A stretch of 29,346 nucleotides of DNA, taken from positions 1 to 29,346 of IMG/VR virus record IMGVR_UViG_3300045135_003618. One strand, 5' to 3'. This DNA comes from a virus. Position 1 is the stretch's first letter. Each line of letters starts with the position of its first letter. Of this stretch, positions 1 through 29,346 are shown piece after piece. Position numbers and translations under genes: made by a program. The notes beneath the pieces are model-generated. The model saw nothing but the letters and a program-made list of their open reading frames with translations. It was not told the DNA's origin and made no database searches.

Positions 1-1329
1 TCATTCTGCAGCCTCCAGCCTGCGGGGCACCACCATCTCGCGGATCACTCCGGCGATGCCCTCGCGGCGAATGTCGACCTCGAGCCCGGCAGCGGTGACC
101 GTGACGCGCCGCACCAGCAACTGGATGATCCGAGCCTGCTCGACCGGGAAGAGTTGCGACCAGAGGGCCGTGAACTCGTGCAGAGCTGCGATGGCATCCG
201 CCTCCGAAGCCGCACCGCCGTCGCGTTTCAGGACGGCCAGCACGTGCGTGACCACCTCTGGCGTTTGCAGGATGCGGCGAACCTCGGTCACGACTGCGTC
301 CTCGACCATTCCGGCCGCAAGCCGCATCGGCGCGGTCTCCTCGCCGGTTTCGCGGTTCCGTATCACGTCCATTGACACATAGTAGCGGTAGAGCTTCGCT
401 CCCTTCTTCGTGCTGGTCGGCGTCATGGCGGCGCCATTTTCGCCGAAGATCAGTCCTTTCAGCAGCGCGGGCGTCTGCGTGCGGCTGTTGTTGGCCCGCT
501 TGCGGGGGCTTTCCTGCAAGATGGCATGGACCTGATCCCAAAGGTCTGCGTCGATGATGGCATCATGCTCGCCGGGATAGGCCTTCCCCTTGTGCAGGGC
601 CTCGCCCCGATACACGCGGTTGTTCAGCAGCCGGTAAAGGTAGCCCTTGTCGATCAACGTGCCTTGCTTGTTTCGGAACCCGTCGCGGCGCAGCTCCCGC
701 GCCAGCACGGTCGCCGAGCCCAGATCAATGAACCGCTGGAAGATCCGCCGCACAGAGGCGGCCTCAGCCTCGTTCACCACCAGCTTGCGATCCTGCACAT
801 CGTATCCAAGGGGCACATAGCCGCCCATCCAGATGCCGCGCTTGCGCGAGGCTGCCACCTTGTCACGAATACGTTCGCCGATGACCTCGCGCTCGAACTG
901 GGCAAACGACAGCAGGATGTTCAGCGTCAACCGGCCCATGGATGTAGTCGTGTTGAAGGACTGCGTCACCGAGACGAATGTGACCCCGTTGCGGTCGAAC
1001 ACCTCGACCAGCTTGGAAAAATCCATCAGCGAGCGCGACAGGCGGTCGATCTTGTAGACCACCACGACGTCGATCAGCCCGTCGTCGATGTCGGCCAGCA
1101 GCTGCTTCAAGCCGGGCCGGTCCAGATTGCCCCCTGAAAACCCGCCATCGTCATAGCGTTCGCGCGTGGCGACCCAGCCCTCGGATTTCTGGCTGGCGAT
1201 GTACGCCTCGCAGGCCTCACGCTGGGCGTCGAGGCTGTTGAATTCCATGTCGAGCCCTTCCTCGCTCGACTTGCGAGTGTAGATCGCGCAGCGAAGGCGG
1301 CGGTTCGGGCGGGTTTCCATCTGCCTCAT
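1..1329 (-). CDS. Large serine recombinase (phage integrase)
   Basis: Site-specific recombinase expected to integrate and excise the element through a serine-DNA intermediate. The N-terminal resolvase domain (about residues 12-160) carries the YTRKS motif with the likely nucleophile Ser21, then YKIDRLSRS and the FAQFERE helix. The recombinase domain follows (GGYVPLGYDV, about 170-290). The region that holds a CxxC zinc ribbon in many large serine recombinases reads LKGLIFGENGAAM here and has no cysteines. The protein (442 aa) is short for the class. The start overlaps the DUF2924 stop by 4 bases (ATGA), implying translational coupling. A second ATG at 1320 is equally possible, because the GGAGG lies very close to the first one. 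The window begins exactly at this gene's stop codon, so any att site beyond it is not visible. Confidence 0.93.
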   Translation of the reverse strand: MRQMETRPNRRLRCAIYTRKSSEEGLDMEFNSLDAQREACEAYIASQKSEGWVATRERYDDGGFSGGNLDRPGLKQLLADIDDGLIDVVVVYKIDRLSRSLMDFSKLVEVFDRNGVTFVSVTQSFNTTTSMGRLTLNILLSFAQFEREVIGERIRDKVAASRKRGIWMGGYVPLGYDVQDRKLVVNEAEAASVRRIFQRFIDLGSATVLARELRRDGFRNKQGTLIDKGYLYRLLNNRVYRGEALHKGKAYPGEHDAIIDADLWDQVHAILQESPRKRANNSRTQTPALLKGLIFGENGAAMTPTSTKKGAKLYRYYVSMDVIRNRETGEETAPMRLAAGMVEDAVVTEVRRILQTPEVVTHVLAVLKRDGGAASEADAIAALHEFTALWSQLFPVEQARIIQLLVRRVTVTAAGLEVDIRREGIAGVIREMVVPRRLEAAE

Positions 1330-1826
1330 GCCTCCTCCCGCTTGCGCTCACGCAGGCCGAAGAAACGGTACCCGTTCCAGCGCGTTCCGGTGATTGCGCG
1401 AGCGACGGCAGAGAGCGATTTGAATTTGCGCCCCTGCCAGTCGAAGCCATCTTTCAGCACGGTAACGGTATGCTCGACGCCGTCCCATTCGCGTAGCAGC
1501 TTCGTACCCGTCACGGGATTGCGGGGATCAGCGATCTGATGCTTGCGCCGGGCGAGGCCTTCGACCTCGTCGGCCAGCAAGTCCAGCATACGCCGCGTAT
1601 CCCGGTCGGGGCCGCCGTAGGTCAGTTCCTGAAGCCGATAGGCGATCCGCAGTTCAAGAAATGCCCGACTGTTGTTCGGCGCTGAGGTGCCGAGGAGCTT
1701 TTCCCATTCGGCTTTCAACTCCTTGACTGACATCGCTTTCAGGGCGGCCAGGCGCGACAGCACCGTCTGATCCTGGCTTGGATCATGCCCCGGTTGCGTG
1801 GGGGTTATCTTATTGTGATGCTTCAT
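1326..1826 (-). CDS. DUF2924 family protein
   Basis: A 166-residue protein of the DUF2924 family, which is commonly found next to serine recombinases in alphaproteobacterial prophages; the biochemical role is unknown to me. Visible features are the N-terminal segment LAALKAMSVKELKAEW, the AFLELRIAYRLQELTYGG helix, and a C-terminal part with GTKLLREWDGVEHTVTVL and a basic end (SLSAVARAITGTRWNGYRFF) typical of the family. The frame is open upstream to 1937, but the start at 1826 is chosen because GGAGGA (minus strand, 1836-1831) sits just before that ATG and the family homology begins there. It overlaps the upstream small gene by 17 bases and the recombinase start by 4, so all three are probably one transcript. 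It may assist recombinase function or directionality; that is inference. Confidence 0.88.
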   Translation of the reverse strand: MKHHNKITPTQPGHDPSQDQTVLSRLAALKAMSVKELKAEWEKLLGTSAPNNSRAFLELRIAYRLQELTYGGPDRDTRRMLDLLADEVEGLARRKHQIADPRNPVTGTKLLREWDGVEHTVTVLKDGFDWQGRKFKSLSAVARAITGTRWNGYRFFGLRERKREEA

Positions 1827-2058
1827 GAATTCCTCCGATGCGGATACGTTTTGCACGACGACCACCGCTCTTTCGGGGCGGGAAGTCCACGAAACTGTCT
1901 CCGTTCTCGGCAGATAAACCGCTGGACTGTACAGCATTCAGCCGAACGACGCCTGCGGCCAGGATGCGCCCAATCTCGGCGAGGCGTGCATCGGCCGACA
2001 TGCGGTCAGGGCATAGGGGATTGGGCCCCGAAATAGGGGGTTCTGGTACGTGTGACAT
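1810..2058 (-). CDS. Small conserved hypothetical protein upstream of DUF2924
   Basis: An 82-residue protein with the segment MSADARLAEIGRILAAGVVRL at about residues 20-40, then SGLSAENGDSFVDFPPRKSGGRR and a basic tail. I recall similar short proteins (LAEIGRILAAGxxRL followed by SSxLSxxxGESSLDF-like text) upstream of DUF2924 in related prophages, which is why I accept this as a gene. The function is unknown. Residues 20-40 are predicted helical, and the basic tail could contact nucleic acid. The start is uncertain: ATG at 2058 or ATG at 2001 (Met20), with no strong Shine-Dalgarno at either. The 3' end overlaps the DUF2924 start by 17 bases, which supports co-translation with it and the recombinase. 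Confidence 0.65.
   Translation of the reverse strand: MSHVPEPPISGPNPLCPDRMSADARLAEIGRILAAGVVRLNAVQSSGLSAENGDSFVDFPPRKSGGRRAKRIRIGGIHEASQ
1831..1836 (-). promoter_or_regulatory. Shine-Dalgarno deciding the DUF2924 start
   Basis: GGAGGA on the minus strand, four bases before the ATG at 1826. The frame stays open 37 codons further upstream, so this site is what sets the start. Confidence 0.7.
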
Positions 2059-2065
2059 GGCGACT

Positions 2066-2103
2066 TTTCGCGATTGGGATGATGGTCAAAAGGTATCGCG
2101 AAA
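2066..2103. promoter_or_regulatory. Inverted repeat TTTCGCGAT / ATCGCGAAA upstream of recombinase operon
   Basis: Perfect 9-base arms at 2066-2074 and 2095-2103, separated by 20 bases, in the gap between the end of the peptidase gene and the start of the recombinase operon. A third half-copy, CGCGAAA, lies at 2161-2167. The position fits an operator or part of a recombinase site, but the role is inferred. Confidence 0.45.
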
Positions 2104-2223
2104 TCAGGAAAACACAAGCTTTTCAATATTTTGGGGACAGCGCCGGGCTATGCGTAACGCCGCGAAAATCTGCGCACGCAATCCCCGGCCTTGGTGACCA
2201 GCTCAGGCGCAATGGGCCGCGAA

Positions 2224-3156
2224 TCAGCGCGCGTCGCCGCCCATGAATTTATCGAATGTGTCGAGTTCGGGCTCTTCCTCGAGCTCGGCCATCTCCCACC
2301 GCGACGGTCCGCGGTCGGGATAGAGCAAGAGCGAAATCGACATCTCGTTCCCAGGTGAGAACACGGTCATTTCGCGCACGGGTTCGCTGCCGAGCCAGAC
2401 ACCAGCCGGGTGGTGATGGCCGTGACGGCCAGTATCCCAGTCCACTTCCTGCGCGGCCAGAGACGCCGCTGGCAACTCAGTCACAATCTGTCGGGCGCGG
2501 TAGAAGACGCCGGATCTCAGAAGCGGTTCGCTGGACCATGCCCAGTCGATGAAGCCATCTTTGCCGACGACGATCATCGCCCGCTTGTGCGTGATGGTCA
2601 TCCATTTCAGGATCGCTGCCGTCAGCGAGACCGCATAGCGGTCGGCCAATTCGGTCATCAGGTCGATGTCGATCACGCGGCCGTCGATTTGCGCGCGGAA
2701 ATCATCAAGCGGCATCAGGAGGTAGGAGGCAAAGGTGTTGGCCTCGCCTTCGATCTTGTTCCGGCGTTCGTCCCAGTCCGCCATGTTGCGGTTGGTGCAC
2801 TCAAGGCCAGCGGGGTGTAAATGCCGATGCAACAGGTAATGACCGAGTTCATGGGCCAGTGTGAAATTGCGCCGCCCCTCGGACCGAATGTTTTCGTTGT
2901 AGATGATGCCCCATTCACCCGAGCCGTTGGGGTGCGGCATCAGCATGCCCTCAATGCCATCTGACAGATCGAGGCCCCTGACCATCGTGATGGGCGCATC
3001 CGGAAAAAGGTGGCGCGAAATATCCTGCGCCAGTGCCGCGACATCGATGGGAAACCGCGGCAGCCCGTGCGTGCCCTGAACGGCCGAGAGGATTTGGGTC
3101 AGGCGGATTGCCCAGCCTTTCGGCGACAAGCGCAGGCTCAACTCTTTTTGCTCCAC
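2224..3156 (-). CDS. ImmA/IrrE family metallo-endopeptidase
   Basis: Zinc metallopeptidase of the ImmA/IrrE group, which in mobile elements such as ICEBs1 cleaves the partner repressor and releases lytic genes. The zinc motif HELGH lies at residues 102-106 in the context FTLAHELGHYLLH, and a downstream glutamate in EGEANTFASYLLMP (about residue 138) is the likely third ligand. The protein is 310 residues, with a C-terminal extension of about 110 residues beyond the peptidase core that may be a sensor or substrate-recognition part (inference). The start is a GTG at 3156, 19 bases inside the XRE repressor gene. This overlap is usual for repressor/ImmA pairs and suggests coupled translation. Confidence 0.92.
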   Translation of the reverse strand: MEQKELSLRLSPKGWAIRLTQILSAVQGTHGLPRFPIDVAALAQDISRHLFPDAPITMVRGLDLSDGIEGMLMPHPNGSGEWGIIYNENIRSEGRRNFTLAHELGHYLLHRHLHPAGLECTNRNMADWDERRNKIEGEANTFASYLLMPLDDFRAQIDGRVIDIDLMTELADRYAVSLTAAILKWMTITHKRAMIVVGKDGFIDWAWSSEPLLRSGVFYRARQIVTELPAASLAAQEVDWDTGRHGHHHPAGVWLGSEPVREMTVFSPGNEMSISLLLYPDRGPSRWEMAELEEEPELDTFDKFMGGDAR

Positions 3157-3458
3157 AGGTCGATCATGTCGGTGATCTTCTCCTGATCTTCCGGCTTGAG
3201 CTTGCTGAATTTGCGGAAGAACGCCTCCTTGAGAACCTGATCGCTGGGCTCTTCACTTTCATCGAGCAGGTAATCGGTCGTGACCTCAAGAGCCTGGGCG
3301 ATGCGGGTCAGCTTTTCGCCGGAGGGTTTTCGGGTGTCGCGGTTCTCGAGTTCCCAGATATAGCTCTTGCTCGAGTCGGTCAGCTCGGCGAGCTTGTCGA
3401 GGGAATATCCCTTCTCCTGGCGGTGGCGCTTAATCTTCGCGCCGAGGGAGGTGGTCAT
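3138..3458 (-). CDS. XRE family transcriptional repressor (ImmR/CI-like)
   Basis: A 106-residue DNA-binding protein. The N-terminal helix-turn-helix spans about residues 5-65: LGAKIKRHRQEKGYSLDKLA, then ELTDSSKSYIWELENRDTRK with the WELEN signature of XRE proteins, then LTRIAQALEVTTDYLL. The C-terminal tail SKLKPEDQEKITDMIDLW is likely for dimerisation. The ATG at 3458 is preceded by AAGGAT at proper spacing; longer readings upstream run into the divergent gene and are rejected. It is transcribed away from the unknown pair starting at 3618 and overlaps the ImmA-type peptidase gene by 19 bases. Likely role: lysogeny repressor binding the two GTTCG...CGAAC sites in 3459-3617, inactivated by the peptidase. 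Confidence 0.92.
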   Translation of the reverse strand: MTTSLGAKIKRHRQEKGYSLDKLAELTDSSKSYIWELENRDTRKPSGEKLTRIAQALEVTTDYLLDESEEPSDQVLKEAFFRKFSKLKPEDQEKITDMIDLWSKKS

Positions 3459-3494
3459 TGTATCATCCTTGTTTTCCTTGGGTTCAGGGCGTGT

Positions 3495-3510
3495 GTTCGA
3501 TATGCCGAAC
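3495..3510. promoter_or_regulatory. Candidate repressor operator 1
   Basis: GTTCG-ATATGC-CGAAC, an inverted repeat with 5-base arms and a 6-base AT-rich centre. It lies 37 bases upstream of the repressor ATG, in the divergent control region. Confidence 0.6.
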
Positions 3511-3543
3511 AAAAACGTGTCGCGCAAGTAGACTCGGCGATTT

Positions 3544-3561
3544 GTTCGGTATATATCGAAC
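3544..3561. promoter_or_regulatory. Candidate repressor operator 2 (overlaps probable rightward promoter)
   Basis: GTTCG-GTATATAT-CGAAC carries the same arms as operator 1 with an 8-base centre. The two centres are 50 bases apart, close to five helical turns. The TATATAT inside could be a -10 element for the rightward gene at 3618, but no convincing -35 is seen. Confidence 0.6.
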
Positions 3562-3617
3562 GTCTGCGTATCTCGATGCGCAGATTCTCCCTGCTCCCGG
3601 TCTCGAAAGGTCTGCCC

Positions 3618-4841
3618 ATGACTGCTATTTCCACCTTCCTCCGCAAAACCCCTGTTGTCCGCCTGAAGGATTACTTCACGGCTGGCGGGTTCACGTCGCT
3701 CGCTCCCGTCGACTGGACAAAGCCCGAGGCCGAGATCGTCGAACCGCTCATCAAAGCGGTGGACGGCATGACCGATGATGAAAAGCAGCGCGTTGTCCTT
3801 GATGCTGGCCGCGTTGCGGCGCTGGCGGATGAGCCCGGACAAAATGCCCTGCAAAACGTCGTCCAGAACCGCTCCGTCTTTGACACGCTCGAGGGGGCCA
3901 ACAATCGGTCGCTCTGGGCCTTTCTTAACGAGAACGACCGTTTCCGCCTCGCGGAAGAGGTGCGCTACAACGACGAGCGCCGTCGGACGCGGTCGTGGAA
4001 CGGCTTCGAGGTCGAGAAGGACTGCGCCGTTCGCCGCGATCCGATTTCTGTTGCCGCCTTTACCAAAGCGATCCGCGACCGCTTCGACACCCCGCATGTG
4101 CATGTCGATATTTTCGACCGGCACCGCGTCATCCTCGAAGATCAGGAATGCGACCTGGTTCAGGTTGCCGTTTACCGGGAAGGCCGCCCCGAAGACATGC
4201 TGGGGTTCGACGCGAACAGCACGCTGTCGCGCCGGATCGTGAAGCCGGTCTTCGAAGCGTCCCTGACCTATGAGGCGGATACCGGCGTCATCGAGGTTGT
4301 GGCCAATACGCTGGAAGACCGGAGGGATCTGACGGCCTATATGGCGCGGGACCTGCTTGGCATCGATTTCAAGGAAAAGCCGATCCCGCTTCGGGAATAC
4401 GATCTCAGCATGTTGCTGAAGCCCTTCGACTTCCCGACGGACGTCGAAGACGGAATCATTGGCGTTACCGTGAAAGAACTGCGCTTGATGGAGGTCGGTC
4501 AGCCCAACGAACGGATCATTCTCGAATCCATGTCAGGTGCCGACCGCACTGTCTGGGAAATGGCCGAAGAGCGCATCGGGCTCGACATCGGCGGCACCGG
4601 GCATGTCCTGTCGATCGCGTCGGAGATGCCGGAATGGATTGTTACCCGCGCCCGGTTCACGATCAAGTTCCAACCCGGCCCCGGTGGTGGGCGTGGCAAA
4701 TCCCTTACGCTGACCGTGACCATGCCACATGGCTGCAACCTCAAGGACATGACCCCGCATGAGCGGTTGATCGGTGAGAAGTATCTGCGCCGCTGGGGCA
4801 TCCTGACCGACACCGCTGATCTCGGTGATCTCATTGAGTAA
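3618..4841 (+). CDS. Unknown protein A of a two-gene module (407 aa)
   Basis: I do not recognise this family. The protein is soluble-looking, acidic and 407 residues long, with no signal peptide, membrane segment, Walker motif or obvious nuclease motif. The N-terminal third is helical (EIVEPLIKAVDGMTDDEKQR, VRYNDERRRTRSWNGFEVEK). The middle looks like mixed alpha/beta (VHVDIFDRHRVILED, EASLTYEADTGVIEVV), and the C-terminal part is beta-rich (ARFTIKF then a GPGGGRGKSLTLTVTMPHG stretch). The ATG at 3618 is chosen because GAAAGG stands 7 bases before it; an in-frame ATG at 3576 lies nearer the operator. It is the first rightward gene under the presumed repressor control region and overlaps gene B by 17 bases. 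Lysogenic-conversion, exclusion or regulatory roles are possible, but this is inference only. Confidence 0.85.
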   Translation: MTAISTFLRKTPVVRLKDYFTAGGFTSLAPVDWTKPEAEIVEPLIKAVDGMTDDEKQRVVLDAGRVAALADEPGQNALQNVVQNRSVFDTLEGANNRSLWAFLNENDRFRLAEEVRYNDERRRTRSWNGFEVEKDCAVRRDPISVAAFTKAIRDRFDTPHVHVDIFDRHRVILEDQECDLVQVAVYREGRPEDMLGFDANSTLSRRIVKPVFEASLTYEADTGVIEVVANTLEDRRDLTAYMARDLLGIDFKEKPIPLREYDLSMLLKPFDFPTDVEDGIIGVTVKELRLMEVGQPNERIILESMSGADRTVWEMAEERIGLDIGGTGHVLSIASEMPEWIVTRARFTIKFQPGPGGGRGKSLTLTVTMPHGCNLKDMTPHERLIGEKYLRRWGILTDTADLGDLIE

Positions 4842-5763
4842 GCGGGCCGTCGATATGCTGCTTCAGGTGATGGAAACCCGCGCGGCCAAGGTGCAGGCAA
4901 CGACCTTGCGGCAAGTGTCACCTCGGGCAACGGATCAGTTGGTTGAGGCCGAACTTCTAGTGGCGTCCGGGCATATCCCGGTCGTCACGGCGATGGACAA
5001 CTTCGAAGATGAGCCCATCCCGGCGGAATGGTGCGCCGAGCGCAGGCAGTACGGGTACACCAACAGCGTGGGCCGGTGGGTCGCTGTCGATGCCGCTGAG
5101 ATCGCTGCCCTGGCAGTCAATTATCAGAGGGTCTTCGCCAAGATGCTGGTCGGCTTCGAACGCGTAGCCCCTGTGCGACCTGTGCCTCTGATCGATGGCT
5201 TTGCATGGGACATCGGCACCATTCGGCTCGCTGGGGCCAGGTCGCCGGTGCCAATCTGGTTTGCCCGGCGCATGGCTGACCCTGCCGTCTGGCAGGCTGT
5301 CGATGCCCGGTTCTCGCGCCAACAACCAGACGAGGTGCGCGTCATCCTGACGTCTACACCGGGCGATCGCATCCCGATCACCGTGAACAAGCGAAATGTC
5401 GTCATCAACGTGGCCGATGTTGCGGTCGCCCCCGGCAAGCTCGCGATTTCACCACATGCGCTTGGTGCGCGGGTTTTTCCGGGTCATGTCCAGCGCCAGT
5501 TCCCGATCGACCATTCGGATGATTGCGGCATCGTCTGGCATAGGGGTGAAACGCTGACTTTTGGCGGGGACAAGCAGCGTCTGCTCTTGCAACTGCTCTT
5601 CGCAGCCTATGAGGCCAAGTCACCGGTCCTTCGCGTAGCGCACGTCCTTGAAGAGGCTGGGTATGGTGGTCAGGTGAATACTCTGAAGAAGGCTTTTGGC
5701 CGTCGTACCGATTGGCAGCGGTTCATCAAATTCGACGATGGAAATTGCTGGATCGAACCTTGA
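4825..5763 (+). CDS. Unknown protein B of a two-gene module (312 aa), possible C-terminal winged helix
   Basis: I do not recognise this family. The gene begins with GTG at 4825 inside the end of protein A (17-base overlap); TTG at 4834 and ATG at 4855 are alternative starts in the same frame. The N-terminal helices (AVDMLLQVMETRAAKVQATT) are followed by a segment with GYTNSVGRWVAVDAAEIAAL. A central region has VRVILTSTPGDRIPI and VVINVADVAVAPGKLAISPH. The C-terminal 70 residues (FGGDKQRLLLQLLFAAYEAK, then VLRVAHVLEEAGYGGQVNTL, KKAFGRR) look like a winged helix-turn-helix by helix pattern and basic recognition segment. A strong terminator follows at 5790, so A and B appear to be a self-contained operon. 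DNA binding by B is inference. Confidence 0.85.
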   Translation: MISLSKRAVDMLLQVMETRAAKVQATTLRQVSPRATDQLVEAELLVASGHIPVVTAMDNFEDEPIPAEWCAERRQYGYTNSVGRWVAVDAAEIAALAVNYQRVFAKMLVGFERVAPVRPVPLIDGFAWDIGTIRLAGARSPVPIWFARRMADPAVWQAVDARFSRQQPDEVRVILTSTPGDRIPITVNKRNVVINVADVAVAPGKLAISPHALGARVFPGHVQRQFPIDHSDDCGIVWHRGETLTFGGDKQRLLLQLLFAAYEAKSPVLRVAHVLEEAGYGGQVNTLKKAFGRRTDWQRFIKFDDGNCWIEP

Positions 5764-5789
5764 TCTTGCCCTGCGCGTTTCGATGAAAT

Positions 5790-5815
5790 GGCCGTCCTTC
5801 GGGGCGGCCTTTTTT
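5790..5815 (+). terminator. Rho-independent terminator after the unknown pair
   Basis: GGCCGTCC-TTCG-GGGCGGCC followed by six T. The 8-base-pair stem contains one G-U pair and is capped by a stable TTCG tetraloop. It separates the 3618-5763 operon from the early replication operon. Confidence 0.9.
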
Positions 5816-5838
5816 CGTTTTCGGGCATCAATATGCGC

Positions 5839-5880
5839 TGCCTCCCGTTTTGCCTCCCGGCTGCCTCCACGGTGCCTCCC
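5839..5880. repeat. Four phased TGCCTCC direct repeats
   Basis: TGCCTCCC at 5839, 5851 and 5873 and TGCCTCCA at 5862 give spacings of 12, 11 and 11 bases, one per helical turn. They lie 57-98 bases before the AlpA-like gene. Such helically phased short repeats suggest a cooperative protein-binding array (excisionase or autoregulator site); this is inference. Confidence 0.6.
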
Positions 5881-5936
5881 AGCCCCTCCGCCATGGTGAT
5901 CCCGCAAGTGTTCGCGCAAATCCCAAGGAGGTTCAC

Positions 5937-6146
5937 ATGGCGATCAGGCACCTTTCCCAGATCGAGCTGGCGGCTCGCTGGAATATCTCGCACCGCACGC
6001 TGGAACGTTGGCGGTGGACGGGCGAAGGCCCGAAATTCATCAAACTCGGCGGCCGGGTGATCTACCGGCTCGAGGATGTCGAGACCTTCGAGGCTGAACA
6101 GATCCGCGGCGCGGATCATGAACCCCATCGCCCGATGTCGGCGTAA
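5937..6146 (+). CDS. AlpA/MerR-like helix-turn-helix protein (putative excisionase)
   Basis: A 69-residue winged helix-turn-helix protein: LSQIELAARWNISHRTLERW, then RWTGEGPKFIKLGGRVIYRL, EDVETFEAEQ. This is the HTH_17/AlpA pattern used by phage excisionases and regulators, with the recognition helix at SHRTLERWR and the G-P-x-F-I-K-L-G-G-R-V-Y-R wing. The ATG at 5937 is fixed by AAGGAGG five bases upstream; the frame is open further up, but no ribosome site is seen there. It is the first gene of the early operon, 11 bases before the next, and is preceded by the phased TGCCTCC repeats, which it could bind. A role in excision by the serine recombinase or in early gene control is inference. Confidence 0.85.
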   Translation: MAIRHLSQIELAARWNISHRTLERWRWTGEGPKFIKLGGRVIYRLEDVETFEAEQIRGADHEPHRPMSA

Positions 6147-6157
6147 GGGGGGACGAC

Positions 6158-6643
6158 ATGACAATTTCTAACCACATCACCCTGGCCGACATTCCCCACA
6201 TGCCTGTGGGCGAGATTGCCACGCTGCCTGCCGATCAGTTGGCGCTGCTGAAAGACGCAGCCGATCAGCAACTGGCGCAAGCCAAGTCTCTCGCGGATTG
6301 GCTCGATGGCGCCATTTCCCTGAAATACGCGGACCGCGCTCAGACAACGCGCCATGGCGCAGGCAAGGACACGGGCACCATCCGGTTCGAGGATGACGGC
6401 GTCACCGTGATCGCCGAACTGCCCAAACGTATCGATTGGGATCAGGCCAAACTCGCCCAAATCGCTGAAAACATCGCCTCGGCCGGGGAAGACCCTGCAG
6501 AGTTCATCGATACCAAGCTGTCGGTCTCCGAGCGCAAATTCTGCGCTTTGCCCGAAAGCTGGCGCAAGGGTTTTGAACCCGCGCGCACGGTCCGCACCGG
6601 CAAGCCGAAGTTCCGTTTCGTTTTGAACGGAGGTGCGTCGTGA
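6158..6643 (+). CDS. Conserved phage early protein of unknown function (161 aa)
   Basis: I do not recognise a named family. The protein has a helical N-terminus (LPADQLALLKDAADQQLAQA, KSLADWLDGAI), a middle beta segment (GTIRFEDDGVTVIAELPKRI) and a C-terminal part with DWDQAKLAQIAENIASAGED, then LSVSERKFCALPESWRKGFE and a basic end. The pattern resembles small proteins near phage recombination genes. A G-rich ribosome site (AAGGGGGG) precedes the ATG. The stop overlaps the next gene's GTG start by 4 bases, so the two are coupled. With an ATPase, DUF669 and exonuclease downstream, it is probably part of the recombination/replication module. No catalytic motif is seen. Confidence 0.85.
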   Translation: MTISNHITLADIPHMPVGEIATLPADQLALLKDAADQQLAQAKSLADWLDGAISLKYADRAQTTRHGAGKDTGTIRFEDDGVTVIAELPKRIDWDQAKLAQIAENIASAGEDPAEFIDTKLSVSERKFCALPESWRKGFEPARTVRTGKPKFRFVLNGGAS

Positions 6644-7416
6644 CGGCACTTCTTCCCATCCCCCAGGGCGATCCGAGCCTTCCCGGCTTGATTGATCGTG
6701 CCGCGACCATGCTTTCGAATGCGAAGACCTCGGCGGAAGTTCTCGAAGCCCGTGAGGCCGCAGGGCTTGCCTACGATGTCGCAAAGCGTGCCGCGCGCCT
6801 CAGCCGTGCCAAGTCCGCACATGATGATCTGATTGCGGCGGCCCATCGTGCCCAGGCTGATGCTTTGGAAATCGAAGCCGCTGCCAAACGCCGCCTCGCC
6901 GATGAATATGACATGGCACAAGCCCAAGGTGAGGTCGGCAAGAGCGGGGTACGGACGGACCTCGTTTCGCAGGGGAACGAGGTTATTCCTTCCGCCGCAG
7001 ACATCGGTCTTTCACGCAAAGCCATTCACGATGCGCGCCTGATCCGCGACGCGGAAGAGGTTGACCCGGGCATCGTGCGCCGCACCCTCGACGAGAAACT
7101 CGAGCGTGGTGAGGAACCGAACCGGGCGGCACTGCGCAAGATGGTGGTCGATGCCGCCATGCGGGGAATGCGCCCTGAGCGCAAACCCAGTCGCCGGAAC
7201 CCGCTCTATGTCCCGCCGACACCCCAACAGGCCGCCTGGCAGCATGTCACCGGCACGTTCCGCGCCTTCGCCGAATGGGCTTCGGATGACACGCTCGCCT
7301 TGGCCCGCGAGGGCATGACCGAGGCTCAGGGCAGCCAGTTTCACCATCTCGACGTCGCCGCCATCGCGGCCGGATCGGAAGCTTTCACCAAAATCAAGGA
7401 GTGGTTCGATGCTTGA
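6640..7416 (+). CDS. Phage protein with long N-terminal helix, possible DNA-binding (258 aa)
   Basis: Starts with GTG, overlapping the previous stop by 4 bases. Residues about 15-95 form long, charged alanine-rich helices (AREAAGLAYDVAKRAARLSR, then AHRAQADALEIEAAAKRRLA, DEYDMAQ) that could be coiled coil. Residues about 100-170 include GLSRKAIHDARLIRDAEE and EEPNRAALRKMVVDAAM. This arrangement resembles the helix-turn-helix part of ParB/KorB-like phage proteins, where a host-range of small helices follows a DxGLSRKxIHxAR segment. The C-terminal part (QQAAWQHVTGTFRAFAEWAS) is of unknown function. DNA binding is inferred from pattern alone. It lies in the middle of the early operon and overlaps the next gene by 8 bases. 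Confidence 0.85.
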   Translation: MTALLPIPQGDPSLPGLIDRAATMLSNAKTSAEVLEAREAAGLAYDVAKRAARLSRAKSAHDDLIAAAHRAQADALEIEAAAKRRLADEYDMAQAQGEVGKSGVRTDLVSQGNEVIPSAADIGLSRKAIHDARLIRDAEEVDPGIVRRTLDEKLERGEEPNRAALRKMVVDAAMRGMRPERKPSRRNPLYVPPTPQQAAWQHVTGTFRAFAEWASDDTLALAREGMTEAQGSQFHHLDVAAIAAGSEAFTKIKEWFDA

Positions 7417-7906
7417 CAGCCAGTCAGCAGCCTTTGCCGAACGCGTCTGGGAGGTGGCCTCCCAGCTTGGCAACAATGCCCCGAAAATAGCCGATGACAT
7501 CATGGGCGAGGCCTTTCCTTTGACCTGTTCGCAGGCAAGGGCGGAAGGCGCGATGCGCATGCTGCGCATTGGGATCATTTCCGAGGTGAAACGGATCCTG
7601 CGCAACCGTCATGACGTGCTGACCCAGACGGATTTCGCCGACCGGTGCGATGCGTTTGCGCCGCTCGTCAGTGATCTGCGCTCGAAGTCCTACTTCGTCG
7701 AAAGCGCCGAGGAATACGTCGTGGTCCCGGACCTGATCGCTGAACCTGATCTCCTCGACGATGCGCGGCGTTTCATGCGGCGCAAGGGACTTGAATGCCT
7801 CGCGGAAGCCGACCGGCTGGATGCGCTCTACGCGGCTGTCACCGGCGAAGTGGCACCCATCCCGGCGACGATTTCCACCGACAAACCTGACATGGGAGAG
7901 TTCTGA
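7409..7906 (+). CDS. Conserved phage early protein of unknown function (165 aa)
   Basis: I do not recognise a named family. It is mostly helical, with FAERVWEVASQLGNNAPKIA at the N-terminus, ARAEGAMRMLRIGIISEVKR in the middle, and DDARRFMRRKGLECLAEADR near the end, followed by a short loose tail. No catalytic or metal-binding motif is seen. AAGGAG stands seven bases before the ATG. It overlaps the preceding gene by 8 bases and touches the Sak4-like ATPase gene through TGATG (1-base overlap), so it is translated with that gene. It may be a small partner of the recombination ATPase, but this is only suggested by position. Confidence 0.82.
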   Translation: MLDSQSAAFAERVWEVASQLGNNAPKIADDIMGEAFPLTCSQARAEGAMRMLRIGIISEVKRILRNRHDVLTQTDFADRCDAFAPLVSDLRSKSYFVESAEEYVVVPDLIAEPDLLDDARRFMRRKGLECLAEADRLDALYAAVTGEVAPIPATISTDKPDMGEF

Positions 7907-8652
7907 TGGCGATTTCTCTCGCATCCCTGCGCACGACCTCTGCGCTGACGCCACCGCGCATTCTGATCCACGGCGTGGCCGGGGTGGGCAAATCCACCTT
8001 TGCCGCCGCTGCGGATCGGCCGGTGTTCATCATGACCGAGGATGGCCTGGGCAAACTGCAGGTGCCGCACTTTCCACTGGCAACGAGCTATGCGGAGGTG
8101 GCTGAAGCCCTTGATGCGCTCCTGCACGAGGACCACGATTTTGGCACGGTGGTCATCGACAGCATTGATTGGCTCGAGCCGCTCATTTGGGCCGAGACCT
8201 GCAAACGCAATGGCTGGGCGTCCATTGAGGCGCCGGGCTTTGGCAAGGGCTTTGCTGAAGCGTTGAATGTCTGGCGCGAATATCTCGACAAGCTGAACGC
8301 GCTTCGGGACCAGAAGGGCATGGTGGTCATCCAGATCGCCCACACTGACATCAAGCGTTTCGACAGTCCCGAGCACGAGCCCTATGACCGCTATGTGATC
8401 AAGCTGCAGACCCGCGCCTCGGCGCTCTTGCAGGAGCACTCAGATGTGGTGCTTTTCGCCAACTACCAGATCTCGGTCGCCAAATCCGATGTCGGCTTCA
8501 ACAAGAAGGTGACCCGGGCGCTCGGGTCCGGTGCGCGCGTCATGCACACCGAAGAGCGCCCCGCCTTTCTCGCCAAGAACCGTTACGGCCTGCCGGACAC
8601 CCTGCCGCTTGAGTGGTCGGAGTTCCTCGCAGCCATGCCCCAACCTGAATGA
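7906..8652 (+). CDS. Sak4-like phage ATP-binding protein (RecA-fold, AAA_24)
   Basis: A 248-residue P-loop ATPase. Walker A is GVAGVGKST at residues 23-31 and Walker B is VVIDSID around Asp85, followed by WLEPLIWAETCKRNGW. The later segment KGMVVIQIAHTDIKRFDSPE and the QTRASALLQEHSDVVLFANY part match phage nucleotide-binding proteins related to Sak4, which act as single-strand annealing or recombination ATPases. Its neighbour DUF669, 21 bases downstream, is a usual companion. With the PD-(D/E)XK exonuclease at 9602 it would form a phage recombination system in place of RecT/Red-beta, neither of which I see here. The Sak4 assignment is by motif and context. Confidence 0.85.
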   Translation: MAISLASLRTTSALTPPRILIHGVAGVGKSTFAAAADRPVFIMTEDGLGKLQVPHFPLATSYAEVAEALDALLHEDHDFGTVVIDSIDWLEPLIWAETCKRNGWASIEAPGFGKGFAEALNVWREYLDKLNALRDQKGMVVIQIAHTDIKRFDSPEHEPYDRYVIKLQTRASALLQEHSDVVLFANYQISVAKSDVGFNKKVTRALGSGARVMHTEERPAFLAKNRYGLPDTLPLEWSEFLAAMPQPE

Positions 8653-8673
8653 TTGCCTTGAAAGGATAAGACC

Positions 8674-9174
8674 ATGGCACGTTTTGACACCTCCTTTGAC
8701 GCCACCAGCGTCGAACCCACCACCGCCTATGAGCTGCTGCCCGCAGGCAAATACCGCGCCCAGATCGTCGAGAGCGAGATGCGCGTCACCAAGAACGGCA
8801 TGGGCCAGTTCCTCTGGCTGATGATCGATATTCTTGAGGGTGAGCAGAAAGGCCGGAAGATCTTCGATCAGCTGAACCTGGTGAACCCAAACCCGACGAC
8901 GGTGGAAATCGCGCAGCGCACGCTTTCGGCCATCTGCCACGCCACGGGCCGGATGCATGTCAGCGACAGCGAGGAGCTGCACCTGATCCCGATGACGATC
9001 CAAGTGAAAATCAAGCCGCCGAAGAACGGATACGGGGAGAGCAACGCGATTGCCTATCTCCCGCCTGAAAAGGGCGCAGCCTCGGCTACCCGCCCGGCGA
9101 AGCCTGCCTCTGACCCGGCTGGATCTGCGGTGCCGCCCAAAATGGCCTCTGCGCCCTGGAACAAGAAAGGCTGA
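8674..9174 (+). CDS. DUF669 family protein (putative ssDNA-binding)
   Basis: A 166-residue protein recognised as DUF669: AYELLPAGKYRAQIVESEMR, then VTKNGMGQFLWLMIDILEGE, KGRKIFDQLNLVNPN, and a C-terminal beta part with IQVKIKPPKNGYGESNAIAY. The family is found beside Sak4-type ATPases and phage replication genes. It is often taken to be an OB-fold, single-strand DNA-binding protein. The last 35 residues are rich in Ala, Pro and Ser and end in WNKKG, like the flexible tails of single-strand-binding proteins; I see no acidic tip. GAAAGGA precedes the ATG. A GC-rich stem-loop at 9181-9215 follows and may stabilise or process the mRNA before the next gene. Confidence 0.85.
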   Translation: MARFDTSFDATSVEPTTAYELLPAGKYRAQIVESEMRVTKNGMGQFLWLMIDILEGEQKGRKIFDQLNLVNPNPTTVEIAQRTLSAICHATGRMHVSDSEELHLIPMTIQVKIKPPKNGYGESNAIAYLPPEKGAASATRPAKPASDPAGSAVPPKMASAPWNKKG

Positions 9175-9180
9175 TCCTTC

Positions 9181-9215
9181 GCGCTGCCCTGACCTGTTGA
9201 CGGACGGGGCAGCGC
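9181..9215 (+). ncRNA. mRNA stem-loop between DUF669 and next gene
   Basis: GCGCTGCCC (9181-9189) pairs exactly with GGGCAGCGC (9207-9215) across a 17-base loop. No T-tract follows, so it is not a classical terminator. It may be an RNA-stabilising or processing element within the operon. Confidence 0.45.
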
Positions 9216-9239
9216 ACAACCCAACCTGAGGATACTCCC

Positions 9240-9602
9240 ATGACTGACATGACCAACGCGGCCCCTGTGGCTGCGACCAGCCCCGGCTTGCCCGATGATC
9301 AGCGGCGGCTCATCGAACTCGACGACGCCATTGCCAAGATCCGCACGCAGATCGCAACGGCCGATCTGGCCCGCCAGCGGGGCCAGAAGCCCATCGATCC
9401 GGACTGGTTCCACCGGGCCCGCACGGCGCTCCGCCACCTCAGCCGCGAGCGTGCGGAACTGCTCGCCCAAGGCACCGGCCGCCGTCGGCGCGAAAAACTT
9501 AAGGACGCACTGATCGGTGTCCTGCGTGATCGCCATGATCTGGAAACCTGGAGCGGCATTCTGGCTGAGGCACAGGCTCGCAGTGAACGGGAGGGGCTGT
9601 GA
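9240..9602 (+). CDS. Small helical phage protein of unknown function (120 aa)
   Basis: I do not recognise a named family. After about 18 loose residues the protein is almost entirely helical and highly charged: LIELDDAIAKIRTQIATADL, then WFHRARTALRHLSRERAELL, then RRRREKLKDALIGVLRDRHD. These helices may form a coiled coil. GAGGA precedes the ATG at good spacing. The stop TGA overlaps the ATG of the exonuclease gene by one base (9602), so the two are probably coupled. A role as exonuclease partner or in replication is a guess from position. Confidence 0.8.
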   Translation: MTDMTNAAPVAATSPGLPDDQRRLIELDDAIAKIRTQIATADLARQRGQKPIDPDWFHRARTALRHLSRERAELLAQGTGRRRREKLKDALIGVLRDRHDLETWSGILAEAQARSEREGL

Positions 9603-10546
9603 TGGCCGAGTTGCCCTACGCCCCCACGTCAACGCTGACGGCGATTTATGCCGATTATGAGGCCCGCCAGGGCGATGGTTTCCGCGACCACCTCGGCGCC
9701 TCGATCATCGGTAAATCCTGTGCCCGCGCGCTCTGGTACGATTTCCGCTGGATTACGCCCGCGCTTCATTCCGGCCGCCTGCTGCGCCTCTTCGAGACCG
9801 GCCAGTTGGAAGAGGACCGCCTCGTGCGCAATCTGCGCGCCACCGGTGCGACGGTGCTCGAGGTCGATCCCGAAACTGGTCGCCAGTTCCGCGTCGAGGC
9901 CCACGGCGGCCATTTTGGCGGGTCGCTCGATGGCGTTGCTATCGGCATCCTCGAGGCCCCGAAAACCTGGCATGTGCTTGAGTTTAAGACCCATGGAGTC
10001 AAGAGTTTCACTGAGCTAACCGCCAAAGGCGTGGTGCAGACCAAGCCCCAGCATGCCGCGCAGATGCAGGTTTACATGCACCTGACAGGGATCACCCGCG
10101 CGCTGTATGTGGCGGTCTGCAAGGACACCGACGCGCTGCATATCGAGCGCATCGAGGCTGATAGCGCTATGGCCGAGCGCCTGCTGGACAAGGCAGGGCG
10201 CATCATCTTCGCCCAGCATCCGCCCGCGCGGATCAGCGAGGACCCGGCCTGGTTCGAATGCCGGTTCTGCGATCACCATGCTGCTTGCCACGAAGGCGGC
10301 GGTGCTGCCGTGACCTGCCGGTCCTGCCTGCACGCGACGCCGATCGAAGGCGGATGGCACTGCGCCCGACACGACCGGATGCTGACGCCTTCCGAGCAGC
10401 GCGCCGCCTGCATCCGCCATCTCTTCATCCCCGATCTCGTTCCGGGCGAGGTCATCGATGCGGGCGACGATGTCGTCACCTACCGCATGGCCGATGGCAC
10501 GACTTGGGCCAACGACGCCCGCACAACGGAGGCCGCGCCATGCTGA
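9602..10546 (+). CDS. PD-(D/E)XK exonuclease, Cas4/RecB-like with Fe-S cysteines
   Basis: Exonuclease of the PD-(D/E)XK superfamily, expected to resect DNA ends for recombination. Visible catalytic residues are Asp110 in GGSLDG, Glu127 and Lys129 in HVLEFKTHG, and the QxxxY-like QMQVY at 154-158. The cysteine pattern matches Cas4/AddB nucleases: one N-terminal Cys40 (GKSCARALWY) plus C220-x2-C223-x5-C229, which would bind a 4Fe-4S cluster. Four more cysteines (239, 242, 254, 270) form a possible zinc knuckle after the nuclease core, which is less usual. The start is ATG at 9602, although a GTG stands directly before it. The gene overlaps the helicase start by 7 bases. With the Sak4-like ATPase it forms a recombination cassette. 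Confidence 0.87.
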   Translation: MAELPYAPTSTLTAIYADYEARQGDGFRDHLGASIIGKSCARALWYDFRWITPALHSGRLLRLFETGQLEEDRLVRNLRATGATVLEVDPETGRQFRVEAHGGHFGGSLDGVAIGILEAPKTWHVLEFKTHGVKSFTELTAKGVVQTKPQHAAQMQVYMHLTGITRALYVAVCKDTDALHIERIEADSAMAERLLDKAGRIIFAQHPPARISEDPAWFECRFCDHHAACHEGGGAAVTCRSCLHATPIEGGWHCARHDRMLTPSEQRAACIRHLFIPDLVPGEVIDAGDDVVTYRMADGTTWANDARTTEAAPC

Positions 10547-12276
10547 CCCTGCGCCCCTATCAACAGGCCGCGATCGCAGCGATCTACGGCTATTTCCAAT
10601 CCCACAAGGGCAACCCGCTGGTGGTGATCCCGACCGCCGGAGGCAAGAGCTTGGTAATGGCCGCCTTCATCGAGGGCGTGCTGAAGGCATGGCCCGACCA
10701 GCGCATCTTGATCGTGACCCATGTGCGCGAGCTGATCGCGCAGAACCATGCCGAGATGACCGGCCTTTGGCCGGAGGTCCCGGCCGGCATCTATTCGGCA
10801 GGCTTGGGCAAGCGCGAGGCACAGGCCCGCATTCTCTTCGCAGGCATCCAGTCGATCCACCGCCGCGCGGCCGAGATCGGCCACACGGATCTCGTGCTGA
10901 TCGACGAGGCGCATCTCATTCCCGGCAATTCCAGCACGATGTATCGCCGGTTTCTGGACGGGATGGTCAGGATCAATCCTGCGCTCAAGGTGATCGGGCT
11001 GACGGCAACGCCATTTCGGGTCGACAGCGGCATGTTGCACGAGGGCAAGAACGCGCTCTTCACCGACATCGCATTTGAGGCCCCGGTCCGTGAGTTGATC
11101 GACGCGGGGTATCTGAGCCCTCTGGTCTCGAAGCTGCCCGCAACCCGGCTGGATGTGTCGAAGGTGGGCACCCGCGCTGGTGATTTTATTGCGCGCGATC
11201 TGGCGGCGGCGGTCGACCAGGACGCCATCACCCGCGCGGCCGTCACCGAAATCATCGAGCATGGCCGTGACCGGAAGTCCTGGCTGGCCTTCTGCTCGGG
11301 CGTCGAGCACGCGCGCCATGTGGCCGAGGAATTCGGCCACCAGGGCATTAGCTGCCGCACGATCTTTGGCGACACGCCGAAGGACGAGCGCGATGCGATC
11401 CTTGCCGCCTTCAAGCGCGGAGAAATCCGGGCGCTCGCCTCAATGGGCGTGCTGACGACCGGCTTCAACGCGCCTGGGGTCGATCTGATCGCGCTTCTGC
11501 GCCCCACCAAGTCCGCAGGCCTCTATGTGCAGATGGTCGGCCGTGGTACGCGCCTCGCGCCGGGCAAAGAAAACTGCCTGGTCCTCGACTTCGCTGGCAA
11601 TGTCCGCCGCCACGGGCCGATCGATCTGGTGCGCCCGAAACGCCCAGGCGAAGGCGGTGGCGGCGAGGCCCCGACCAAGCTCTGCCCCGAATGCGACAGC
11701 ATCATCGCGCTATCGGCGGCGGAATGTCCGGACTGCGGTTACGTGTTTCCGGCCCGGGAGGTCAAAATCGCGCCGACGGCGGCTACACTTCCCGTCCTGT
11801 CGCCGAAGGTCCAATGGCTGCCGGTTCACGGCGTCTCCTACAACCGCCACGACAAACTGGGCGGGCTGCCCTCGCTCAAGGTCACCTATAGCTGCGGGCT
11901 GAAATCCTACAGCGAATGGGTCTGCATTGAGCATCAGGGCTATGCACGCCAAAAGGCGTCGGAATGGTGGCGCAAGCGCGCGCCCGGCTGTCCGGTGCCG
12001 CTCAGCGTGGATGAAGCCATTTTGCAGGCCCAAGAGCTCACGCGCCCCAGTGCGATCTCGGTCCGCCCCGCGGGCCGCTATGTCGAGGTTTCCGGCCACA
12101 GGTTTGAACCATGCGCCAAAGTTCCCCCGGCGTCTGCGCCGTCTGCCACCGACAACCTCGTGGGTTTGGCTGGTTCGACCGGAATTTCCGGGTCTCGGAC
12201 CCGCGCCGCGATGCCGGCCGCAAGCACCTCTGCAGCCGCACCTGCCAGGACATCTGTCACGGGAGGACGGGCATGA
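10540..12276 (+). CDS. DEAD/DEAH-box SF2 helicase with zinc ribbon
   Basis: A superfamily 2 DNA helicase. Motif I is PTAGGKS (31-37), motif II IDEAH (121-125), motif III GLTATPF (153-159), and motif VI QMVGRGTR (331-338) in the second RecA domain. After it comes a four-cysteine zinc ribbon (C382, C385, C396, C399: CPEC...CPDCGY), then a C-terminal domain with WVCIEHQGYARQKASEWW. The ATG at 10540 overlaps the exonuclease stop by 7 bases; the longer reading upstream is rejected. From about residue 524 the frame overlaps the DUF6511 gene for 166 bases and encodes a low-complexity Ala/Ser/Thr/Pro tail. The conserved part appears to end near RYVEVSGHRFEP, so the tail may be overprinted or the product of a frameshift. 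Confidence 0.92.
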   Translation: MLTLRPYQQAAIAAIYGYFQSHKGNPLVVIPTAGGKSLVMAAFIEGVLKAWPDQRILIVTHVRELIAQNHAEMTGLWPEVPAGIYSAGLGKREAQARILFAGIQSIHRRAAEIGHTDLVLIDEAHLIPGNSSTMYRRFLDGMVRINPALKVIGLTATPFRVDSGMLHEGKNALFTDIAFEAPVRELIDAGYLSPLVSKLPATRLDVSKVGTRAGDFIARDLAAAVDQDAITRAAVTEIIEHGRDRKSWLAFCSGVEHARHVAEEFGHQGISCRTIFGDTPKDERDAILAAFKRGEIRALASMGVLTTGFNAPGVDLIALLRPTKSAGLYVQMVGRGTRLAPGKENCLVLDFAGNVRRHGPIDLVRPKRPGEGGGGEAPTKLCPECDSIIALSAAECPDCGYVFPAREVKIAPTAATLPVLSPKVQWLPVHGVSYNRHDKLGGLPSLKVTYSCGLKSYSEWVCIEHQGYARQKASEWWRKRAPGCPVPLSVDEAILQAQELTRPSAISVRPAGRYVEVSGHRFEPCAKVPPASAPSATDNLVGLAGSTGISGSRTRAAMPAASTSAAAPARTSVTGGRA

Positions 12277-12497
12277 TCGATCCCACCCCGAATGAGATGC
12301 AGGCGATGACTGTCGGCGGCCAACAAGGCGGCGCGTATCTCGAAAGCATCGGCAAATCCGATCTCGCCACCCTCACAGAGACCGAGTGGGACCGCTTCAT
12401 CGATGCGGTTGTCACTGGATATTGCGACCACTTGCGCGAGCTGGCGGGCCAGGACCGCACACGCCTCGACGCCATGACCCCCGAGGTGCCTTTCTGA
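12111..12497 (+). CDS. DUF6511 domain protein, four-cysteine zinc finger
   Basis: A 128-residue protein. The N-terminal segment matches what I recall of DUF6511: a CAVCHRQPRGFGWFD start, then FRVSDPRRDAGRKHLCSRTC. Its cysteines (9, 12, 41, 45) are placed as a zinc finger. The rest is helical (LATLTETEWDRFIDAVVTGY, then CDHLRELAGQDRTRL). The ATG at 12111 lies inside the end of the helicase frame and is preceded by an in-frame TGA at 12105, so this start is firm; the ribosome site is weak. The stop overlaps the prim-pol start by one base (TGATG). It is presumably a small nucleic-acid-binding or helicase-associated protein; the function is unknown. Confidence 0.87.
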   Translation: MRQSSPGVCAVCHRQPRGFGWFDRNFRVSDPRRDAGRKHLCSRTCQDICHGRTGMIDPTPNEMQAMTVGGQQGGAYLESIGKSDLATLTETEWDRFIDAVVTGYCDHLRELAGQDRTRLDAMTPEVPF

Positions 12498-14776
12498 TGA
12501 CCAATACATCCTTCATGGCGCGCTTCGGCGCGCGGCTTGTGACCAATGGCTATGCCATCCTGCCGATCGGCCCGGGCACGAAGAAGCCTGGCCGTTTCCA
12601 GCGTGGGGCATGGGCGGATTATCCCGAATGGAACCGCCATGCGGAACGCGGCACCACCGAGGTCGAGGTGGCCACTTGGTCGTCTTGGCCAGATTGCGGC
12701 GTCGGGATAGTCGGCGGCGCTGTCGCTGCGGTCGATATCGACATCAAAGACGATGCTGACTTGGCGCTGCAGATCGAGCGGCTCGCAAGGGAGCGTCTCG
12801 GTGACACGCCCGCCCTGCGTATTGGACGTGCGCCAAAGCGGATGCTGGTCTATCGCACGGCCGCGCCGTTCCGGGGCATCAAACGCCATCCGCTGGAGGT
12901 GCTCTGCCTCGGGCAGCAGTTCGTCGCCTACGCCATTCACCCGGACACGGGTGCGCCCTATGCCTGGCCCGAAGAGGGGCTGGCGGACATCGACATCACC
13001 GACTTGCCTGAAATCACCTGTGAGGCTGCCATCGCTTTCCTCGATGAGGCCTATGAACTGTTGCCAGAGGCCCTGCGGCAGCGCGGGCTGACGACCCATA
13101 CGGTTGACGCAGAGTACCTGCGCAGCCACAGCCAGATCGGTACCTTGCCGGCAATCGAGGCGGCGCTCGCTTGGCTGCCCAACGCTGAACTCGACTATGA
13201 CAGCTGGATGCGTGTCGGCATGGCCCTGAAAGGCGCGCTTGGCGAGGCCGGGGCCGATCTCTTTGCCGAATGGTCCGCGCAAGCGGCGAAGGATGTGCCC
13301 GCCACCACGATGAAGGCCTGGGCCAGCTTCAAGCCCGACCGGATCGGCGCTGGCACGATCTACCATCTCGCCATGGAACGCGGCTGGCAGCCGGACGCTG
13401 AGCTTCGCTTGGATGGCAGTTTGCCCGTGGCCGAAAACCACCCGGCGGCGGGCCTGCTGGCGAGGCTGGATGTGACAACAGCGGCAGCGTCTCTGGCCCC
13501 AGCTGCACCGCAGTTCTCGCTGGCGATCCCTGACGGGCTGGTAGGCGATCTGACGGATTACATGCTGACTACGGCGCGCCGCCCTCAGCCGCTCCTGTCA
13601 TTGGGGGCCAGCCTCTGCGCCATCGGCGCGCTGATGGGGCGGAACTTCCGGACTGAAAGCAACCTGCGCTCGAACCTCTATGTCGTCGGCATCGCCGACA
13701 GTGGATCGGGCAAGAACCACGCGCGCGAGATCATCAACGAAACCTTCTTCGAGGCGGGGCTGGCCCATCATCTGGGCGGCAACAAGATCGCCTCTGGTGC
13801 GGGGCTGCTGACGGCACTGCACCGCCAGCCTGCGATTCTGTTCCAGATCGACGAGTTTGGCATGTTCTTGTCGGCGGCGGCCGACCGCAAGCGCAGCCCG
13901 CGACATATCACCGAGATCCTCGACAACATGACCGAGCTCTACACCTCGGCCGGCGGGATCTTCCTAGGGGCAGAATACGCCAACCGGGACGGCACGAACG
14001 AACGGCGCGACATCAACCAGCCCTGCCTCTGCGTCTACGGCACCACGACACCGCTGCACTTCTGGGGCGCGCTGCAGGGGGCGAACGTGGTCGACGGCTC
14101 GCTCGCCCGTTTCCTGATCCTGCCCAGCGACGAGGACTACCCCGATGAAAACATCGCCGTCGGCATCCGCCAGGCCCCGCCGGCGCTGATCCAGGGGCTG
14201 CAGTTGATCGCGGCCGGTGGAGGCGCCCCAAAGGGCAATCTTGCTGGCAAGACCGCCGATCAGAACACTGCCGTTAACCCGATGGTCGTGCCCATGACCG
14301 AGGAGGCTCGGGCCCGGTTCCGCCTGCTCAGCATCGAGCTGACCGAGGAATTGCGGGCCGCGGCTGGCACGGCCTTCACGGCCATCCTCGCCCGCATCGG
14401 AGAAAATGCCCTAAAGCTTGCGCTGATCGTGGCGGTTGGGCGTGATCCGGTGCGGCCCGAGATCGAGATCACGGCGGCGGACTGGGCGATCAGTTTCGTG
14501 CGGCACTACGCACAGCGCACGATGGAGGCAGTCGAGCGGCATGTCGCGGATACCGAGACCGAGGCGCACCTGAAGCGGCTGAAGGAGATCATCCGAGGCT
14601 CGGGTGCCAAGGGCATCACCAAATCCGAGATCACTCGGGCCTCGCAGTGGCTGAAGTCCCGCGATCGCGATGAAATCCTGCTCACCCTGATCGAAAGCGG
14701 GGACATCACCACTGGCATGCGCGGCTCATCGACCAAGCAGGCCATGGTCTACAGGATGGCGAGGTGGGATGGGTGA
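12497..14776 (+). CDS. Primase-polymerase / helicase (bifunctional prim-pol N-terminal, P-loop C-terminal)
   Basis: The 759-residue replication protein of the phage. The N-terminal prim-pol domain shows PIGPGTKKP and the catalytic pair Asp80/Asp82 in VGGAVAAVDIDIKDD, with R-x-G and H-P motifs further on. A PriCT-like helical region follows (ALAWLPNAELDYDSWMRVGM, then TTMKAWASFKPDRIGAGTIY). The C-terminal half is a helicase-like ATPase with Walker A GIADSGSGKNH at about residues 397-407 and QIDEFG as Walker B. The end (GAKGITKSEITRASQWLKSR) looks like a winged helix. The ATG at 12497 is fixed by TGATG overlap with DUF6511; the upstream open frame is rejected. A repeat-rich AT stretch follows directly, a natural site for its origin. 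Confidence 0.92.
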   Translation: MTNTSFMARFGARLVTNGYAILPIGPGTKKPGRFQRGAWADYPEWNRHAERGTTEVEVATWSSWPDCGVGIVGGAVAAVDIDIKDDADLALQIERLARERLGDTPALRIGRAPKRMLVYRTAAPFRGIKRHPLEVLCLGQQFVAYAIHPDTGAPYAWPEEGLADIDITDLPEITCEAAIAFLDEAYELLPEALRQRGLTTHTVDAEYLRSHSQIGTLPAIEAALAWLPNAELDYDSWMRVGMALKGALGEAGADLFAEWSAQAAKDVPATTMKAWASFKPDRIGAGTIYHLAMERGWQPDAELRLDGSLPVAENHPAAGLLARLDVTTAAASLAPAAPQFSLAIPDGLVGDLTDYMLTTARRPQPLLSLGASLCAIGALMGRNFRTESNLRSNLYVVGIADSGSGKNHAREIINETFFEAGLAHHLGGNKIASGAGLLTALHRQPAILFQIDEFGMFLSAAADRKRSPRHITEILDNMTELYTSAGGIFLGAEYANRDGTNERRDINQPCLCVYGTTTPLHFWGALQGANVVDGSLARFLILPSDEDYPDENIAVGIRQAPPALIQGLQLIAAGGGAPKGNLAGKTADQNTAVNPMVVPMTEEARARFRLLSIELTEELRAAAGTAFTAILARIGENALKLALIVAVGRDPVRPEIEITAADWAISFVRHYAQRTMEAVERHVADTETEAHLKRLKEIIRGSGAKGITKSEITRASQWLKSRDRDEILLTLIESGDITTGMRGSSTKQAMVYRMARWDG

Positions 14777-15166
14777 CAGAAGATCCTTCAAACCCGCTGA
14801 AGCAGTCCTTGAAGCATTGAAGGGGGTTAAGTCACTGCAATGAATAGGAAAAATAAGATCCTTCAAATCTTTCAATCTTTCAAGAGGACCCCTTATCCCT
14901 ATACGCGTACGCGCGCGGTTAAATATTAGGAGAGAGGTACCTACTGAAATATTGAATAATTGAAAGATTATATATTATATATACAAGACAACCACTTATG
15001 GGCGGAAATCTTTCAAGAGACCCCTTTGAAGGTTTTGAAGGATCTGCCGGGCGGCCCGCTCGCCCCGCGCCTGACATGACCAGACCACCCTTCGGGGCCT
15101 GGCGAGACCGCAGCCTTCACCGGCCAGCCTTCTCGCCACGCTCGCCAAAGCGAAGAGGAGGTCTTG
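14777..15166. other. Noncoding, AT-rich, repeat-rich segment: candidate phage replication origin
   Basis: No gene is seen in these 390 bases. Three exact copies of AGATCCTTCAAA occur: plus strand at 14781 and 14856, minus strand at 15034-15045. Further CTTTCAA or TTGAAAG units are at 14868, 14876, 14960 (minus) and 15008. The copies at 14874 and 15006 extend to a shared 20-base text, TCTTTCAAGAG(G)ACCCCTT. Between them lies an AT-only run near 14966-14983 and an alternating purine-pyrimidine tract ATACGCGTACGCGCGCG (14901-14917). Iterons flanking an AT-rich core beside a replication initiator suggest an origin. Confidence 0.6.
14781..15045. repeat. Iteron-like AGATCCTTCAAA family repeats
   Basis: Exact 12-mers at 14781-14792 (+), 14856-14867 (+) and 15034-15045 (-), with shorter TCTTTCAA relatives at 14868, 14876, 15008 (+) and 14960 (-). 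The spread and mixed orientation are like origin iterons. Confidence 0.65.
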
Positions 15167-15655
15167 ATGACCCAATCCGAAAACACCCCGCGCTGCATTC
15201 TGGCGCTTGATCTTGGCACCACGACCGGCTGGGCCCTGCGCGGCTATGACGGTCTGATCACCACCGGAACATCCAGCTTCCGCCCCGGTCGTTTCGATGG
15301 CGGCGGCATGCGCTATCTGCGCTTCACGAACTGGCTAACAGAACTCGACCGCCTGTCCGGTCCGATTAATGCGATTTGGTTCGAGGAAGTGCGCCGTCAC
15401 GCTGGCACCGATGCAAGCCACATCTACGGCGGACTCATGGCGACTTTGACGTCATGGGCTGAATTGCGCGGCGTGCCCTACGAGGGCGTCCCGGTCGGCA
15501 CCATCAAACGCCATGCCACCGGCAAGGGTAACGCATCAAAAGAGGCTATGGTCGCAGCGGCTCGAGCCCGTGGCTACAGTCCAGCGGACGACAACGAGGC
15601 CGACGCAATCGCCATCCTGCATTGGGCCCTTGAGACCCAAGGCGGTGTGGCATGA
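15167..15655 (+). CDS. RuvC-like Holliday junction resolvase (RNase H fold)
   Basis: A 162-residue nuclease of the RuvC/RNase H fold, expected to cut branched DNA during replication, recombination or packaging. The first acidic residue is Asp15 in ILALDLGTTTGWAL. The second is Glu73 or Glu74 in IWFEEVRRHAG, and the last pair is in ADDNEADAIAIL (about Asp142 and Asp146). GKGNASKEAMVAAARARG before the final motif is typical of phage RuvC proteins. The ATG at 15167 has GAGGAGG five bases upstream; the TTG directly before it is less likely. The stop overlaps the next ATG by 4 bases. It is the first gene after the presumed origin region. Confidence 0.88.
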   Translation: MTQSENTPRCILALDLGTTTGWALRGYDGLITTGTSSFRPGRFDGGGMRYLRFTNWLTELDRLSGPINAIWFEEVRRHAGTDASHIYGGLMATLTSWAELRGVPYEGVPVGTIKRHATGKGNASKEAMVAAARARGYSPADDNEADAIAILHWALETQGGVA

Positions 15656-15852
15656 GGCTTTACCCCAAGGGCTATGGCGGCCAGCGCCGCGATCCCGAGC
15701 AGGTCAAGCGGGAGGGTTGGCATGAACAGCATGTGCTGGCCGTGTCGCTCGATGACCCGCGCCTGACCTGGCCTGAACGCGAACTCGTCCGCCAGCTTGG
15801 TGAAAAACTCTATGGCAAACATCCGGCCACGAGGGAGGTGCGCCATGGCTGA
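15652..15852 (+). CDS. Small phage protein of unknown function (66 aa)
   Basis: I do not recognise a family. The sequence is basic with tryptophan-containing segments (RLYPKGYGGQRRDPEQVKRE, GWHEQHVLAVSLDDPRL, WPERELVRQLGEKLYGK). It is accepted as a gene because it overlaps the resolvase stop by 4 bases (ATGA) and the next gene by 8, with no other frame explaining the stretch. Residues 42-57 look helical. It is probably a minor accessory protein of the resolvase/DUF6362 group. Confidence 0.72.
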   Translation: MRLYPKGYGGQRRDPEQVKREGWHEQHVLAVSLDDPRLTWPERELVRQLGEKLYGKHPATREVRHG

Positions 15853-16231
15853 CCGTGTCTGGACCGCCGAGGATGTCGCCGATCATTTCGAGGAAGCGTT
15901 TCGCACCCTGCGAAAGCTGCCGCCGGTAAAGGTGCAGGGCTACTTCAATGCCTGGCCGCAGATCGTGCGGACCGATCGTGAAATCCTCGCGATGGAACCT
16001 GAGCCGATGCGGGTCTGGCCTTCGGCCTCTGCGATCACCCGGTTGGAGCAAACCTTCGATTGGGTGCTGTGGCTTGGCGAGGACGAGCGCCGCTTGATCT
16101 GGTGGCGCGCTGCCCGGCGTCCCTGGAAGGAGATCACCTACGAATTGGGCGTGGATCGCAGCACCGCTTGGCGGCAGCACAAGCTCGCGTTGACCAAGAT
16201 TGCTGCGCGGCTCAATGCTGCAGCTGCATAA
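15845..16231 (+). CDS. DUF6362 family protein, C-terminal helix-turn-helix
   Basis: A 128-residue protein that I recognise as DUF6362: WTAEDVADHFEEAFRTLRKL, then PPVKVQGYFNAWPQIVRTD, a middle LEQTFDWVLWLGEDERRLIW, and a C-terminal PWKEITYELGVDRSTAWRQH that reads as a helix-turn-helix. GGGAGG precedes the ATG at 15845; a longer frame from 15797 has no ribosome site and is rejected. It lies at the end of the early transcript, before the palindrome at 16231 and the terminator at 16294, and ends 407 bases before the methyltransferase. Such proteins often sit near phage late control regions, so a regulator of late genes is possible, but this is inference. Confidence 0.82.
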   Translation: MADRVWTAEDVADHFEEAFRTLRKLPPVKVQGYFNAWPQIVRTDREILAMEPEPMRVWPSASAITRLEQTFDWVLWLGEDERRLIWWRAARRPWKEITYELGVDRSTAWRQHKLALTKIAARLNAAAA

Positions 16232-16246
16232 AGTGTTGCAACACTT
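16231..16246. promoter_or_regulatory. Perfect 16-base palindrome after DUF6362
   Basis: AAGTGTTGCAACACTT is symmetrical over its whole length and is followed by TTCC. A related TTGCAACA is at 16260-16267. It is probably an operator; as a hairpin it would lack a loop, so a terminator is less likely. Confidence 0.5.
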
Positions 16247-16293
16247 TTCCTTTCGACAATTGCAACAAATCCATGCTATGTGAAGCATATGAT

Positions 16294-16330
16294 GGGGAGA
16301 GTACGTCGCGGAGACGTCTCTCCCCGTTTT
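16294..16330 (+). terminator. Strong hairpin terminator closing the early operon
   Basis: GGGGAGAG (16294-16301) pairs with CTCTCCCC (16318-16325). After one unpaired T, ACGTC pairs with GACGT around a GCGGA loop. GTTTT follows. The stem totals 13 base pairs. The T-tract is short but follows at once. Confidence 0.75.
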
Positions 16331-16638
16331 CGTTGGTGGATGCCCCGGTGGCCTCCGGGATCCAGCCAGAATCCAATCGCGTAACCCATTGAAATTGAAC
16401 GGGTCCCTCCTGTTTGTAACCGTATTCGGGGGGGCGAGGCGCGGCATATCGCTAGCGTCAGGGCCGATTTTTTGGGAAGCCACCTCGGCAGGCATCCACC
16501 TGCGGTCCTCTAAAAACCAAAAAAAACAAACCCTTGAAGCCGGATACCCCGGTGGCCTCTGGATCCCTCGCGGAATCCAGGTTGGCCGCTGGTGTCCGGT
16601 GTCCAGGGTATCCACCCCATGCGAGGCACCCTGCGCCC
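16331..16638. other. Noncoding segment with a duplicated 40-base block
   Basis: No gene is supported here. Two near-identical blocks, 16338-16376 and 16542-16581, share CCCCGGTGGCCTC exactly (at 16343 and 16547), then GGATCC and (G)AATCCA, 204 bases apart. GGATACCC at 16542 is mirrored by GGGTATCC at 16606-16613. An A-rich run lies at 16511-16529. The segment lies between the early operon terminator and the methyltransferase gene and may hold its promoter; no clear -35/-10 pair is seen. Confidence 0.5.
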
Positions 16639-17904
16639 ATGACGTTGAGCTTTTCACCGGACCGGATCGAAACCTGGCCGATTGCGCGCCTGCAGCCTTA
16701 CGCGAAGAACGCGAAGGTGCATGGCCCAGACCAGGTCGCGAAGATCGCCGCCAGCATGGCCGAGTTCGGCTGGACCGTGCCCTGCCTCGTCGGCGAGGAC
16801 GGTGAACTGATCGCAGGCCACGGCCGGGTGCTGGCTGCTACGCAGCTCGGACTGACCGACGCGCCGGTAATAGTGCTCGGGCACCTGACCGAGGCGCAGC
16901 GCCGGGCCTATCGTTTGGCTGACAACAAGCTCACAGAGCTTGGAAGCTGGGATGAGGCGCTGCTCTCGGCCGAATTGCAGGAGTTGCTGGCCGAAGATTA
17001 CGACGTGTCACTGATCGGGTTTGACGATAGCGAACTCGATGCCTTGCTTGCGGGCGAAGGCGGGGAGACCGATGACACCGGTGAAACCGAGGATGTGGTT
17101 CCCGAACCGCAGGAAGAGCCGATCAGCCGTCCCGGCGATCTCTGGCTCCTTGGCAACCACCGGCTTCTCTGCGGCGATGCGACCGTTTCCACCGATGTAG
17201 ATCGGCTTTTGGACGGGACGCATGCTGATCTGTGTTTTTGCGATCCACCCTATAACGTCGATTATGCCGGCGGCGCTGGCGCCGAAAAAGCTGGCAAGGG
17301 GCGGCGGATCAAGAACGACGCTCTCGGTGATGCGTTCGGTCAGTTTCTCCAGGACGCCTGTGTGCTGATCAATCTGCACACGCGAGGCGCGGTCTATATC
17401 TGCATGTCCTCGAGCGAATTGCATACCCTGCAGGCGGCGTTCAAGGCGGCGGGCGGACACTGGTCGACCTTCGTGATCTGGGCCAAGGACCGGTTCACAC
17501 TCGGGCGGGCTGATTACCAGCGGCAATACGAGCCGATCCTCTATGGCTGGCCAGAGAGCGCGAAGCGCCATTGGTGCGGTGACCGCGATCAAGGCGATGT
17601 CTGGCAGATCCCGCGACCCCATAAGAACGACCTGCACCCGACCATGAAACCCGTGGCGCTGGTGGAGCGGGCGATCCGCAATTCCAGCCGGCGGGGTGAT
17701 CTTGTTTTTGACCCCTTCGGCGGAAGCGGCACAACGCTGATCGCGGCCGAAACCACGGGGCGTCGGGCGGCGCTCTTGGAACTCGATCCCCGATATGTCG
17801 ACGTGATTGTCCGGCGCTGGCAGCAGTTTACGGGCAAGGAGGCCATACTTGAGGGAGGCGAGCAGACCTTCGATGCCCTGAAATCTCAGCGCGAGGCCGC
17901 ATGA
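16639..17904 (+). CDS. ParB-domain DNA methyltransferase (beta-class N6-adenine/N4-cytosine)
   Basis: A 421-residue fusion. Residues about 10-140 are a ParB N-terminal-like domain (LQPYAKNAKVHG, then GEDGELIAGHGRVLAATQLG, EAQRRAYRLADNKLTELG). Residues about 165-410 are a DNA methyltransferase with DPPYN (motif IV, 202-206) before DPFGGSGTTLIAAE (motif I, from about 358), i.e. the beta-class order. It probably adds methyl groups to adenine-N6 or cytosine-N4 of phage DNA, protecting it from host restriction; the target site cannot be read from the sequence. There is no restriction partner next to it, as usual for orphan phage enzymes. The ATG at 16639 is chosen because domain homology starts there; the upstream open part lies in the repeat region. 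The gene overlaps the next one by 4 bases. Confidence 0.93.
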   Translation: MTLSFSPDRIETWPIARLQPYAKNAKVHGPDQVAKIAASMAEFGWTVPCLVGEDGELIAGHGRVLAATQLGLTDAPVIVLGHLTEAQRRAYRLADNKLTELGSWDEALLSAELQELLAEDYDVSLIGFDDSELDALLAGEGGETDDTGETEDVVPEPQEEPISRPGDLWLLGNHRLLCGDATVSTDVDRLLDGTHADLCFCDPPYNVDYAGGAGAEKAGKGRRIKNDALGDAFGQFLQDACVLINLHTRGAVYICMSSSELHTLQAAFKAAGGHWSTFVIWAKDRFTLGRADYQRQYEPILYGWPESAKRHWCGDRDQGDVWQIPRPHKNDLHPTMKPVALVERAIRNSSRRGDLVFDPFGGSGTTLIAAETTGRRAALLELDPRYVDVIVRRWQQFTGKEAILEGGEQTFDALKSQREAA

Positions 17905-18128
17905 AGCAGTCCCGCCTCATGTCTCTGGCCGAGGCCGTTGCCAACGTGATCGTCGGTTACGGCGTTGCGGTCGTGACGCAGATCCTGATCTTCCCGATCT
18001 TCGGCCTGCAGACGACGCTCGCGCAAAATCTTCAAATGGGCTTGCTGTTCACCGGCGTCAGCATAATCCGCTCGTTCGTGCTTCGGCGGCTCTTCGAGGC
18101 CATTCGGGTGGCAAAACCCGAGGGCTAG
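17901..18128 (+). CDS. Small membrane protein, DUF7220-like (75 aa)
   Basis: A 75-residue protein with two hydrophobic segments, about residues 12-32 (VANVIVGYGVAVVTQILIF) and 40-58 (AQNLQMGLLFTGVSIIRSF), joined by a short loop. It ends in a positively charged tail (RRLFEAIRVAKPEG). It looks like the small inner-membrane DUF7220 proteins found next to phage methyltransferases. It starts by ATGA overlap with the methyltransferase stop. Its stop TAG shares CTAG with the stop of the minus-strand gene at 18125. The function is unknown; with this topology a pinholin-like or exclusion role could be imagined, but no evidence supports it. Confidence 0.82.
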   Translation: MKQSRLMSLAEAVANVIVGYGVAVVTQILIFPIFGLQTTLAQNLQMGLLFTGVSIIRSFVLRRLFEAIRVAKPEG

Positions 18129-18343
18129 ATCAGGCCGAGGTCTTTCAGGCAGCTTGCCGTGTCCATCAGCTGATGGGTCGGAACCTCGATCGTGATGGTG
18201 AAGCTATCGGCGAAAGTTTTTCCGTAGACGCCTCCATCATCCATCAGGGCCATCTCGATCTCTTCAAGGACGACGGTGATGCGGCTGCGGTCGAAGTGTT
18301 CGGGCAGGTTCCGGATGGGGAGCCGAATGCTGGTGGTTTCCAT
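18125..18343 (-). CDS. Small minus-strand protein of unknown function (72 aa)
   Basis: I do not recognise a family. A mixed alpha/beta protein: TTSIRLPIRNLPEHFDRSRI, TVVLEEIEMALMDDG, then TFADSFTITIEVPTHQLMDT and ASCLKDLGLI. The ATG at 18343 has GGAG eight bases upstream, and the longer reading to 18439 is rejected because it would run through the neighbouring gene. It lies 5 bases after the end of the 80-aa minus-strand gene, so the two form a small operon against the direction of all surrounding genes. It ends tail-to-tail with the membrane protein gene, sharing 4 bases of stop codons. Confidence 0.75.
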   Translation of the reverse strand: METTSIRLPIRNLPEHFDRSRITVVLEEIEMALMDDGGVYGKTFADSFTITIEVPTHQLMDTASCLKDLGLI

Positions 18344-18348
18344 GGGGG

Positions 18349-18591
18349 TCACTCCGCGTGCTCGCCTTCCTTGAAGGCGCTGTCGGTGATGCGCTTCAGG
18401 AGCTCGGCGTAATAGTCGAGGTTGCCGACATGTCCCCAATGGACCTCGTCGGGGTGGGTGTAAAAATGCTCTTCGCTCAGCGCCTGTAGGCGCGCGAGCA
18501 TGGTGTCGATCTCTGCCTTTTTCCCGATGAACGCGGTCAAGGCTGCGGTCTGGCTCTGGCGCGGTTCTCGGGTTTGGTTCAGGCGGGTCAT
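18349..18591 (-). CDS. Small minus-strand protein of unknown function (80 aa)
   Basis: A mostly helical protein: QTAALTAFIGKKAEIDTMLA, RLQALSEEHFYTHPDE, VHWGHVGNLDYYAELLKRIT. I recall near-identical text as a conserved hypothetical in Rhodobacteraceae phages and plasmids, but no function is attached. GAGGAG precedes the ATG at 18591. It is the first gene of a two-gene minus-strand operon divergent from the terminase genes. The 113-base gap to TerS must hold promoters for both sides. The opposite orientation suggests expression during lysogeny (inference). Confidence 0.8.
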   Translation of the reverse strand: MTRLNQTREPRQSQTAALTAFIGKKAEIDTMLARLQALSEEHFYTHPDEVHWGHVGNLDYYAELLKRITDSAFKEGEHAE

Positions 18592-18704
18592 GGCGGTGGC
18601 TCCTCAGGCCGATCTTTCATCCGTTTCTGAACCCAGGTTCGCTCTGATGCGGAGGCTTAGCAACGATATAAGAGCATGATTTCGAATGATAATCGGAGCG
18701 CGAC
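18592..18704. promoter_or_regulatory. Divergent gap before the packaging operon (late promoter and possible cos region)
   Basis: These 113 bases lie between the minus-strand pair and TerS. A TATAAG at 18667-18672 could be a -10, with only a weak CTGATG at -35 (18644-18649). GATTTCGAATGATAATC (18679-18695) has partial symmetry. A GpA-type terminase usually cuts cos near here, but no cos can be read by eye. Confidence 0.35.
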
Positions 18705-19265
18705 ATGGAGGGCATGAGCGAGCGGCAATACGCGATCCGTGTTGGCCTTTCGCGTGGCGCGGTCCAGAAAGCCAAGGCATCCGGACGGCTGGTCCTGCAT
18801 GACGATGGCAGCATCGATGCGGTTGCCAGCGATGCCCTGCGCACTCAGGCGACAGACCTGTCAAAAACGCGCAAAACCCCACAGCCGAACCTGAAGCCCG
18901 TTTCCGAGGCGGCGGTCTCCGCCGTCGGCGAAACGCTCCGTGAACAGGGGTTGAGCGCACCGCCGGTGGGCGGCGGCACGACATTTCTGCAGGCGAAGAC
19001 CGCAAACGAGGTGCTGAAAGCACAAGAGCGGCGGATACGGCTGCAAAAGCTCAAGGGCGAGCTGATCGACCGGGCGCGCGCATTGTCGCTGGTGTTTCGG
19101 CTCGCGCGACAGGAACGCGATGTCTGGGTCAACTGGCCGGCTCGTGCGGCAGCCCTCATGGCCGCCGACCTCGGCGTAGAGCCAGCGGCCATGCAGAAGG
19201 TTTTGGAAAAACATGTCCGTGCCCAGCTCGACGATCTCGCCGAGGTCAACCCCGATCTTCGGTGA
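18705..19265 (+). CDS. terS: Terminase small subunit (Nu1-like DNA-packaging protein)
   Basis: A 186-residue DNA-recognition subunit of the packaging motor. The N-terminal helix-turn-helix is MSERQYAIRVGLSRGAVQKA followed by KASGRLVLHDDGSI. Then comes a linker and a long helical part (FLQAKTANEVLKAQERRIRL, QKLKGELIDRARALSLVFRL) and a C-terminal segment (VLEKHVRAQLDDLAEVNPDL) for binding the large subunit. This matches the lambda Nu1-type proteins that are often annotated 'elements of external origin'. GGAG precedes the ATG at 18705. It overlaps the terL start by 53 bases, so the two are tightly coupled. Confidence 0.88.
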   Translation: MEGMSERQYAIRVGLSRGAVQKAKASGRLVLHDDGSIDAVASDALRTQATDLSKTRKTPQPNLKPVSEAAVSAVGETLREQGLSAPPVGGGTTFLQAKTANEVLKAQERRIRLQKLKGELIDRARALSLVFRLARQERDVWVNWPARAAALMAADLGVEPAAMQKVLEKHVRAQLDDLAEVNPDLR

Positions 19266-21231
19266 TGCGCACGCTTCAATTAGCGAAGCGGTAGGCGAAC
19301 AACTTGCCGATTTCGACGGCGCAGCCGAGATCCTGCGCGCCTGGGGTGCTGGCCTTACGCCAGATTCCGATCTCACCGTCTCTGAATGGGCAGACCGGCA
19401 CCGGATGCTGTCGGGGCGGTCGGCCGCAGAACCCGGGCGCTACCGCACAATGCGCACGCCCTATATGCGCGAGATCATGGACCGGCTCAGCCCTGGCGAT
19501 CCAACGCAACGCGTGGTGTTCATGAAGGCCGCACAGGTCGGAGCGACCGAGGCCGGCAACAACTGGATCGGCTTTGCGATCCATCAGGCACCAGGGCCAA
19601 TGTTGGCAGTCCAGCCGACGGTGGAACTCGCCAAACGAAACTCGCGCCAGCGGGTCGACCCGCTGATCGAGGAAAGCCCCGAACTCAGGGAGAAGGTCAA
19701 ACCGGCCCGATCCCGCGACGCGGGCAATACGATGCTGTCCAAGGAATTCGCGGGCGGCATTTTGATCATGACGGGTGCAAACTCGGCGGTCGGACTGCGC
19801 TCAACCCCGGCGCGCTACATCTTCCTTGATGAGGTCGATGCCTATCCGGCCTCGGCTGACGAGGAAGGCGATCCGGTCTCGCTGGCCGAGGCACGGTCGC
19901 TGACATTTGCACACCGGCGCAAAATCCTGCTGGTGTCGACCCCAACGATTCGGGGGCTGAGCCGGATCGAGCGCGAGTTCGAAGCCTCTGATCAACGGCG
20001 CTTTTTCGTGCCATGTCCGCATTGTGACGCAATGCAGTGGCTGAAGTTCGAGCGGCTGCGGTGGCAAAAGGGCCAGCCCGAAACGGCCGAATATCACTGC
20101 GAGGCCTGCGACAGGGCCATCGCAGAGCATCACAAGACGGCGATGCTGGAAGCCGGTGAATGGCGTGCGACCAGCGCATCCGCCGACCCGAAAACCGTGG
20201 GGTATCACCTCTCCGCCCTCTATTCCCCCATAGGCTGGATGAGCTGGACGCAGATCGCCCGGGCCTGGGAGGCAGCGCAGGGCTCGGACGAGGCTATCAA
20301 GGCGTTCCGCAACACGACCCTTGGAGAAACCTGGATCGAAACGGGCGAAGCGCCCGACTGGCAGCGGCTTTATGACCGCCGCGAGACGTGGAAACTCGGG
20401 ACGGTTCCGACGGGCGGGCTCTTCCTGACGGCTGGGGCCGATGTGCAGAAAGACCGGATCGAGGTCGATATCTGGGCCTGGGGGCGCGGTTTTGAGTCCT
20501 GGCTCGTCGATCACGTTGTTATCGAGGGCGGCCCGGATCGGCCCGATGCGTGGTCAGACCTGACAGCGCTTCTGGATCGCAGCTGGCCCCACGAATGCGG
20601 GGCGTATTGCAAGATCGCCCGGCTGGCCATCGACACGGGCTATGAGGCCCCGGCAGTCTATGCCTGGTCACGAAAAGTCGGCTTTGCGCAGGTGGCCCCG
20701 ATAAAAGGGGTCGAAGGGTTCAACCGCTCGAGCCCTGTTTCGGGGCCGACCTTCGTCGATGCGACTGAGCGCGGCAAACGGCTCCGGCGTGGCGCACGGC
20801 TCTGGACGGTGGCAGTCTCGACCTTCAAGGCCGAAACCTACCGCTTCCTGCGGCTGGATCGGCCGACTGACGAGGAACGCGCAGAAGGGGCGGTGTTTCC
20901 ACCGGGAACAATCCACCTGCCGAAATGGGTGGAAACCGAATGGCTGAAACAGGTCGTGGCGGAACAGCTGGTGACGGTCCGCACGAAACGCGGCTTTGCC
21001 AAGCTCGAATGGCAGAAATTGCGGGAACGCAACGAAGCACTTGACTGCCGGGTCTACGCCCGCGCTGCCGCGTGGATCCTCGGCGCGGATCGATGGTCAA
21101 ATGCACGATGGGAAGAATTGGCGGCGCAGTTTGCGGTCGCTGATGCAGGTGGCGCCGTGACCGGAGCAGCGATGCACCCGACCCACAAAGCGCAGGTCCG
21201 CCGCGTCGCGCGGTCAACATATATGGGATGA
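19213..21231 (+). CDS. terL: Phage terminase large subunit, GpA family
   Basis: A 672-residue packaging ATPase/nuclease of the lambda gpA family. The ATPase part has VVFMKAAQVGATEAGNN (Walker-A-like, about residues 103-119), LDEVDAYP as Walker B (about 208) and the LVSTPT coupling motif. A zinc finger-like CPHC...CEAC follows (about 273-300). The nuclease part shows AGADVQKDRIEVDIWAWG and LAIDTGYEAP, with acidic metal-binding residues. The GpA family packages DNA from cos sites, so this phage probably uses a cos mechanism. The start overlaps TerS by 53 bases; the stop overlaps the gpW gene by ATGA. Confidence 0.95.
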   Translation: MSVPSSTISPRSTPIFGDAHASISEAVGEQLADFDGAAEILRAWGAGLTPDSDLTVSEWADRHRMLSGRSAAEPGRYRTMRTPYMREIMDRLSPGDPTQRVVFMKAAQVGATEAGNNWIGFAIHQAPGPMLAVQPTVELAKRNSRQRVDPLIEESPELREKVKPARSRDAGNTMLSKEFAGGILIMTGANSAVGLRSTPARYIFLDEVDAYPASADEEGDPVSLAEARSLTFAHRRKILLVSTPTIRGLSRIEREFEASDQRRFFVPCPHCDAMQWLKFERLRWQKGQPETAEYHCEACDRAIAEHHKTAMLEAGEWRATSASADPKTVGYHLSALYSPIGWMSWTQIARAWEAAQGSDEAIKAFRNTTLGETWIETGEAPDWQRLYDRRETWKLGTVPTGGLFLTAGADVQKDRIEVDIWAWGRGFESWLVDHVVIEGGPDRPDAWSDLTALLDRSWPHECGAYCKIARLAIDTGYEAPAVYAWSRKVGFAQVAPIKGVEGFNRSSPVSGPTFVDATERGKRLRRGARLWTVAVSTFKAETYRFLRLDRPTDEERAEGAVFPPGTIHLPKWVETEWLKQVVAEQLVTVRTKRGFAKLEWQKLRERNEALDCRVYARAAAWILGADRWSNARWEELAAQFAVADAGGAVTGAAMHPTHKAQVRRVARSTYMG

Positions 21232-21455
21232 CGGATAATATGGCGGATCTGGCGACACTGAAACTCCGCCTGGAAAGTCTGACAGCACAACGGGCATCCG
21301 GCGTGGCCCGCGTCAGCTATGACGGCAAGATGGTGGACTATCGCTCCATCGCGGAGATCGACCGGGCAATCGAGGCGCTCGACCGTGAGATCGCTGCGGC
21401 TGAAGGCCGACGGATGGTGCGCCAAGTTCGCATAACAGCGACCAAGGGTCTCTAA
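21228..21455 (+). CDS. gpW-like head-tail joining protein
   Basis: A 75-residue protein of the phage lambda gpW type: ADLATLKLRLESLTAQRASG, then VSYDGKMVDYRSIAEIDRAI, EALDREIAAAEG. gpW sits at the portal ring and joins head and tail. Size, two helices with a short beta hairpin between, and location between terL and portal are as in lambda. The first ATG overlaps the terL stop (ATGA). An in-frame ATG at 21240 (MADLATL) fits family N-termini equally well. Confidence 0.88.
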   Translation: MTDNMADLATLKLRLESLTAQRASGVARVSYDGKMVDYRSIAEIDRAIEALDREIAAAEGRRMVRQVRITATKGL

Positions 21456-21460
21456 CCGAC

Positions 21461-22969
21461 ATGGCATTGTTCGACATGTTCCGCCGCCCCAAGCCGGGCG
21501 GCCCTGAAGCCATGCGCGCGCGGCTTGAGGGGGCGATGGCCAAGCGCCGTTTGCGCGGTTGGAACCCGCCCTTGGAAAACATCAACGCGCTGGTTGCCTC
21601 TGGTGGCCCGCGACTGTTGGCGCGTTCACGGGAGTTGGTGGTGACCAACGGCTATGCGGCGAACGCCTGCGAGGCCTTCGCCGCCAATTTGGTGGGCGAT
21701 GGCATCAAACCGTCGTCGCTCATTCGCGATGCCGACTTGCGCGATCAGGTGCAAAAGCTCTGGCTCGCCTGGACGGATGAAGCGGATGCTGATGGGCTGA
21801 CCGATTTCTACGGCCTTCAAGCCATGGTCGCACGCGAGATGTTTGTCGCGGGCGAATGCTTTGTGCGCTTGCGCCCGCGTCGCGCAGAGGACGGGCTTCT
21901 GGTACCGCTGCAGTTGCAGCTTCTGCAATCCGAGATGCTGCCCTTTGAGAAAACCGAAACCGACCCGAATGGGAACCGCATTCGCTGCGGGATTGAGTTC
22001 GACCTGATCGGTCGGCGCGTGGCCTACCACTTCCGCCGCCGCCATCCGGGCGACAGCACGGATCAGCGTGTGGCTATTCCCGACACCGTCCGCGTGCCTG
22101 CCGAGGAGGTGTTGCACATCTATCGGCCGATCGATGCCGGTCAAATCCGGGGCCTTCCGCATGTGGCGCCTGCCATGGTGCGGCTGTTCCTTCTGGATCA
22201 GTATGACGACGCGGAACTCGACCGGAAGAAAACAGCCGCGATGTTCGCAGGCTTCATCACCAAGACGGCCCCTGAAGACCCGATGATGGGCGAAGGCGAG
22301 GCCGATCTCGATGGAGCCGCGATCGCCAGCCTCGAGCCCGGCACCATGCAGGTTCTGCTGCCGGGTGAGGACGTGAAGTTCTCAAGCCCCGCCGATGTTG
22401 GTGGCGGCTATGAGGCTTTCCAATACCGGACGCTGCTGGCGGTCTCGGCCTCGCTGGGTCTGCCCTATCACCTCGTCACCTGCGATGTCCGGCAGGCGAA
22501 CTATTCGAGCCTGCGAGCCGAACTGGTCGAGTTCCGGCGGCGGATCAGCCAGCTGCAGCATGGTGTCATGGCCCATCAGCTGTGTCGCCCGATTTGGCGG
22601 CGCTGGCTGGAAACGGCTGTGCTCTCGGGCGCGCTGGATACAGATCCTGTCATCGCGCGGCCCGTGCAATGGATCCCGCCGCGATGGGACTGGGTCGATC
22701 CGCTCAAAGACATTCAGGCGCAAGTGCTGGCTATGGAAGCGGGCCTGACCTCCCGGCGCAAGGTGGTCGAGGCCACGGGTTACGACATCGAAGAGGTCGA
22801 TCGCGAAAACGCATCCGACGCGAAACGCGCCGCCGATCTGGGTCTAACCTTCCGTGCAAGCCCCGGCGAAACGCAGGGGGCAAGGGCAACGCCCGTCCAA
22901 GAGCCCAATCCAAATTCGAGTGACGGACCGTCCGACGGTAGCGCGGACCCCGCCCCACAGCAGGAGTAA
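21461..22969 (+). CDS. Phage portal protein, lambda family
   Basis: A 502-residue portal subunit; twelve copies form the ring through which DNA enters and leaves the head. It shows the lambda gpB-like pattern: NPPLENINALVASGGPRLLA, then TNGYAANACEAFAANLVGDG, FYGLQAMVAREMFVAGECFV, and the DQYDDAELDRKKTAAMFAGF stretch before the QVLLPGEDVKFSSPADVGGG clip region. The WDWVDPLKDIQAQVLAMEAG part near the C-terminus is also typical. The last about 40 residues are rich in Pro, Asn and Ser and likely disordered. It lies 5 bases after gpW. Confidence 0.94.
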   Translation: MALFDMFRRPKPGGPEAMRARLEGAMAKRRLRGWNPPLENINALVASGGPRLLARSRELVVTNGYAANACEAFAANLVGDGIKPSSLIRDADLRDQVQKLWLAWTDEADADGLTDFYGLQAMVAREMFVAGECFVRLRPRRAEDGLLVPLQLQLLQSEMLPFEKTETDPNGNRIRCGIEFDLIGRRVAYHFRRRHPGDSTDQRVAIPDTVRVPAEEVLHIYRPIDAGQIRGLPHVAPAMVRLFLLDQYDDAELDRKKTAAMFAGFITKTAPEDPMMGEGEADLDGAAIASLEPGTMQVLLPGEDVKFSSPADVGGGYEAFQYRTLLAVSASLGLPYHLVTCDVRQANYSSLRAELVEFRRRISQLQHGVMAHQLCRPIWRRWLETAVLSGALDTDPVIARPVQWIPPRWDWVDPLKDIQAQVLAMEAGLTSRRKVVEATGYDIEEVDRENASDAKRAADLGLTFRASPGETQGARATPVQEPNPNSSDGPSDGSADPAPQQE

Positions 22970-22973
22970 TCCC

Positions 22974-23954
22974 ATGAAATCCTGGTACACGATCCGTGCC
23001 CGCGCCTCGGGCACGGAAGTGCTGATCTATGACGAAATCGGCGCCTATGGCGTCACGGCAAAGGGCTTTCTGGCAGAACTCGGTGCGCTGCCCGATGATG
23101 CCGCGATTGACCTGCGCCTCAACAGCCCCGGCGGCTCGGTCTTTGACGCGGTGGCGATTTACAACGCACTGAAGCGCCACGAGGGCACGATCACCGTCTG
23201 GATCGATGGCATCGCGGCCTCGGCGGCAAGCTACATCGCGATGGCAGGCGATACGATCATTATGCCCGAAAACGCCTTCCTGATGATCCACGACCCTTCG
23301 GGGCTGGTCATGGGCACAGCCGAGGACATGCGCTCCACCGCCGAGGCGCTCGACAAGGTCAAAGGCAGCCTGATCCAGGGCTATGCCGCGAAGTCGGGCA
23401 AAACCGACGAAGAAATCGCCGCCCTGATGGCGGCCGAGACTTGGCTTGATGCACAGGACGCGCTGGATTTCGGGTTTATCGATCGCATCACCGAGCCGGT
23501 GAAACTCGCCGCCTCTTTCGATGTGGCGCGGTTCTGCAACGCGCCGCCGGAAGTGGTGGAAGCGGCAAGTGAACCCGAGGAGCCTGCAGCCCCTGAGGAT
23601 CAGACCGAGGGTGTTCCCAACGGAAACACCCAACCTGAACCCGAACAATCGAGTGCGGAAGCGCCAACCGTGGCCGCAGTTGAGCCCACAATGGCCGACG
23701 CTGCGACCGTCCGCGCCGAGGCCATCGCCCATGCGCGCGCCGTGATCGACCTCTGCCGCCTGGCAGGTCAGCCGCAGATGGCAGGCCGCTTGCTCGAAGA
23801 AGACGTGAGTCTCGACGATGTCCGCAATCGGCTTCTAGCGGCAAAGGCCGAGGTCACCCCCGACATCACCGCTGCCCATGCCCAACCCGGGCGTGCGGCC
23901 ACCACCCAATCCTGGGGCGAGGTTATCGCCCGAACCTTCAAGACGAAAGGATAA
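22974..23954 (+). CDS. ClpP-like head maturation protease (S14/S49 group)
   Basis: A 326-residue prohead protease with a Clp-protease fold. The nucleophile is Ser83 in GIAASAASYIAMAG and the histidine is His106 in FLMIHDPSG; the third residue is not certain. LRLNSPGGSVFDAVAIYNAL is the usual oxyanion-region segment. The C-terminal about 120 residues, after a Pro/Glu-rich linker, include MADAATVRAEAIAHARAVID and may act as scaffold, as in lambda gpC/Nu3. AGGAG stands seven bases before the ATG at 22974; the open frame upstream is rejected. It processes the capsid before DNA filling. Confidence 0.92.
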   Translation: MKSWYTIRARASGTEVLIYDEIGAYGVTAKGFLAELGALPDDAAIDLRLNSPGGSVFDAVAIYNALKRHEGTITVWIDGIAASAASYIAMAGDTIIMPENAFLMIHDPSGLVMGTAEDMRSTAEALDKVKGSLIQGYAAKSGKTDEEIAALMAAETWLDAQDALDFGFIDRITEPVKLAASFDVARFCNAPPEVVEAASEPEEPAAPEDQTEGVPNGNTQPEPEQSSAEAPTVAAVEPTMADAATVRAEAIAHARAVIDLCRLAGQPQMAGRLLEEDVSLDDVRNRLLAAKAEVTPDITAAHAQPGRAATTQSWGEVIARTFKTKG

Positions 23955-23960
23955 GCGTCC

Positions 23961-24332
23961 ATGACCACGCTCACTGAAGGCAAACACGCGGGCGGCTTCC
24001 TCGTCTGGGAAGTCCTGCGCGATTACACCCGAGAAACCGTTACCATCGCCTCCGGTGCTGGAAAGCTCGAGCCCGGCACTGTGCTTGGCAAGATCACCAC
24101 GGGCGGCAAATACACTGTGCTCGCGCCTGCGGCCACGAACGGCAGCCAGAATGCCGCTGGCATTCTCTGGGCGGGCGTTGACGCTTCAGTCGCCGATGCG
24201 CCTGGCGTCGCGCTCCTGCGCGGCCCCGCCATCGTCAATCGCCACGAGATCGTCTGGCCCGAGGGCGCGACCGAGGCGCAGATCACCGCGGCCACCACGG
24301 CGCTTGCCACAATCGGCATCATCCTGCGCTGA
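23961..24332 (+). CDS. Head decoration protein (lambda gpD-like)
   Basis: A 123-residue protein of the gpD/HDPD group that cements the expanded capsid. The beta-rich sequence begins TTLTEGKHAGGFLVWEVLRD and continues GAGKLEPGTVLGKITTGGKY, VLAPAATNGSQNAAGIL, and ends with IVWPEGATEAQITAATTALA, TIGIILR. This is the family's usual order and length. AAAGGA precedes the ATG. It is located between protease and major capsid, as in lambda. Confidence 0.92.
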   Translation: MTTLTEGKHAGGFLVWEVLRDYTRETVTIASGAGKLEPGTVLGKITTGGKYTVLAPAATNGSQNAAGILWAGVDASVADAPGVALLRGPAIVNRHEIVWPEGATEAQITAATTALATIGIILR

Positions 24333-24356
24333 GCCTGAGAGAGAAAGGACATCCCC

Positions 24357-25370
24357 ATGGCAACCATGGACATCTTCGAGGGCGACGCCTTCAGCATCAT
24401 TGAGCTCACCCGGGCTCTGGAAAACATCCCCTTCAAACCGGCGATCCTGTCGGGTGCCGGCCTCTTCGGCTCGCGCGGCGTGCGCCAACGCACCGTCATG
24501 ATCGAAAGCCGCGATGGCACGCTGTCGCTGATCCCTTTCTCGGAACGTGGCTCAGCCTATGAACAGCAGGTGCCCGAACGCCGCGACATGCGAGCCTTCG
24601 TCTGCCGTCAGTTCAAGAAGCAGGACGTGCTTTGGGCCTCTGAAATCCAGGCCATCCGCGATTTCGGCTCAGAAACTGCCACCCAGCAGGTCCAGACCGA
24701 AGTCGCCCGCAAGATGGGACGACTGCGCAACGACGCCGAGGCCACTTTCGAGTTCCACCTCTTCAACGGCATCCAGGGCGTGGTGAAGGACCCAAAGGAC
24801 GGCGCGACGGTCATCAACTACTACACCGAATTCGGCATCACACCGGCGGCCGAAGTGGATTTTGATCTCGATAACCAGTCGCCCGCTTCTGGCGCCTTGC
24901 GCAAACGCTGCCAGGCGCTGATCGAGAGCGTGGAGGACAGCCTTGGTGGTCTCGCCGCCGGTCAGGTGCAGCTCCGCGCCGAATGCGGCTCGGCCTTCTT
25001 TGCCGATCTCGTGGCCCACAAGGAGGTGCGCGAGACCTATCTGAACACCGCCGCGGCCGCCGATCTGCGCGGCCGCGTGGGCGAAGAGGTCAGCTTTGGC
25101 GGCATCACCTTCCGTCGCTATCGGGGCGGGCTTGGCTTCGGCGTGCCGACTGACAAGGCATATTTCTATCCCGAAGGCGTCGAGGGGCTGTTTGAGATCT
25201 ACTACGCCCCCGCCGACACGTTTGAGACGGTCAACACACTGGGTCTGCCGCTCTATGCGCGCATGATCCCCGACCGCGACCGTGACGAATGGGTGCGTCT
25301 CGAGATCGAAAGCAACCCGCTGCCGATCTGCACACGGCCGCAGGTGCTGCGCTCGGCCAAGCGGACCTGA
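24357..25370 (+). CDS. Major capsid protein (lambda gpE family)
   Basis: A 337-residue major head protein of the lambda gpE family. Visible blocks are DIFEGDAFSIIELTRALENI near the N-terminus and the P-FKPAILSGAGLFGSRGVRQR stretch. Then come SLIPFSERGSAYEQQVPE, VARKMGRLRNDAEATFEFHL, and GVPTDKAYFYPEGVEGLFEI near the end. It has the HK97 fold by family. AGAAAGGA precedes the ATG at 24357. The stop TGA overlaps the next ATG by one base (TGATG), so capsid and connector genes are coupled. Confidence 0.95.
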   Translation: MATMDIFEGDAFSIIELTRALENIPFKPAILSGAGLFGSRGVRQRTVMIESRDGTLSLIPFSERGSAYEQQVPERRDMRAFVCRQFKKQDVLWASEIQAIRDFGSETATQQVQTEVARKMGRLRNDAEATFEFHLFNGIQGVVKDPKDGATVINYYTEFGITPAAEVDFDLDNQSPASGALRKRCQALIESVEDSLGGLAAGQVQLRAECGSAFFADLVAHKEVRETYLNTAAAADLRGRVGEEVSFGGITFRRYRGGLGFGVPTDKAYFYPEGVEGLFEIYYAPADTFETVNTLGLPLYARMIPDRDRDEWVRLEIESNPLPICTRPQVLRSAKRT

Positions 25371-25681
25371 TGAGCGCCTTTACTGACGCCCTCGGGGTGC
25401 TGTTCCTCGATGCCAATCTCTCGGTCGAGATCTGGCATCGGGACAGCGAGGGGCAGTTCACCCACGCGCGGGGCATCTTGCGCCGTCCCGATGAGACCAC
25501 CGAGTTCGGATCGGCGCGGCTTTTGTCAGACACCACCCGGATCGATGTTCGGGTGGTGGATATTCCAGACCCTCGACCTCAAGAGCAGATCCTGATCGGC
25601 GAGGAAACTTTCCTGATCCAAGGCGAGCCGCGGCGTGATCGCGAGCGGCTGATCTGGACGATTGAGCTGACCCCCGCATGA
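25370..25681 (+). CDS. Head-tail connector / head completion protein (103 aa)
   Basis: A small beta-rich protein: AFTDALGVLFLDANLSVEIW, then ILRRPDETTEFGSARLLSDT, RIDVRVVDIPDPRPQEQILI, then FLIQGEPRRDRERLIWTIEL. Length, position after the capsid gene, and beta content match lambda gpFII-type head-tail joining proteins, but I cannot identify the family with certainty. The ATG at 25370 is set by the TGATG overlap with the capsid stop; an upstream frame is rejected. It overlaps the next gene by ATGA. Confidence 0.8.
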   Translation: MSAFTDALGVLFLDANLSVEIWHRDSEGQFTHARGILRRPDETTEFGSARLLSDTTRIDVRVVDIPDPRPQEQILIGEETFLIQGEPRRDRERLIWTIELTPA

Positions 25682-26307
25682 GACTGGGCCTCGACATCGC
25701 ACCAGACCTCGTTGCCGTGATGGCGGCCGAAATCAAGGCAGGCGAGAAGGCCGTCAGTGCGGCTATGCGGGAAGCTGGCACGGACCTGAAATCCGCTTGG
25801 CGTGGACAGATCAGGCAGGCGGGGCTTGGCCGGCGCCTCGCTAACTCGATCCGGAGCCAGACCTATCCGAAATCAGGTGAAAGCTTGAAAGCCGCTGCGC
25901 TGGTGTGGTCGAAGGCCCCGGAGGTTGTCGGGGCGCATGACACGGGCCCGCTGATCCGCTCGAAGGATGGGTTCTGGCTGGCCATACCGACGGCGGCGGC
26001 CGGCAAGGGCCTGAAAGGCGGGCGCATCACGCCCGGGGAATGGGAGCGCCGCCGCGGGATGCGGTTACGGTTCGTCTATCGGCGCCGCGGCCCGAGCCTC
26101 CTGGTGGCGGATGGTCGGTTGAACAGTCGCGGGCTTGGCGTTGCGTCACGGTCCAAGACGGGCCGAGGCAAGTCAACGGTGCCGATTTTTCTGCTGGTGC
26201 CACAGGTGAAGCTCGCGAAACGGCTGGATCTGGCGCGGGACGCAGAGCGCGCGCAGGCGGCCGTGCCGGCGCTGATCGTGGCGAATTGGGTGGAGGACAA
26301 GCTTTGA
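25678..26307 (+). CDS. DUF6441 family protein (neck/tail completion, gpZ-like)
   Basis: A 209-residue protein that I recognise as DUF6441: AVMAAEIKAGEKAVSAAMRE, AGTDLKSAWRGQIRQAGLGR, RLANSIRSQTYPKSGESLK, then GAHDTGPLIRSKDGFWLAIP and a basic loop, with the end KRLDLARDAERAQAAVPALI. Proteins of this group stand where lambda has gpZ, between connector and tail terminator, and are thought to complete the neck or tail end. The ATG overlaps the previous stop (ATGA), and the stop overlaps the TTG start of the next gene by 4 bases. Confidence 0.87.
   Translation: MRLGLDIAPDLVAVMAAEIKAGEKAVSAAMREAGTDLKSAWRGQIRQAGLGRRLANSIRSQTYPKSGESLKAAALVWSKAPEVVGAHDTGPLIRSKDGFWLAIPTAAAGKGLKGGRITPGEWERRRGMRLRFVYRRRGPSLLVADGRLNSRGLGVASRSKTGRGKSTVPIFLLVPQVKLAKRLDLARDAERAQAAVPALIVANWVEDKL
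26292..26296 (+). promoter_or_regulatory. Shine-Dalgarno supporting a TTG start
   Basis: GGAGG inside the end of the DUF6441 gene, seven bases before TTG at 26304. It supports the rare start codon for the tail terminator gene. Confidence 0.65.
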
Positions 26308-26720
26308 GTTTGCGCGAAACCATCCTAGTCGCGCTGCACGCGCGGCTTTCGGCGCTGCCCGCCACCGCCCTGCGCGGTGATGTGCTGCCGGAGCGCGTCC
26401 CAGATGCTGGCCTGCTGATCCTGCGCGACGGTGAACCGGGGGAGCCCGACGTGACGCTGTCGCCGCTCGCCTATCACTACCAACACCGCGCCGAAATCGA
26501 GGTCATAGTCCAAGGCACTGACCGCGATGGCGCTTTCGATATACTGTGTACCAGCATCGGCTCGGCGCTCGCCGCTGACCGCATGCTGGGCGGCCTCTGC
26601 GACTGGGTTCAGGCTGAAGCACCGCAGCCTGTCGATCTGCCTGTCGAGGGCGCGGCCAGCCTGAAAGCGGCCGTGATCCCTGTAGTTCTGCACTATTCCA
26701 CGGCCGATCCACTCGGCTGA
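26304..26720 (+). CDS. Phage tail terminator protein (lambda gpU-like), TTG start
   Basis: A 138-residue protein: SLRETILVALHARLSALPAT, then ILRDGEPGEPDVTLSPLAYH, then QHRAEIEVIVQGTDRDGAFD, with LMVLHY-like end (AVIPVVLHYSTADPLG). This matches the minor tail proteins that stop tail tube growth and join tail to head. The start is TTG at 26304, overlapping the DUF6441 stop (TTGA) and preceded by GGAGG at seven bases; the longer open frame from 26040 is rejected because it covers the neighbour. The gene ends 21 bases before the tail tube gene. Confidence 0.85.
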   Translation: MSLRETILVALHARLSALPATALRGDVLPERVPDAGLLILRDGEPGEPDVTLSPLAYHYQHRAEIEVIVQGTDRDGAFDILCTSIGSALAADRMLGGLCDWVQAEAPQPVDLPVEGAASLKAAVIPVVLHYSTADPLG

Positions 26721-26741
26721 TCCCGATAACAGGAGAATACT

Positions 26742-27680
26742 ATGGCACGAGCCCAAGGGGCGCGGGCGCAGATGGCGCTGGCGTTCGAGACGACCTATGG
26801 CACGCCTCCGGTGAGCGGCTTCACCAAGATGCCCTTTGCCAGCACGACGCTGGGGGCAGAGCAACCGCTGCAGACATCGGAACTGCTGGGCTACGGCCGC
26901 GATCCGCAGGCCCCGATCAAGGATGCGGTAACAGCGGACGGTGATGTGGTCGTGCCACTGGATGCGGAGGCCTTCGGCTTCTGGCTGAAGGCAGCTTTTG
27001 GCACCCCGACGACCACTGGCGCCGGGCCCTACACCCACGAGTTCCGCTCCGGAAATTGGGCCCTACCGTCCTTCTCGGTGGAAACCGGCATGCCTGAGGT
27101 GCCGCGTTTTGCGATGTATTCTGGCTGCATGGTGGACAGTCTCAACTGGCAGATGGCCCGGTCCGGGTTGCTGACCGCGACGGCCAGTATCGTGGCCCAG
27201 GGCGAGGCCATCGCCACAAGCACCGCGGCCGGGACATCCGCCAATATCGCGCTGAAACGTTTCGGACATTTCAACGGTGCGATCACGCGCAATGGCGTCA
27301 ACATCGGTAACGTTGTCTCTGCCGACCTTACCTATGCCAATAATCTCGACCGGATTGAAACGATCCGCGCGGATGGCAAGATCGACGGTGCGGACCCTTC
27401 TATCGCAGCGCTGACCGGTAATGTCGTCGTGCGCTTCGCCGATCAGACGCTGGTGACGCAAGCGATCAATGGTGAGGCCTGTGAGTTGGAGTTTTCCTAC
27501 ACGCTGCCGACGGGTGAGACTCTGACGCTGACAGCCCATGCCGTCTACCTGCCACGCCCCCGGATCGAAATCTCGGGCCCGCAAGGCGTGCAGGCAACCT
27601 TTGACTGGCAGGCAGCCAGCGATCCCGTGGCAGGCCGGATGTGCACCGTCACCCTGACCAACGACCGCGAGGCTTACTGA
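26742..27680 (+). CDS. Major tail tube protein
   Basis: A 312-residue tail tube protein: GARAQMALAFETTYGTPPVS, then TTLGAEQPLQTSELLGYGRD, VVPLDAEAFGFWLKAAFG, then SFSVETGMPEVPRFAMYSGC and ARSGLLTATASIVAQGE. The second half repeats a tube-like beta arrangement (FNGAITRNGVNIGNVVSADL, then ADQTLVTQAINGEACELEFS). The pattern is that of the phage_tube_2 group. AACAGGAG precedes the ATG. It touches the chaperone gene by TGATG at 27680. Confidence 0.92.
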   Translation: MARAQGARAQMALAFETTYGTPPVSGFTKMPFASTTLGAEQPLQTSELLGYGRDPQAPIKDAVTADGDVVVPLDAEAFGFWLKAAFGTPTTTGAGPYTHEFRSGNWALPSFSVETGMPEVPRFAMYSGCMVDSLNWQMARSGLLTATASIVAQGEAIATSTAAGTSANIALKRFGHFNGAITRNGVNIGNVVSADLTYANNLDRIETIRADGKIDGADPSIAALTGNVVVRFADQTLVTQAINGEACELEFSYTLPTGETLTLTAHAVYLPRPRIEISGPQGVQATFDWQAASDPVAGRMCTVTLTNDREAY

Positions 27681-28042
27681 TGCTCCGCCTGAACCTGTCG
27701 AATGAACCCAGGTGGCTCGACCTCGGCCATGGTGTGCGGTTGCTGGTGGAGCCGCTGACCACCGCCATTATGCTGGCCGCGCGTAGCGATCCGGCGATTG
27801 TCGCCGCGGCGGCAGAGGCGGACAGCACTGACTCCAACGACGATCTCGCGCGCATCGTGGCCAAGGCCGTTGCCCGCATCGTCGTGAAGGATTGGGAAGG
27901 CTTGGGCGATGAAGACGGCAAGCCACTGCCTCTCACGCCCGAGGGCATCGACGCGCTGCTGGAACTCTGGCCGATCTTCGAGGCGTTTCAAACGAAATAC
28001 ATCGCGGGCGCGCTCATCTTGGACGCGGAAAAAAACGCCTGA
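27680..28042 (+). CDS. Tail assembly chaperone, short form (lambda gpG-like)
   Basis: A 120-residue protein: LRLNLSNEPRWLDLGHGVRL, LVEPLTTAIMLAARSDP, then DLARIVAKAVARIVVKDWEG and LLELWPIFEAFQTKYIAGAL, ILDAEKNA. It lies between tail tube and tape measure, where lambda has G and GT. The ATG at 27680 is set by TGATG overlap with the tube gene. Near the stop the sequence reads GAA AAA AAC GCC TGA, containing the slippery heptamer A-AAA-AAC (28030-28036), which would send part of the ribosomes into the -1 frame and make the longer form ending at 28374. Both forms would bind the tape measure to guide tail assembly. Confidence 0.86.
   Translation: MLRLNLSNEPRWLDLGHGVRLLVEPLTTAIMLAARSDPAIVAAAAEADSTDSNDDLARIVAKAVARIVVKDWEGLGDEDGKPLPLTPEGIDALLELWPIFEAFQTKYIAGALILDAEKNA
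28030..28036 (+). promoter_or_regulatory. Programmed -1 frameshift site A-AAA-AAC
   Basis: Canonical X-XXY-YYZ heptamer in the zero frame of the chaperone, two codons before its stop. After slipping, reading goes AAA AAA CGC CTG ACC, entering the open frame that ends at 28374. Some phages use this A-AAA-AAC type of site for G/GT. Confidence 0.82.
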
Positions 28043-28374
28043 CCGCTCTCGCCGACTGGGAATTCGGCGGGGGCGGTGAGTATTGCGCGGCGTGCCCCTC
28101 TATGTGCGCGGAATGCCCCAGAGCCCTGCACGCTCCACGCAGCCTTGAGGGCTGGCAGGTCTGGGATCTGGTTCAGCGCCTTGGCGGACAAGTGCGCGTT
28201 GCCGGCGGCATGAGCGGCGGCGCTGTCCTCGGCTGGGACATGGGCGCGGCGCTGCAACTCGGGGCGGCCCTCGGGCTCTCGCCCTTCATCCTCGCGGAAC
28301 TGCTGCCGCCGATTGAGGCGGTGATGGTGCGCAAGATCAGTGAAACCCTGCAGGCCGGATCAGGCCTGACCTGA
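28036..28374 (+). CDS. Tail assembly chaperone extension (GT-like), reached by -1 frameshift
   Basis: The -1 frame continues from 28036 as RLTALADWEFGGGGEYCAAC, then PSMCAECPRALHAPRSLEGW, QVWDLVQRLGGQVRVAGGMS, and ends with FILAELLPPIEAVMVRKISE. Fused to the first 119 residues it would give about 231 residues. The extension has a Cys cluster (C-x2-C-x3-C-x2-C) that could bind zinc. The only in-frame start, ATG at 28102, would cut through this cluster, which supports production by frameshift rather than separate initiation. It is analogous to the T domain of lambda gpGT, which contacts the tail tube. The start given is where the shifted frame begins, not an initiation codon. Confidence 0.8.
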   Translation, partial: RLTALADWEFGGGGEYCAACPSMCAECPRALHAPRSLEGWQVWDLVQRLGGQVRVAGGMSGGAVLGWDMGAALQLGAALGLSPFILAELLPPIEAVMVRKISETLQAGSGLT

Positions 28375-28398
28375 CCTCGTTTCCATTGGGAACGAGGT
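28374..28398 (+). ncRNA. Stem-loop between chaperone and tape measure genes
   Basis: ACCTCGTT (28374-28381) pairs with AACGAGGT (28391-28398), extended by TCC with GGG around an ATT loop: 11 base pairs in all. There is no T-tract. It could be an RNA processing or attenuation element. Confidence 0.45.
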
Positions 28399-28422
28399 GT
28401 GACCCACCAAGGAAATGTTGTG

Positions 28423-29346
28423 ATGGCAGAGAAACGTGTCAGCGTCCGGCTTTCCGCGACCGGTGGGCGCCAGGTGCGTGCCGAACTCGAGGGTGTCGGA
28501 GAGGCTGGTGCGCGCGGCTTGGGGCGTCTCTCGCGCGAGATGGAACAAGCCAATGCCCGTATGGCGGCCTTTGCGCGCCGGGCCCGGATCGCAGCGACCG
28601 CTGCTGCCACGGCGCTCGCTGCCGCCGTCGTGTCGATGACGCGCTCGACCGTCGCGGCCGCCAACGAGATCAGCCAACTCTCCCAAGTGGCCAATGCCGC
28701 TCCGGAGGTGTTCCAGCGCTGGTCCGCGGCCTCCGCCACCGTCGGCATCGAACAAGAAAAGCTCGCCGACATCCTGAAGGACGTGAACGACCGCGTAGGT
28801 GATTTCCTGCAAACGGGCAGCGGTCCTATGGCGGATTTCTTCGAGAACATTGCGCCAAGGGTGGGCGTGACGGCGGATCAGTTCACCCGGCTTTCGGGGC
28901 CGGAAGCCCTGCAACTATACGTCGACAGCCTCGAGCGCGCAGGCGTCAGCCAGCAGGAGATGACCTTCTATCTCGAGGCCATGGCCTCGGATACGACGCG
29001 GCTGATCCCTCTGCTGCAAAACGGCGGTGCAGAGATGACCCGGCTCGGGGCACAGGCACAGGCGCTTGGCGCAGTGCTCGACGCAGATGCCATCGCCGCC
29101 ATGCGCCGGTCGGAACTCGCGCTGGTCAGCATTGGGCAGGTCTTCACCGGCGTGCGCAACCGTATCGCAGTGGCGCTCGCCCCCTCGCTGGAGGCAGTGG
29201 CCAATGCGTTTGTCGCCCTTGCGTCCAGCACCAGCCGCGCGCCAGAGGCCCCCAGCGGGTGGCCGACCGCAATTGCGCCGCCACCCGGGTTCACATGGTC
29301 CGCATCATCAGCAAGGCCCAGCCCGCGCAGCACGGCAAGGGATTGC
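28423..29346 (+). CDS. Phage tape measure protein, partial and disrupted at the 3' end
   Basis: The N-terminal about 268 residues look like a tape measure protein: [20 protein letters not shown], the helical [19 protein letters not shown], a hydrophobic segment ([20 protein letters not shown]), then [19 protein letters not shown] and [15 protein letters not shown]-like text. AAGGAAATG precedes the ATG at 28423 (a GTG stands just before it). From about 29220-29240 the plus-strand reading turns to Pro/Ser-rich nonsense ([20 protein letters not shown]), because the DNA there is an antisense thiolase fragment. The gene therefore breaks off where a normal tape measure would go on for many hundred residues; the frame itself stays open to the end of the window. 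Confidence 0.85.
29220..29346 (-). pseudogene. Fragment of a thiolase (acetyl-CoA acetyltransferase family), antisense to tape measure
   Basis: Minus-strand reading from the window edge gives [20 protein letters not shown], then [20 protein letters not shown]. [19 protein letters not shown] is the signature of the C-terminal part of thiolases (PcaF/PaaJ/AtoB type), with the catalytic His in GHPLG. The usual end of the protein, with the CxG cysteine motif some 30 residues later, is missing: after RLVLDA the reading becomes the reverse of the tape measure gene. The fragment is about 42 residues and continues past the window edge towards its own start. It is host metabolic DNA, not phage. It arises from a deletion or recombination at the prophage end or from a chimeric assembly. 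Confidence 0.85.

Follow-up and report, generated by a model that had tools for sequence, protein, structure and literature searches.

The tail assembly chaperone gene of this prophage most probably undergoes programmed -1 ribosomal frameshifting in the manner of lambda G/GT. The DNA analysed (the window) is the whole 29,346-nucleotide stretch of IMG/VR record IMGVR_UViG_3300045135_003618, and on the evidence of its sequence and that of its relatives we put the probability of this reading at about 0.94. A conserved slippery heptamer, an open -1 frame, a switch in codon bias and a downstream hairpin all support the frameshift that a preliminary description of the window had proposed. The G/GT mechanism is already known, as is the frameshift product of this particular family, which is annotated in phages RcKemmy and RcKai. 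What is new is that the Pfam family DUF7697 is consistently the frameshift extension, that a hairpin is conserved behind the slippery site, and that the extension carries a four-cysteine element.

Gene context

The genes of the 29.3-kb virus record run in the order terminase, portal, protease, capsid, head-tail attachment, tail tube, chaperone and tape measure. The short, G-like chaperone product (27680..28042, + strand; 120 aa) matches phrog_313 (E 5.8e-18). Its placement between tail tube and tape measure, as the preliminary description had it, is borne out by profile matches on both sides: the tail tube protein upstream (26742..27680, + strand; PF18906 Phage_tube_2, E 1.6e-59) and the N-terminal part of the tape measure protein downstream (28423..29236, + strand; phrog_2854, E 5.9e-80). 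Tape measure homology ends at 29236, and in the last 110 bases (29237-29346) the minus strand codes for the C-terminal domain of a thiolase (PF02803, E 1e-10); the contig end is therefore either chimeric or a recombination junction.

A conserved slippery heptamer before the chaperone stop

The heptamer A_AAA_AAC lies at 28030..28036 (+ strand), most of it within a run of seven As (28029-28035). The zero-frame codons around it read GAA AAA AAC GCC TGA, which places it, as first described, in the right phase (X_XXY_YYZ), with one sense codon before the chaperone stop (28040-28042). The + strand of the 29-kb window contains just two copies of AAAAAAC. In the -1 frame the nearest upstream stop is at 27910-27912 and the closing stop at 28372-28374, giving an extension of 112 codons plus stop after the heptamer (28036..28374, + strand); the open reading frame coordinates reproduce the expected length of 231 aa for a fusion across the heptamer. 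Between the stop at 27910-27912 and an ATG at 28102 the extension frame of the window has no ATG, GTG or TTG, and that first ATG falls inside a cysteine cluster (28084-28116), again in agreement with the earlier claim.

The heptamer is conserved in relatives, where it occupies the same position. The extension protein (not the heptamer) was used to fetch 160 loci from viral and genome contigs; with phage records added, 165 sequences including the window were compared. Of these, 163 have a heptamer of the form X_XXY_YYZ at the homologous position (158 AAAAAAC, 3 GGGAAAC and 2 AAAAAAA), a placement that, to judge from these sequences, is far beyond chance. Of the two without it, L091 is a contig whose sequence starts within the extension, and L129 has N bases at the site. 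The AAAAAAA pair consists of a Nostoc phage and L140, the latter a misframed match whose DNA also has an A7 run and AAAAAAC. An independent survey used the Pfam DUF7697 model alone on 783 genomes (385 from the class, 398 from the phylum), as well as on the three genomes searched initially. It returned 46 loci, 41 of them with the layout chaperone, heptamer, extension; the remaining five are broken copies (L179, L190, L210) and sub-threshold, false matches (L182, L197). A second scan of viral sequences, overlapping to a large extent with the first, found A_AAA_AAC in 80 of 80 loci. Among the 165 sequences compared, a slippery heptamer is present wherever the stretch is readable, and among intact loci we found no relative that combines its own extension start and ribosome site with the lack of a slippery site. 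In RcKai, RcKemmy, L159, L181, L183 and L193, A_AAA_AAC is replaced by G_GGA_AAC.

Several relatives depart from the common arrangement in other ways. At the slip site L147 (around 2492) has eight As, with the chaperone joined in frame to the extension, and L113 (around 2413) has nine, with an altered frame relation; these runs could reflect natural length variation, decay or sequencing error. In L190 (1291-1668) a tail tube fragment is joined to DUF7697 in a prophage remnant, apparently via a deletion. The position of the zero-frame stop after the heptamer is bimodal: in the clade of the window the short product ends one codon past the heptamer, and in other relatives it continues for about 22-42 codons as an Ala/Pro/Ser-rich tail. 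This tail overlaps the cysteine cluster in the other frame, forming a dual-coding stretch.

A predicted RNA hairpin downstream of the heptamer

The preliminary description had suggested folding the bases after 28036, and such a prediction yields a hairpin that it had overlooked. After a 5-nt spacer (28037..28041, + strand), a putative stimulatory RNA hairpin (28042..28077, + strand) has an uninterrupted 14-bp stem, 28042-28055 pairing with 28064-28077, and an 8-nt loop (28056-28063); the 84 nt after the heptamer fold at -43.2 kcal/mol (z -2.56). Across 92 distinct sequences, standard pairs fill 92.6% of pair cells, as against 42-59% for slid controls, and 16 pair cells have changed on both sides in a compensatory way, a count reached by 2 of 500 shuffles. 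When synonymous codons were sampled with the amino acids fixed, p was 0.001 both for 14 of 14 pairs and for the observed energy, and the same recoding test gave energy p-values of 0.03 or below in 12 further loci. The distant relative L165 has no hairpin, and its recoding test was also not significant. Synonymous conservation peaks at GAA AAA AAC and the stem and drops after codon 16; third positions change at a rate of 0.137 per site in the hairpin versus 0.355 downstream. The two pairs at the outer end of the stem are disrupted in 39 and 29 of the 92 sequences and are lost in the more distant group, the RNAalifold covariation term is small (-0.46), and Rfam gave no match. As judged by these predictions, the hairpin exceeds in strength what synonymous recoding would produce and is largely kept in relatives.

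The hairpin and the heptamer variants also bear on a different way of joining the frames: transcriptional slippage on the A run could add an A to the mRNA with no slippage by the ribosome. The A7 of the window is consistent with this, as are the A8 run of the Nostoc phage and the in-frame fusion at the A8 of L147. However, relatives that use G_GGA_AAC keep both the heptamer and the frame relation although their A run is just three long, so that the substitution, found in several lineages, favours ribosomal over transcriptional slippage. A hairpin downstream at typical spacing likewise points to the ribosome, and we consider transcriptional slippage very unlikely.

Evidence for translation of the extension

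Differences at first, second and third codon positions were counted in 84 close relatives: upstream of the heptamer, in the chaperone frame, they number 228/62/1084, and downstream of it, in the extension frame, 971/672/2383. The codon-position bias switches to the extension frame past the heptamer, which is evidence, drawn from sequence change, that the -1 frame is translated.

The extension might instead be a separate gene, coupled to the chaperone stop and started at 28102, 28210 or 28240. At the Met codons 28210 and 28240 a start codon is kept in 89-95% of the close group, and the Nostoc phage record gives the second part as its own CDS. Against this, 28102 is not conserved as a start, and the codons before 28210, invariant cysteines included, are under protein-level constraint in the extension frame although an internal start would leave them untranslated. 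Further upstream, 100 of 135 distinct loci have no ATG, GTG or TTG in the extension frame ahead of the first cysteine, and the remaining loci share no conserved start upstream of the cysteines; we therefore rejected an own start for the extension, there being no conserved candidate before the cysteines. A separate gene would also leave the invariant heptamer without explanation, and it seems even less probable than transcriptional slippage. The idea of a degraded or mis-sequenced single gene can draw on the foreign sequence at the contig end of the window, by which the record is not flawless, and on indels near the site in a few relatives, but it is the least credible of all and already refuted by the recurrence of the frame break across independent assemblies, in well over a hundred distinct sequences.

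The four-cysteine element

The extension opens with a cluster of the form YC-x2-C-x3-C-x2-C (28084..28116, + strand), and all four cysteines, arranged in two pairs, are invariant in the 87 aligned relatives. Distant relatives keep the four cysteines at altered spacing (for example, YCQGCQDEYAACSTRKLNPGDRPCPY), and in L022 and L030 the two pairs are separated by insertions. The pattern is typical of a metal site, and the cysteines probably form a small, zinc-knuckle-like metal-binding element. The four-cysteine cluster is a family-specific feature. The preliminary description had called such a cluster unusual for a GT-like protein. No CxxC pair is present in the extensions of lambda, D3 and Loki or in T5 ORF T5.142, which follows the short chaperone ORF, so the remark is fair within the few proteins compared, and we found no literature on zinc or cysteines in a GT-like extension. 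A more tentative idea, to which we give somewhat less than an even chance, is that the element could be an obligatory metal site (Zn or Fe-S) in the frameshift-only part, hence present only in the rare long product, and that tail initiation would require the T-like domain to be loaded with metal.

Proposed mechanism and comparison with known systems

Under programmed frameshifting, most ribosomes would terminate at 28042 and produce the 120-aa chaperone. A minority would stall at the hairpin (28042-28077) while AAA occupies the P site and AAC the A site; these ribosomes would slip to AAA AAA and read 112 more codons, giving the rarer 231-aa fusion. By analogy with lambda, the N-terminal part shared by both products may coat the tape measure protein, and the extension may recruit tail tube protein and so start tube polymerisation. 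The cysteine element would probably order the junction at which the chaperone part meets the helical domain DUF7697. In systems of the G/GT type the GT:G ratio is low, and both proteins are absent from the virion and bind the tape measure and tail tube proteins. The G/GT frameshift mechanism is well established in phages, and in E. coli A_AAA_AAC is reported to be much less shift-prone than A_AAA_AAG (PMC5009743).

Lambda gpG/gpGT resembles the present system in having a -1 frameshift where the first ORF is about to end, a position between tail tube and tape measure, and a long extension (PMC5009743; lambda record L215). It differs in its heptamer (G_GGA_AAG versus A_AAA_AAC here) and in the extension, which is unrelated by sequence and, in lambda T, has no CxxC cluster. 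True homologues are found in the RcC-cluster phages of Rhodobacter capsulatus (RcKemmy gp15/gp16 and RcKai): their extensions are about 52% identical, they have the same four-cysteine cluster, and their joined second product is already annotated as "tail assembly chaperone". Their heptamer is G_GGA_AAC, and their short product is about 30 codons longer in the zero frame. According to the R. capsulatus phage paper, frameshift signals are usual in tail assembly chaperone genes, and RcZahn was reported without one (PMC8601537). In Acinetobacter phage Loki (gp12/gp13), AAAAAAC adjoins the stop codon and there is a joined product (PMC5313236); its extension is without the cysteine cluster, and an extra gene stands ahead of the tape measure. 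HK97 gp14 is likewise annotated as a -1 frameshift product, with no sequence match detectable between HK97 gp13/gp14 and the proteins studied here.

Structure comparison gave weak matches. AlphaFold2 models were confident for both parts (pLDDT 84.6 for the short product, 83.2 for the extension). For the short product, the top VIA-align match was the structure of the HK97 chaperone gp13 (2OB9), a weak one (Z 4.3, the next being 2.1; rmsd 6.2 over 93 residues). For the extension, the best viral structural matches in Foldseek were T5-like "tape measure chaperones" (Shivani, Scapp) at E values of only 0.19-0.28, the best with probability 0.95, TM 0.60 and a weak E of 0.19; the Shivani protein is annotated as a joined product, and the match does not give which region of it is aligned. 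VIA-align matches of the extension to AhpD (Z 4.3) and to lambda Q (Z 4.0), a zinc-binding protein, were weak and within background, and were set aside. Foldseek against the PDB returned nothing under E 0.8 for either model, and searching the sequences of solved structures with the two profiles gave chance-level matches only.

A likely identity for DUF7697

The C-terminal half of the extension, its last 50 residues, is covered by DUF7697 (PF24752) and phrog_11212 (28216..28362, + strand; E 5.5e-23 and 4e-19), the Pfam match scoring 81 bits against a cut-off of 27. The cysteine-rich half lies outside both profiles here and is covered by phrog_23549 in one distant relative. DUF7697 carries the database label of unknown function, and no mention of it was found in the literature. 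Since it makes up the C-terminal half of the extension, it is best interpreted as the "T" component in a G/GT pair, so that a Pfam family of unknown function gains a likely identity as the C-terminal part of a chaperone frameshift product. The internal start annotated for DUF7697 proteins omits the cysteine-rich half, and gene callers without a frameshift model will mis-annotate the gene in many alphaproteobacterial prophages. The site, the hairpin and the natural heptamer variants offer a ready set for comparing slippage on A_AAA_AAC and G_GGA_AAC in alphaproteobacteria. DUF7697 also scored above the cut-off in the control genome of Caulobacter vibrioides, a well-studied and convenient organism for testing.
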